Source: Varroa destructor (Eukaryota > Arthropoda > Arachnida > Mesostigmata > Varroidae). Taken from it: DNA of 64,000 nucleotides. Below the pieces are notes generated by a model. It was not told where the DNA came from. It saw only the letters and a program-made list of their open reading frames with translations, and did not search any database. Shown here piece after piece: positions 1-64,000 of the stretch. Both the position numbers and the translations under genes were made by a program. The stretch covers positions 24,365,448 to 24,429,447 of the forward strand of contig NW_019211458.1 in NCBI RefSeq assembly GCF_002443255.2. The letters run 5' to 3'. Every line of letters begins with the position of its first letter. Position 1 is the first letter of the stretch.

Positions 1-531
1 ATCTCAGCAGTAGCGAAACAAGTGGCGCAATTTTCCAGGTTGGCCTGGATCAGGCGGATTAGTGCTCAACTGAAAAAGAATTGCCGCCAGGCACAGAACC
101 ACGTTTACGTTGGGGCTAAGCATTTCTCATAGACGGGACGGGGGTAGTGAAAAATAAATTTTCATGGATTGGCTTTAGCACCGAGACGCATTCAGTGGAT
201 ATGTTCCTTCGTATCGGGAACAGTTTAGCTTACATAATAATAATAACAGCATTTAAATTAATTCCCCGGACGAAGAACGCGGACCATTTCACCGGACTGC
301 TATTTGTTAATGTTAAACAATACAACTGACATTGTTTCTTTGTGACAAAAGCAAGGGATGGATGGCATGGTTTGAGGTAGCTTACACAACACCTGAAGAT
401 AACACTGCAGCGATAGGTCTTCATCGGAGCGGTCGCCGATGTCGCCGTCTATGCTAAAGCTGCCAACAGAGAGCTGTGCCAGGCAGTGGTTAGTATGGGA
501 CCCCAATGAGCCTCTAAACGTCTTGAATGTG

Positions 532-551
532 TTTTTTTTTTTTTTTTTTTT
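532..551. repeat. poly(T) tract
   Basis: Twenty T on the plus strand. No other feature adjoins. Confidence 0.8.
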
Positions 552-1207
552 CGCATTAGTCGTTCTAAGCTTCGGGGCTCGTGATCCTGTAAACGGAAAA
601 AAATAATAGAAAGAATAATGAAATCGCTACGACGAATGGAAAAATTGTTCGAGTAGCTGCAACAATGAGAATAATGTTCTGAGAGTTTAACTTACAACTG
701 GGAATAACTAGCAATTTTTATACACAAGGATTAATAAGCGTGCCATGTTTGATGATTGAAGCGCGGTTGGAATAATTTTTGGTTCCAAGATCAGTTTCCA
801 TCCCGAGTGGAAATTGGCTTGTGTAATGTCTGAGAATAACCTCCGCCGTCCAGCTCGTACGTCAGTCACAACCTGCAACAATATCTTCCCGCATTTTCGA
901 ATGCAAACTGCTGGGCCACATCGAACAGTGTTGTAATGCAACAAGTCGTGTATCTTCTCGCTTGTCCCTTCTGTATTTCAAAGAAAAGCTGTCTTCGTCA
1001 GCGAGTCAATTTTCTTCAGCTCAACTTCGGTTTGTTGACCCTCCCTCTTTTTCCCTTAGCTCTTTTCTAATCGGCATATTTCATTGAACCGCGCCAACTC
1101 GCTACGCATTCATTAGCTTTCGCTCTTAGAACTGATAATAATAGAAGAATAATGATGATAATAATAAATGTAAGAAAATAATGAACAATAAGCGCTTCTG
1201 TGGTTGC

Positions 1208-1232
1208 CTCTCTCTCTCTCTCTCTCTCTCTC
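1208..1232. repeat. (CT)n microsatellite
   Basis: Uninterrupted CT dinucleotide run of about 25 bases. Confidence 0.85.
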
Positions 1233-1508
1233 CGAGTCTCCTGATCATTTTTGTTTTGGCAACATCCATTGCAATCAACAGGCGAGGTAAGACCATCATC
1301 GTCATCATCAACAACAACTGTGTCGCCGCTCCTTCCGCTCACAAGCGACGAAACACTTCGTTTGGCCTGACTGATAATACTAATAATAGCAGTACTAGTG
1401 TATAGTGGGCAACATTATCACCACTGTTTCGGCCATCACCACCCCCTCCTTCTCATTGGCCTTTTCGGTTTCGGGTCTTCATATCACTATCGGTCAGAGA
1501 GACAGACC

Positions 1509-1554
1509 GGCAGGCAGACAGACAGACAGACAGACAGACAGGCAGGCAGGTAGG
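1509..1554. repeat. (CAGA)n/(CAGG)n tetranucleotide repeat
   Basis: Tetranucleotide array of GACA and GGCA units in the 3' flank of unc-89. Confidence 0.8.
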
Positions 1555-1662
1555 CAAACGGACAGACCAAGCTGAAGTAAGAGACCGGCCATCATTATCA
1601 TCAAATAGCATCCACATCTACATCAGTAGCACTGTAAAATAGAAGGCGGCGAACGAACCCCC

Positions 1663-1695
1663 CTCTCTCTCTCTCTCTCTATATATGTATGTATG
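1663..1695. repeat. (TC)n passing into ATAT/GTAT
   Basis: Compound microsatellite. Confidence 0.8.
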
Positions 1696-1839
1696 AAGTC
1701 GGTATTGCTGTCGATAATGCGCGGTGCCCATTATCATGCAAAGTGGCAAGAAGAAGCAGCGCGGGACATAACAACGGTAGTAGCGACGACAATAACAACG
1801 AACGGCAACGACAAGGTAAAAAGGAGATGGAGAAAAAGA

Positions 1840-2184
1840 CGACGAACTACTAGTGGAAAATGAAGTCCGGTGAAGTCATTGACAGCTGCTGTCATTCGAC
1901 GCTTCGACACTGTTCGGCTTCTTCATCACCATCGACGGTGTCGCGTCAATGATGACAAAGCAACTGTAGCCACTCGGCAATAGCAGCACTAGTTGTTGCC
2001 CCAGCAGCTGAGGTTCTAATGTGGGCGACTTTGTGGACGACTGAGTGTGGACTAAGGAAATCGTGGCGAGGAAACTGTCGCCGATGGCGGTAGACCAATT
2101 CGCGTCATTAAGCGCAATAGATGAGGCGGCTCGCAATTAAGGACGCAGCCGCACTACCTGCAGCATTATCACTGGCACAGGTAA
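1840..2184 (+). other. possible untranslated first exon on plus strand
   Basis: A locally GC-richer stretch ending in GGCACAG/GTAAGG, a consensus plus-strand donor at 2184. It has no long open frame and no TATA signal that I can see. It could be the 5' non-coding exon of an opposite-strand transcript or a chance site. Very tentative. Confidence 0.15.
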
Positions 2185-2880
2185 GGAAAAGAGGTGTTAC
2201 TAAAGGGGACTGAGACTGTTGCTGATGCTGTAAGGGGCGCTAGTCTCAGAAACGTCGACGAACGAGATCGACTAGCAAATGATACAGCCAGGGCATAAAA
2301 GACCTCAAGAATCCTTACCAGAACTGTATAATCGTCCTGGTATACTCTCACACGAAGTTAATAAATAGAAAGGACCAGCAAGCTGGTGAAACATTGCCAT
2401 GGGCTTCAAAATCACACGCTATCGTCGAGATGCAAAGGCCACACTATGCTACCACAAACATTTTGAAGCCAGCGTCATCATAAAACGTTGACTCGGTGTG
2501 AGCCAAACGCATTATATAGATAGACTCCCCCCCTCCCGACGTTGTCGCTAAAGACGCTCTCAACCGGCCGCTATACAGCTCTTGCCTCAGCCGCTACTGC
2601 CGTTGGCAAGGTGACGTGTCCAGCGGCCAAGGGAGGCCGCTGCTGAGACCCGCTTGACTGAAGCGGACAGCATGAACTCGTCCACGCTACGTCGATATGC
2701 ATCAATACTGACGGACTGTTGGGCCGTCCGCGTTGGCAAAATTGACACGAACGATATATTGGCACCGGCATTAAGACCCGCAAAGAGCTGGGGGACTCTT
2801 TAGCAGAAAAGACTAGGGGCATTAGTTGAAGACATCCTTTTTAGGCGAAAAGAGCAACTAAATGGGAGCACCCATGCAAA

Positions 2881-2923
2881 TAGGCAGGCAGGCAGGCAGA
2901 CAGACAGACAGACACACACACGC
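2881..2923. repeat. (AGGC)n/(AGAC)n tetranucleotide repeat
   Basis: Interrupted tetranucleotide array passing into CA dinucleotides. The same family of tetranucleotides occurs at 1509-1554. Confidence 0.8.
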
Positions 2924-3013
2924 ACAAGTGATAACAAAGATTCAGCGCGTTTTTATTGTTTTGTTTTTTTTCCATAGTTTTTGCCCGTTGGCAAAAATAT
3001 ACTGCACACAGAG

Positions 3014-3446
3014 TTAGGTATGTTTGTAATATGAAAACTGTAACATATATATATATAGTTGCAGTTTTATATATATATATAATAAAGGCATGCCCGTTAT
3101 AGTCAGCTCTGCCACCTCAGAACTCATTATTGTCGTCACATTATCATCGAGTCCCTTGAGTGTCACTATAATCACGACACAGTCCGATGATTCTCCGATA
3201 AATAGACGCATATGTTGTGTCTTGAAATTTTTTGTGCTCCCATTGATGCTGTGCCTTTTATTAGTGGTAAAGTCAAATAGAACGTTGAAAACGACCAAAA
3301 AACCATTGACACATTGTCGTACAATTAGTGTGATACTTTGTAAGCATCGCACGCCTTTCTGTGCTCGCGGATGATTCATCATAAGGCAAAATTTTATTGC
3401 TAGAAATGATCTAGGTAAGGACAGGGAGTTTGCTAGACTTACATAC
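3014..3446 (-). other. unc-89: open extension past the last donor (possible read-through terminal exon)
   Basis: If the donor at 3446 is skipped, the frame stays open for about 143 codons to a stop at 3014-3016. Composition (LLYIYIKLQLYIYML at the end, from a TA repeat) is not protein-like. AATAAA signals occur on this strand within it (for example 3393-3398). It may be intron or 3' region, or an alternative C-terminus. Confidence 0.3.
3043..3082. repeat. two (TA)n runs around GTTGCAG
   Basis: Two TA dinucleotide runs separated by a short unique spacer. Intron or 3' flank of unc-89. Confidence 0.8.
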
Positions 3447-3632
3447 CTGTTGAGTCCAAAGCTACTGAGCATTTGACAGGCGTTGTCCCGATTGCGTTTG
3501 GCTCTCTCATAACTTTGAGCGAACTTCGTTAACTTTTCCGACTTGAATACGCACGCCTCCCTCTTACGCAACATATATTCCGAAGGAAGCATCCAGCGAT
3601 TCTCGTAACATTCCTCGATCGTGGCACGTTTC
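3447..3632 (-). CDS. unc-89: UNC-89 kinase 2 C-terminal exon
   Basis: KRATIEECYENRWMLPSEYM, then RKREACVFKSEKLTKFAQSY and ERAKRNRDNACQML. Final kinase helix (where others have R-x-T-x-E-E-A-L-x-H-x-W) and a basic C-terminal tail, as in nematode UNC-89. It ends two bases into a codon at AACAG/GTATGT. The protein should end shortly after. I could not place the next exon. Confidence 0.85.
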
Positions 3633-3784
3633 CTATAGACAGAATACAACGCTGATTGTTTCGTACCGCTATATACAATTACTGCTATCAATCGTACATA
3701 GAAAGTCATCACTCAAAATGTAAGTACTCAGTATATAAGTATTTTGAGTTAGTATGCATCATAGTGATAAATGCTGATACTCAC

Positions 3785-3934
3785 ATGGGACACTTCTTGA
3801 AGACCTGGATAAGGAACTTCGTCGCTTCAGACGAGCATTCGTGGTAAATATGCTCAAAGTGGAAGCGTACCATTGTGACATTTTCACGTGTTTCAGCTTC
3901 TGTTTGTCCTAGGAACGGCGAAAGGCCGGACAGA
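3785..3934 (-). CDS. unc-89: UNC-89 kinase 2 C-lobe exon
   Basis: LSGLSPFLGQTEAETRENVT, then HIYHECSSEATKFLIQVFKK. C-lobe helices G and H, with the standard L-S-G-x-S-P-F-x-G motif. One base in, two out (AT/GTGAGT), giving CPM-KRAT with the next exon. Confidence 0.92.
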
Positions 3935-4236
3935 CTGGAATTTAAATGCACAGGTCCAATACTATTGAGTAACTTGCGCGACAAAAGCCAATCAGCGACA
4001 CAGACTAGCTCTTCTTTTCGTGTGAAATTATCGTCTACCCCTCTTTGTGTAAGATTTGTAAAGCGGATTGTAATTATATAGCGCAACTTTTTTCACTTCA
4101 ACTTCTAGAGGTTATAAACATATATCTAGTAGCTGCACTATACGACGAATGTATATAATGACAACAGAAATAGCCAAAACTCTTGTACGCTTTAAGCTGA
4201 ATGCTTTACGATAATACTGCATTACAAGTAACTTAC

Positions 4237-4582
4237 AGGATGTACATAAGGACACCGGCGCTCCACACATCTGCAGCATACGTCACCAGTTCACCGTGCA
4301 CCACTTCCGGCGCCATATATTCAGGTTCGCAGTCCACAACGATACGGGCACCTTCTTTGGGCACAGCGTGGGTTGATCCAAAGTCAACCAGTTTGACTAT
4401 ACATGACTGGCCGTCGGTCACACAAACTGAGTCAGGTTCAACGTTGCAATAGACAAGCCCCTTGAAGTGAAGATACTCAAGAGCGTCGAAGACCTGTTTC
4501 ATTATTCGCGATACCTGGTCTTCACTATAGGTGTTCCGTAGCGTTAGGAAAGCCAAAATGTTCATTGACAGGCGCTCCATGA
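4237..4582 (-). CDS. unc-89: UNC-89 kinase 2 middle exon (predicted pseudokinase)
   Basis: Encodes MERLSMNILAF, the alpha-E helix (MKQVFDALEYLHFKGLVYCN) and the catalytic loop YCNVEPDS, where HRD is replaced by YCN and the following Lys by Glu. DFG is kept (VKLVDFGSTHAV), as are APE (YMAPEVVHGE) and the alpha-F motif (AADVWSAGVLMYI). In nematodes this second kinase retains Asp here. Insect Unc-89 kinases are reported as inactive, so loss of the Asp in this gene fits the insect situation. Acceptor TTTTACAG, donor CT/GTAAGT. Confidence 0.93.
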
Positions 4583-4793
4583 CTGTAAAACAATAAGTAT
4601 TAATAATGTGCCTGCTAATGTAAGCAAACTACTCTAGTTGCTTAGTGATGAACGTTAGCTGAGTGACGCAGTTAGTGGCACTCAGGACAAGTTCAAGTCT
4701 TGCATAGAAATCGTCCTGTGTATTTCGAAAATTGTTAATTAAGTATCTTATTAATATTAGATGTAAACGAGCGTGGCATTCGGGATAAATATT

Positions 4794-4812
4794 AAAAAAA
4801 AAAAAAAAAAAA
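4794..4812. repeat. poly(A) tract
   Basis: Run of A on the plus strand in the intron between kinase 2 exons. No flanking features that would mark a retroposon. Confidence 0.7.
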
Positions 4813-4919
4813 TAGGTAAGTTAAAATTCTTGAATATTTCGAACTGTCGTGACGAAAATTATCTAAATTCAATTGAAAGTTTGCTGTGAAGCTTCACACC
4901 CAGCATTCAGTGAACTCAC

Positions 4920-6090
4920 CCAGCATGGTTACATCCCCGGCCTGGTAGGCGTCTTCTAGGTAGACAATGTTTCTATGTACAAGTCCTTTCAACATATCAT
5001 ATTCGTGCCTGCCATTCTTGACGGCTTTTACTGCGATCAAGCGATTGTTGGCCTTCACCGTACCCGACATGACAACTGAAAACCGACCGGAGCACAGTTC
5101 AGCTGAAAAGTTGTAATCGTTCTTGATATCCGAGGTTTTCAGTTCGATCGGATTCTGCTCGCGAGAATAGTCATGAACGGGAGCTGATCCGACGGCGATA
5201 TCGGTGGTTTGTACCTGCTGGTAGCTGTGGGTTGGGCTAAGCTTGATTTTGTTAGTGCTATCTGCCGCTTCGGTGGCCACAGACTTTGAGGCATCCGACG
5301 TGACGGAGTTACCAAACAAATTTGTCGCTATTACTCGGAACTCGTACTTCGTGGCAGGAATAAGATCCTCAAGGATGTAGAACTCATTGGTGATCTTTTC
5401 TGGGATTTTGGTCCATTCTGCGGCCGTTGCCAGCTTGTACTCAAGAGTAAAGTATAACGTGCGAGCATTATTTTCCTGACGAGGAGCGTTCCACTCGATA
5501 TACATTTGTCTCGCTGTGGCTTGAACCACCCTGGGTGCAGCCGGTCTTCCAGGGATATCTCCTATTCGAAGACGGGCTCGGCATACAGCAGTGCCCGAGG
5601 CATTCCGTGCAACGCATTTGAACACGCCCGCGTCATAGGCCATACCTGGTGCCAGGGTTAACGTCGAAATGCCAGCAGCTTCATTAGTATCAATCTTGAT
5701 ACGAGACGTGGGTATTAGTGGACAATCGTTACGGAACCAGGTGAACTGAGGAGCTGGGATTCCGACAGCAACCGCATGGAAGCTCACATTGTTATTATCC
5801 ATAATCACGGCATCGTCAATTTTTTCGCGGAAAAACGGTAGAGTGCCTATAGCCTGTTCCCGGGTTACCCCACGGAAACGCCACGCATTATTGCGAACAG
5901 CGTCAGTTTCGTTCTTAATGTAACCAACAGCACCGACCTCCTTGTTGAGACGGAGCATGATTGATTTGTGATCGTCTCCGCCTTTCTTTTCGTCGTCGAT
6001 CTCCTCATCCATCATATCGTAGAACTTTCGCCTTTCGCGAATCACAACTTGAGGATAGATATGCTCACGCTCCTGACCACGAGCAAAGAT
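4920..6090 (-). CDS. unc-89: UNC-89 linker, Ig25, Fn3 and kinase 2 N-lobe
   Basis: Linker with VVIRERRKFYDMMDE (compare VRERRRYTDIL in nematodes). Then Ig25 (FFREKIDDAVIMDNNNVSFH, core PQFTWFRNDCPLIPT, corner YDAGVFKCVARNASGTAVCR) and Fn3 (GRPAAPRVVQATARQMYIEW, end TKYEFRVIATNLFGNSV). After a flexible spacer comes the kinase 2 N-lobe (LCSGRFSVVMSGTV, Lys in RLIAVKAVKNG, alpha-C HEYDMLKGLVHRNI). The glycine loop is degenerate. Acceptor TTGTTACAG in phase 0, donor CTGG/GTGAGT one base into a codon. Confidence 0.93.
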
Positions 6091-6402
6091 CTGTAACAAA
6101 AAAATGGCAAACTCAAAGCTATCCATAATTTCAGATAGAGGTTCTTATTTGATGCTACATACTAGTTTTAAAGAACTAAATGAACTTGAATAAAATATAT
6201 AACGTTAGGAGTAACGAGAGATCGAGTCTAGCTTGCCATGATAGCACACACTGTACATATGAAATTAAATCTGTGTATCATTAAGCTATAAAGTGTACAC
6301 TAGAGAGTCCCATTTTGGTTTTTACGATTAAAAGAATATATTAAGGCAAGATTAAAGTGAATATTTGCGCGACTGTTGATCGTTTAAATAAGAACTACTA
6401 AC

Positions 6403-6595
6403 GTCTGATCCTCCCCAGTGTTGTCCACGTAAGCTTTCGGCGAGGCTGGGGCTTCGGGCCACACCAACCTTCATGTATTGACGCAAACGCAATGGGAAGT
6501 CTGTATCACGCAGCTGTAGCAAATAGGTGTCCGGTCCTTGGGCGTAACTGGTTTCAGGATTTGGGCACAAAGTAGCATAAATGTCTTTTAGAGAC
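6403..6595 (-). CDS. unc-89: UNC-89 interkinase linker exon
   Basis: Contains SLKDIYATLCPNPETSYAQG and PDTYLLQLRDTDFPLRLRQY. The GPDTYLL stretch and the following arginine-rich piece match the linker between the two kinases in nematode UNC-89. Downstream donor GAC/GTTAGT is in phase 0. The upstream end is uncertain: AG at 6596 and an alternative giving a start at 6613 both satisfy the one-base phase from kinase 1. Confidence 0.72.
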
Positions 6596-6814
6596 CTTGT
6601 AATGGATATCGCACTCTGATTCTGTTATATCATAAAATCTATTACGTCCATCGATATCGTTCAATGACTTTGGAGGGGTAAGAGCTTTACAAACAAAGCT
6701 TGGTTGATTTCACATTGGGCAGATATCGTTGCAGCATTTTTGGTTCATCCATCCTCAATTTAGTGAGTTAAATATATTAGATTTAATAAATAATGATAAT
6801 GTTGCGTGACCTAC

Positions 6815-7840
6815 TTCGATTCGTTTTTGAAGTTTTCGGTATCGTAGCCTCGTTTCTTGCGGTCGTTGTCGAACGAGGGTACGACGTGTTGTTTGCGCGC
6901 CGGAGTCTCAGGGAACATAGAAGGTTCGCCTGGGGGGTAGATCATCTTGCTTGGGTCATAGAAGCATGATTCGAGTGTACGCCTACGGAAGCAGGTGCGA
7001 CAGTTAGCATTAGCGTACCATTTCCTCCATTTTTCCTGGTAATCCAGGAGGCGTTCGAGATTAGAAAGTTTCGGGCCCCGGTCTGGCAGATCAGCCATCT
7101 TCAACCAAGGATGGTTGAGAGCCTGCTTTACGTTCAAACGCCCATCGGGCTCGAACACCATAAGTTTAGCAACGAAATCGCGTGCGTCATCGGATACGCC
7201 ATCAAATCCTTCGGGCAGGAAATTCATCTTCCCGTCCTTGATATTAGACAGTGTTTCACGATCATGCTCTCCTAGAAAAGGTGAGACACCGCTGAGTAAA
7301 ATGTAAGTGATAACACCGACGCTCCACATGTCCGATGCTAGGGTGGCTGGCTCCTTTTTGGCCAATTCTGGGGCTACGTACTCTGGATGTCCGTATTCCT
7401 GGATGAAGTTCCTGTCGTTATGAATGCGTGTAGCCAAACTAAAGTCGCTAATCTTGATGTCATCAGCATTGACACGAGCGACAAGAAGATCACCAAGGGT
7501 GAGGCCAAGATGCGCGATACCTCGCTGGTGCATGTAATCCAAACCTTGCAGGGTCTGGCGGATGAAATTGGCGATTTGGCCCTCTGTCACACCTCCTCGG
7601 TGGATGATATTGCTAAGCAGCTCACCTCCTCCGCAGAGATCCATGATCAGTGTCATCGAGTCCTGCGACTCAAACACGTCCCACATACGGCACAATTTGG
7701 GGTGTGCAAGCTGGTTCATCATATCCATTTCGTTCTTCATCCACGTTCTAAACTGCGGATCCGTATGTTTCATCACTTTAGCAGCGTATGAGTTACCCGT
7801 GGCACGCGCAACGGCATGATAAGTGATTCCTTGCGTTCCG
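6815..7840 (-). CDS. unc-89: UNC-89 kinase domain 1 (predicted pseudokinase)
   Basis: Nearly the whole first kinase domain. The glycine loop is completed across the splice (LGRGTQGI). The ATP-binding Lys is present (SYAAKVMKH). The catalytic loop is IAHLGLTLGDLL, so HRD Asp is Gly and the following Lys and Asn are also lost. DFG reads DFS (KISDFSLATR). APE is kept (YVAPELAKKE), as is the C-lobe (SDMWSVGVITYILLSGVSPF). A tail helix and basic stretch follow (RRRTLESCFYDPSKMIYPPG). Loss of the catalytic Asp predicts an inactive scaffold fold. Exon ends at CGAA/GTAGGT, just before an in-frame TAG that would end a read-through form. Acceptor CATTTTAG. Confidence 0.93.
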
Positions 7841-7995
7841 CTAAAATGTTTATAGGTACAAAAACATAACATATGACTATTGCCACTGCTTCTGTTTCCA
7901 CTTTATAAGTGAATATACACCCTGAAGATATGTCATGAGCTATCATATAGGTAAATTAAATACTCGGTCATCGTCAAGAGGTATGATATACTTAC

Positions 7996-9040
7996 CGTCC
8001 AAGTTCATCTCCAAGGTCGTAGTAATCGCTGAGCGGCTTCGTCTTAGAACGCACGACCCGAGGAGCCTTATACGTCGACAGATCATAGAGTTCTTCCTCC
8101 TCTTCAATGATCACCGTTGCCGAGCAAGTAGCGTCGCCGGCGATATTAGTCGCCTTACATGAATAAAGGCCGGCATCACGCATGATCGAATCATCGAGTT
8201 TCATCGTGCACAGATCAGGTTCTTCCCAACTGATCTGAATACGACCCGATGTAGCAATCGGCTGCCAATCCTTATACCATCTGATATGTGGGTATGGCTT
8301 GCCTATGCAGCGGCAGCTCAATACGCCACTCTTGCGCAACAAAACGGTAGTATACTCCAGCCGTTTGGTGAACTGCGGCTCTTCCGCAAGCTTGACCTGG
8401 ATTGATTTCGTCGCCTCGCCATGTTCATTCAGAGCTTTACAGGTATAAACTCCTTCGCAATCTTCTTGCATACGATTGATGCATAGCAATACTTGACCGT
8501 TACGATCCTGGAGCTTCTCGTAACGTCCACCAGACTCAATTTTCTGCTCCTTGAAGAACCATGTGCACTGGGGATGGGGAAGTCCGTACACCCAGAACTC
8601 AATACTAACCGGACGTCCTTTAACGCCGAACATGACTTCCTCCTCTTTGCGGACAAAATAAGGTGCAACTCCTTCCTTATCTAGTCCATGACCGAGGTCA
8701 ATATCTTTTGGTATGAACTCTTTCTCGGGCCGATCTTCCTTTTCTACTAGCTTGCTCCTGTGAGCAGTAACCGGTACCGAAGGTTCGCTAAGGCCATGCT
8801 TGCTTTCTACAAGGACACGGAACTGATAATCCTGACCAGGCCGCAGTCCCTTCACATCAGTGGTAGTATCTTTAATGCCGGATGCATAGGGCTTCCATGC
8901 ACCTCCAGGGTGGTCACACATCTCCACACGATACGTTACAGGTATTCGAGGACCTTTCGGAACGGACGGCTTCCAGCGAAGAGTGCAGTCATAGTCTGTC
9001 ATCCGAATGATATCTGGCGCATCCGTGGCTGGGGGAACGC
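7996..9040 (-). CDS. unc-89: UNC-89 Fn3, Ig23 and Ig24 (before kinase 1)
   Basis: Opens with an Fn3 domain (GVPPATDAPDIIRMTDYDCT, core LRWKPSVPKGPRIPVTYRVE, end GLSEPSVPVTAH). After a charged linker come Ig23 (APYFVRKEEEVMFGVKGRPV, core PQCTWFFKEQKIESG, corner EDCEGVYTCKALNEHG) and Ig24 (PQFTKRLEYTTVLLRKSGVL, core PHIRWYKDWQPIATS, corner MRDAGLYSCKATNIAGD). An acidic linker LYDLSTYKAP runs into the first residues of kinase 1 (YDLGDELG). The same Fn3-Ig-Ig-kinase order occurs in nematode UNC-89. Ends at GGACG/GTAAGT, inside the glycine loop codon. Confidence 0.93.
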
Positions 9041-9144
9041 CTGCATAACGATCGTTAACGACGATACACAGCGAGTTGACAACCTTTAACTAAACTACGA
9101 ACAGTGATCGAAAAGGAACATAACGGCACACAGCGCTGCTATCT

Positions 9145-9151
9145 ACAATAA

Positions 9152-9189
<38 letters not shown>

Positions 9190-9198
9190 GGTTATTGT
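9145..9198. repeat. AT microsatellite inside a perfect inverted repeat
   Basis: Arms ACAATAACCTA and TAGGTTATTGT (11 bases, perfect complement) flank an AT dinucleotide run in the intron just upstream of the Fn3 exon. It can form a long hairpin or cruciform. Confidence 0.85.
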
Positions 9199-9438
9199 TG
9201 TAAACGAATATATGAAACGAATTCGATATGGTGTGAAGTAGATAGGAACCTAGTAATCAGCGCCAGTTATAAAACCTTAGCTGAAACCCGGAATTCGAAA
9301 ACGATCTCATTATTGTCGCCCAGTTGTTAACGTTCTGGAGGCATATAACAGTGTTACATGGAATCAAAGTGTTGTTTCCTCAAGCTGTCTTCCGTGCAGT
9401 CATCGACAACATAGAACAATCAAGCACACTATAACAAC

Positions 9439-9618
9439 CTGTGTCAGGGCGGAGGTATTTAACAACGCTGGGCTTTTCTCCGTCGAATGTTGGCCTCTCG
9501 AAACCGAAATCGTCAGTATCACTGTGTTCGTCGTCGTCATCTGAAACGTTGCTCTCGACAGGCTTTTTCAGGCCCGGTTTTGGCTTCTCCGAGAGTTGGT
9601 AGTTGAGTTTCTTCCAAG
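9439..9618 (-). CDS. unc-89: UNC-89 linker exon before Fn3/kinase module (2)
   Basis: Encodes WKKLNYQLSEKPKPGLKKPV, an acidic SDDDDEHSDTDDFGFE and FDGEKPSVVKYLRPDTG, joined to the Fn3 exon. The acceptor follows a strong pyrimidine tract (TGGTCCCACCCCACATTTCG...CTGCAG). The open frame extends further upstream, but that part is intron. Nematode UNC-89 has a similar short linker with FNGEID at this point. Confidence 0.82.
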
Positions 9619-10022
9619 CTGCAGCATGCGAAATGTGGGGTGGGACCAGTACAGCCGGGTTGGGTCTACTGTTATTCATCGAGCTTAATGCCGTACTGTT
9701 ATTCAAACTTCTTAAGCTTGATGACTTCTAGCGCATTCAAAAATAGACCCATCACTTATATCGGGTTAACTATGTAACTATATCATCGGGTAAAAAACAT
9801 TCTATATATTAAAATAATCGCAAAGACTACAGAGATCAGAGATCATAGCAGCAAGCGTTTGTGTTTTGCTATATCCGAGAAGTTCCTGCGATCTCTAAAA
9901 GTTACGAGAACAACAGATTCTTGTAAAATTCGTAAGAACAGATTTAGAAAGAAACATACGAATTCAAATACTTTTACATGAAGGGCATTTCTAATCAATG
10001 TTTGCAGAAGGGAATAACTGAC

Positions 10023-10097
10023 CTGGCTTTTCGTTATCCTTCTTCAGGTGCTTGAAATCGGTAGCTGGGGAAGTAATTGATGTCTTGTCAATGGCAG
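10023..10097 (-). CDS. unc-89: UNC-89 linker exon before Fn3/kinase module (1)
   Basis: A 75-base exon encoding AIDKTSITSPATDFKHLKKD and NEKP. Acceptor AAAATGCAG, donor CCAG/GTCAGT. Two bases in, one out. It is the in-phase partner of the donor at 19057 and of the exon at 9618. Hydrophilic linker with no domain. The acceptor tract is weak. Confidence 0.75.
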
Positions 10098-11389
10098 CTG
10101 CATTTTGAAGTACACCCTATATATGCGTATGTATGCGTGCCTGCGTTTTTTCTATTTTCTCGTTATTTGTTATTGATTCTATTTCGCACAGCGTTTGTAT
10201 TTTTTTTCTTTTCTTTTCCAGACTAATGGTCTGCCAACACAAAAAATAAGAGGAAAAGCCCACGGCAAGCAGCTTAAAGGCATCGTTATTCGCTAGAAAT
10301 ATCTCACTGTATTAACGTCCTGATGCTTTTACATCGTAGCCAGGATACGGGCAGTTAAGGCAAACCCCGGACTCTGACATATATCTCGGTCTCGTCGTCG
10401 TTTGGGTTGGACTACGATTCACGGCGCTCATGACCACCATAAGACTCTTATCTACCCTAAATACAAGCGTTACCGATATGTTCTCATATTCCTCGGTTGT
10501 ATCAGAATGACATGTAAGGCACGGATTGTTTTACGTTTGTCTTGAGAGTGCAAGGTAATAGGACGAGCATGACATCTTTTGATGGCCAACCAGCGGCGGT
10601 GACAGCTATCATTTGCTAATTGCTTCGTGCAAGTCAGGTCCGCAAACCATACGAGGCCGACGGCCGTGCGCACCTCGTTTAGCTGCGTACTTATTAGTTG
10701 TAAGCTGACTATCCCTATGATGTCCCTATCAGGGGCATCCTCAACTTCGGTACCATTCTTAAAAAACCATATATCAAGATAGTCAAGAGATGTAGAGAGA
10801 GATAGACAAGATAGACAAAGGCCATACTAAGAATGTGCTTTATTCATTACGTATACTTCCGGCAAATATACTTTTTGAAAACAAGTAGTCGAGTACAGCG
10901 AATGATCATCACTTGCGTGATGACAATGATTCATTATCATTGACGTAAAGTGTGCTGTGAAGATTGCATCACATGGTCCATTTCGGCTTATTGATTGTTG
11001 TTTTTATTGTTGATGTCGCTGCTGTTCGATGTCGCCGTAGTTGTAACACTCGCTTAGCAAATGCGATTCTTATGCCTATTAGTTAGCTCTAAGTAGCAGT
11101 TAAGTTAAAATCGCGACATTCAGTGCCGCTGCGAGGTCTCCCCAACAGGCCTAACAACGAGCAGATTACCAGGAAGACATAATGTCAAGGATATCGGAAA
11201 CAGCTACTCTCTCAGGCAAGTGAGAGAACAGAGGAAGTTTAAGGACAGAAGATTTTGACAAGAAGAGAAGCTGTTCTTCGCCCAGAGTGGTAAGTGATAA
11301 TGAACTAATGGGTGATGCATCGTAGCGACACGCATGCCGGGTTCCTTGCCCCGTTCACGAGCGTTGGTCGCGGAAACCCGTGGATCGAC
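10098..11389 (-). other. unc-89: intron downstream of duplication, nothing recognised
   Basis: The rest of the intron leading to the linker exon at 10097. AT-rich, with TTTTCTTTTC-like pyrimidine stretches near 10200. No coding segment supported. Confidence 0.55.
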
Positions 11390-13069
11390 CATATATATAT
11401 ATGGGTATCTATCATAATGCGAAGCATATTGACACAAGACATCACAAGTAACTCTAAACGCAACATTCGCGGATGCCCTGACCGCACGGCCCGGTCATAT
11501 ATAACAAATATATACACACAATACACCAGTTATTTCAGATGGTCGAGTCCGTGATCCGCACCAACGTTTCGCCGCAGGGCCGCACGCAAGCCACGCAGCC
11601 AGAAAGATAGAAAATTGAAACAATGCCGCGACAAAGGTTAACAAAAAATGGACAGCGGGAAGCCCGTCCGGTAGGGTCGTGCAGTCAAGGCTCGCGAAGG
11701 CCTCTGTTGCGGAAATCGCATAAGAAATAAACCAAACTGGGCATTCCTGCGTGATTTTCGTCAAAAACTGAATATTGGATGTGTATAGATATATTGGTAA
11801 TGTAATAATGCGGCTTCCTGGCTGCGGATGCGAGTCCTGCGGACCTCAGTGACGCCGCGGCGACTCACCCATTATATGCACTTCGGTTGCATGCAATGTC
11901 GATCGGATAGAAGATCTGCCTAAATGTGAACAACTCGGTCATCGTCTTCAGATGGTACGATTAATTACACTTGCTCTATCTTGAAACTGGTATTATACTT
12001 GCAAGCCATCTATTCGCTGCTACTGCTACTCCCCATTCCCCCAGAACATGGATTATTATTAGTAGGTAAAAAATCCATCCTATTCTATGATTTTTATTTG
12101 CCTTTCGAGTATTAACAGTCACAATGATTATGATCATTAGAAGAACAACACGGGTTCAGGCATTAGATTTCGTATACGAGGTTCACGCTATCGAGGTGAG
12201 TGCCCCTGCAGAGTACAGAATTCTTCTTAAAATTGTTTTCTTAAGCGTTTACGTCATCGTCTTTGCAACATCTCCTGCGGGCGCATTTCTATACAAGGCT
12301 GAGACCTAGATTGGCGATAAATTCGTCGAAACCCCTGTCAGAAGAATCGTCTCCACCCCCGTGGCCTAGAAAGCCCCACCTATTCAAGCTCACGGTTAGG
12401 GATGAGTAAACTTGGTTCATACATAGGCAGACCATACAAGTTACCATAATCGTTAATAAGGATCGTGCATACATTGCCAATGGCTCGATCGAATCTATGG
12501 CATGATCATGGCGTTCAAGTTCTATTTTTTCAATTAGTGATGGGATATTTGGTAACGGTGAAACGGTCCATTTTTGCTGCTTATTCGATTCGGTATCTGC
12601 GACAGACACAAGACGTGCGTTTTATGGCATGGTCGATCGACCTTGTTCTTTGTGGGACTTCGCCTCATACTGCATTCGCACCTCGTGCGTTATTGGCCCC
12701 TCTCCTTGAGGCTCCTCATATTCTGTACTTCGTTGACGAAAGCGGACCTGTACCGATGGCGCGACGAAGCGTTCAAGCACAGTACGCTCGTCCATCTGTG
12801 AGGCATACCCGTCAGTATCATAGTTTCGCCGTGTTTCCGACGGCGACCGATAAAATTTATCGAAAATTTTGGCAAACTATTCACGCCTAGTTTCAATCGA
12901 ATCGAATCGTTTGGTAAACGATGTTCCCGCCTTCGCATCTACACTTCCTGCGTCACTGCCTGTTACATCTCACTGAGAACCGCTTGAGTCACGCTCATAT
13001 TTCAGAGCGGGAGTCTCACTTAGTTCTTCGCCCTTTTTGCCTTTTCGGCACACGGAGTTGCTTTCTGAC
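11390..13069. repeat. tandem duplication, copy A (decayed)
   Basis: The partner of 13070-14736, head to tail with no spacer. It includes the equivalent of the composite exon end, but TAG at 12877-12879 replaces a CAG codon. The tail frame (ADTESNKQQKWTVSPLPNIP onward, through LLTIMVTCMVCLCMNQ) ends early at 12289. It lies in the intron between Ig22 and the linker exon. Confidence 0.88.
12289..12938 (-). pseudogene. decayed copy of composite exon 3' end
   Basis: A pseudo-exon within duplication copy A. It shows recognisable coding sequence, including the hydrophobic segment and GHGGGDDSSDRGFDEF, but has at least two premature stops relative to copy B and no upstream frame. No longer usable as the terminal exon of unc-89. 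Confidence 0.75.
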
Positions 13070-13759
13070 CATGTATATATAGGTATCTATTCTAATGCGA
13101 AGCATATTGACAGAAAACATCACAAGTAATGCTAAACGCAACATTCGCGGATGCCCTGACCGCACGACCCGGTCATATGTAACAAATATATACAAACAAT
13201 ACACCAGTTATTTCAGATGACCGAGTCCGTGATCCGCACCAACGGTTCTCCGCAGGGCCGCACGCAAGCCACGCAGCCAGAAAGATAAAAAATTGAAACA
13301 ATGCCGCGACAAAGGCTAACAAAAAATGGACAGCAGGAAGCCCGTCCGGTAGGGTCGTGCAACCAAGGCTCGCGAAGGCCTCTGTTGCGAAAATCACGCA
13401 AGAAACAAACTAAACTGGGCATTCCTGCGTGATCCTTATCAAGAATTGAATATTGAATGTGTATAGATATATCGATAGTGTAATAATGCGGCTTCTTGGC
13501 TGCGGATGCGAGTCCTGCGGACTTCAATGACGCTGCGACGACTCACCCATTATATGCACTTCCGTTGCATCAAATGTCGATGGGATAGAAGATTTGTCTT
13601 AAATGTGAACAACTCGACTACCGTCTTCAGATGATACGATTAATTACCCTTGTTCTATCTTGAGACTGAAGCCATCTATTCGCTGCTACAGCTACTCCCC
13701 GTTCCCCCAGAACATGGATTATTATTAGTAGGTAAAAAAATCTATCCTAACCTATGATT

Positions 13760-13765
13760 TTTATT
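13760..13765 (-). promoter_or_regulatory. unc-89: poly(A) signal of composite terminal exon
   Basis: AATAAA on the minus strand about 145 bases after the stop at 13908, which supports the idea that a transcript ends here. A matching AATAAA is kept in the duplicated copy near 12085. Confidence 0.5.
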
Positions 13766-13907
13766 TGCCTCTCGAGTAGTAACAGTCATAATGATTACGA
13801 TCATTAGAAGAACAATACGGGTTCGCGCATTGGGTTTCGTATACGAGACTCACACTTTCGATGTGAAAGCCCCTGCAGAGTATGGAACTCTCCTTAAAAT
13901 TGTTTTC

Positions 13908-16900
13908 TTAAGCGTTTGCGTCATCGTCTTTGCAACATCTTTTGCGGGCGCATTTGTATACAAGGCCGAGACCGAGATTGGTGATAAACTCGTCAAAATC
14001 GCTGTCAGAAGGGTCGTCATCACCCCCGTGGCCAGGAAAGCCCCGCCTATTCAAGCTCACGGTTAGGGATGAGTAAGCTTGGTTCATACATAGGCAGACC
14101 ACACAAGTTACCATAATCGTTAATAAGAATCGTGCATACGTTGCCAATGACTCGATCGAATCTATGGCATGATCGTGACGCTCAAGTTCTGTTTCTTCAA
14201 CTAGTGACGGGATATTCGATAACGGCGAAGCGGTCCATTTTTGTTGATTATTCGATCCGGTGTCTGCGGCGGACACAAGATGTGCGTCTTGTGGCGTGGT
14301 CGATCGACCTTGTTCTTTGTGGGACTCCGCCTCATACTGCATTGGTACTTCGTGCGTTATTGGCTCCTCTCCCTGAGGCTCCTCACATTCTGTACTTCGT
14401 TGACAAAGACGGACCTGTACCGATGGCGCGACGAAACGTTCAGGTATAGTACGCTCGTCCATCTGTGAGGCATACCCGTCAGTATCATAGTTTCGCCGTG
14501 TTTCCGACGGCGGCCGATAAGACTTATCGAAAATTTTGGCAAACTGTTCACGCCTAGTTTCAATCGAATCGAATCGTTTAGTAAACGGTGTTCCCGCCTT
14601 CGCGTTTACACTTCCTGCGTCGCTGTCTGTTACATCTGACTCGAAACCGCTTGAATCACGCTCATATTTTAGATCAGGAGCCTCACTTAATTCTTCGCCC
14701 TTTTTGCCTTTTCGGCGCACAGAGTTGCTTTCTGACTCGCTCGAATTATTACGTGCCTGGTGGCTGTCGTTCCTAAATGCTTTCCTATTTTGATTTGGAG
14801 ATCCGGCTCGAGGAGGCGAAGCCTTGGAAGGAAAGCCAGGTTCTTCATGTCGTCGGGCTTCAATCAGTTCTTCGACGTGTTTGCTCATCCTTTCGCGTTG
14901 GTTTCTAAAAGCTTCAGCATCGGAATCATCAGTTTCACTTGCGTATCGAGCATATTGAGCGATACTCAATCTGTTTTCCTTCTTACTCGATATTGTACCA
15001 CCAGCAGGTCGAACCTTGGCGCGGACTGAAGGCGTACTAGATGCTACTTTGCCAACTTTTTCCAACTGAATAACCTCCTCTAATTCACTAGCGTAGTTCG
15101 CTGTTTGAGGCAGCCTAGTTCGATCTACCCACTCGCTCGGCGTCGGATATCTTTCAGCTTTGGGTTCAGAGGCGTAGCGGGCATACGTCGCAATGCTTAT
15201 CTCTTCCGTACCGTTCATTTGCTTCAACGTTCGTTTTTGGCTTTTTGGTGAACGTGTTCCCTGGGGCTCTACGTCCGTGGTGACTTCTGAGTCATTGCAA
15301 CGCTTAGAATACTCAACAATACTCATCGTTCGTTCTTTCACCCCTGGAGACAGATGTTGCTGAGGGTGATACGAGTAGTGTTTTTCCTCTTCTGGAATGC
15401 TTTCGGCATCAGAGACGCCACTGGCGTACTTGCTGTACTCTGAAATGCTCAGCTCTAAAGATACCACCTCATCGCTGCGTTTGGATGGACGCTGTCTTGG
15501 TAGAGGCTGTGGCTGCTCGGAAGGCCGGCATATATCTACGTCAGATTCTGCGTCACTCGCGAACCTCGCATACTTAGCGATACTCAATCGATGTTCGTGG
15601 GCCTCGCTCAATGTACGTTCCTGGTGTCCTGCATCGATTACACCTTGTTGCGTAGCTTCTGTTTTACCATGAGCAGTTTGGCCTGTCTGGCAACCTTCAG
15701 CGTCTGAGCTGCTCGCGTAGCGACTGTACTCCGCAATGCTTAGTTCATTCTTATTATATTTGATAGCTGTTCTAGAGTCAGCGGGGGAACCAGCTGTTTT
15801 AGTAATCACAGAACGACTTCGAATGATTTCGGCATTTTCTGTGTTCTTTAATGTTTCCGCTGATTCAGCGTCGGATTCATTCATATACCTGGTGTAGGCA
15901 GCAACGCTTGACTGACCATCAAGTGTCTGACCTGACCGCACATGTTTACCCAAAGGCCTCCTAGAAGGGGGAAACTTGTCATCTAATGAAACTGCAGAGG
16001 CCGTTTTTGGCCTTCCCTGCCTAACTTGAGGTTGAGTTTCTACATCCGACTCCACTTCGCTGGCGTATCTTGCGTAAGCGGCTATGCTCATACGACCAAT
16101 CGATTCGTGCTGACAATATAGCTTTTTTACGTCTTGCGTTTCGTCACGTATTTGTGGAATAGTTGTTTCAACGTGACAAGTCGTCACACTAACGTCAGTT
16201 GTTTTCGTTTCCGGCTCGGTATCACTAGCATATTTTGCATATGCGGCAATGCTCATAAGACCATCGTCAACTGGGCGTGATCTGGTAGAAGGCCTCGATT
16301 TCGGCTCTTTGTTTTCCGATGCTTTTATTTGCTCACATGGATCGTGTCTAGTCTCTTTCAGCGGCGGCTTCATAGATCCTGCACGGCTGATCTCCGTATC
16401 AGATTCCGCTTCGCTAGCATATCTGGAATACGCGAATATGCTCAATTCTGTCTGTGCATCTAGTAAGCTGCTTGAAGTGTTTTCTGAATTACAACCATAT
16501 TTTATCGTTGTAGTTGCAGAGGGTACCCTGGATTTATCTGCGGATTCAGTTACCCCATGAGCCTTCTTTGGCTGTCTAGGAATGAACAGCTCAGCGTCCG
16601 ATTCGGCTTCACTAGCATATTTCGAGTACGCCGCGATGCTCACTTCATCAATGAAGTCGGGAAATCTCAGATCTTGCGAATCACTATGATCACTTATTTC
16701 TTTGATAGACATGATCTGGTTTGCGCTTTGTTCCTTCGACTGATCTGTCCCCGTCACTACAATTTTAATTTCTTGGCTAACGTTATTAGGTGTAACAGGC
16801 TCTTCGATTCTTATGAATTGGTCATTATCTTCACCTTCATAGGTAATTACCATTTTGCTGCTCTGCTCAATTACGAGCTTTGGTATCACTCTTCGAGGTA

Positions 16901-19233
16901 CGAAGAGCTCGGCATTTGATTCAGTTTCACTGACAGTTTCTGAGGAGGTACTTCCGATTGTAGTGGCACCTTTTTTTTCAGCAAAACCTTTCCTGGGAGC
17001 TCGTACTTGCTGTACTTCTAGTTCCAGTCTCTCCGAGCTTTCGATTAGTTCGGTGATGACTGTTTTCTTAGTTTTCTTGTCAAGAATAACCTTGAATTTC
17101 GCTTCTACATCAGTTCGACTTCCTTCGTCATCGGCTGCATAATCGTATGACATTTTAAGCACTTTTCGTGCCGCCTCCCTACGCTTCCTATCGAACTCAT
17201 CAGACTCTGCTTCTGACTCGTTACTACTAACGTAGCGTGAATAGGCTGAAATGCTCAGTTCATTATTAGCGCGTAAATCGGCGTCGTCAGAGTTTGCGCG
17301 CTTCTCGGAGTGATCTGTCAACACTGTTTTTACTGCCACTGGCGACTGTTCTTGGGAGCGTTTCTCAGCAAAGGCCTCTTCCAGAAGATTTTCTTTTTTG
17401 AGAGAGGCCCGGGGTTCCTTTTTTTTTACGGATGAACCTCTAACGGGCAATGCAAACCTTGTAGCCATATATTCCGTTTCAGATTCGTCTGTCCCACTTG
17501 CATATCGGCTATACGCCCCTATAGACAATTCTTCATCCAAGGCGCTGTCTGGTTGTAAAGATATGTATGGCATTAAGCTGACATTTTGCAAGATTGATTT
17601 TTCGACGGCTGCAACGGCCTGTTTTGGCGCCTTAACATAGAAACTAGTAGGTTCGTAATCCTCACTGCATTCATCGCACTGCAAATACGGTGCGATACTT
17701 TTCTGGTCATCAGGCTTGTCCTGTTCGTAGACGTGACGGCTCGGTCGTGAAGGTTTAACAGTTTGTTGTTCAGTGACTACATTCAGGTCTTCCTCCCGTA
17801 CACCGCTGTTATTACGCGAGTACGCTGCAATGCTAATCACCTCATTTCCACATTCAACAATTACTTCCTTCAATCTTTTTGCATGGGTGTCTCGATTATT
17901 TGGCTCTATGTCGGAATCCTCATTCTCGCTGGCGAATCGAGCATAAGCTACAATACTCATCGAACTATCCTTGGCTTCTTCCGAAGGTCGCTGTTTTCTT
18001 AACGACCGGCTCGGAAGTTCTTGGCGTCGCAATGGAGCTGCTGTGCATGCCTCTTCACTTTCGCTCGCGTACTTGGCATACTCTGAGATGCTCATCGTCT
18101 TTTCGCGCGAATCAAATGCTGGACTGGCGGGAGACTTCGGGCTAGAAGATTTGTTTCCTTTTTTCTTTGTTGATGAAGCCCTTGGCGGAAGCTTTGGCCG
18201 ATGACCCTCGTCTTCGGTCTCATTCGCATACTTTGAATAAGCCGCTATGGTAAGTTCGACAGTGTCGTCATAATCCTCTAGAGAGCGCTGTTTGCGTTGC
18301 TTCTTCTTGACTGATGAGCATCGCTGAAAAAGGGTGTGGCCAGGGTTTTTTTCTGGTTCGCCTGGTAAACTTAAGACCGCTCGGTAGTAGTCAGCGATGC
18401 TCGGCTCATTCGTACCACTTATCTTGGTTGGGACAAGGTCGCTGGTCACTGTACAATGTTGCTTTCTTTCCTTCTTTTTTTGAGATGAGCCACGCGACGG
18501 TAAATCTGGAGGAGATCCGTGCTTGCGGTGCTTCCTCTTCCCTGACGAACCTTGGCAAGGCAGGCAGTCGCTACTGACTTTAGTTTTGGGTAGAACGTGT
18601 CGATAGTAGTCGAAGATACTAACCTCCTTTTCGTTACTCTGCGTTAGATTGTTCGATGGGTTGTCTTTCATGCTGATTAACCGCGTATTCAACTTTCGAC
18701 TTCCCAGACTATTGCCGTCAACCTCAGCGTCACTCAGGGCGGAGCGATAATGTCCAGAAAAACTATTTTCAGAATCCGTTCGCGTGGCATGAACAGTGTT
18801 CCCTGAGCTATTTACAACAAACAAACATTCTGACCGAGATTCTTCCTCAGTGTTAAGCGGACGTTTACGGTTAGTATTTGGATCGGGATCAACTGTTCTA
18901 TTACTGACGTCATCATTACGAAAATTTGGCATGCTCTTAAGACACTCGCGGTAATATGCGGAGATGCTAATATTACTGCCTTCAACAGATAAAGCATCTT
19001 GATTAGTGCACAAATTGTTATAATCATTATCACGCTGGGCGAACCAATTGAGCTTACAGTCTTCGCTGAGCTTGCAAGAGCAGTCGGCCTTTCCGTGCGG
19101 ATTGGAGATCTCGCAGCGATACTCCCCAAAATCGCGCTCAGTGAGATTCTGAATGACGAGTCGAATAATGCCGTTACGGTCACGCTCAAAGCTGTGTCTA
19201 TCCGTTAGCGCCACGTTACTTCCGTCTTTGTAC
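13908..19233 (-). CDS. unc-89: UNC-89 composite terminal exon: Ig22 half, motif repeats, membrane-like tail
   Basis: If the donor at 19057 is not used, the frame continues without a stop for about 1,715 codons to a stop at 13908. It begins SEDCKLNWFAQRDN and holds about 21 copies of a motif close to SIAAYSRYASEAESD (for example LSISAYSRYVS, MSIAAYARYASEVESDVE, LSIAQYARYASETDDSDAE), spaced 40-110 residues apart. Between copies lie acidic Ser clusters of CK2 type and basic GSSVKKK-like elements. The end carries a hydrophobic stretch FLLTIMVTCVVCLCM, then 60 mostly acidic residues and CARKRCCKDDDANA. It lacks kinases and Fn3. The size of the frame and the regular motif leave little doubt it codes. 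The isoform assignment and membrane insertion are inferred. I know of no such region in nematode or fly UNC-89. Confidence 0.8.
14073..14133 (-). other. unc-89: hydrophobic segment, putative transmembrane anchor
   Basis: Codons for RFLLTIMVTCVVCLCMNQAY near the end of the composite exon. About 15-17 hydrophobic residues are followed by polar Asn-Gln. The segment follows directly on SIESLATYA, which looks like a last degenerate motif copy. Short for a membrane helix but plausible as a tail anchor. The last 60 residues do not end in the Pro-rich pattern of a KASH domain. Confidence 0.55.
19058..19233 (-). CDS. unc-89: UNC-89 second half of Ig22 (short, spliced form of exon)
   Basis: YKDGSNVALTDRHSFERDRN, then LTERDFGEYRCEISNPHGKA to CSCKLSED. 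176 bases, the normal size of a second-half Ig exon. It ends at GACT/GTAAGC one base into a codon, which matches the two-base start of the linker exon at 10097 (SED-SAIDKTSIT). This splice leads to the kinase-containing protein. The same exon also reads through the donor (see 13908-19233). Confidence 0.85.
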
Positions 19234-19426
19234 CTGCAGTGACAGATAAAAGTATCACTGACTGATGCTTCCCGAAGCACTTGCTTCACGTAATACCAAC
19301 TGCGTACGAACAGGCTAATAGCTAACACTGAAAATAGTGTATAACGATTGCTGCTATTTTGTTGCAGTAAAGCTATCGCAACTAGCTCAAGAGATGGTGT
19401 GGTGATTTGTTGACAGCAAGCTTTAC

Positions 19427-19561
19427 CATTCGACGTCAGGTTCCGGTTTGCCAGCTATACAGGCAATAAGTTTAGCGGTTGAACCAACGGTAACTTCCTG
19501 GTCGGTCAATTTCTTAAGGAACGAAGGTGGTTCGCCGCTGTCGGCGGCGGCCGCAGGCTCC
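19427..19561 (-). CDS. unc-89: UNC-89 first half of Ig22
   Basis: Short Ala-rich lead (EPAAAADSGEPPSFLKKLTD), then STAKLIACIAGKPEPDVE and TG/GTAAAG splitting the Trp codon. One base in after CATTTCAG. Confidence 0.9.
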
Positions 19562-19841
19562 CTGAAATGTTCGTAAGAGGACCACAAAGTGTTTACTTGT
19601 TGTATGATGAACCCACTGGGCGGCAGAGCACTGTTCGCGTTTACTATGCTATGATCACGACAGTCTGCAATAGAATTAAACGCTTTCCCTAACAATCATT
19701 TGGAACGTGCGGTCAAACCTATCAAGAATGGAACAAACAATCCATAGAGAGGACGCAAACGGCCCCTTCAAGCGCTATTCTTACATTTATAGGAAACTGC
19801 TCAATAATAAGTGAGTGTAAAGCATGATACTCCTTACTCAC

Positions 19842-20688
19842 TTGATAGTTCCTTTGCAGGCGGTAGAATCCTGTCCAGCTGCATTTTTGGCAGAACACTG
19901 ATACTCACCGCAATCGTTTATGCTCGGATTAGCTATAAACAATTTGCACCTGCCATTGATCTTTGTAATGGTGTACTTGGAGCCATCGTGTATCGGTGCA
20001 CCTCTGAAAGTCCAAGCGACTTCTGGCTCATCGTCACAGAGGACCTCGCATTCGAGCACCAAGGGCATGCTCAGTGGCACGTCGGTATCTAGCAGCGGTT
20101 TGATAAACTTGGGAGGTCGAAGTACCTTCACGTTAGCTTTTGATGACTTTTCGCCTGCAGGGCTTAGAAGCTTACATTCGTATTCTCCAGCATGAGCCAT
20201 GGCTGTCTTGGGGATCTCAAGGCGAGCCGTTTCTCCATTGAATGAGGTACTAGCGTCATCAGCCTCGGTGATCGGCTTACCTTTATGGAACCATTTGATC
20301 TTCAGCGCGGTACTGCCCGTGACCCTGGCCTCTAATACCAGCTTTCCACCCTCTGGAACGTTCTGATCTTTCAATGGGGAGAGAAACGTGGGCGCTTTAT
20401 CGTCGATGATCTCTACTGGCACCTCGGATTTCATCTCGCCCGATGGGTTCGTGGCCTTAATGGCATAGTTGCCAGCGTCTGCTGGTGTCGCGTCTTTGAT
20501 CGTCAAGTTGCAGTTACCCTCGTCGTCTTCGGCAGCCACAATACGATTTCCGTCAGGTTTAATTGGCTTACCATCCTTAAGCCACTCAATTTTGGGCTTC
20601 GGCAAGCCGACCACCTTAGAGGTGAGTTTGGCAGTCTCGCTAGTATGAACCGTACATGCTTCCAGCGGTTTGAGGAATGATGGTTTTT
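19842..20688 (-). CDS. unc-89: UNC-89 Ig19, Ig20 and Ig21
   Basis: Three Ig domains in one exon: KPSFLKPLEACTVHTSETAK with core PKIEWLKDGKPIKPD; APTFLSPLKDQNVPEGGKLV with core LKIKWFHKGKPITEA; and PPKFIKPLLDTDVPLSMPLV with core PEVAWTFRGAPIHDG and corner NDCGEYQCSAKNAAGQDSTA. Two bases in (GTGTTTAG), two out (AA/GTGAGT). Confidence 0.92.
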
Positions 20689-20958
20689 CTAAACACAGTC
20701 ATGCGTGGTGGTTTGTGTTAAATAGGATTATGCGAATTTAAAAAACATTATGATACTAAAACCTATTTTTAAAAACAAATTCACTTTAAAAGAATAGATA
20801 TTCCTCAGGAAAAACTACGTAAAATTGACATGCTCTATTTAGCCTTCCATAAACACGAAAAGTCATATAATATATATCATACTTCATATGCCTGTCAGAT
20901 ATGATGCGGTGTCCCTGAGTTCTTGTTTTTATTAGATAGGACTGACGATTGAGCTTAC

Positions 20959-21540
20959 TATTTACGGTAACCGGTGCTGAAGACTTGTTTTCTCCCTGGT
21001 CGTTCTTGGCCACAATCGAGTATTCGCCAGCATCTTCTGGTTTCACTTTATCAATGGCCAGTATTGTTGTGCCATCTGGCTTCGTTTCAATTTTGATGCG
21101 CGGATCAGTTATAGGCTTGCCATCCTTGAGCCAATGGACATCCGGTTTTGGGAAACCACCTACCTTGGCTTCGACTTTGCCTGGCTTGTCCTCATCGAAG
21201 GCGGTCGCTTTAAGGCCATCGATAATGATGGGCTTTTCGCGTTTGAGCGCCTTTACAGAAACATTCGCTTCGCTAGATGAGGTACCGGTTTGGTTAGTTA
21301 CCTCACAGCGATATTTTCCTGCATCGCCAGGGATGCAGCTGGCAATTGTGAGCAACACGCTTCCATCGGGTTCGATTTTCGTTGCAACCAAAGGATCTGG
21401 GGCCACTTCTACACCATCCCTGAACCACTTGGCCGTGATGGCCGTATCTGAATTGACCTTGCATACAAGCTTGAGTTCATCACCCTCAGTTAAATTGAGA
21501 CCTTTGAGCTGTATTTCGAAGACAGGAACGTTACGTGACA
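20959..21540 (-). CDS. unc-89: UNC-89 Ig17 and Ig18
   Basis: Two Ig domains fused in one 582-base exon. The first has GLNLTEGDELKLVCKV, core ITAKWFRDGVEVAPD, corner PGDAGKYRCEVTNQTGTSSS. The second has GLKATAFDEDKPGKVEAKVG, core PDVHWLKDGKPITDP, corner KPEDAGEYSIVAKNDQGENK. Loss of the intron between neighbouring Igs is typical of the 3' part of the array. Two in, one out (AATA/GTAAGC). Confidence 0.9.
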
Positions 21541-21893
21541 CTGTTGTTGGATTAACGCAAGAATGTAACGAATCGAAGTAGGCCAGTTAGATTGTTTACA
21601 GATATATTAACTTCAGGGAATATAAATATGCTTCGATTCGACCATAGATTATTTCATTAATTGGTGAATCATGTGTGCATGTTCTTAGGGGGAACTACCA
21701 ACACCTGTTTGTCTTGTGATCCAAACACTCCGTCAGACATTAATGTATAATTTCCTTTATTCATACGCTTACGCATATATTGTACGCGTGGGACGCTGTG
21801 CCGCAACCTGGTCAATTTTATAGTATTACATCTATGTCAGTAAGTGGGGCATATTGACAACAAAGATTTGCCGATATGTTCTACATAACTTAC
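21541..21893 (-). other. unc-89: short intron, nothing recognised
   Basis: A 353-base intron between Ig16 and Ig17. No feature seen. Confidence 0.55.
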
Positions 21894-22037
21894 CCTCTAC
21901 TGGGGCAGAGCTTTCGGCTATACCACCATCCGGATTTTTGACGCGCAAAGTATATTTACCGGCGTCTTCCGGCTTGCATTTCGGGATTTCCAACGCTACG
22001 GTGCCATCAGGATTTTTAATGAATCTCACACCGTCAG
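21894..22037 (-). CDS. unc-89: UNC-89 Ig16, second exon
   Basis: DGVRFIKNPDGTVALEIPKC, then KPEDAGKYTLRVKNPDGGIA. Two bases in (TTTCTTGTAG), one out (GAGG/GTAAGT). The second cysteine position is Val. Confidence 0.88.
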
Positions 22038-22242
22038 CTACAAGAAACGTGTTGTTTATTAAAGGGTAAAAGAACGATAACATGATTCTCTGCTCTTCAT
22101 AGAAGTACTATTTATCGTATTCTTTTGCTTTTTTTTCTTTGGATAATAGAGTTCAACGCAATTCTTTAATGATAATGCATAAACGAACTTAATGTCTATG
22201 GAACCCTTTAGAGGGGTTCCACATAATGTTGCGTTGGGTTAC

Positions 22243-22398
22243 CTTCGGTAAGAGGATTGCCATTCTTTAGCCACTCTACATCTGGCATTGATCCGTCGTC
22301 GTTGGGGTTCAGTTTAGCATCTAGTCTGCCCACCCCACCTTCAACGAACTTGCTTGGCTTCAGGCCCTGAGCAAACGTCGGTGGTTTAATAACCTTAG
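22243..22398 (-). CDS. unc-89: UNC-89 Ig16, first exon
   Basis: KVIKPPTFAQGLKPSKFVEG, then MPDVEWLKNGNPLTE. The core Trp lies inside the exon and the break comes after the C' strand. Two bases in (TTATTACAG), one out (GAAG/GTAACC). Confidence 0.87.
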
Positions 22399-23011
22399 CT
22401 GTAATAAAGAGGGCTTGCTTAGAGCATTTCTTCTAATAGCCAGACTAACACAAGTTAATACTGCCTATTAGTGTGTTTTCGCATGCAGCTGGTTTTTATT
22501 GGTTGTTTTTTTACATCGGCCTAATAAACATCGGTGGAGAAACGCCTTCTAGAGCCAATAGTCTATTAACTAGCTAAATTTTCCTAAAGAAAACAAAACA
22601 GTTATTCCTAGCATACAGCTGTGTCTATGCTTGTCACTTGTACTTACAATTTCAGCAGTTAGTTTTCGCGAACTTTTTTAACGGATGAAGATCTTATATA
22701 TAAAATATATTTTAATACGAAGTTAGTCGGTGTTTGGCGGCATAATCTATGGCTGAGTAGTTTCGGTAACCGTTTTTGTGCACTCCAAATATAGTTTGTA
22801 TGGAAATCGTAGTAACGACGTGGTAGTGAAAAAGGCTAAGCAACTCCTGAAACGCATGTGTAAATCTTTTATGCGTTTTAGGTCAATGTAAAGCGGTTTG
22901 TCAACAATCGTTTTCGAGCCGGAAGCCATTTTGCGGAAACATTAGTTGAGTCAAACGAACACGTTTGGCTTATCACTGATGCGTAACTTCGAGTGGAGCA
23001 GAAGAACCTAC

Positions 23012-23284
23012 CTGGTCACCTCTAAGGTTAGTGAGTATCGTGGTGTGTTTGGCTGAGTCGGGTGGGGCAACGTTAGAAAACTTCAATCCAATGCTACCAT
23101 CAGGTAGGCCAAAGGGGACTATATGATCGTCCGTTTTCAGTGACTGGTCATTCTTTAGTCACGACACTTCGGGAAGTGCAGCCATTTATGTAAAGGGTCA
23201 GTTTACCCTCCAACTTTCCGTTGTCACTTTCGTTGAAATTGATAGCAGTGAGGGGTTGGTCAAACTTGGGGGAGCCAAAAGCCG
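23012..23284 (-). pseudogene. recently decayed Ig exon with splice sites still intact
   Basis: Flanked by a good acceptor (ATTTACAG) and donor (CAG/GTAGGT). It reads SPKFDQPLTAINFNESDN, GKLEGKLTLYING, then shifts frame by one base and continues ALPEVS-stop-LKNDQSLKTDD and LPDGSIGLKFSNVAPPDSAK. The stop (TGA, 23159-23161) replaces the core Trp TGG. It is colinear with Ig16 but has two independent lesions, so inclusion would truncate the protein. Confidence 0.75.
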
Positions 23285-23349
23285 CTGTAAATATAGTATT
23301 ATTGGCATCCAATACGACACTACATTTGGTTAATATTCTGCAACAGGTT

Positions 23350-23644
23350 CGTATACGGTCATTTGACGGTTAAAATTGCCGACGGTTTGGCTACTCTGCA
23401 TGGTATGTCGCCTCCACAGTGTATGTTTCATCGTCAAATGCGGGGGCTGGCTGAAAGATGACGTCAGCACCACTGTTGGGCCTTTGTACAACTTGGTAAC
23501 GATCCCTCCTATTGAGTTCCTGATCACCATGGAATCCTTTGACTACAAGGATGAAGCTTGTGGCATTGAGCAGCATCTTGGTTAATATACAAGCGGCTTT
23601 TCCTGCCTCAACAACATCGTCGTCAAGCTCAAGTTCAGACCGCT
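23350..23644 (-). pseudogene. decayed Ig exon remnant
   Basis: SELELDDDVVEAGKAAC, then LNATSFILVVKGFHGDQEL and YQVVQRPNSGADVIFQ, FDDETYTVEATYHAE, stop. The Ig pattern is clear from entry to F strand, but the core Trp is gone and the G strand appears only in another frame (SSQTVGNFNRQ). Acceptor-like TCTGTAAG precedes it. Confidence 0.6.
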
Positions 23645-24087
23645 CTTACAGAAAGGCACTAAAGAATAGCGACCTGTCGTTGATACGCGCCTCTTTATAA
23701 AAGTTAAGCATAATCTCTATTCAGTAAGTTGTTCACGAACTTGCTAACTATCCTTGCCTGCCTGGCGTTTATTAGCTGTATCAACCTGGGCTCGCGTCTC
23801 GTTGACGGACTCACACGAATAAGATATGTAAAAAGGTAGCCTAAACACAATAATAGAGCAAAGCATGCAAATAAGGTTACTCTTCGTAACGAAGCCCTCC
23901 TGAACGCACTGAATTGAAAGGTTGCCTCTCAGAAAACGAAAAGCAACTTTGAATAGTAAAGCACAAACACGAAATGCAGCCAACCGAACAAAGCAAACGA
24001 CTTAAGGCAACCGAAAGCGTGTCGAAAGCAGAAGTCGTGCGGCACGCTGCGGTAATGTACAGCCCACACGATAATTACTGCACGTAC

Positions 24088-24387
24088 TAAATACTTTAAC
24101 CGGCGCACTCGCTTCAGCAACCCCATGCTCGTTCCTGGCTTTTACAGTGTAGACGCCTTCGTCGTTGGCTTCACTGAACGCAACCTTCAATAGGATGGAT
24201 CCATCGGGATGTGCTTCAATTTCTACCCGGTTTGACGTAATTGGTTCGTCATTTTTGAACCACTTTATTTCTGGCAGAGATCCATCGTCGTTAATAGATA
24301 CTTTGGTTTTTAAGACGATAGACTCGCCTGGCTGAACTTCTAGTGGCGAAAGCTGTTCCAGTGAAACACCCGTCCGTAGTGGTTTTG
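24088..24387 (-). CDS. unc-89: UNC-89 Ig15
   Basis: An intact single-exon Ig in the midst of decayed ones: KPLRTGVSLEQLSPLEVQPG, core PEIKWFKNDEPITSN, corner ANDEGVYTVKARNEHGVAEA. Two bases in after GTTATAG, one out (TTTA/GTACGT). Phases join Ig14 upstream and Ig16 downstream. Confidence 0.88.
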
Positions 24388-24714
24388 CTATAACTGATTG
24401 ATGGAACAAGATAGAAACACCTGTCAAAAAAAACTCGATCGTCTTTTGCGCAGAAGCATGTATTTACAAGCAAAATGAATGTATTACAAAACAAATAAAT
24501 GATTACCTTGCCTAAAAGAGGTTTACAGAAAAAAAAAAGAAAAAAAAAACGCTAGGATAAAATTTCATTGGTTATTCTGTAAATTACGCAAACTTCACCT
24601 TCCACAACACGAATTTTGTAGGTTTCCAAAAACTAGGGATGCGATAAGGCTAATAGTGACTTCTTATGCTGGTTACAGAAATAAAGGTACGCCATAAATA
24701 TCCTATAGCATCCG

Positions 24715-24900
24715 AAAAGTCTGACCCATGTTCGACGGTCAGGCTGGCACATTCTTTGATCACGCCAATGGCGTAGGATCGGCCATTTGGGGGGATTGGG
24801 TGACGTCATTTGAAGACACCTTCACAGCTTTGTCTTACTCCGACTCGGTTGTGTCTTCGGAGGGCATCCTCCTCTTTGCGAGAGCAGGTAATGTCCGAAG
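24715..24900 (-). pseudogene. decayed second half of an Ig exon
   Basis: One frame reads NRVGVRQSCEGVFK, a stop, then NGRSYAIGVIKECASLTVEH. That corresponds to Ig strands E to G (compare NDEGVYTVKARNEHG in the next intact exon). A TGA sits at the F strand. Partial, but the tail ASLTV is characteristic. Confidence 0.5.
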
Positions 24901-25439
24901 TGAACGTGTTTAACATTTTGTTTTTGGGTATTGGTCCGGACAGAGCTAATTAGCTTCGCCCTCAGATACTTCGGCATCGTTGAAGTCCATAGCGAAACCA
25001 TGTTACTTCATCAAGACCTAGAGGATAAAAGTTTCGTGTAACAACTGCCGTAATGTCACGTTCTTTTAGTAATCGAGTGATCACATTCATTTCACTTATG
25101 GAAACCGCGGGACAAGCTACACTAGATCATATATTCGGCTTCCTCTCACTTTGCCACCATAATGCCAATAGGTGGGCGCAGCCTACATTATGATACGTAT
25201 ATTGAACTGATGAAAAAAAGGGGCGCACTCAAGACCGAACCATACATAGACTCGATTCGTGGTCGATCCTACCTTCTTATTTAAAAAATCCAGTAGCTTC
25301 CAGAACGTCGTAACTGTGCAACGAAAGAGACATACTCGACATCTAGGGCACAAACAGGATTACCAGAGGCGATACGCCTACTACGATCAGACACAAAATG
25401 CAAACAAGACAGTAAGTCATCGTACTGGCCAATGAACAC

Positions 25440-25680
25440 ATTCACGTTTATTGGGACACTGGTTTCGGCTTTCCCGCCATCTCGTTGCGCTCGAACGCTA
25501 AACTATCCTGAGTGATTCGAACGACTTTTGGCTACTTTTTACGTAAAGGTTTTATTTGAAAAAAGCTTTGGCTTTCAGGTCATTATTTGAAGCTAAGATG
25601 GGGACGGAGTCTTTCAGCCAGTGGATTTTGACTAGAGAATCGTCATCCGTACGGATCTTTGGTTCGATAGGCTTCGCCAA
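25440..25680 (-). pseudogene. decayed Ig exon remnant
   Basis: EPKIRTDDDSLVKIHWLKDS and VPILASNNDLKAKAFFK then a stop. Further down, in another frame, GGKAETSVPINVN matches an Ig G strand. A CCCAG acceptor-like site and a GTGTTC follow the usual spacing. The W-L-K-D core is intact while the rest is broken. Confidence 0.6.
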
Positions 25681-26059
25681 CTGGGATATTGACAGGCGAA
25701 CGTTTTCTGATGATTTGGAAGATTATTCTAAGGCTCTGCGAAGTTACATCTACATCCATGGTATAATAACCGTAAAAAATCGAAAAACAGGAATTCATAA
25801 ACGGTTCCATGGCCAACTAGAGAGGCTTTCGATACACAAAAGATGAAAATCTCGTGAAAAATATAAGTAAAGGCCTTCTATTAAAATAATACAAAAGGCA
25901 CAGCAATCATTCTGATTTTCACGTGCACGGAACAAGAAAAGCTCTGCTTTCTCCTTTTCCGAAAAAGCTGCTTAATCGAATAGATGCTATCTTCAATGAG
26001 ATTATAATATTGGACTTCTCTACACGAGCAGTATGTCCAGCCACAACGAGAGAATTTTT

Positions 26060-26240
26060 TCGAGATCATAGAACCATCTGGGTGCCATCGGAATTTGGAG
26101 CGATTTGCCCCTCGAACTTCATCGGATCGCCATTTTTTACCCTCGTTGATTTCTTCAAAAATTCTTGCAAAGTTCTGCTCGCCCCTGTTGAGTACGATGA
26201 CAGTCTAAATTCTTTAAAGTTAAGGCATAAATGAAGTGCA
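26060..26240 (-). pseudogene. decayed Ig exon remnant resembling Ig15
   Basis: Two overlapping frames share the Ig pattern: FEEINEGKKWRSDEV with WHPDGSMISKKFS, and RVKNGDPMKFEGQIAPNSDG ending in a stop. The HPDGS-I element matches the HPDGSILL of the intact exon at 24088-24387. Frameshifted and interrupted. Confidence 0.5.
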
Positions 26241-26639
26241 CTCATAACCAGCCGATCAAGACGACTGAGCGAAAAAATAACGATTTTTAACTTCATGATG
26301 CCTGCAGTTCATCGATTTTATAGAACAAAAAAAAAATAACGAATTTACTTAATTATTAATTAAAAACGTAGCCAAATAAATGCCTATGAGTGACACTCAC
26401 ACGGAAATGTATGGATGGCCATTTCGAGCAGTATTATGCTGGCAGCGGAATTAAAAGGTCCCGTTCTATAAACTTCTTTATAAATAGAGCGCGTTTAAAT
26501 AAAATACTATCGTATAAATATTATTATGTGAAGCCGGCTTCAACGCAAAATTATAACATATAAAAACGTGTTAAATGCAAGCGACAACGTACGGCTTAAG
26601 GGGATTGGCGCGCTGCTTTCCACCTCGTAAGGATTGCGC

Positions 26640-26880
26640 GCCCTAACAGAGCATTTCGCAGCTTCTGCAAACTACAGCTTTGTCACCCCCAAAAAACAGG
26701 GTGCCATCTAGTCTCGCTTGAACCCTACTAGGCTGTCGATCCTTTAGCCATGCCACTGCTGGCAAAGATCCGCTAGCCAACATAGCGACTTGACCTTTTG
26801 GCTAGCTTAACCTTCAACCTAATTTGTCGGAAGAAGACCTTGGGCGAACAGTGGAGGACTTCCGAGTTCAATTAGCTAGC
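26640..26880 (-). pseudogene. decayed Ig exon remnant resembling Ig16
   Basis: Ig entry SPPLFAQGLLPTN is nearly the PPTFAQGLKPS of the intact exon at 22243-22398. It is followed by a stop, and then in a shifted frame by GSLPAVAWLKDRQPSRVQ with a core Trp and DGTLFFG. Stops and at least one frameshift exclude function as a whole. Confidence 0.6.
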
Positions 26881-27179
26881 TTCTTATAATCGTCTGAATT
26901 AGATTCGCATTACATATTGCCTGCCACACATTGCTCGTACTTCCACTTCTTTCAACGACAATTATAACTTTACTAGGTCAGTTGCAATAGTGTCAACGCA
27001 AATGCTTCAAGCTAAGCGAAACAGTCGAGTAAACTCGTTGACGTAGCGTTGAGTTGCTGAGAGCAATACATAGCCGTCGTTTTCTCGAATCAAGCATGTT
27101 GGTAGTATTATTTTGCGCAGACATTTACCAAATTAGATTTTTTTTTTCATTAATTAAAAAAGCATTAGGGTTTGGTTAT

Positions 27180-27380
27180 AAAACCTACAGACGACGTTGA
27201 CTGCGGCAGTACTCGAAACAGGAGGTTCTCTGATAAAAATAGGGAACTGTACGAAAACTGCGTAAATGCCACTATCTGCAAGGCTCACGTGGTCCATCAC
27301 TTGGACTGAAGGACTTCTTGTAACGATTTCTGATCGGCAAGCCATCTTTAGTCCACGTGGCGAAACTAGGCTAGAAGATG
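27180..27380 (-). pseudogene. decayed Ig exon remnant
   Basis: Core segment FATWTKDGLPI in one frame, then after a frameshift VMDHVSLADSGIYAVFVQ and VSSTAAVNV in another. Both halves match Ig strands C to G of this gene. Intact neighbouring exons skip it in phase. It is read as a relict Ig exon. Confidence 0.6.
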
Positions 27381-27728
27381 CAACTTAGACTTCAAGTCGT
27401 GCCGGTTTTCGCGATGGAAGCGAAACTGTTTGAAGCGGTTTCTCGAACACGAGTGTGCCACCGGGGCATAAAAACTTAGCAGCAGCAGCTTATTATCAAC
27501 TGGGCTCTTGTTGAAGCGCTGGAACCGTCCTCTTATTAAATAGCTTCTGCTTGTTAACCATGCAAATGTATAGCACACCTGATCCATTCGTGAATCCTAT
27601 TAATAGAAGCTACTTGAAGAACCGAAAAAAAAAAACAACTCGTCCGAAAATGAGCTCTTACAACAAAAAATAGAAACACAACATCCAGATTAACCAAGAC
27701 ATAATCACATGATATGAAAGTAACATAC

Positions 27729-27998
27729 GTCTCATATCGAGTTCACAACGAGAACTGGATTTGCCATAGCGATTCTCAGCTCGCACACTATAGCTTCCGA
27801 TGTCAACTAACTGGGCGCATTCGATCTGAAGTGAGCTAGTTCTATCGGGATCGGAATGTCTAATGGAAAATATAGCCCATTTCTCAGTCAGGTCACATGT
27901 GGCTGGGTGACCAGAAAATTTCACCTCGAGGAATAGTGGTTCACCCTGCTGTATAATCAACTTCTCTAGTAGAGGACGTTCAAGGCGAGGCCGAGATG
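27729..27998 (-). CDS. unc-89: UNC-89 Ig14 (divergent core)
   Basis: An open single-exon Ig: LLEKLIIQQGEPLFLEVKFS, GHPATCDLTEKWAIFSIRH, then LVDIGSYSVRAENRYGKSSS. Only the spacing around the core Trp is unusual (ATCDLTEKW instead of x-V-x-W-x-K-D-G), and the C-to-D region is shortened. It borders the decayed Ig region, so it may be under weaker constraint. Phases two in, one out (AGAC/GTATGT). Confidence 0.8.
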
Positions 27999-28180
27999 CT
28001 ATTGGTGTTCAACGTAGACCAAACAGAAGATTGTTAAATGACTCTGCCAGCCGTTTACTTTCCGTGACACACACACTCACAAACATTTTTTTTTGAATAA
28101 AAACAAAGAAAACACGTTCACTTTATTTGAAACCAGTAGATCGAGAAGGTATCTCAATAGGTAGATCTATAATGACCTAC

Positions 28181-28353
28181 CCTTCTCGAGAAGAACAGCG
28201 CTGGCGTTAGCTTCGCCGGCTGAATTTTCTGCATGGATCGTGTACATAGCAAAATCAAGGATCGTTACTTCTTTAATTGTTAGGGAGTGCGCTTTGTCGA
28301 AAGACGCTATCGTTACATTATCCGTCTCTTCGACAGTCGAATCGTTGCGAAAC
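28181..28353 (-). CDS. unc-89: UNC-89 second half of Ig13
   Basis: FRNDSTVEETDNVTIASFDK, then TILDFAMYTIHAENSAGEAN. 173 bases. Acceptor GTTATACAG/G, donor AAGG/GTAGGT. Confidence 0.88.
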
Positions 28354-28580
28354 CTGTATAACGGCCAAAAAAACAAACCGTTATGGTAATTCTCCCCTAA
28401 ATTGGCTAGTGAATTTTGTCTAAATAAAATTAAAGATAATGTAATGAGCTGTTTGATGTTGTTAGACCAACCATTTCCTTCTTTTTAGATGTACATTTAT
28501 AGCAATTGCGATTGAATTATAGAGGCGTCGCAAAGGCCTAATAATAGCAATGACTGACTTCACTATTGGGATATATGTAC

Positions 28581-28689
28581 CATTTAACGGAGGGTGTGGG
28601 CACCCCTTGCACGATGACGGAAAACCTAACGCGCTCGCCGATGCAGCACTTTTGATCTTCAATGTGTTCGATAGTTGGTGCCTGGGGCA
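28581..28689 (-). CDS. unc-89: UNC-89 first half of Ig13
   Basis: PQAPTIEHIEDQKCCIGERV, then VIVQGVPTPSVK with TG/GTACAT splitting the Trp codon. Acceptor ACTTTTCAG. Confidence 0.88.
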
Positions 28690-28970
28690 CTGAAAAGTAT
28701 GCAAGTAAGGCTTTGATTGGCTTTGTTATTTGCATTAATCCCACTAGTTTTTAAGCTTTTGTTAAACTAAATATAAACATTGCGTTGATTAGTATCACTG
28801 AGTATTATAGTTTGCTCAGTAACATCGGAAGATGTTTACTGTAGTGAATACGTACATTTTAATTTTTTTCTTTTTCTTTTTTTAGAAATTTAAATTTCTA
28901 TTACGGTTAAAACGGCTACATGTTCTGCATGAAAATTACCAGCAGACCTGTTGTAGATCGTGATACTTAC

Positions 28971-29282
28971 ACAGTATTGTTAACGAGGCACTTTCCTGCA
29001 CGCTTCCCTGAGGGTTTGTGGCGACGCAGGTGTACGAGGCCTCGTCGTCTCGAGAGCATTTGTTGATGAATAGAGTAAACATATCGCCATCTTGTTGGCA
29101 ACGCTCGTTGTCGATCTTCAGTGAACTGCCCAAATCTTTGACAGTTTTGACCCACCGCACCTCGGGTTCGGGCTGGCCTATCACACGGGCATAGATTCGG
29201 ACGTCTTCACCCTCCATCGTGACAACGTCCTGTGGTTTTCGAAGGAAGCTCGGAGCGGCTTTTTCGCTAGACTCGCTGGACG
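28971..29282 (-). CDS. unc-89: UNC-89 Ig12
   Basis: A whole Ig in one exon with a Ser-rich leader (SSESSEKAAPSFLRKPQDVV), core PEPEVRWVKTVKDLG, corner SRDDEASYTCVATNPQGSVQ. Two bases in, one out (CTGT/GTAAGT). Confidence 0.9.
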
Positions 29283-29720
29283 CTGAAAAATCTTTGTCGT
29301 TAGTTACAGCGAGATTTAATTTTCAAAAATGTGTATCCTATAAATTATAGAACGCACTATAAAAACGTTTTTGCGTCATAAACTTGAAACATATTTTATC
29401 AGTATAAGAAACTAAGATCTACAAACAACCTATGTTGGACGTTCATAGGTTGATAGATACTTGAACGCTCGAGGCTTACGAGCGAAAACTATTCTAGTCT
29501 AGTAAAGAACGGTAGTGGATGATTACCACAGGAACATAGATTTCCCGTTTTTGAAACCTTCAAGCTCCCTGTACGTGTTAAAAAATAAAAGTTAGGTGAA
29601 GCTGACTCCCTTCTACTAGATTCAATCAGTATTAGGACGATCTCAGTTCCCCTAGCTCGCGCCGTCAACTTACAATCACCATAAACATGAGAGAAATAAA
29701 AGAATGGCAAAAATACATAC

Positions 29721-29893
29721 CTATCAGAGTGAGATCGGCAGATTCGCTAACTTCGCCATGCTCATTTTTAGCCGAGCAGGTATAACTAGCTACATCGTCG
29801 TCTCCAAGGTCCTGAATATTTAGACTGTATATGCCATCGACCGCGGTCAGTAAAATTTTGTCGTCGGAGTTGACCTCGACGCCGCTTTTACTC
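29721..29893 (-). CDS. unc-89: UNC-89 second half of Ig11
   Basis: SKSGVEVNSDDKILLTAVDG, then DLGDDDVASYTCSAKNEHGE. 173 bases. Acceptor TTGTTTCTAG/G completes the Trp codon. Donor ATAG/GTATGT. Confidence 0.9.
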
Positions 29894-30367
29894 CTAGAAA
29901 CAAAAACGTGCATGCACCAACTGGTTAACGCTTTCATTCTAACGCATCGCGTGCATTGGCAACGCTCGTTTATTTGAAAATGTTTGATTCCCTATGATCT
30001 GTTTCACTGTTAAAGCTCTCTGAAGTAACTACTTCATTGTGAATTTAATGGTTGCTTCACACACTTTATTCTACATTCTTGGTATTATCCATAGAGTGCA
30101 ATATTTAATTGCTCCTTTATACTAGCCTCCTCAATTAGCTACCTAATTCACCGTCTGCTGTATAAGTTTATCGAATTGTCGTCTTTAAGATTAGCAGCTC
30201 GTCCCTTATGACAAATGAAAAAAATCTACTTCGTTCAACATCGCTCTATCCTATCCAGGTAGCTGATTTTTTATCAAGTAGAGCTTGTACAAGAGCGCTT
30301 TATGATTCATGCAGCCAAATATTGCGTGCACAAACACAAATGGACGACAAACATTGAATGAACGTAC

Positions 30368-30473
30368 CAGGTGACGGCCGGTTCGGGATAACCCGTAATT
30401 TTTGCTCGGAAGATGGCATTCTCCCGTTTTCGAAGAATCGCATTTTCAGGCTTTTGCAAGAACCGGGGCTTAT
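30368..30473 (-). CDS. unc-89: UNC-89 first half of Ig11
   Basis: KPRFLQKPENAILRKRENAI, then AKITGYPEPAVT and TG/GTACGT. The exon lies in a frame that longer chance frames overlap, but splice signals and phase single it out. Confidence 0.88.
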
Positions 30474-30561
30474 CTGAAACAAGAAAATAAGATTATTTAC
30501 TAGAAGCCTCCACCAGCCGCCGTCCTCCTCTTAAACGTTTTCCGACAAAAGTTACAGTTAC

Positions 30562-30734
30562 CTTGAATTGTGAGAGTCGCCTGTGAAGAAGATTGGCCAT
30601 AAGGATTCTTAGCGACACAGACGTAGTTTCCGATATGATCCTTAGTTACTCCGTCGATTATAAGAACTTTCACCTGACCATTTTCTCGCCCCTGAATCTC
30701 GGAGCTAATCTGTACAGCTTCCTCGTTATGTTTC
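30562..30734 (-). CDS. unc-89: UNC-89 second half of Ig10
   Basis: KHNEEAVQISSEIQGRENGQ, then VTKDHIGNYVCVAKNPYGQS. 173 bases, the standard second-half length. Acceptor ACAATATAG, donor CAAG/GTAACT. Confidence 0.87.
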
Positions 30735-31362
30735 CTATATTGTAGGTTGACCCGAAAAATTTAAATAGGACAAAGCAAAGTCACATACATAAGTTGCGTA
30801 AAAATATTGATTTGCTGAACATGTATATAGAAATTCATTTAGTAGTATAGTATAATGAGTAGGAAATATTGGGAGTAGTTCACACTTACACGAGACTCGA
30901 GAACCTCTCGACGAGATCACGTTAGAAGCCACTCAGCGATTTTGTCTAGGATTCGATCAGTAGAACAACTGACCCTTTACCGAATGCTCAACCCGATTTT
31001 ATGGCAAAAAAAAGCTTAATTTCGGCCCTGTTTTGTTGGCTAAAGGAATCCCCTAACCGTTAATAAAACAGCTAGTGAATAGAAAATAGTCATTGGCATT
31101 CAGTATTCGGCATTTGACTAAGCGCGAATACTGGATGATACTCGCTCTGCCTGATTGCCGTCAACGATTTTCTGTATGAGACCTATGCAGATAAAAACCC
31201 TAGTGAAAATCCCCGATTAACGTCTTTCTAGACAACTGACTCGTAGAGGTTACTCGTATTTGACATAGCCAAAAGGCTAGGTAAGAGCAACCTAACGATA
31301 AGGACAACCTGAATAAAAGGTAAGGCAAGGTACGACAGGAATAGCCGGGTAAATATACGAAC

Positions 31363-31468
31363 CAGAGAATCTCGGGGTCGGGACTGCCAGCGACGACAAC
31401 AGAGAACGACACACTTTCACCTTCAACAGCGAAGATGTCTTTCAGACTGTCGATGAACTTTGGAGGGG
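31363..31468 (-). CDS. unc-89: UNC-89 first half of Ig10
   Basis: PPKFIDSLKDIFAVEGESVS, then VVVAGSPDPEIL with TG/GTTCGT splitting the Trp codon. 106 bases, as in Ig5 and Ig11. Confidence 0.9.
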
Positions 31469-32271
31469 CTGAAAATAAATCGATAACATCAATACTACCG
31501 GTCGTACGTGCTACATGCATGGGCACGTAAGTAACTGATTTTTCTAATAGGATTCAATTGTTCATTTACAACATGGCGTAAATCTATCGTTAGAAACGTT
31601 CGACAGCCATTTCGAGCTTCTTAGCTTCATTGGTGCTCCTGCTAAGAGCTGGTGTTGCGCGGCCTTTCAGTGGATTTTGTCCCAAAGAATGCTTTGCTAG
31701 TATTCGTGGCAGACTGTATTGGTTAGGAGTTTCAGGCCCACATCAGCTGATTCAGAGGCTGCGAGTAAACTGAGTGCTTGATAGCGCTAAGTAACATCTA
31801 ATGGGTGGATAATACACATACTGCTCCACGCATCATGAGGCATCCTCTTGACACTTAGTAGATCTTGTTATGTGGCGATAATTTTAAGATAGAAATGCTC
31901 GTGCAATTAGGAATGTTCCAGGTTTTGCGATTCAGAACCAAAAAAAAAAATAGTCACGTCCTATCGCGTAATAAAAGACTTTCTTTCGAGTCACTTATCG
32001 CCTCTATTAAAGAAACAAAAGAAACTTTTTCTTCTTTCTATTCCCTAGAATGAAAATATCTCGTTTATTAATTGTTTCGATAGAGATTCGTATCTACGTT
32101 TCTATCGTTAGTCGCTGACCTATCGCAGGATATGCGGTAGGAAACAATTTTTTAATAATAACGTATTATCCACACAGGCATTCCATGCCGGATTACGTTA
32201 AGCAGAACAATCGTAACAGAATGAGTCGCCTATATAGAAGTCAACTGTATAGAAGTTATTGCAGCACTTAC
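31469..32271 (-). other. unc-89: intron, nothing recognised
   Basis: A 0.8-kb intron between Ig9 and Ig10. No feature beyond short A runs. Confidence 0.5.
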
Positions 32272-32568
32272 CATATACCGTGAGTTTTGCCTCAGAATGA
32301 GCGCTGCCTGCCGGGTTGCTGGCTTCAATGGAGTAGATGCCCACATCCTCCTCGGTGGCCTCTTTAATGACCAATTTATGCACTCCTCCGTCAGAAGAGA
32401 CTTCGTAGCGTGCGTGGTCCGCCACCACCATCTCGCCGCGCTTCCACCGAACGTTGGCTTCTGGTAAACTTTTGCATTCGGCGATAAATTCAGCACGTTC
32501 GGATTCGTTCACCGAAACGTTCTCCAGTTCTCGAACAAATATAGGCGGAACTTCGTCGCACATTGTGA
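32272..32568 (-). CDS. unc-89: UNC-89 Ig9
   Basis: A single-exon Ig: VPPIFVRELENVSVNESERA, core ANVRWKRGEMVVAD, corner EEDVGIYSIEASNPAGSAHS. Two bases in after CATTGCAG, one out (TATG/GTAAGT). Confidence 0.9.
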
Positions 32569-33710
32569 CTGCAATGGCTATCGGTTAGTCGTCGTGATGA
32601 TAGCGCTGTAACTAAGCAGTCATAGCATGCGAATATACCGCCTCGTCTACGTTTTATCCTATATAATATAACACAAACGAGGCAGTACGGATTGGCTTTG
32701 TGTAGCAAATACATTTCCGGTTCTGCACCGTACATCCTCAGACAAATCCCAGACAGTCCCACATCCACGTAAGGGGTGTTTTTTTTTGTGACATTATCAT
32801 CATAAAAACATGAAGGGGCAAAGATTGACGTAGTGACAAACAGATAATAGTAAAATGCAAACAGAACATGCATCCAACGATTTAGTCAAGTGACTAAAAT
32901 ATTCCACGAATTAGAAATAGGAATATATTAAAAACTCGGACTGTGACAGAAGCACGAGTTATGCGATATAACATGCATAGGTATGGTACATGTTGGGGGT
33001 TAGAAGAAATATTGGCTTGAAATTTACAACGAAAATTTTGCTGGAAGTCTACTTTCAGACAGTGCAGAGTGACAACACAACAGTGGGTAGGTCGATAACA
33101 TCAACATGTGGCTTTAGAAAATCTTACCGAAAGAAAGATATGAAAGAAGCAGGAAGTAAAAAAGCCATTGAGGTGATGACTTCGTTCGCAGAAAAGCAGT
33201 GATCTGCCTGAAGCAGTAAATAGTATAGACAGACACGTATCCGTATATACTGACGTACGCTGTAGCAAAAATTTCAACGAAGCTCAACGAATGCACTCGG
33301 CTCAGTAATGATCCACCACCACTAATAAATAATAACACCAATTCATTAAAGCGTTTATTTCATTGACATGAGTATGTACAACCTCAACAGCAGTGTTGAT
33401 ACCCGACGAACTATACGTTTATCCCTATTTGTTCTTGTTATAGTTGAAATCATTCTTTTGACTGAAGATGATGGATGGGTCGTTAATGGGTTAGGCTGTG
33501 TACGCTTGAATGGTTCATGGGATGACGTTATTGATAGTGGAAGCTTTGCGTTACTGAAGCATTTCTCCTGCTACTAGATGCGTCTTCCCAGCCTGCAGTT
33601 ACCCACTATTGGCGATACTGCTCGAGAGTTGAAGATTTACTATCGTTAAATAAAAAGGTGATAGATAGAGCCACGCTAAGCTAATGTTCTTTCCATGCAT
33701 GAAGACTTAC
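32569..33710 (-). other. unc-89: intron, nothing recognised
   Basis: A 1.1-kb intron between Ig8 and Ig9. Plus-strand frames here (32990-33202, 33368-33577) have no support. Confidence 0.5.
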
Positions 33711-33992
33711 CGACAACTTTCAGCTCAGCAGACGATTCGTCCCTTCCATATTTGTTTTCAATGACAGCCTTGTATAGACCCTTATCGTCGTCTTTGCAAT
33801 CTTTAATGACAAGAGTATATTGAGCTTCCGCCTCGGAAACACGGTAGTGACTGCCATCCACTTTGATCTCTGCACCGTCTTTCATCCAAGTTGCCTCCGG
33901 CTTCGGAGCACCAGCGTACTTGATTGTGAACGTAGCGTCAGCGCCCGTAACCACCGACTGATTTTTCAAACCCTCAGTGATTTTCGGTTTGG
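33711..33992 (-). CDS. unc-89: UNC-89 Ig8
   Basis: A single-exon Ig: KPKITEGLKNQSVVTGADAT, core PEATWMKDGAEIKVDG, corner DDDKGLYKAVIENKYGRDES. Two bases in, one out (GTCG/GTAAGT). Confidence 0.9.
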
Positions 33993-34245
33993 CTGTAGAG
34001 GTCCAAAAAACACGTTCGTGACTTCATTTCCCAAATTATTTCATCGTTTCTGGTATAGAGCTGACGTAAATTCATATGCATTAATTACTCAAATTGTTCC
34101 CACCGAAGCCCTAGTGAATAGATTAAAATCTATTCGCTATAAAAAGTATTCGATAAGTAGATCACAACTGACGGTATGGGACTCTGTTGTTTTTCGCGCA
34201 TTTGTCCAGATAGCATACCGCTGTATGTTTTGTGAAACGACGTAC

Positions 34246-34533
34246 CGTTGACGGTCACTTTGGCTTCGGTGTTAGCCTTCCCGTGCTTGTTTTCGGCGGT
34301 GCACTTTATCGTGCCTCCGGCCTCGGCTACGGCTTGCTTGATGACAAGCGTATATTGTCCATTTTCCGTCATCGCTTTCGTGACGTACAAATTCGAATCC
34401 TTGATGAGCACGCCATCGTGCCACCACTGTACCGTCGGCTCAGGCTGTGCCTCAACCACTACGGTGAGCTCGATGTCCACCTCACTCTCGACCAGTTCCT
34501 TTTCTTTTAAACCCCTCGTGAATTTGGGCTTGA
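34246..34533 (-). CDS. unc-89: UNC-89 Ig7
   Basis: A whole Ig in one exon: KPKFTRGLKEKELVESEVDI, core PTVQWWHDGVLIKDS, corner AEAGGTIKCTAENKHGKANT. Phases two in, one out (AACG/GTACGT). Confidence 0.9.
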
Positions 34534-34727
34534 CTGAAGCATCAATGTAGAAAAATCGTGGCTTCTCAAATAAACTTTTGGGATATATACGTACGATTAC
34601 TTACAAATAAGGACATAGGTAAATATCTATTATCCATACAAGATAACAACTGACCTGTTACGGAACATACATAGAGGATTTTGACAGTTCGTTTTATCCG
34701 CTAACTGGATTAAGGTAGTTAACTTAC

Positions 34728-34824
34728 TTTTGATAGTCAGCTGGGCAGAATCCTCAGCTTTGCCGTAATCATTGGTAACCACGACAGTGTAACTTCCTAC
34801 ATCGTCTGGACCGCAACAGTCAAT
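34728..34824 (-). CDS. unc-89: UNC-89 Ig6, second exon
   Basis: IDCCGPDDVGSYTVVVTNDY, then GKAEDSAQLTIK. Ig F-G strands with the D-D-V-G-x-Y corner. Phase 0 in, one base out (AAAA/GTAAGT). Confidence 0.85.
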
Positions 34825-34865
34825 CTAAAGCGTTCAAACAATAAATGCCATTTTAGGTGAAATGC

Positions 34866-35105
34866 TTACCCTATTTATAACACATGATAGCTCCTGAATA
34901 CTTTGGTCGTCATTTGTATCGTGTAAAAGCCGTTCGGCTTTATTACAGCGCAGATGGAAATAGGGGCATTTTGGCCAATTTGTAGGCGATTCATGCCGTT
35001 CCAACATGCAACATGTGGAATGCCAGCTTCAGAGAGCCAATTCAGAGGCTGTTGACGCCAGACAGCAGGGTGACCGGAAACAATTTTAGCCTTTATTTTG
35101 AGGTA
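34866..35105 (-). pseudogene. possible decayed Ig exon within the Ig6 intron
   Basis: An Ig-like open segment: LYLKIKAKIVSGHPAVW, LNWLSEAGIP and later ICAVIKPNGFYTIQMTTKVF. It ends in a stop just before a GTAAGC. It lies inside the intron that splits Ig6, and the flanking exons join in frame without it. Strand-like pattern and the W-L-x-x-x-G core suggest a relict Ig. The resemblance is partial. Confidence 0.35.
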
Positions 35106-35191
35106 GAGCTATGTTTCAATATTCGATTACTGAAATAGGCACCTATTTCTTAAATTTCAACCGTCAGTGATTAAGCCGTGTTTCCATTTAC

Positions 35192-35379
35192 CGTTAGACT
35201 GAAAACGTTCGTCTCATCTTCACTGGCAACGTATTTCTTCCCATCGATAAGCACCGCTTGTCCATTCTTCAGCCATTCGACTTTAGGCTTTGGCACACCA
35301 GCAATTTTCGTTGAAAGTTTAACCGTTTCGGTGATAGTGGCTTCATATGACTCGAGCTTTTTGATTATTTTGGGAGCGG
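35192..35379 (-). CDS. unc-89: UNC-89 Ig6, first exon
   Basis: APKIIKKLESYEATITETVK, then GVPKPKVEWLKNGQAVL to ETNVFSLT. Unlike most split Igs this one is interrupted after strand E, in phase 0 (ACG/GTAAAT). Acceptor TTTTAATTCAG. Confidence 0.87.
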
Positions 35380-35408
35380 CTGAATTAAAATAGCTACAGT
35401 TATTAATC

Positions 35409-35451
35409 TGTATATATTGTAATATATATATATATATCTGTAATATATATG
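35409..35451. repeat. TA-rich microsatellite
   Basis: Interrupted TA dinucleotide run in the short intron between Ig5 and Ig6. Confidence 0.8.
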
Positions 35452-35585
35452 TTACACCTAAGCCGTCGTTACTGATTGTCAGTTGTTAAATGAGATAGCC
35501 TATAGCTTGAACAATTCCAAACCTCTATGCGTCAATGGATATCTAAAGTGGAAACATCTTTGCAAATGTCGTCACCGTTGCTTAC

Positions 35586-35764
35586 AATTAACAGTTACTG
35601 CGGCGTGCCCACTTTGACTTCCAAGCGGATTCGAAATAACGCAGGTGTAGCTACCAGCATCATCGACCTTTGCTTTGTCTACGACAAGGGCGTAGCTTGC
35701 TGAGTCCACCTGATGTACGAGCTTTACTCTTTCCGTGTTAAACACTTGTTGGCCATCCTTATAC
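35586..35764 (-). CDS. unc-89: UNC-89 second half of Ig5
   Basis: YKDGQQVFNTERVKLVHQVD, then VDDAGSYTCVISNPLGSQSG. Complete corner motif and second Cys. One base in, one base out (AATT/GTAAGC). Confidence 0.9.
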
Positions 35765-35862
35765 CTGTGAGGGTCAAAAATTAAAATGCAAACGTCTAAT
35801 GAAGTAACAGACCCCGTTGGAGGGAACTTATGGCCACATCAAGGACACCCTATATATCTTAC

Positions 35863-35968
35863 CATTTGACGTCTGGCTCCGGCAGACCTTCGACTTCCAC
35901 GTCTAGCTTGAGTGGCGTCTCTGTCATTACCGATGCGTCCTTTAGTTCTTTTTTGAATTTTGGTGGGC
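35863..35968 (-). CDS. unc-89: UNC-89 first half of Ig5
   Basis: PPKFKKELKDASVMTETPLK, then LDVEVEGLPEPDVK, ending in TG/GTAAGA inside the Trp codon. It has the standard 106-base length of this exon class. Confidence 0.9.
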
Positions 35969-36602
35969 CTACATGGCAAACATAAAAATTTCACTGTTAC
36001 TTTCAACAGGAATCTTAGCTTTACGATCGAATACCTAACTTCAGGGTAACTCTAAATGTGTTGTCACAACGCACAGCGGTCGTTCGTGTACGCTGACATA
36101 TCTTGATTGTTCACTACGGAACCGAAGGTAAGAAATGAAAATATTTTTTGCGCCAGATTTTTAACTCAAGTTAAGTGAAAGAATCATAAGGTGTGATTCT
36201 TTTGTTAAAAAAGCCAATAGGTGCAATAATATTAGACAAGTATTTAAATTCTGTTGGTGTGTCTCAGTCGATCCCGTGGGTGGTCGAAGAATGAATTACG
36301 CATGCAAATACCTACCGCTTCAAAAGAAGAAAGCACTCAAGCTGATATTTGAAGCTCGAAGCTCGAAGCTGTCGACTTCATCACAAGGATAGCCAAGCTA
36401 TTTGCTCATCTGCACCATATAATAAAACTATATAATAATAATACACGCTGATTCAATAACAACCATAATCATGTGAACGTTCAATCAACGCTCGGTCTTC
36501 ATTCAGCGCTGTGAAAAGTTGGGTGAGAAAACTTACGACTGTAATTATGTTCAGATAAGTTTGGAAATATCAAAGAACCCACTTTGCTTGAATTCTACGT
36601 AC
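35969..36602 (-). other. unc-89: intron, nothing recognised
   Basis: A 0.6-kb intron between Ig4 and Ig5 with a tandem GAAGCTC triplet-like stretch near 36352-36370 and otherwise no feature. Confidence 0.5.
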
Positions 36603-36784
36603 ATTTCACGTGCAGATTGCAGTGAGTAGACGCTGAGCCGAGCTCATTTTCAGCAACTATGTCATATTTGCCGGCGTCTTCTTTAGTGACGCTTCGAATG
36701 ACAAGGGTCATACTTTCGTCATCCTCGAACAAAAACTTATACTTCCCGCCATAACCGCTCTCGATAAGTTTTTCTCCTTTCGTC
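36603..36784 (-). CDS. unc-89: UNC-89 second half of Ig4
   Basis: TKGEKLIESGYGGKYKFLFE, then TLVIRSVTKEDAGKYDIVAE, an Ig C-terminal half with the D-A-G-x-Y corner. The second cysteine position is Ile. Phases one in, one out (AAAT/GTACGT). Confidence 0.87.
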
Positions 36785-37106
36785 CTGAAATATGAAATAT
36801 AAACGTGATGGCGCGAACTTTTTCAATTCTACAACACTCACAAAACGCTAAGAAAACATGACGCATATTGTCAATGAGGTCAATTAAGACTGAAATTAAG
36901 AGTCATCGCAGAATGGCTCGTACATTTTGAAGCCCCTAAAATATGTTAACAGGAAAAAAAAGGATCAGGGGACACGATATATTAAGATAAGCTGACAGTT
37001 TTCCTGTAAGACAGTTTCCTGTATCCCATGGTCTAAAATGCGGGTTTCTTAGTTGTTTTAAGTTGGAAAAAGATCGCTTTTAAGGCCCCGTTTGCGGTAA
37101 GCTTAC

Positions 37107-37236
37107 CATACAATTCTCGGTTTCGGCCAGCCAGTAATTTTGAGTTCGAGCATCGCTGATGCTCCCTCACTGACTTCAACGTCTTCGATGTTTGCCTCAA
37201 TCGTTGGGGCTGACGGCTCTTTGTAGTTCACCGCAC
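37107..37236 (-). CDS. unc-89: UNC-89 first half of Ig4
   Basis: Linker YKEPSAPTIEANIEDVEVSE, then LELKITGWPKPRIV and TG/GTAAGC, splitting the core Trp codon. Two bases in after GCGTTACAG. Confidence 0.87.
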
Positions 37237-38130
37237 CTGTAACGCAGTCGGTGAGGCACACCTTCGACGTATGGGCAAACTAAGCATAACAAGAACACGG
37301 TGACCAGCACTATACAGACTCGTCAATACAGCACGAGAACACTACATCTAACATCAAACGCCCATTGTTATCCAACTTAACAGCCGGCCAAACAAAAGCT
37401 AAGATAAGTTTCAGAAAAGCTTTGATCGCTTATGGGCTAAGTTCATCACTGACTAAGTTGCTTAAGCTCAGTTCTCACGGTGGCCCGGGGCTTGAGGTTG
37501 GGCTCGTGTGCGCCGTACGATGAATTCATCTTATGCATAGTGCACATAATGAAGACAAATAGTTTGGGAGGAACAATAGTCTGATAATGAGAGGATCTTT
37601 ATCAGGCTAAAACTCTTAAAGCTTTCGTACATGAGTTCCCTTTTCTTCGTGTAACCAGGTCTCGTATCGTAGAAAAGATATATGTACTACTGTTTATTCT
37701 GAATATATATACAGGGTAAGGTAACGATGTTGAATTAACTCGGTCGTGTACTTGTGTCACGTAGCATTTCGATGTCGACGTAAGTTGTTACAAATACAAA
37801 TGCTATTAATTCAGAAATACAACCGTGACCTGGCTTCTTCATCGTATATTTACATAAAAACACAGACATGAATTACAAAGGTAAGAGCTGACAGCTGAGA
37901 TTTAGCAGGTGGACTCGAAACATGCCATGCATTGGAGAAGAACTGTATCATGCCCATAATCGAAGCCAACAGCTTCCGTGGCATCTGCGGACTTTATTGG
38001 CATGCCACGGAAGTTGAACGGCCGGTGCGATGAAGTTAGAACGGGAACCATGCTTTACATTAAGTTTGCTTTTGTTTGTTTCAGGGCGTTGCAGGACGTG
38101 ACTGCGGCAGTATTACGAAATGGTGCCGAC
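37237..38130 (-). other. unc-89: intron, nothing recognised
   Basis: A 0.9-kb intron between Ig3 and Ig4 without recognisable features. Confidence 0.5.
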
Positions 38131-38309
38131 CTTGAACGGTGAGTTCAGCAGAGCAAGAGATTTTGCCACTGTACGTCGATGCGACGCACGTATAAATGCC
38201 GGCGTCCTCGGGTTTGACATGTTGAAACACTAATGCTAGCGTGTCTTCATCATCGTTAAACGCCACCTGGAATCTCTCCGACGCTTCGAATTCTTTGCCA
38301 TCTTTGAAC
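38131..38309 (-). CDS. unc-89: UNC-89 second half of Ig3
   Basis: FKDGKEFEASERFQVAFNDD, then HVKPEDAGIYTCVASTYSGK to AELTVQ, a textbook C-terminal Ig half. Acceptor CTTTTGCAG/G completes the Trp codon. Donor CAAG/GTCGGC is weak, but the phase fits the next exon. Confidence 0.87.
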
Positions 38310-38717
38310 CTGCAAAAGTATAATCAGCCATCCGCGTCAATACCAGGAGACGTACGTAGTACTATACGATTAAAAACTAGGGGATATTTTCCATTATCAT
38401 ATCACAAATTCATTTATCATTGTCCACTGCTCATAGGCGCTGTTGGTCGAATTTAGTCCTCCAAGATTCTTAATAGCTGTATCTACTTTATATAGCCAGA
38501 GAAGTAACTGCGCACAGCTGACTATACCCTTGGCCGTTCTGCATACGGTCGTATCACTTGGTAACATTTGCCACTGACATGCCAACGTCGCTAAGCCCCG
38601 ACAGCGACATATGCAGTGCCGACCCATCAAAAGGGTACGAAGGATCTCCAACAGGCTCTTTTTGATTGAAGATCCCCTCCTACGACAAACTTTCTCTATC
38701 TGAGCTAGAGTACCCAC

Positions 38718-38811
38718 CATGTGAATGCAGGCGACACCGTTGGTTGTGGTGTAGTTGACTTATCTCCAGCGTTCCCGTCCTCCGTCAGGCCTTGGAAGAG
38801 CACTTTGCTTT
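38718..38811 (-). CDS. unc-89: UNC-89 first half of Ig3 (uncertain, short)
   Basis: A 94-base candidate between AAACAG and TG/GTGGGT. It has the two-base-in, TG-out phase seen in the other first-half Ig exons. It encodes SKVLFQGLTEDGNAGDK and ends PAFT before the split Trp codon. It is four codons shorter than the usual 106-base form and its B-strand residues are poorly conserved. The exon fills a needed phase position (a split-Trp half must precede 38309). It could still be a decayed copy, with the true half missed elsewhere. Confidence 0.45.
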
Positions 38812-40519
38812 CTGTTTCCGTATCAGCATTTGCCGTCGTCAACAACGAGAACACCCACCATATTGGCACACGTATTATCGCCGTCACGATCAAGTCGTTA
38901 GTCAAAACACTAGTTGTTAGTAGCTTAGTAACTAGTTCTCAATAGCCACTCTTTAGCTGGCTAAATTACCACTATTGACAACAGGGCGGCCGTTCACGTC
39001 AGCGATTTTCGATCAGACCAAGCCACACCTTCGGCGTTCGATCTAATTTTTGACTGAACTCCTCGCGAACTGACCTCTCGGGTGACTTGGATTAATCCAC
39101 ATAACAAGGAAGGCATCTGCTAAACCGTAAGCCTTTCAGCCATCTGCGGGGCGATGGGTTTTAAGCGTATTCATTGTTGTTAACAACCTCCTCCAACATC
39201 AGACTTCAACTAGCAACGAAAACAACACCGACAATAGGGCTACGACACGTATCTGTCGCCATTTTGGTTTACTTTGTTCGACCAAGTAGAGATAATTCGG
39301 GTGCGATTATTAAGTCACTTGAACAGTGAGGGGTGGCTATTTTGAGGAAAGGGGTTCACTATTAATCATATTACAAATGTAAAAAATGAAGCTGCGCTAG
39401 GGTGGAGGTAGACCGTACAACTAACAAGGATTAGTCGCATCAGTGAGTGAACTTCTTTTGAGTGAAATTTCTAAAAGTAAAAGAGGAGCGGTTTTTGTTA
39501 CGATGGCTTCAAGGATCTCTAGGCTACATCGGGCTAGTAACGAGCGGCTTGTGGAAACGGGTCAGTGAATCAAACATCGTATCAATTAATGCAGTTTATA
39601 TACTGTTAAGGCCTATGGCATTCGTGGTCGACATGTTTGCATAGTTATTAAGTGATTGAAGCACACGTCCGAGCCTGAACAATGTGGATCAAACTTGTCG
39701 GTCTAACTGCCAACAACAAAGCCGGTCTAACTTGATTTTACTTTTTATTGACTAACTTATGCTTAGAGATACAGTGTTGCAAGGTTTCTGTTCAACACGA
39801 CAAGATATTTAGAGATAGTCGAAGAAGACTTTAAACAGATGTACGTTAGAGGCGGGGTTTCATGCAAATTAGATCTTTATCTATTGCAGCATATGCATAG
39901 GCCGCTAGCTGTCATTAATATGGTATGGTATGTTTGATCTGTTCGAAATCTATCATCACAGTTGTGTATGTGAGTCGGCGTGTTTAGAAGTGCACGTGCT
40001 TATGTATGAACGCTATCCGCTATGATATACTGTGCTTACGTCAATTAAAACCTACATCGCACCCTCAGACAACTGACTCATACGCTTTGCACTGTTCGAA
40101 AAGATAACGATATAGCGCTTGTCAATACGCAGGACAAAGAATAGCAGAGTCGATATCGTAGGCTACGATAAAACAAATATACAATAGATATAGTACCCCA
40201 TGGATTGCCTGACAAGAGGGTTTTACGCGGGGAAAAAGCTCGAAAATGTACAACCTATTCAATCAAAACACGGCTTATTCACTGGGTAACGCAAGAAGGC
40301 GAAATACGGGCCTAACACAGGGCAAACCCCCAATGGGTTATGCATTGTTCGTTTAAACCACAGAGTCACCTACTTCGCCTTTATTCAAATCTTCTTTAAT
40401 TTAATTCTATGGCCTTCTTCGTACTTGGCTGCTATTTCGTACTAGTTAATTCTATTTGCCTTTGCGTTACCCTGCTGAACGTGCTTATATATAGTCGTAA
40501 ACTTGTCGCTTCTACGCAC
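38812..40519 (-). other. unc-89: intron between Ig2 and Ig3, nothing recognised
   Basis: A 1.7-kb intron without Ig-like segments in any frame that I could see. The plus-strand frames 38721-38945 and 39462-39644 are judged chance. Confidence 0.5.
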
Positions 40520-40695
40520 TTGTCACTGTGATACATCCCGCCGTAGAGTCGCAACCCTCAGAATTCATGGCAACGCATGAATAGACAGCGGAGTCCTGTT
40601 CGGTGACGTGGTCTATGATCAATTCAAAAACCTCCTTGTTTTCATAATGCACCCGAATGCGGTCGTCCATCTGAAGTGGCTCGCCATCCTTATAA
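40520..40695 (-). CDS. unc-89: UNC-89 second half of Ig2
   Basis: YKDGEPLQMDDRIRVHYENK through DSAVYSCVAMNSEG to ITVT. It has the D-x-x-x-Y-x-C corner. One base in (acceptor TTAAG with T rather than the usual G), one base out (ACAA/GTGCGT). Together with the exon at 41140 it forms a complete Ig whose core Trp is replaced by Phe. Confidence 0.85.
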
Positions 40696-41139
40696 CTTAA
40701 CAATGCACAGGATCACAATAGTGTCATTTAATGCGTTTGAACTTTTTATAAACATACTATTTATAATAATTATTGTTTACTTAGCTTGTGCTTACTTTAT
40801 GTTTCAATTTCGATAATTTTACCGGCTATCGAAGGCTACTGAATATATAAAGTTCGAAGCATTAGCTTGACCTATTGGCTGCACAAATTATTAACAAAGC
40901 ATCTTTTGAATAGAATTCAAAACAAACATTGATCTAATACATGCATTACGTCTTAAATTTTGTTCGTCTGTAATAACCGCTTCTGTACGTCATGCATTTT
41001 ATAGGTATGCATCGAAAATTAGATGTGTACGGCTTTGTTCGTTTAGATAAGACAAAAGTTTCTAGCGATAAGGCCCAGAAGCGTTACGAAGCGAACTCGG
41101 CCTATACAGTCCTGTTGGAAATTATTACTTAACACTTAC

Positions 41140-41299
41140 AAAGCGACCTCGGGTGTCGGGAATCCGTGCACTACAAGCTCAAAGCGGACTGAGGTACCCT
41201 CAAGCAATTCCGTGTCCTTGAGTTTTACCTTGAATACGGGTGCAAAAGGTAACTCTGTTCCGCCGGGGCTTGTAGGCCTCGAGTCAGGTCGGCCAGAAG
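41140..41299 (-). CDS. unc-89: UNC-89 linker and first half of Ig2
   Basis: Pro/Ser linker (SGRPDSRPTSPGG), then the Ig entry FAPVFKVKLKDTELLEGTSV and HGFPTPEVA. The exon ends two bases into the codon that is Trp in the other split domains. Here the bases are TT, so the joined codon is TTT (Phe): PEVAF-YKDGEP. Donor TT/GTAAGT. Confidence 0.85.
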
Positions 41300-41418
41300 C
41301 TGAAATTATATGCGGCTAATTATAGCTGGCACAGAATCTTGGTTAACCAACATAAAGTGCGTACTGAACCTATTCTCTACCGCATTTTCATTCATACTTT
41401 CTACACATGGATACTTAC

Positions 41419-41661
41419 CAGTCCTGACATTGAACGGGGCCGAACAGGAAGTTGTCCCCGAGGGGTTAGAGGCGACAATCGTGTACATTGCCGCATCCTC
41501 GGGCTGCGCATTGGAAATTGTCAGTGAATGGCGACCGGTTTTTGAGTCGCTGAACTGGGTGATCCTTGGGCCCTTGCGGACGGGAACGTTGTTCTTAAGC
41601 CATTTGAGCTGCGGAGCTGGCTCCGACTCAATTATACACTCTAACGTGGCTGTGTCGTTTC
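41419..41661 (-). CDS. unc-89: UNC-89 Ig1
   Basis: Most of an I-set Ig domain: first Cys in TATLECIIESEPAP, core Trp in QLKWLKNNVPV, then the tyrosine-corner region ISNAQPEDAAMYTIVASNPS. The second cysteine position is Val (TIVAS), common in muscle Ig domains. Phases: two bases in, one base out (ACTG/GTAAGT). Confidence 0.88.
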
Positions 41662-41989
41662 CTAGATGTCATATACACAAGCAAGGCAATCGGCGATAAC
41701 GACTAAGTAGGTGCACACTGTATAACCGCTTGTCGCTGCTTACTCAGGGCCAATTGTAGATTTTGAGTTTGACAAGCTAGGATTTTCCCACCATCTTCAA
41801 CCACCAAGAAATACAACTTGATCCGTAGGAAAGAGTGTTCGATAGGCTTAGTAATATACTATGCTATTATATTTAGCATATTGTTTCAACATGCTTGAAG
41901 AACATTGTGTTCGTATCATGTTTAGCCAGTCATCACATAATTTCAGTACCACAATTAATGACGCATGTCATTCCCCATTATCCACTTAC

Positions 41990-42139
41990 GATGTGTCGAT
42001 ATTCCTCGAAGTGTCTGCACGAACTTGGGCTTTTCCCCGCTCGTTGGACTCGTACCCCGAGGCTCGAGGTCCGACACTGCGGTAGAAACAACAATATCAG
42101 CGTCTAACTCGAGGTTGGAAGCCACAGAGAGCAATTCGT
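41990..42139 (-). CDS. unc-89: UNC-89 linker and start of Ig1
   Basis: Acidic linker (DELLSVASNLELDADIV) followed by the typical Ig entry KPKFVQTLRGISTH. Starts with two bases of a split codon after TTGCTTGCAG and ends one base into a codon at CATC/GTAAGT. Both the PH exon and the alternative first exon have the right phase to join it. Confidence 0.85.
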
Positions 42140-42879
42140 CTGCAAGCAAATATTCACCATCCCGACCCAGGCACGACGGAATAATGCACAGAGGAGTTGG
42201 TCAGTCACAGATTAGACGCATAACGTTGAAGCGGTCAGGGCAAAGGGATGTTTTACGGGACTTCACAATAGAAGTACAAGTACACGCAACATATGTCTAT
42301 ATATTGTATGTAGCTACATTACGAACCAAAGTAAGCCGGGGAAAGAACAACTCGGAAAAAAATCAAAAAACTACAATGGCCAGGCAGGTGTTGCATAAAA
42401 AGACAAAAATAATACAAGTGAGTTGCAAGATTAAGAGCCTCAAGTTCCGTGTCTGAGGGATCTTGACGTTCTTAAGAATACCTAAAAAGCACATAGCAGC
42501 ACTATCAGCACCCTAGTATTAATTACCCTCAGTGTCAAACTCGATGCGTGTCACTTACCATACGCGTCTAATAGGGTCAATATCAGATAATCGCGTATGA
42601 ACATGGAACAGAATGGTAAAGCCATATTGATATTAAAATGAAACAACAAACCCGCCTTCAAGAAAGGAGGAGTACGGGAATCGAGAGCGAAGAATCATTT
42701 TTCTTTCGCCTTTTAGATTTTTCAATTCTTTCAAGTTTCTCATTTATGGTTCTTCTTTTCGGGAAAGAACAAAGCGACTGATGGTCAGTGGCCAGGTACA
42801 GAGACGAGTAGTAATGCTTGCATGAGGTGTTACGAACCATCGACGGATGTGATTGACCCACTGCGGAGAGACTCCGTAC

Positions 42880-43024
42880 CTCCGGTTGTCGTTGTTCGAT
42901 TGGCGTCGTCTTCCTGTGTAATCTCGATCCGGGTCGACACTTCTTCCTCCTTGACACGTAGCTCCTCATCAGCGGTCATTTTCTCCACGACTATTGCGGA
43001 ACCGTTCGCATCGAAGAGTGACAT
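42880..43024 (-). CDS. unc-89: possible alternative first exon (isoform without SH3-DH-PH)
   Basis: Open from an ATG at 43024 (MSLFDANGSAIVVEKMTADE) through an acidic Thr-rich stretch to a donor GGAG/GTACGG, ending one base into a codon. That phase joins the exon at 42139 (TTTTG-DELLSVASN). No AG upstream gives the two-base start needed to receive the PH exon, so the exon works as a start exon but not as an internal one. Nematode unc-89 is known to have internal promoters that give shorter isoforms. The promoter is inferred and no TATA or initiator was identified. Confidence 0.5.
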
Positions 43025-43255
43025 AGTAAAATCGCAGCAGCAGTGATGTTGTTTTGAAGGTGAAATGAGATAACGATCAGGTGAGACACTAATAGTTAAA
43101 TCACACCTGTCTATTACTGATTGTTTGTGTACTAGCCATAAGCACGCTTTTTTGTCGAGGCTAGTGTTTTGACTGAAAAAGGGTTGCTTTGATGGGATGC
43201 CATCTGTTATTTGCCACACGGCAGCTATAATCGTATGGTTAAAAATATATCTGAC

Positions 43256-43256
43256 G

Positions 43257-43288
<32 letters not shown>

Positions 43289-43300
43289 AGTATATATACA
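43256..43300. repeat. (AT)n microsatellite
   Basis: Long AT dinucleotide run followed by GTATATATA variants, in the PH-to-Ig intron upstream of the candidate alternative first exon. Confidence 0.85.
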
Positions 43301-43788
43301 TACATCATTAATGTTCCGTTCTGCTTAATTTCTAAGCAGGTTATAGGAAAAATTTATTGAATGGCAAAAACAATATGTGCAAGTTTTAGCTAGCTTAGTG
43401 TGCATATTGTTCAGTCTGATAGGTCATTACATGCGTTTAATTATTGGCTCATGGTCGGTAAATATCTAACCTCATGCCCATCATTTACCGTAAGCTTAGC
43501 GCGCAACAGAACAATTGCACGTATAGTATCGTATAATCATGGATTACCTAGGTAGCGCCGATCAATGGCCCGGGTCACCTCGTATTTCTTAGTTAATGCA
43601 TTTAGCCATGGGTATCAAAATTTTTTAAAATAATACGTATTCTATGGTGTAATTTAGATGTTTAGCCATCTTCTTCTAAAAACACTTCAACTTACGAATA
43701 CCATAAAATTACGAATGACTTAACATTTTGAATTCCTAGAGGATTTTTAAGGATCAGAGCTTCGTGCTTGCGTTTGGATCATACAAAC

Positions 43789-43924
43789 CTTCAGATTTAA
43801 CAGTGGACGCTTGGAGCTGTTTGGACCACTCTTCCTTGTCGTCGACCTTCATAATGATTGGACCCTCAGATGTTGACGTCAGCTTCAGGTTTCCAGCTTC
43901 TTCGCTTACTGTTGTCCCCGTTGT
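43789..43924 (-). CDS. unc-89: UNC-89 PH domain, exon 2 of 2
   Basis: Later strands and the C-terminal helix of PH (GNLKLTSTSEGPIIMKVDD, then KEEWSKQLQAS), with the invariant helix Trp. The exon opens in phase 0 and ends one base into a codon at GAAG/GTTTGT. That matches the two-base start of the exon at 42139, so SH3-DH-PH is spliced straight to the first Ig leader. Confidence 0.88.
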
Positions 43925-44319
43925 CTGTAGCGTAATATCTCCCCGTTAATACATACCATTTAATAAAAGTAACGCATAAAACACGCACACACATAGTACA
44001 AGTGTAAATATCGTTACATTCAAAGGTTTTGTTTCATACTTCCAGAGGAAAATATGCCATTTTTATCAGCCTGTTACGAGTACAAGTTACCGAGAGCAAA
44101 CGACAAAAGACAAGCAAAAAATGAACTCCGTGTCGATGGCAAGGACGAGAACGGTGAATGCAGGGGCGGTGACAGTAGCTAAAGTAATATCACACAGCTA
44201 TAAGACGGAAAGCATGTACATTCCGGAAGTCATCACAGAAAGGAAACAGGACCGAAACAACAACTAGTGAACTACGCGGTGATCAGCGCATTCTGGGACA
44301 TCATTTAGATGTTCACTAC

Positions 44320-44463
44320 CTTGATGATGCTCTTCATGATGTAGATTTCCTTCTGGCTGACGCCGCGGAACTGCACCTCAGTAAGACATAGCCGACCCCC
44401 ACGGAAAAGGAAGGCATGTCGCTCCTGAATGCGACCCTTCAAGTCCGTGACGAGCACCTTGCC
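44320..44463 (-). CDS. unc-89: UNC-89 PH domain, exon 1 of 2
   Basis: First strands of the pleckstrin-homology domain that follows DH: GKVLVTDLKGRIQERHAFLF, then RGGRLCLTEVQ, where the family has RYVFLFRNKIMFTE. Phase 0 at both ends (CTTCAG acceptor, AAG/GTAGTG donor). Confidence 0.9.
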
Positions 44464-44845
44464 CTGAAGCAAGTACCGCCAGCATCAAGTAAGCAATCAG
44501 GCAATTAGCAGTTCATGATAGGACTCCCTTCCCGTCTAACGACGGCGTAAGGACTATCATGAAAGCGAGCTATAGCAGGAATATCCTTCATATAGTGTAC
44601 TGTGTCTCCCTTTTTTAGGAACACGAGTCACAGCGATAATGGACCGTTATGAAGTATTCGCTTTGACGATGTGATGATGAAACAATGTTTCGTACGTTGC
44701 ATGATGAAAAACAGACAGATCTGCTAATGCGGTTACGATAGCTGTGATCCAATCAGACAACCTCTGACGGCTGAGAGGATTAGTGACAAAATTGGTAGAC
44801 CTATGTGATGGGTATCCATTTTTCTGGGTCTTTCTCCTTGCTTAC

Positions 44846-45010
44846 CTCCTTAAGTATTCTTCCGAATTTCTGAATGTTCCCTGAATATCCTTCCATCCTG
44901 TTAATGTAGTCGAGGTCGACTGACCGCTGAGGGATCGCTTGCATGAAGTCAAGCGCCCTCTGCAAATCGTTAAAGTCCTCGCCGGCTTTCGCGTTGCACT
45001 TAATCAACTC
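44846..45010 (-). CDS. unc-89: UNC-89 DH (RhoGEF) domain, exon 3 of 3
   Basis: Fifty-five codons, phase 0 at both ends (CTCAG acceptor, GAG/GTAAGC donor). Encodes the last DH helices (FNDLQRALDFMQAIPQRSVD) and the DH-PH junction (GNIQKFGRILKE), which parallels the LGRIIR turn of nematode UNC-89. Confidence 0.9.
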
Positions 45011-45170
45011 CTGAGTATAGAAAAAAAGTAAGATTGAAGTACGTAATAGTCAACTTTCTTTACAAATAAAATTTTTAACCTTGAACAAAAAGTGGTAATA
45101 TAAAAAAATGCACCCGTGCGTGAGGTTCATATACTGCTACCTAACCTAAGCTGTAGGCTTATTCACTGAC

Positions 45171-45429
45171 CTTAAGAATCAATTGGTAATCGTTGATGCG
45201 CTGCAATGGCAGCTTGAGATGTTCCTGAATGGTCTTCTCATCTCCAATTTTTTTCGAGAACCTTTCCAGATATTCACGCAGCTCGGGTTCGTCCTTAAGG
45301 AGCTGCTGTGCCTTATGCTCTTGCTCGACATATTTAACATGTTTGTCAAAGTCGCGCTCCATTCGAAGCAACGTCGTACCCAGCTTCGTTGGCTCGCGAG
45401 CGTTGAACTTTATTCCAGTAATTAATTGG
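45171..45429 (-). CDS. unc-89: UNC-89 DH (RhoGEF) domain, exon 2 of 3
   Basis: Middle of the DH helical bundle: GTTLLRMERDFDKHVKYVEQ, then KDEPELREYLERF and the CR3-type motif LKLPLQRINDYQLILK, where the family has LP-x-QR-x-x-Y-x-LLL. Starts with one base of a split codon after TTTGTAG and ends in phase 0 at AAG/GTCAGT. Confidence 0.9.
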
Positions 45430-45910
45430 CTACAAACAATGAAATCAGCCGATCGCTCGTAACCACAGACAAATGATTATACTATATAACACACTGCTTC
45501 CTCTGTTTGATCTTAAATCATCGTCTTTCTTTTGTTTAATCTCACTTGAACATCTGCGTTCGAATTTACTTCACGTGTAGCTAACGAACAATAAATATGC
45601 TCCTCATTCTTCAGTTATGCTTTTTTTTTTTTGTTATTTAGACGAATGTAATGAACAACAGGTTTCGAAAATGTCCTCTAAGGCTGCTTTGTATGTCCAC
45701 GACATTTTTCCACTATGTAATTTCAACGACAAATATATAGCATGCTTACAGAATTCGTTATGATTTAGGTAATTGATAGAAGAATCAAAATTAGACTGTT
45801 GCCTCGGCTGTTCTTGCCGTTATCAGTGTGTGGTATCCCTTATATTAGTATTGGTATCTTTGTATGATATCAGGTGTTGTTCAGCTAAGCTACGCGTGTT
45901 GCTTACGTAC

Positions 45911-46081
45911 TCGTTGTGGAAGTCGCAGATATCCTTGAAATTACAGAACAGTTGGTCTTTAAACTCGCGAAGTCTCTTGGGCATTGCGGGATTGTCCATT
46001 TCTTTCATGTAGTTGTTAACAACATAGAGCATATCTCGGGCAAAGTCCTCTTCTGTCTCAACCAGCTCCTTCACTAATGTT
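45911..46081 (-). CDS. unc-89: UNC-89 DH (RhoGEF) domain, exon 1 of 3
   Basis: Start of the Dbl-homology domain, the catalytic module of Rho-family exchange factors. TLVKELVETEEDFARDMLYV is the conserved first helix (CR1, E-x-x-Y/F type). It continues with a helical segment VNNYMKEMDNPAMPKRLREF and KDICDFHN. The acceptor is ATTTACAG and the donor GA/GTACGT. With that donor, the joined protein aligns with nematode UNC-89 through FHN-DQLITGIKF without a gap. A second GT (TAC/GTAAGC) lies four bases further but would break the frame. Confidence 0.87.
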
Positions 46082-46200
46082 CTGTAAATAAAAAAACAAC
46101 GGCCACAGAGATTGCAAAGGCGCAAATGGAAAATTTCGTTGACGGTAGCTTTCCTCTGTCTGGGAAGAGCGTCGTACATTTGACATTAGCAAACTTCCAC

Positions 46201-46285
46201 CTTGCCTCCTTTACACCTAGCACAATAGAGCGTTCCGGGGTGGTAATCGTCGTTTCAGTTCCCTCGTAGAGAGACATAAAGCACT
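46201..46285 (-). CDS. unc-89: possible alternative first coding exon leading straight into DH
   Basis: A candidate exon with a good acceptor (TTCGTTCTTGTAG), then TGCTTT and an ATG at 46277. It encodes MSLYEGTETTITTPERSIVL and ends at GCAAG/GTGGAA two bases into a codon. That phase matches the DH exon at 46081, giving KEARTLVKELVETEEDF. An in-frame TAG lies immediately upstream of the ATG, created at the splice border. If used with an upstream non-coding exon, it gives an isoform lacking SH3. It does not fit in frame between SH3 and DH, so it would have to be a start exon. Inferred from splice signals and phase only. Confidence 0.4.
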
Positions 46286-48068
46286 ACAAGAACGAACCAC
46301 TAATAGATCTCTATTCGACGAATAGAAAAATAGACGGGCCCGCCAGCACTATTATGATTCACTACATGATGAATGGGTGAAAAGTGACTGGTCACTACCT
46401 GTCGTGCACTTTACGGCTGCCATAAATCACCAAAGGTGTGCATATTGGGCACGCTTTATTGCCTTGAGCTGACCGAAACCTTATCAAACACAGAGCCACG
46501 ATAACTAACATGCGAGCTTATTCGTTTCTCAGTTCTCGCAGTTAAGAAACGAGCTAAAGTTATTTAAAATATTACTAGAACAAATTTGCAGTTTCCTGCA
46601 ACAGCATTTATGTTAGTGCAGGCACATAGTGAATAGTTAGCCCCTCTTTTCTCAAAACACAAAAAAAATATGTTTAAACGGAAATGTCGTCTACGAATTG
46701 TTCTGGATGGTTTTCTTACTTTCGAGGCTGACGGGGACGCTCCTTTTGTCTATTTATTTTTTTAATCTGCGCTTTGGCGTGCAAACTCGGCCCTTGTGCT
46801 CTGCGTAGTCATAAACTACCTGTAACTCACTTCATCGCGGAATCCTTGCAAACCCAGCAGGCGCCTCTTTAATGAAGTTGACTGAGTTGAGTTTCAATCT
46901 TATCGTCAGTTGTAAACTCTCATTTCTGTGGTCTTTACAAACCTATGGTATGGCTTCGTATAGCGGCGATTAACACACAACAAGCGAGAATACACATACT
47001 GATTGACAAACGGCGGAGCAGTCTTTTAAAAACGTTTTTTCACACCCACTCGTCAAGTTCGCATAACCGGTCGCTCATTCTCTCTTAGCGATAAAAATCG
47101 TATTGATAAATGAGTGATCTGTTAAGAGTCACTAAATTATACGCTAGAAGTATAGCACGAAAATTGTTACCAACCGAAATAATTGGAAAACGAGGACACT
47201 TAGCTCCATAAGAGATACGCAGAAACATATTGTATAATACTTACTATTCAATAGACGTAGCATTGACTGATATATCAAATCTAAATGGTTCTACTTAATA
47301 CACGACGATCAGTATTTGCAAACTTTAAATCAATTGAGTTATTGTCCATCACCTTCCCATAAACAAAGCAGAAAAATAGATGACATCAATGCTATCTCTC
47401 TTTTCTGTTCAGTATAATCGGTAAGATACATAATTTAAACAGTCCCATCTCTAGCTACGAGACTCGAGACGCAACTGTGAGATACCATTATCACCTAATA
47501 AGCACTTATTTTCTATTATTAACTCGCTCAGCTACTGGTTAACGTTGACAAGCAAGGCCGTCCAACTAGCCTTAATATGGACACGATCGTTTGGTGCTCT
47601 ATAGAGCCGACGAAGTAGGTGAATTCCATTTGAATTCGGTCTTGTCGAACGAAAAAATCAACCTGAGCACCACCTGTAACAGCGTTCCTCCTTGTTCCGA
47701 TCAGAGACGGTTTCTACTATAATAATTTATCGTCGGCTGACACCATAATAATGGATACTGTTACCAATCACTTCTCTCCTCGGTGACGGTGATTATAAAA
47801 TTTAATCATAAACACTCCTTATCGTCATACCAGTGGTCACAAGCATATTTTTACGTACTATTAGTATCATTCGATCAGAGATTAATATTAATAGATACTT
47901 CACTGGAATTCTCGTTTCAAGCTAGAGGGGTCAGACACGAGGCAAGTACCATATTACCACATCCATTGACTATACCACCGAAATAATATTGTTATTCCAT
48001 TGCTCAAAATAACTTTAGTTATAGAGAACAACTAACTTTCATGTTACATTAGACAACTTATTATAACA
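46286..48068 (-). other. unc-89: intron between SH3 and DH, nothing recognised
   Basis: About 1.8 kb of AT-rich intron. No Ig-like or other coding segment seen. Confidence 0.55.
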
Positions 48069-48092
48069 ATATATATATATATATATATATAT
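48069..48092. repeat. (AT)n microsatellite
   Basis: Uninterrupted AT dinucleotide run in the SH3-DH intron, just downstream of the SH3 exon donor. Confidence 0.85.
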
Positions 48093-48162
48093 TATAATAT
48101 AAAATACGGTGAAGGTTCGGTGAGATTTGTGTAATGAAAAAATGAATTCGGGAGATACTTAC

Positions 48163-48428
48163 TCCTTTCGAGTTAGATAAACTTCACTGATCTTCTTTTC
48201 CTGCATAGACGTAACACGTTCGGTTGTGGCGACAGCGCCTGCTGTTTTCTCCAAACAGTAGGAGCCGACCCAGCCCGACTGACCAGTGGACATCTTGAAG
48301 ACCTTCCACTTGCGAGGTTTTCCGGTTTCGAGAACTTTGACCTCATCGCCTTCTTTGAGCACTAATCCATCTTCGTCGGTAGTAAGAGGTTTATAGTCGA
48401 GTATCGTCACGTAGATCGAACCCACAGG
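48163..48428 (-). CDS. unc-89: UNC-89 SH3 domain exon
   Basis: Encodes the SH3 domain that opens the RhoGEF module. It shows ALDY-type strand SIYVTILDYKPL, acidic RT loop (EDGLVLKEGDEVKVLE), the n-Src/Trp region (RKWKVFKMSTGQSGWVGSYC) and the conserved GWVGSY end. The exon starts in phase 0 (CCT GTG GGT) after ATTAG and ends two bases into a codon (GA/GTAAGT). The second base of the SH3 WW pair is Lys here (RKWKVF), so ligand preference may differ from classical SH3. A charged linker (VTSMQEKKISEVYLTRK) leads into DH. The upstream boundary has a weak pyrimidine tract. Confidence 0.9.
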
Positions 48429-51274
48429 CTAATCGATTGAATATGAAAGGCCAAGTTAAATATTCACACAATACACAATAATACAGTACAATACTATACG
48501 ATACTTAATAGTAATAGTTAAACATATCTGAAGATGAATATTCAGGTCATGAAACCTTAAAAATGTTTAGCTTTCGATGGCTATGATTTATTATTTACGG
48601 AGCAAGTACGTTAATCCGTTACAATGTTCTTTGTAGTTTAAGATCACGGCTTGGGCTGGTTTAAGAGCCTGAGTTCTAATGGTTTATCAGACTAGCTGAA
48701 TCGGTCACTAATCATATACACGCGTCCCTTGCAAGAAAAAATGTTTACTCCATTACGGACAAATAGACACACAGATATATCTTGTTCCTTTGTAGCCCCA
48801 CCACAAGAGGCACAGTTCATAGGTGTTTCCGCAGTTCTCTATCGGTGCTTGCGGTCAGTTTCCCTCTCTGACTATCCGAGTCGTCGAATTGTTGTTACGT
48901 TTGCGAGTTTCTGGTCTAGAGTGCTCGACGTTATAATGATGACCCAATTGCACAGGGGACTCACAATACGGTCATATGTACCGCATATGTAAACCAAATT
49001 TATGCTCATTTATAGAGTTTGTTGTATCTTCGCCGGCGTGACGAACATGAAGATACGACCCTATGTTTAATTGCTTCCTATTCTTATTAAACTGAAGCTT
49101 CTAACCTGCCTCGGGTCAAACCTTAGTGAATTGCACCACTAGAAAGCAAGACCACATTTGCCGTAGAACGACAAAGCTCTACGATTGCATGATCTGCTCT
49201 CATCTTTTTTCTTTTAGCCAATTTATTTTATTAACGCGCAAGACGAGTAAGCTTCAGTGACAGTTGAATCGTTCGCATGTGGCCTTCGGCGAAAAGCGAT
49301 AGCTTGTGTGGCAGGTCGCCAATATTTTCATCAGTGATCAAATACGCGTCTGGCCTAGCGTCGACAGTGTAAAACTGATTATCGATGGCTAAACGTTATA
49401 AACGGAATTAACATAAATGTCATGTCGGGCAAACAACATTTGAAGATCATACGTACAAATCAATCCCACTTTCCAGACTTTGTTTGCCTGGTACAAAATT
49501 TATGCTGATTCCGTAAAGGACGCTGCATTCAGGCCACATGCGATCAGGTGCTGGTGCACTGCTATGACGTGAAAATAGAAGATTTATTTGAGCATCGCCT
49601 CACAGGCCTCCCCAAAACAGTCGTGACTCTTGACTTGCAAGATCCGAGACAAAAAAAACAAGTCCTTCACGACTATCGAGAAGTTGTGGTAATAACTAAT
49701 AAATTTATACAATGTTATCGTAGGTGATAAAGTGGTTCTATTACTGTTCGAAAAAATAGGCCTGAAGTACTGGGCTCTCCACAACAGTACCACACTGACT
49801 TACACGTCCCTGTTCTTTTCAGATAACAAATCATGACACACGTGCATTAAATTTTTTTGAAAAAGACAGCTGAAAATTTGATTCAGGCACGTACAATTCC
49901 TACGACTCGTGTTTGATCTAATGGCACATCATGCGCTTTCTGCACGATGGCTTCTACTTAATCGATACGAGAGACTGCGTTTACCTATAGCTGTCGACCC
50001 TTTAACAATTCTATTCAAGCTGTTTGCAGAGTATCAGCATTGACAACCTTATGTTCACCGACCCATCGCCCGTTGCTGCGCTCGTCTCGTTTTTGCCTTG
50101 CCGTACCGTTTACATATAAATCTGTTCATTGTCACGGTCACAGAAGTCACGCAACAATAGCATTAGGTCTACCAACCAATCAACTGTGGCCTGTCGCTTC
50201 GAACAGGTATTGTCCGATGGCCAGTTAGCGTGTTTGGCTTCTAGACAAATCAAGCACTGATTCCTCCCATTAGCTCTACCAAGCAGAGCTTCATTCGGCA
50301 AAGCAAAGGCCTATCTGTTTACTCCGATGGCAAGCTAGGAAGCGACGCTATTTGCCTAACGCTTCCGCGCTCGAAAGGTTAGCGTCGCAGATCAAACTAA
50401 CACAATGTGACAGTAATTCTAGGAGATCATCGTCATTACAAGTAACAAGTAACCAAAAGAGAACAGGGTCGAACGAGAATAGTTTCAAGGCAAAACCCTA
50501 GAACAATGTTGGGTAGATGTTCGCTATACAGATCCAGTGTAGTTCGGTTCACTATTCCTCAACAGTGTTGGCACGGTTTTTGGGCCTTTACCGTATCAAA
50601 CCCGGGTCACTCATTATATGTTCGTACGGTATCATGCTAGCTAGGTAAGAGCCAGTACATAGCGACTCGGAATAGTTGATTTAGGCCGAGGAGGAAGTTC
50701 ATTGTTCCATCTAGGCACGATACAAAAAAAAATCACCAGCCAGACATTTCTGAAAAGGGTAGAAAGGAAAAAAACTACGCGTGATAGGCACTGGCATTGA
50801 CCAGACGAGCTTCCTGCCGTTGTGATAACCGATAGTAGTCTTAGTCACCTGCGCGTGAACAGCCGGTCTACTGTGATTGCTGTTCACGATTCTCGAAGAG
50901 TAATCGTGAAGCTATTTGAAGTACGCAGAGATAAATCAGGCCGTACCGCACTCCGCTTATTGTTAGCGGAAACTAGTTAGTATTGTATAGCGAAATGATA
51001 CAATACACGAAAAAAAAAAATTGTCGCTGCCGCAGCCGCTATTCAAGCCTACATTTGGCAGAACCGGCATCTTTACTATGAGATTACGCCCGAGTACAGT
51101 TGCTATGCTAGGTCAAAAGTAGCCCCGAAATGGTGGCTAATAAGATAGGTTGACAGGGCTTTCCCTCGTTTCTGTTGATAGACATATAATAATATATGTA
51201 TTCGCAGTACTAGCACAATTAATCAGAACAATAGACAAATTAAGACATCTGCCCGTTATTGATCTGTAAACTTG
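48429..51274 (-). other. unc-89: proximal part of 13.5-kb intron
   Basis: Intron between the nested gene and the SH3 exon. It has scattered short A or T runs and no supportable gene on either strand. Confidence 0.55.
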
Positions 51275-51280
51275 TTTATT
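51275..51280 (-). promoter_or_regulatory. possible poly(A) signal of nested gene
   Basis: AATAAA on the minus strand (TTTATT on plus), about 365 bases downstream of the nested gene's stop, at the edge of an AT-rich triplet repeat. Its use is inferred. Confidence 0.3.
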
Positions 51281-51355
51281 TAATAATAATAATAATATTA
51301 TATGATTAATAATATTGTTATTATTTATTATTATTATTATCATAATTATAATGAG
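51281..51355. repeat. AAT/ATT triplet repeat with inverted halves
   Basis: A run of AAT triplets is followed after a short gap by ATT triplets, so the two halves are complementary and could fold back. It is intronic, just 3' of the nested gene. Confidence 0.7.
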
Positions 51356-51643
51356 TATATAAATTGACAATGCAACCCTTGTTGAGCGTTTCGATGATCA
51401 TAGTAATAGCTCTAGTCACGCCGAGTACTTGAACGTGTTATGCTATTTTTCTCGCATCGTAATACATAGAGAAATCCTAACTTAATTACACGTCGCCTAT
51501 AATACAGTTCCGCTAGTTACGCACGAGATAGCGTTCGGCGAACAGCACTGTAGGCTTTTGCTCAGACCTTTTTGTTCGGATTGCTCTTAGTCGTATATCG
51601 GATAAATGTCTGAAGTTTCATTAGCGTAGCTGAACGAGAGCGT

Positions 51644-52711
51644 TTAGTTGCAGGGAGTTGGCGATTTGCTATGTGAGCTGGGTGACGTTGGCGGGGATTC
51701 AAATCCTAGGCCCGAGTCGCAAGACGGAGCGGTGTCGTACGGTGATTTGCCCTCGAGTTTGAATGGCTCAATGTCCACCTCGGATTCGAAGCTCGTGTCC
51801 GATGGTTTATCTTCTGTTTCGAAAGTTTTCTTAGATGTGTTCTCAGATAGCACAAAACCGTACTCTTTCTCCTCCTCTTTGAGCCGACGATAGTCAAAAC
51901 CAACGTCAAAAATTCGACTTTTATTCTTGACAAACTGCTGAAAGTATTTTTCATCGTCGATTTCCTCTTCGTACTTTTCCAGCAAGCCCATCTCGCGAAG
52001 CTTATTGAGAATCTCGACTTCACCCTCACAATAGCCGAACACGTTTTTCACACGTCGTACGGTGGGCACGTGCAGGCCGGCGATGAACTGCGTGATCACA
52101 TCGTCGGCAGTAATATCTTTCGTGTTTGTAGGTGCACAGAATTGGCTGCTATCCGCCATCGTTTTCTGCTGTGCTTCAAACTCCTTCATCTCCTTGCAAG
52201 TTACCATCTTAAGTTTCACCTCGTATACGTCGTTATCCTGTTTGCCAAACATGTACAAATTGTCTGAAGCGTCCCTTTTTAGTGTATGAATACCACCGCG
52301 AATCATCACCTCGACCTCGTGAGGTATGAAGTAATCAAGAAATCGTGTATCCTCCTTGGTGATCTCAAGCAGCTCTTCTTTAGCAATTTTCGGCCTCTTA
52401 CCTGGATCCAGCACAGGATAAATATATATATCACCAAGTAGAGCCCTATACTTTTTCTGCATTTTCACGTTAAAGTCGTATTCGCTCACCATCAGCTTAG
52501 TGCCATCTTCCTTGATGTACGGATATATAGGAATGCAGTCCTTGTTAATCTCCGATGCGCCAGCTACCCTATCTCGGATAACCATCGACGTTCGCCTGGG
52601 AATGTACGGTATGTAGCTATGGCTGGCGCGTCTTTGCAAGTTTGTCGGAACAGTCTGAGAAGTTGAGTCCGAGGCAGTATCCACGCAGACGCTTCTTTGT
52701 AGCCCTGCCAT
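51644..52711 (-). CDS. intronless 355-codon gene nested in unc-89 intron, function unknown
   Basis: This is an uninterrupted frame from ATG to TAA on the same strand as unc-89, inside the intron between the N-terminal exon and SH3. An in-frame TGA lies about 60 bases upstream of the ATG, so the frame is self-contained. The protein is soluble-looking and charged, with no signal peptide or membrane segment. The first 50 residues are Ser/Arg-rich (RRASHSYIPYIPRRTSM). The middle looks folded (YRALLGDIYIYPVLDPGKRP, then IPHEVEVMIRGGIHTLKR). A helical acidic stretch follows (MGLLEKYEEEIDDEKYFQQF), then a disordered tail with SP/TP sites and a DSGLGFES stretch of the beta-TrCP phosphodegron type. 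I do not recognise the family. No phase-0 donor exists that would join it to the SH3 exon, so I treat it as a separate gene or retrocopy rather than an unc-89 exon. A possible AATAAA lies about 370 bases past the stop. Confidence 0.7.
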   Translation of the reverse strand: MAGLQRSVCVDTASDSTSQTVPTNLQRRASHSYIPYIPRRTSMVIRDRVAGASEINKDCIPIYPYIKEDGTKLMVSEYDFNVKMQKKYRALLGDIYIYPVLDPGKRPKIAKEELLEITKEDTRFLDYFIPHEVEVMIRGGIHTLKRDASDNLYMFGKQDNDVYEVKLKMVTCKEMKEFEAQQKTMADSSQFCAPTNTKDITADDVITQFIAGLHVPTVRRVKNVFGYCEGEVEILNKLREMGLLEKYEEEIDDEKYFQQFVKNKSRIFDVGFDYRRLKEEEKEYGFVLSENTSKKTFETEDKPSDTSFESEVDIEPFKLEGKSPYDTAPSCDSGLGFESPPTSPSSHSKSPTPCN

Positions 52712-55700
52712 TGCCCTGGAGCGATGTGCCTTACTTCGCAGATCAGAGTTATCGAGGCTCGTTCAATTACTAGCTCTACTTATATTCTCAATAATTCGTT
52801 GTGTGGGTTTCCTCGTCTTTGTTGGAGTCCACTTTAAGAATCTGAGATTTGCTAGTGAACATCTTTTGTCGATAGTATATGCTTATGTAACGTTGGGCGG
52901 CTTTGCGAGGGTAAGCGCCTCCATGAAGACAGGGCAAGGGTTAACAACGTCCTTACCGCTTGCACTTGACATTACTAGCCTAGTTGTAACAGTGAGCACT
53001 GGGAAATTAGTCGAAGACTGTAGCCTTGCTTCTTGTAGGCAACTAATGGTAATGCAGTGGAATGCAGGTGCCTGGTCGGGGTCTGCCACGCAAAGAAAGA
53101 TGGGGTGTTGTCGTTATTGTTATCGAAGGTGACTATCAACCCATTGCTGAACAAAATTACCACCTCCCCAATAAAAAATGATAAAGCACGTCGCCTGGTG
53201 TTCCATGACGCAACCAAAGATCGTTTTGTCGTCGAATAAAGGATGCACTCGTTACAAAATACGAGCGTTAGGCGATTACGCTGGCTACTAGCTGATATCG
53301 CCCTAGCCCTCTTTGCTGGAGCGTCTTGAAACGTCAAGTACAATGAGACGTCAGGGCTTGTATAGTACTATATCTGCGTGAAACCCTAGATAACATAGCG
53401 GTTTTTATACTGGAAGCTGGTGCCGTACATTTTGATAGGCATTCCTTGAAGGCAAGGAAATCTGTCTACCAGCTAACGAATGGACACCAGCAAGATTGGC
53501 GACTTCGACTAGGCCGGTCTACGATCAGCAAAGATCGTTCATGATGATTTAAATAGTCGGTCGTTGAAGAATAAGCAATACGCTTTATCATTGTACACTT
53601 CATTCCTTTCGCTGAACTTGTGTTCTCATCAAAGAAAACTGGCGAGTTCCGTCATATCGTCAATTGCCCATTGTAAGCCATGAGAAGTTAGAGACTCGGT
53701 TATATAACGAGCGAGGCTTGCATACAATAATTAAGGAGGAATTTAGCCTAACGTACCGTGACTGTATCGTTTTCCGATTAGTTACAACCTCGCTGTATCG
53801 TAAAACGAACCCTTTTTAGAATAAAGCCAATTCACTTTGAAGACCTGGCTTGCACGAGTTTGAATTTTCGGGTTCACCTAAACCGCAGACTGTTTCAGAT
53901 GGGATCTTCATATAAATGTCACAAATTTTTCATCTTTGCGGCGGCTTCGGATGTTCTTAGTTTATTGTACATTGCATCATTAGCCCTGATTCTAGGCAGT
54001 AACTACGTCTCGCTGAAGGCAGGATGTCACAATAGCGTCATTAGCCAGATTAACAGTGGTTCTTTTCTGGCAATCGTCAACATTATTAAGTAAGAGATTT
54101 TAAGCGGTATTTTGGTAGGTAGAGCTTGTTGCATCTGGTACAGGTGCTAAACGAAACAATGTGCCGGAATAGTTCTCACCGTAATAGTGACAAAGTACCT
54201 GTTCTGCTATATCGCCTTAGAAGATCGCCGTGCAAGATTCGATCCTCATTGAAGCTATGCTATTGTCATTTTGATGAGCTAGAGAACGTGACCTGGTCAA
54301 CTGCTAACGTAACAAAAAGAGTCTGCTACTGGTCGGTCACTTAACTATACGGCACACCATTTAGACTTTCAATTCGACTTAATTTTTCAAACGTCGCTTA
54401 ATCAGACTATATTCGAAGGTCGAATTGGCAATTTCTGACAATATTCTCGCAGCTCTGTCAACTGCCCCGATGGAAAGTACTTGAGGAGATGGTCCTGTGC
54501 AGCAGATCTAATCCTCCAATAACACAGTATTCCTTGTATCAAGGCGATATTCGAGCAAAAACGACGAATGAAGGCGTACGTTTATTTGTCGCCTAGCTCT
54601 GTGTAGAGCTATAAGACGCCTCTAGATCAGTGGGAGCATACAACCAACTGATTCGCCCTATATTGTAATTCGCTGCCTTGCTGAGGGGATCAGCTGGTCC
54701 CTTCCTGGTTAGCTGCACAATTTATACCAAAAAGATAATGACGATACGCAAGGCTAACAGATGCACGCAACGATGTGTCTATTCAGCTCATGTAATTGTA
54801 GTGGTTCGCGGACCTGCTACCTAGGGAGTTCCTAACGTAAATATCTTCAAACGACTGGCCGAGGAATGCACTAGGTGTGAATTTGATGGCAATAACGGAC
54901 AGCGATCTTTTTGTGTGTCGTTGAAAGCCGCAGATACGAACTAGTCTAGTCTCAGCAAGGGTTTACAAGGGAAGGCCACGTAAGTAAAAATATGCGCTTT
55001 TTGAGAGACTTTAAGAATTGCATCTAACGTTTCCTCAAATCATCTGAACATTACCCTGATTACCTGCTGATTTATCTAGATAGACAAGGACACTACACGA
55101 AAATCGTCCATTAAATTGTGATCATTCTTTGCGTCCAATAGAGATATGATTGAATGGCTATGTTGTAGTTACTATTTGCCCGTTCTGTTATTAGATCATT
55201 TTTCGTCTTTTTCTTTTGCATCACTATGGCAAATCTCAGCCTGACAATATGCGTCGCCTGAGACGGCGAGGTCTGAGGTGTGTCGAGACAAGCACTTCAA
55301 ATATCGCCATTGTTTTCAATCATAGCTAACCTCTATCATATGCAGCGATGCGTCAAGCCAGCAGGCGGTGGCATAGCAACTATTAGTAGCGTGCCAAACC
55401 TGAGGGACGTGGCTTACCTTCACTTGAACGCATTGTCAAAAAGATACTACGCTGCTGTTATCTCAACGGCAGCATGAGGTTTCCTTGTTTTTCATTGTAA
55501 TTAGCTTTAGCGCTCGGTATAGGAATATATATTCCTACGCCGAACTACGCATATGCATAATTGACGCATCTGCAAGGCGGCAGCCAGGCATTTCCGGTGC
55601 AATGAAGAGACTTGCACTTACACGCGCGATTACTGAGGTGTTTCTCACCCTCAAGAACCAAATGCGTGCTGAAAAGTCTAGCACTGCGATGCAACGTGTG

Positions 55701-58700
55701 CTGTAGAGCGAAGTTGTATATATATATATTTCTTTTATATAAACGAATGTATTATACATACATTCTATATGTGTCAGTTTTTCAAACATAAGTTCAATTG
55801 TTGGTCTATCTTGTTGAAGGCGAAAAACAATTAACGTATACAGGAAGTAGTAATACAGCAGTGGTGCTAGAGCACGTCCTGAGGATGCTCTTTATTCAAA
55901 AAAGCAAAGTTAGGCCTTGAAGAAATAGGTTCTGCGCGACCACGGTGAAACATTTCCGGTAACTAATCGAGAAATCGAAGTCGTTCTTCTTTAGAAGCTC
56001 TTTGCCCACCACTCACTTATCTGCTAACTTAATTGACGAAAGCCTTGTGGATTTTACTTAGTCGTTTAAAATTTTAAACAAGTTAGCTTACAGCCAATAA
56101 GCGCCCGCAATGATAGAGTATCTTAACATGGTTGCCTAAGCTAAAAAAAAATCAGTTACTAAAAGATAGCCTAGAACATTATGCTGGCCAATCAGTAATT
56201 ACTTACGATTGCGTAGAGAATTCCGATAGTTGTCTATAGTAAACTAAGTATGGCCTAAATCATGTGGAATGCGTTACCCATAACTGAACAGAGTACGGTT
56301 GTATATGTACATATGTATGACTAAACAACATACTGTTCTCCTATACTTGACTGTTTATAAAATACAACCTATAGACGTTCGGACTGAATGCATCATCTTC
56401 CTTGGTCCAACCAACTTTAATTATCACGTCTCATTATCTATTTTAGGGCTCATTATCTCTTTAAACGCGATCATCCTAACACTATTTCCATATTGGACTA
56501 TTATTGTTTACCTGTTGTTACTTGAAAATCGAATTCTCCCCCGACAAAAACATTTCCGCAAATCTTATTGGTAATCTATAATTATTCGTGGCGCTCATGT
56601 CGAATAACCGAGCTCTAATTCAGTTAGACTTCATGTTAACCTCATCAACAGTAGTAACGGCAGAAGCAGCGCTGCTGCTATTGACTAGCCCTTAAATCAA
56701 ATAGCTAAATATATCGAGCGTACGCGTTAATAGCTCAACCTTTCATCATCAACCACTTAACCGAAGGCTCTCAGCCACCAGAAGAAATTAATGAAAAAAG
56801 AAGCCTGCCCGAATGATTCACTTGAAATACGAATTACTGCTGTTCTATAACAATTTGGCTTGTCGCTGCTAGATGATGGGATATACTAAGACAATTACGT
56901 TAGCTAACTAGAACCCAAAGGCTGTACTCGGTGTGACGGTTTTGAGGTTCTACGATGAGCTACCGAGTCACCAATATTAAAAGCCTAAATTATTGGAACA
57001 CCTGTCTTTTCCCTAGATTCACTTCCGAGTTCACACCTGTAATAATGGGCACCGCGCCATTGATGCATTTGTACCGACAGCGTGCCAATAGCCAAGCCAG
57101 TCTGCAACAAGCTCGTCTGCAACAAGCTCGTCTGCTATTGCGCAAACTTTTAAAAAGCTAGCATCCGGCAGCGACATGGTCGCTTCGTGTTTTGACGGCG
57201 AGAACGATCGTTTTGCTAAGACACCTGCTAAAAAATCTGATAGAGTTTTATAAATGGACGTTGTGAATAGCGAAAGTAAGCGATTCGGTGAGCTAATCAG
57301 CGCGTGCAATGCGGGACCAATTACCGCTATCGATGTACACCGCTTTACCTGATTCGTTGAGACACATAGAAACAGTAAGCTGGCTCCGCACACTGGCGAA
57401 AATGTCAGCAGGATGCCATGTTAGGATAGATACGTGCTTTAGAACGATTTGCATATGGCGTGATGATTCGCAGCGGGCAATGTTCTATCCGGCAAGCCTT
57501 TCCTACACGTGCACGATACTGTGATCGTCGGTCGGCCACTTAACGGCAGCACGAACATGTACTGAACAAAGCGCTCTCGATCATACACGGCACGGATAAA
57601 TAATTACCTTGTGGCTATAGCGAAAATTCAAATAGGGGTATCTTGCTGTCATGTAGAAATTTACCGACAAATCTGTCAAGCTAGAACTGAAAGTCAAATA
57701 AATTTTTGTGCGTCTAGATAAGCCTTCGTCTCGCAGCTATTACATAATGCGGTGTGAGATAATAGGCTTTGAAGTGGTTTCAATTCGCATTAAGAGTATA
57801 TACCAAATCGACAGAGTAGCTTCGGTAGCAAACTAGACTTGTGTTTAGAAGAGCATGGTAGTAGTGGCCCCTATTTGCGTTTTTCTTTTTGGTTTTAAGG
57901 AGCAGCTTCCAATTTCTTCATTAGTTTACAACTGTACTCAGCCGTAATAAAGTTAAGTCACTATTGGCCTCTGGTGAACCTGCAGTGCAGAGAATGTAAC
58001 TATGGGCACCGACGTGTATTGTGGGAGCCACACCAACCCATTTTGTGTATTGGTCATCGCCGTATGAAAAACTTTCTTTGACCCAAATATCTGTGCGGAA
58101 CGTTTCTGACAAAGAGCACAGCGTTCTTCGCAAAAACAGGCCAAGAAGGGCCACTGCCTCTCTTGGCTCAAGGGCGGAGAGAGACGATACGCTCCTCCAG
58201 AAACAAAGGTGTAGCCTTTCGATACGGCCGAGCCCGAAAGCTGCTCGGGTAAACCGTGTCCTCTAAGTAAACATCTATATTCGGTCGTATCGTCTTGTTT
58301 GCGTTTTATCTCTGGCTAGTAATGCTCGCCGTCTAATGTGACGCTGAGACTCACCCGTTATAAATCCGGATGTATTCAGATCTTTAGTTACATTACATAT
58401 TTTGCATTTTATAAAAGTGTTCGAAGATACCGACATGAATTTAGAAAATCATTCGCATAGAGAATTTTCAGCTTAGCTTCTATTTTGCGTACGAACCCTC
58501 ACGGTTTTTTAGGGCAACTAGGAAATAGAAAGTTTAGGTTACAAGAAGTTGTGGAATTCGCTTGTGGAGAGCTTTTTCGGATGGCAAAGGTTTTTAATTA
58601 CGGAAGTTGACGTCATTGCGGCACACGGCCAGGCTGATTTTAATACTCTATTTGGCAAAAACGTTTTTATTGGTACTGCATATTCCATGTTAAAATGCCT

Positions 58701-61700
58701 GATCATCTTTATGCTTGCAAATGACGTGGATATATTTTCGTCACGTAGAGACGCAGCTGCTTAGCAATGCGGTGCAAATCTGTCTTCGTCAGTTCCATAT
58801 TATTGCGCGATAGCATGAAAAACTTGACAATGTATTGAACAAAACTTTCGTCAATAAATGGCGTGTTACTGTGTGACGAAATAAATACAGCAATATCGCA
58901 GCGCAATGAATGCACAATAGTTTTTTTTACAGTGGAGTTTCAAGATTTAATAAATAGCGACGATGTACCATACAATGTGTGTGACGTAAGGGAAGCCATT
59001 TTTCATATCTTCATATAATAAATGTAAAAGTAATTAATATTTTTCAAGAGCCTTAAAAATACCACGTCATCTTCGAAAGCAATCTATCTGCTATACGCAA
59101 GCCAATATTTCAGTTAGTTGTCCTAGGTTTAAAAAGCACAAGCTGTCCTCCCTTAGTTGTTACCTGAGCAGACGTCACTAGTGTCCTAATGTTTAAGGGT
59201 GGACAAAATTCATGCCGTCCGTGAAAAAAAGGTTCTGCTTAAGTGCCAATAAAGGCCAATACTGGCAGCTCGGTTGAGTTGTGCATGCAGCGCAATATCA
59301 CTTCGGCCGAGTTATTGCGTCCGTGCTTCTTCATGAAGGTTTCCCGTGAAAATGTCACCGAACGAAAGCGTTCGAACTAACGAACCTCTACTTCAAAATC
59401 TTTGTGAATAATCAACGCAGCTCTGATATTTTCATTTAAAACCTCGTAAAATTATACCTTGCTCTTGGTGGTATAAAACACTTGACGAATAATTATTGAA
59501 ATAGTTATTTCATTGTTATAAATAAAGTAGCTGAAGTAATCAATCTTGGTTAAGTTCTGTTTTTTGGCAGTTATTTTTTCAAGCTCCTCAAGATCAGACC
59601 TCATATTCAATGTCGAAAAATTAGACACTGAATAATCATCCGTAAATGCTAGGGGGGTTAAACGCCATTTCATTCAGTGCAGAACATCCAGGTCGAAAGC
59701 ATCATCGAACATATTTGGTAAGGGCTAAATCTGCTAAGAGATAGGATTCGGACGTCCAGCAAGATACGTACACCGATACAGATAATTTATCGTACGTAGC
59801 CGTGTATGAATAGTGTAAGGCAACTCAAGGTCGTGATGACAGACTCTTTCTCAATGTATTTAGTGCTTAGTAGTCAACTTTGATAGTGTTTCATTTGGTG
59901 GTATAAATTAGCTAATTAGCTAGAGCTGAACCAATGTACGCCCGCTAATATATGTCCACGGTCGGATCTATTGTTTTTTTTCACACGATATACTTAAATG
60001 CTACTACAGTGTATTTCAATCACAATACATTTTTCTGTATGGTAACCTTATATGTAAAAACTAGCTTTAGAATATAGTTTCAAAAAAAGCTGATAGATAG
60101 AAAAAAACTATGCCGTTATATTGTTATTATACAATTATTTAATTTCAGTTCCGAACGTTATTCTCGTTTCGAACATGTAACTCGTTCATTCTCTGTTTTT
60201 TCTTCTTTACAGACTATTATCACTAAAACCCAGAGATTCTTTGTTTCGTACTCTCCGTTAATATGTAGTGGATGTGGAGTTTTCATTGAATCTCACTGGA
60301 CGCTAAGTAGAGTCGCACGGCATATGAAAACCCTTATGATAAGAATCGCAATTTTAGATGTGCCGTTAAACCCGGACCTACCGTTAATACGACTAGCTCT
60401 ATCTGCAATAGCGTTTACGTTACGTGCCATTTCTACTCTGCCTCAAAGGTCCAATAGAGGGAGAAAGGCAAGGCTCGTCATTGTCGCTATACTTACGAGT
60501 GCAAATACTTGCCTCGTGATTTTCTTTAAGGTCCATAGGTTTAGTGGTACTGAGAAAAACGTACCTTCAACAAAAACAACGGTGTGTATGGTAAGTAGAT
60601 ATCCAAAATGGAATTCTTTAAATAGAATTGAACAGATTTTTGCGACAGCAATTGGTTTTATGATGTGACGTATGCTGCTATCTGCCGATACGTAAGATAA
60701 CTACCTAACATTGGTGCTATCAGATAGCAATGTAATGTTTAACGTTTGTGGTGAAGCGCGGGACCACTACCGACTCATCCGTTTATTGATCAGCATGCTC
60801 TGGATAGGTTTATAGCCATCCGTATCAATGCCATTGCGGTAAGTTTACCTTAGCTAAGAGCGCAGGCTGCTAGCATCAAGAAAATACGCTCGAAAGATTA
60901 CCAATCCACGGAGCAGAAGTACAGATGGACACTTTTTGTTCTAGCGTCATCGGAACTGCAGCGCAGTAAAGGACAAAATATGTCTACCATTCAACTTCTC
61001 ACAGTTACTTAGAGCGAAATTATTGCAATGTGTATATGCAGGATGAACGCGCAAAAGGGAAAAGTATTCTTAACAAAACACCAAATATTATTTACCAAAC
61101 GTTAAGTCATTATCAAGCTAGCTGAATGAGCACAGAAGTTAACATCGAAAAAAACTTTAAAACATTGAGTTCCATTTAATATATTAGCTAATACTTGCTA
61201 TACGTTTGTGATACTGAATCTCTTTATTGATTGCTGACCGCTGAAATATTCGGTCGGATACGTCGTGCTGTAATGTGAACATAGCAAAAAGTTCACGTAA
61301 ATTCCGTCTAGTCACTTCGGATTTCGAAGGGTAGACGATATTGAAATAGGTTTAATCATCCTGATAAAATACGCAACTATAAATTCTCAATAACCACTTT
61401 TAAAGAAACTGGTAATTCATTTTCTGAGCTGCAAACATCACGTTTGAATGTCCCAGTTTGTAGCTGACCTTCTTTGTTCTGCGATGCACCGTATACAACC
61501 CTCTAGGTTTTTTTTCTACATTGGACCTGGAATCTTATTGTCAGCTTTATACTGATCGTCCAAATCGTTCGGCCGTACATTTAGATTAGGCTATTCACTG
61601 GAAATATTTAACTAAATAAAACCCACACACGCCCATGTGTCTTGTATTTTTTGTTGAGACCCATGACGTGAGAGGTCACGGAGTCAACCGCAGTCATTGA

Positions 61701-61916
61701 CTAGTTTTTATTTTAGTTCCGAAACAGTGAAAAAAGCATGAGCTGAGGCGGAGTACGGTAGTTCGGATCAGGTTGCCATTTCGTTGCGTAATCACACTGA
61801 CTCATACTTCGCATGAGACTCTAAGAGATCACTCTATTGTAACGCTCTAACACTCCAATGTAAAGTAATGCGGGCATAAGGGTCGTAATATTCTACACGC
61901 CAAGACCATAACTTAC
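52712..61916 (-). other. unc-89: distal part of 13.5-kb intron
   Basis: Intron sequence between the N-terminal exon (61917) and the intronless frame at 52711. It is AT-rich with scattered short open frames on both strands (for example plus 60324-60668 and minus 57921-58171) that show no domain, no paired splice sites and no repeat family I know. I see no tRNA, rRNA or intact transposon. Confidence 0.55.
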
Positions 61917-62078
61917 GGAGGAGTCTTCGAGCATTTGGAGATCTCCGCCCTCGCTTCCAAACGTCGATGAATACGATTGTTTCGATGAAGTCTCAAACGA
62001 TTTCACCTCACCGGAGTCGATATGCGTTATCTTGCTCGATCGCGTAGAATAACCTGTTATTCCACCCTCCATTTCCAC
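61917..62078 (-). CDS. unc-89: UNC-89 N-terminal exon before SH3
   Basis: A 54-codon exon in phase 0 at both ends. The acceptor has a pyrimidine tract ending TTTAAG and the donor is TCC/GTAAGT. The peptide is Ser/Thr-rich (for example SSKITHIDSGEV, TSSKQSYSSTFGSEGGD) and ends LEDSS. Joined to the SH3 exon it reads LEDSSPVGSIYVTILDY, very like the Ser-rich leader that precedes SH3 in nematode UNC-89. An internal ATG (MEGGITGYS) could be an alternative start. Confidence 0.75.
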
Positions 62079-63709
62079 CTTAAAGCAATGGAAGAAACAG
62101 AACAGACGGCTTATTCTAGTAAGGAAGTGCTAAGTCAGCTGTCAACAAGTGCAAATATCGAACGTCGTTATCCTCAGAATGACGAAGTTCACAATTGCTT
62201 GACCTCGCACTGCGTGAAGGACTACGATACTGCGCCACATTTTTAGCATTGACTTCCCGCTATAATTTGAACTATAATAAGCTATGGTAAGATTGCCTGG
62301 GGCGTATTCAGTCTACAAATGGTAAAAACTAAAACCTTGGATCATTTCGGCACAATTAAAGTTACACAATTTAAGCAGAATTTGGCGTATGATGAAATCG
62401 GTGTCATGATCTTTACGGTGCCAGCAAGAATATTAAATCAGTACCTTCAATATTACGGCACAGCAAAGAGCGTTACGGCATCCGAAATAAGTAATCCGCT
62501 ATAGGATTTGTGAGAAAAATTGAGGGTGCAAAGCACACACAAGAAACGGTGCCGTGTAGGTAATCACGCATTCTTACCCTAAATAGTATATAGTAAACAA
62601 GTGCACCTGGATTCATATATACATATGTGTGTTTTTATGGCAATATAAATAATAGATAGCTTCTTAAAAGCTGACAACTTTCAGCTTGCTAAGCATTTAT
62701 GGGTGAGATTGAATATCTGGATGCTCTCGTGGAAACGCGTTTGTATACTTCAGGTGACCTCATAGTCCGATACGGGGCGTAGACGCTGTTTCACGCTATG
62801 GGCCAGTCGCAATACTAACGTAGTGTCTAAGGACAGTATCGAAAGTAAAGCTAAAAACGATCTAGATGTTATCAGTAGCGCTTTTAAAAAATCCACTGAC
62901 AATATACACTACATTTGTCTCAGATTAGTCTAAATCATAACAGTAATCAGACTAATTCTATTTACTGAACTCTGCCTTTAGACAGCGATTAAAGGAGCGT
63001 CGATACAAGCGGCAGTCTTTGTGTCCGAAGTGACGCCTTCACTTTTTGCTGTACTACAGGATCCTGTCTTATATTGCTCTTATATTGCGCCAAATGGAAT
63101 TGGGGCATGTGATTTTTAGGTAGCCTTACATAGAAGAGTACAGATTAGCTCGGTGATGACGCCACTGGTCGTTATCGAATTTCAGACGACATTTTGAAGC
63201 ACATAGGTATATTAATGGCCACCATCAGGACTACACTTACAGATTCCATCGCTTTAGAGGGTTAAGCTAATTCTGCAAGACGAAACACACATTCGACCTG
63301 GTACATAGCCCTTGTGACCTTGGTCGTCCAATTTAAGGACCGTCCCTGCTAGCACTACGTATAACATGTCCCTTTCATTTAACGAGTACAAGATTCCTAC
63401 AATACTCTCCCTAACCTCGTGTAAGTTAACAGATGCAAAATGAAGATGCACTCTCAAGAGACGTTTCGTTGTCATTTTCGGTTTGAGGCCACTGTGGTGT
63501 CTGCAATATTCCATAAATCTATTTTGTTTTAAATATTGATAATTTGCCGCGATGGCATACGTACATCACAAAGGTGACAGTTAAACAATAATTTTCATTA
63601 ACTATGTTTTTAATAGGTCACTATGTCGCGCAGTTAGCGATCTTTACCGCATTATCTGATTGAGTAATCTAATAATGTAGTTGGAAGATGAAATAACTCG
63701 TTAGCATAC
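62079..63709 (-). other. unc-89: intron, nothing recognised
   Basis: A 1.6-kb AT-rich intron. Short open frames on both strands look like chance. No RNA gene, repeat family or Ig-like segment was seen. Confidence 0.6.
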
Positions 63710-63797
63710 CTTTGTTCGCTTTGATGAAAAAGCTTCGTCTGAGGCTTCTTCAGCCAGTTGACGCGAGAAGCGCGATATCGAGTCATCATCGAAGCTC
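63710..63797 (-). CDS. unc-89: UNC-89 N-terminal exon (serine/acid-rich)
   Basis: A short coding exon bounded by an acceptor (TATGTAACAG) and a donor (AAG/GTATGC). It encodes about 29 residues beginning SFDDDSISRFSRQLAEEASD, hydrophilic and probably disordered. It begins with one base of a split codon and ends in phase 0, which fits the next exon at 62078. No domain is present. Nematode UNC-89 also has a Ser/Arg-rich leader before SH3. Recognition rests on splice sites, open frame and phase, so homology is inferred. Confidence 0.65.
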
Positions 63798-64000
63798 CTG
63801 TTACATATAACATTAATTTTTACCGAAAGGCCCAATCAGTTTTCGATTCTGATTTAACTGATATAGGTAACTTTCTCATGTAGATTGAGTAGAGCGTAAC
63901 GTGTCATTTAATGAAATGCTGGAGGGTGACAGATGAAACAGTTAGGGCCGCGATGAGGTATACAGGCCACTGTAGACTTGTACCAGAAAATTCGTAATAA
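63798..64000. other. intron upstream of first visible unc-89 exon
   Basis: No gene is seen here. The exon at 63710-63797 starts one base into a codon completed by an exon outside the window, so this stretch is intron of the same gene. Confidence 0.7.

What the first reader, a model, noticed from the sequence alone, without database searches (positions are those of the whole stretch)
13908..19233. Giant read-through terminal exon gives a kinase-less UNC-89 isoform
Seen: a normal 176-base second-half Ig exon ends at a consensus donor (GTAAGC, 19057-19052), yet the frame stays open past it for about 1,715 codons and ends at a stop followed about 145 bases later by AATAAA. Seen: the donor's phase matches the linker exon at 10097, which leads to the kinases. 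Inference: the locus makes two proteins by choice of splicing versus read-through. One has kinases, the other a huge repeat region and a hydrophobic tail. I know of no such isoform in described UNC-89/obscurin proteins.
Basis: partly seen in the sequence, partly recalled or inferred. Interest (0 to 1): 0.88.

Follow-up and report, generated by a model that had tools for sequence, protein, structure and literature searches.

The report
Membrane-tailed kinase-less obscurin alternative ending
In the giant muscle gene UNC-89 (obscurin) of what is likely a mite, the reading frame runs on past a splice-donor sequence for 1,716 codons holding 21 copies of a short motif and a hydrophobic tail, which would likely give a version of the protein without kinases that is predicted to tie the muscle filaments straight to a membrane.

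Summary
An Ig half-exon (19233-19058) ends at GTAAGC, yet the frame stays open for 1,716 codons to TAA at 13910-13908, with AATAAA 143 bases on. Ten random sequences gave 154 codons at most. The frame looks truly coding: it holds 21 copies of a motif (typically LSIAAYSRYAS; at most 2 in 2,000 shuffles), near saturation at synonymous sites. The first motif precedes the first in-frame Met, so translation must enter from upstream. Splicing from the same donor toward the kinase exons also keeps the frame. One donor therefore most likely chooses between kinases and a giant membrane-tailed ending. Unsettled: read-through versus a 60- or 78-nt mini-intron; expression; presence in relatives; membrane topology. 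Kinase-less obscurins are known (vertebrate obscurin-A; C. elegans UNC-89A/E). The long motif array and built-in membrane segment are what I did not meet in print. Best reading: an obscurin-A-like ending that would reach a membrane, probably the SR, directly instead of through ankyrin. A decayed tandem copy of the tail lies at 13069-11387.

The parts
19427..19561 (-). first half of the Ig domain before the choice (exon)
   Evidence: phase 2 join to the next exon reads as one Ig; acceptor ATTTCAG, donor ATG|GTAAAG
19058..19233 (-). second half of the Ig domain, 176-base exon, donor ACT|GTAAGC at 19057
   Evidence: Pfam I-set 9e-7
13908..19057 (-). giant open frame, likely an alternative terminal coding region: 1,716 codons counted from the codon split by the donor, ending TAA
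14877..18986 (-). array of 21 copies of a motif, typically (L/M)-S-I-x-x-Y-x-(R/K)-Y-A-S, 17 of the 20 gaps 41-77 residues; the motif is predicted to form a short helix
   Evidence: 21 matches of [ST][IV]xxY[AYSTL][RKQ] versus at most 2 in 2,000 shuffles; positions and gaps; AlphaFold2 with 20 of the 21 copies: helix 8-18, mean pLDDT 73.6
14130..14159 (-). last, degenerate motif-like stretch (SIESLATYAR) that runs into the hydrophobic segment; not counted among the 21
   Evidence: read by eye
14064..14129 (-). predicted membrane helix (FLLTIMVTCVVCLCMNQAYSSL), 51 residues before the stop
   Evidence: Kyte-Doolittle mean 1.98 over 19 residues, the highest of the region; helix in a low-confidence model
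13760..13765 (-). poly(A) signal AATAAA that would serve the giant ending
11387..13069 (-). tandem duplicate of 14736-13067 (exon tail and following sequence with AATAAA), 89.7% identical, four in-frame stops in the tail copy: a decayed copy
10023..10097 (-). 75-base linker exon of the kinase branch, phase 1-1
9439..9618 (-). 180-base acidic linker exon of the kinase branch, phase 1-1 (acceptor chosen for phase; the AG before 9668 tried first gave a stop)
7992..9040 (-). FN3-Ig-Ig exon running into the start of PK1 (high end = acceptor; low end = stop of the open frame, the true donor lies before it and was not fixed)
   Evidence: Pfam fn3 and I-set
6814..7902 (-). PK1 kinase open frame (HRD reads HLG, DFG reads DFS)
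   Evidence: Pfam Pkinase 5.2e-54
4897..6144 (-). Ig, FN3 and start of PK2
   Evidence: Pfam I-set 2.8e-14, fn3 9.1e-9, Pkinase residues 344-408 at 0.0027 (below its curated cut-off)
4233..4628 (-). middle of PK2 (open frame holding the exon)
   Evidence: kinase motifs read by eye; kinase match at 4233-4514, 1.5e-9
45171..46074 (-). RhoGEF (DH) pieces, likely of the same gene's N-terminal part
   Evidence: PF00621 at 45742-46074 (4.2e-6, two stops inside, as expected where an intron is crossed) and 45171-45407 (1.1e-5), same strand

Best explanation
The UNC-89/obscurin gene here carries, between an Ig exon and its kinase exons, a 1,716-codon open frame that is likely an alternative ending, replacing the two kinases with a long motif array and a predicted membrane segment. 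When the donor at 19057 is used, the transcript would splice to 10097 (or 9618/9040) and encode PK1 and PK2. When it is not used, or is joined to a very near acceptor, transcription would end at the poly(A) signal at 13765 and give a kinase-less protein. I infer that this form works as obscurin-A does in vertebrates, linking the Ig filament at the M-line to the sarcoplasmic reticulum. It would do so through its own C-terminal membrane helix rather than through an ankyrin, with 21 short helix-forming motifs as repeated docking or phosphorylation sites on a flexible spacer. Shown: open frame, phase, motif array, hydrophobic segment, poly(A) signal, kinase exons. Inferred: expression, choice of splicing, membrane insertion, SR as the target. 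The confidence given covers a kinase-less membrane-linked ending; for the SR in particular it is lower (see the section on the most novel reading).
For: Open frame of 1,716 codons against 130-154 in ten random sequences. 21 motif copies against at most 2 in 2,000 shuffles. Among 16 of the 21 copies, codons for identical residues differ in 599 of 954 comparisons (63%; 67% expected if drawn independently), and entropy by codon position is 0.72/0.63/1.40 bits: old repeats kept at protein level. The motifs are not seen as DNA repeats. The first motif (aa 31) lies before the first Met (aa 43), 30 codons after the donor. The kinase branch is phase-compatible in four joins tried. Hydrophobic segment 51 residues before the stop. 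OBSCN has the same gene geometry (PMC11871629 passages). In C. elegans, RNAi against large Ig-rich UNC-89 isoforms (some of which also carry kinases) disturbs SERCA placement, and RNAi against kinase isoforms does not (PMC3388081 passages). [quoted passage not shown]
Against: No transcript or protein evidence was available. No homolog of the giant region was found, although could not reach proteins longer than about 3,000 aa. The tandem-copy test of selection on the tail was not significant (31 synonymous changes against 25.5 +/- 3.9, P = 0.089). Phase fit of the kinase branch is modest support: one of its acceptors was chosen for phase, and the last join into PK1 was not tested. The tail model is poor (pLDDT 53.6), and the charges beside the helix, read by eye, do not clearly favour a cytosolic N-terminus. 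Nothing in the sequence points to the SR rather than another membrane.
Confidence: 0.6

Rival explanations
1. The giant region is an alternative last exon entered through a short intron from 19057 to an acceptor at 18979 or 18997, so no donor is read through. The protein is almost the same, and so is its role.
For: Both AGs keep the frame and precede the first motif. The 30 residues between donor and first motif hold no motif copy.
Against: Pyrimidine content upstream is modest (0.67 and 0.60 over 15 bases). 60-78 nt would be a very short intron. The unspliced frame is itself continuous into the motif array, which one phase in three would give by chance.
Confidence: 0.25
2. The giant region is a separate gene or a separate transcript with its own promoter and start codon, unrelated to UNC-89 splicing.
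For: It is a long coding block followed by its own AATAAA; 20 in-frame Met codons exist.
Against: The first motif copy lies before the first in-frame Met; the frame is continuous with the Ig exon; 30 codons separate donor and first motif.
Confidence: 0.08
3. The ending is real and joined to UNC-89, but the hydrophobic tail does not insert in the SR: it goes to another membrane (plasma membrane, nuclear envelope) or is buried in a soluble interface. The motif array is then a docking or phosphorylation array near the M-line.
For: 51 residues after the segment is long for a tail anchor, a Cys/basic cluster (YKCARKRCC) follows, flanking charges are equivocal by eye, and the model is weak.
Against: The segment is the most hydrophobic of the region (19-residue mean 1.98) in a polar, tryptophan-poor protein.
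Confidence: 0.3
4. The open frame is a chance or decaying remnant that is never translated.
For: The duplicated tail next to it has decayed with four stops, so the locus does hold a dead copy; the selection test on the tail pair is not significant.
Against: Frame length, 21 motif copies with near-saturated synonymous sites, and no stop in 1,716 codons.
Confidence: 0.03

Closest known systems
Vertebrate obscurin-A (OBSCN transcript ending at exon 98)
   Same: Kinase-less form made by an alternative last exon lying before the kinase exons; non-modular tail; links the filament to the SR (PMC11871629 passages; PMC12812942 passages and section 8).
   Different: The human tail is about 400 residues and binds small ankyrin-1, part of the SR; here 1,716 residues, 21 motifs and an own hydrophobic segment. 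Sequence relation of the two tails was not tested.
C. elegans UNC-89A/E
   Same: Large isoforms not listed among the kinase-containing ones; the isoforms use different promoters, splicing and 3' UTRs; large isoforms needed for SR order (PMC3388081 passages).
   Different: No giant motif array or membrane tail was described in the passages I saw; sequence not compared.
Drosophila obscurin/Unc-89
   Same: Arthropod obscurin with a glycine in the PK1 catalytic motif (PMC10129394 passages); the window's PK1 reads HLG.
   Different: The review says that all four thoracic isoforms contain Ig14-16 and kinase 1 (PMC12812942 passages), so no kinase-less form was reported there.
Junctophilin (recalled comparison)
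   Same: Works alike in outline: a long cytosolic protein that would end in a C-terminal membrane helix and hold a membrane to another structure.
   Different: The giant region matches no Pfam family at E <= 10, so no MORN repeats were found.

Membership tests
UNC-89/obscurin | Ig array with FN3 and tandem PK1-PK2 at the C-terminus | tested here: met
   I-set, fn3 and PK1; Ig-FN3 and PK2 after it, PK2 by a Pfam match below cut-off, a kinase match at 4233-4514 and motifs by eye
UNC-89/obscurin | RhoGEF (DH) domain in the same gene | tested here: met
   two PF00621 pieces at 45171-46074, same strand; that they belong to the same transcript is inferred; SH3 and PH not looked for
UNC-89/obscurin | arthropod-type PK1 catalytic motif with glycine | tested here: met
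   AHLGLTLGDLL; glycine strictly conserved in arthropods per PMC10129394; HLG also in P0001, P0003 and P0006
obscurin-A type ending | alternative last exon placed between shared Ig exons and kinase exons, removing the kinases | tested here: inconclusive
   met by gene geometry and phase; use of the exon is not shown
obscurin-A type ending | ankyrin-binding sites | not tested
   no obscurin-A sequence was compared; binding is not testable here
tail-anchored membrane protein | single membrane helix close to the C-terminus | tested here: inconclusive
   one segment at mean 1.98, but 51 residues follow it; weak model
KASH / junctophilin / other named tail families | match to a Pfam family in the tail | tested here: not met
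   0 families at E <= 10 for the 1,716-aa region and for its last 120 aa (HMMER's filters drop most weak matches)

The most novel reading that the evidence does not exclude
An arthropod obscurin isoform that is itself an integral membrane protein: M-line Ig filament at one end, a 1.6-kilo-residue array of 21 docking motifs in the middle, and its own helix in the SR membrane at the other. It would do alone what vertebrates do with obscurin-A plus small ankyrin-1.
Probability: 0.4. Interest if true: 0.8.

Novelty: new variant of a known kind. Interest (0 to 1): 0.64.

Why it matters
[quoted passage not shown] A built-in membrane tail would be a direct and testable answer for at least one arthropod lineage. 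It would also suggest that a kinase-or-tether choice is a shared theme from mites to mammals, whether inherited or convergent. The 21-copy motif is a ready bait for finding its partner.

Tried and rejected
Homolog searches: the 1,716-aa region found none (7,088 candidates, E <= 1e-3; residues 800-1716, the 7,986 candidates sharing most words, E <= 1). This is weak evidence of absence, since only proteins of 0.55-1.75 times the query length are candidates and full-length UNC-89 is longer. The same database does hold arthropod relatives of PK1 (700 proteins passed, 120 listed). PDB, viral contigs (two pattern matches, neither a relative), Pfam and NCBIfam gave nothing for the region. In its own genome the region matches only itself and the decayed tandem copy among 5 candidates scored.

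Selection test on the tandem copies: a simple count gave dN/dS 0.43, but this is biased by the excess of transitions. Against a null that keeps the change types, 31 synonymous changes compare with 25.5 +/- 3.9 (P = 0.089), and four stops with 2.8 expected. I therefore do not use it as evidence. No indels fell in 829 aligned coding bases against 4 in 839 noncoding; suggestive only.

Structure: the last 120 residues alone gave pLDDT 53.6, so no fold search was made. One motif with 20 of the 21 copies as alignment (the copy at 17699 left out; two rows begin with M where the frame has V) gave a short helix, pLDDT 73.6.

Literature: ten searches (two returned no paper, 61 listed 10 of 45). I saw the listings, and passages of four papers: PMC12812942 (also section 8), PMC10129394, PMC3388081, PMC11871629. 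In these I met no membrane-anchored or motif-tailed UNC-89/obscurin. Most subscription papers are not in that library, so this does not prove it unpublished. Annotation records of mite genomes were not available.
Full report
What is there. On the minus strand, exon 19561-19427 and exon 19233-19058 together read as one Ig domain. The second ends at ACT|GTAAGC. Past that donor the frame stays open for 1,716 codons to TAA at 13910-13908, and AATAAA follows 143 bases later with a T run and a GT-rich stretch. In ten first-order Markov sequences of the window's length (one strand each), the longest open frame was 130-154 codons.

Why it is likely coding. The region holds 21 matches of [ST][IV]xxY[AYSTL][RKQ], typically (L/M)SIAAYSRYASEAESD. 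In 2,000 shuffles of the same residues the maximum was 2. They are 41-205 residues apart, 15 of the 20 gaps being 41-66. Tandem Repeats Finder and a self-BLAST of 9-19.6 kb see no DNA repeat among them. In the 16 of 21 copies with the strict core, codons for identical residues differ in 599 of 954 comparisons (63%), against 67% expected for independent draws. Entropy is 0.72, 0.63 and 1.40 bits at codon positions 1, 2 and 3. So the copies are old, and what has been kept is the protein, in the same frame as the Ig.

Why it likely belongs to UNC-89. The first motif starts at residue 31 after the donor, and the first in-frame Met is residue 43. A start at that Met would cut off the first motif, so the frame must be entered from upstream. 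The frame is continuous with the Ig exon. Two in-phase AGs, at 18997 and 18979, would allow a 60- or 78-nt intron before the first motif, so read-through and mini-intron cannot be told apart from sequence. Either gives a kinase-less protein.

The other branch. The donor leaves one base. Acceptors at 10097 (75-base exon), 9618 (180-base exon) and 9040 (FN3-Ig-Ig exon) all take it up in frame; the four combinations tried stay open to the end of the frame at 7992, just after the first residues of PK1. The acceptor 9618 was chosen for its phase after another (9668) had given a stop, and the last join into the PK1 frame at 7902 was not tested, so phase is modest evidence. PK1 follows (Pfam 5.2e-54) with HLG for HRD and DFS for DFG; the glycine is described as strictly conserved in arthropod PK1 (PMC10129394 passages). 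Ig-FN3 and PK2 follow. RhoGEF pieces lie at 45171-46074 on the same strand, which suggests that most of the gene is within the window.

The tail. Residues 1644-1665 of 1,716 are the most hydrophobic stretch of the region (19-residue mean 1.98). They directly follow a motif-like SIESLATYAR, and 51 residues come after. The model of the last 120 residues shows a long helix over this segment at low confidence. No Pfam family matches. Topology and target membrane are not shown.

The tandem copy. 14736-13067 (end of the exon and the sequence after it) is repeated at once as 13069-11387, 89.7% identical. The copy of the tail has four in-frame stops, and the AATAAA is kept at 12098. After calibration the pair gives no significant sign of selection (P = 0.089). 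It shows a neighbouring, apparently unneeded copy broken at this degree of divergence while the 1,716-codon frame has no stop.

Which animal. The window lies in a 366,193,577-base assembly of 112 contigs. Among the 120 listed matches of PK1 the two best with an organism name are chelicerates (Euroglyphus, Cordylochernes), followed by an insect (Timema) and a spider (Trichonephila). The myosin light chain kinase of the mite Tropilaelaps mercedesae matches eight stretches on contig C5 at 4.0-4.05 Mb at 67-92% identity, so this is likely a mite related to Tropilaelaps but another species. The assembly size and the seven contigs on which the matches lie remind me of Varroa; that is recalled, not tested.

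How it likely works and what is known. Vertebrate OBSCN has the same layout: obscurin-A ends at exon 98, and obscurin-B skips exons 97-98 and runs to exon 125/126 (PMC11871629 passages). The obscurin-A tail binds small ankyrin-1 and so the SR (PMC12812942 passages and section 8). In C. elegans the large Ig-rich isoforms are needed for SERCA placement, and RNAi against kinase isoforms has no such effect (PMC3388081 passages). [quoted passage not shown] I therefore infer that the giant ending is this lineage's SR-facing, kinase-less form, with a membrane segment of its own. The step from hydrophobic tail to SR is the weakest; the step from open frame to UNC-89 isoform is strong.

Novelty. A kinase-less obscurin by alternative ending is a known kind. 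I met no 1,716-residue motif array with a membrane segment in the listings of ten paper searches or in passages of four papers. The protein searches could not see full-length UNC-89 predictions, so others may already be annotated.

Noticed in passing
11387-13069: Tandem duplicate of 14736-13067 (giant-frame tail and following sequence), 89.7% identical, with four in-frame stops and its own AATAAA at 12098; it could serve as a second poly(A) site.
   Followed up: yes
4233-4628: PK2 reads YCNVEPDSV where HRDLKPEN-like residues are expected (recalled consensus): the catalytic Asp appears to be Asn while DFG is kept. With PK1 also HLG/DFS (6814-7902), both kinases of this gene may be pseudokinases.
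   Followed up: partly
9439-9618 and 10023-10097: Two linker exons of the kinase branch are symmetric (phase 1-1) and could each be skipped without loss of frame.
   Followed up: partly
51644-52762: Open frame of 372 codons on the minus strand upstream of the RhoGEF pieces, no Pfam match; may be the N-terminal part of the same gene or another gene.
   Followed up: no
9145-9198: 54-base near-perfect palindrome of TA repeats between the linker exon at 9439-9618 and the FN3 exon.
   Followed up: no
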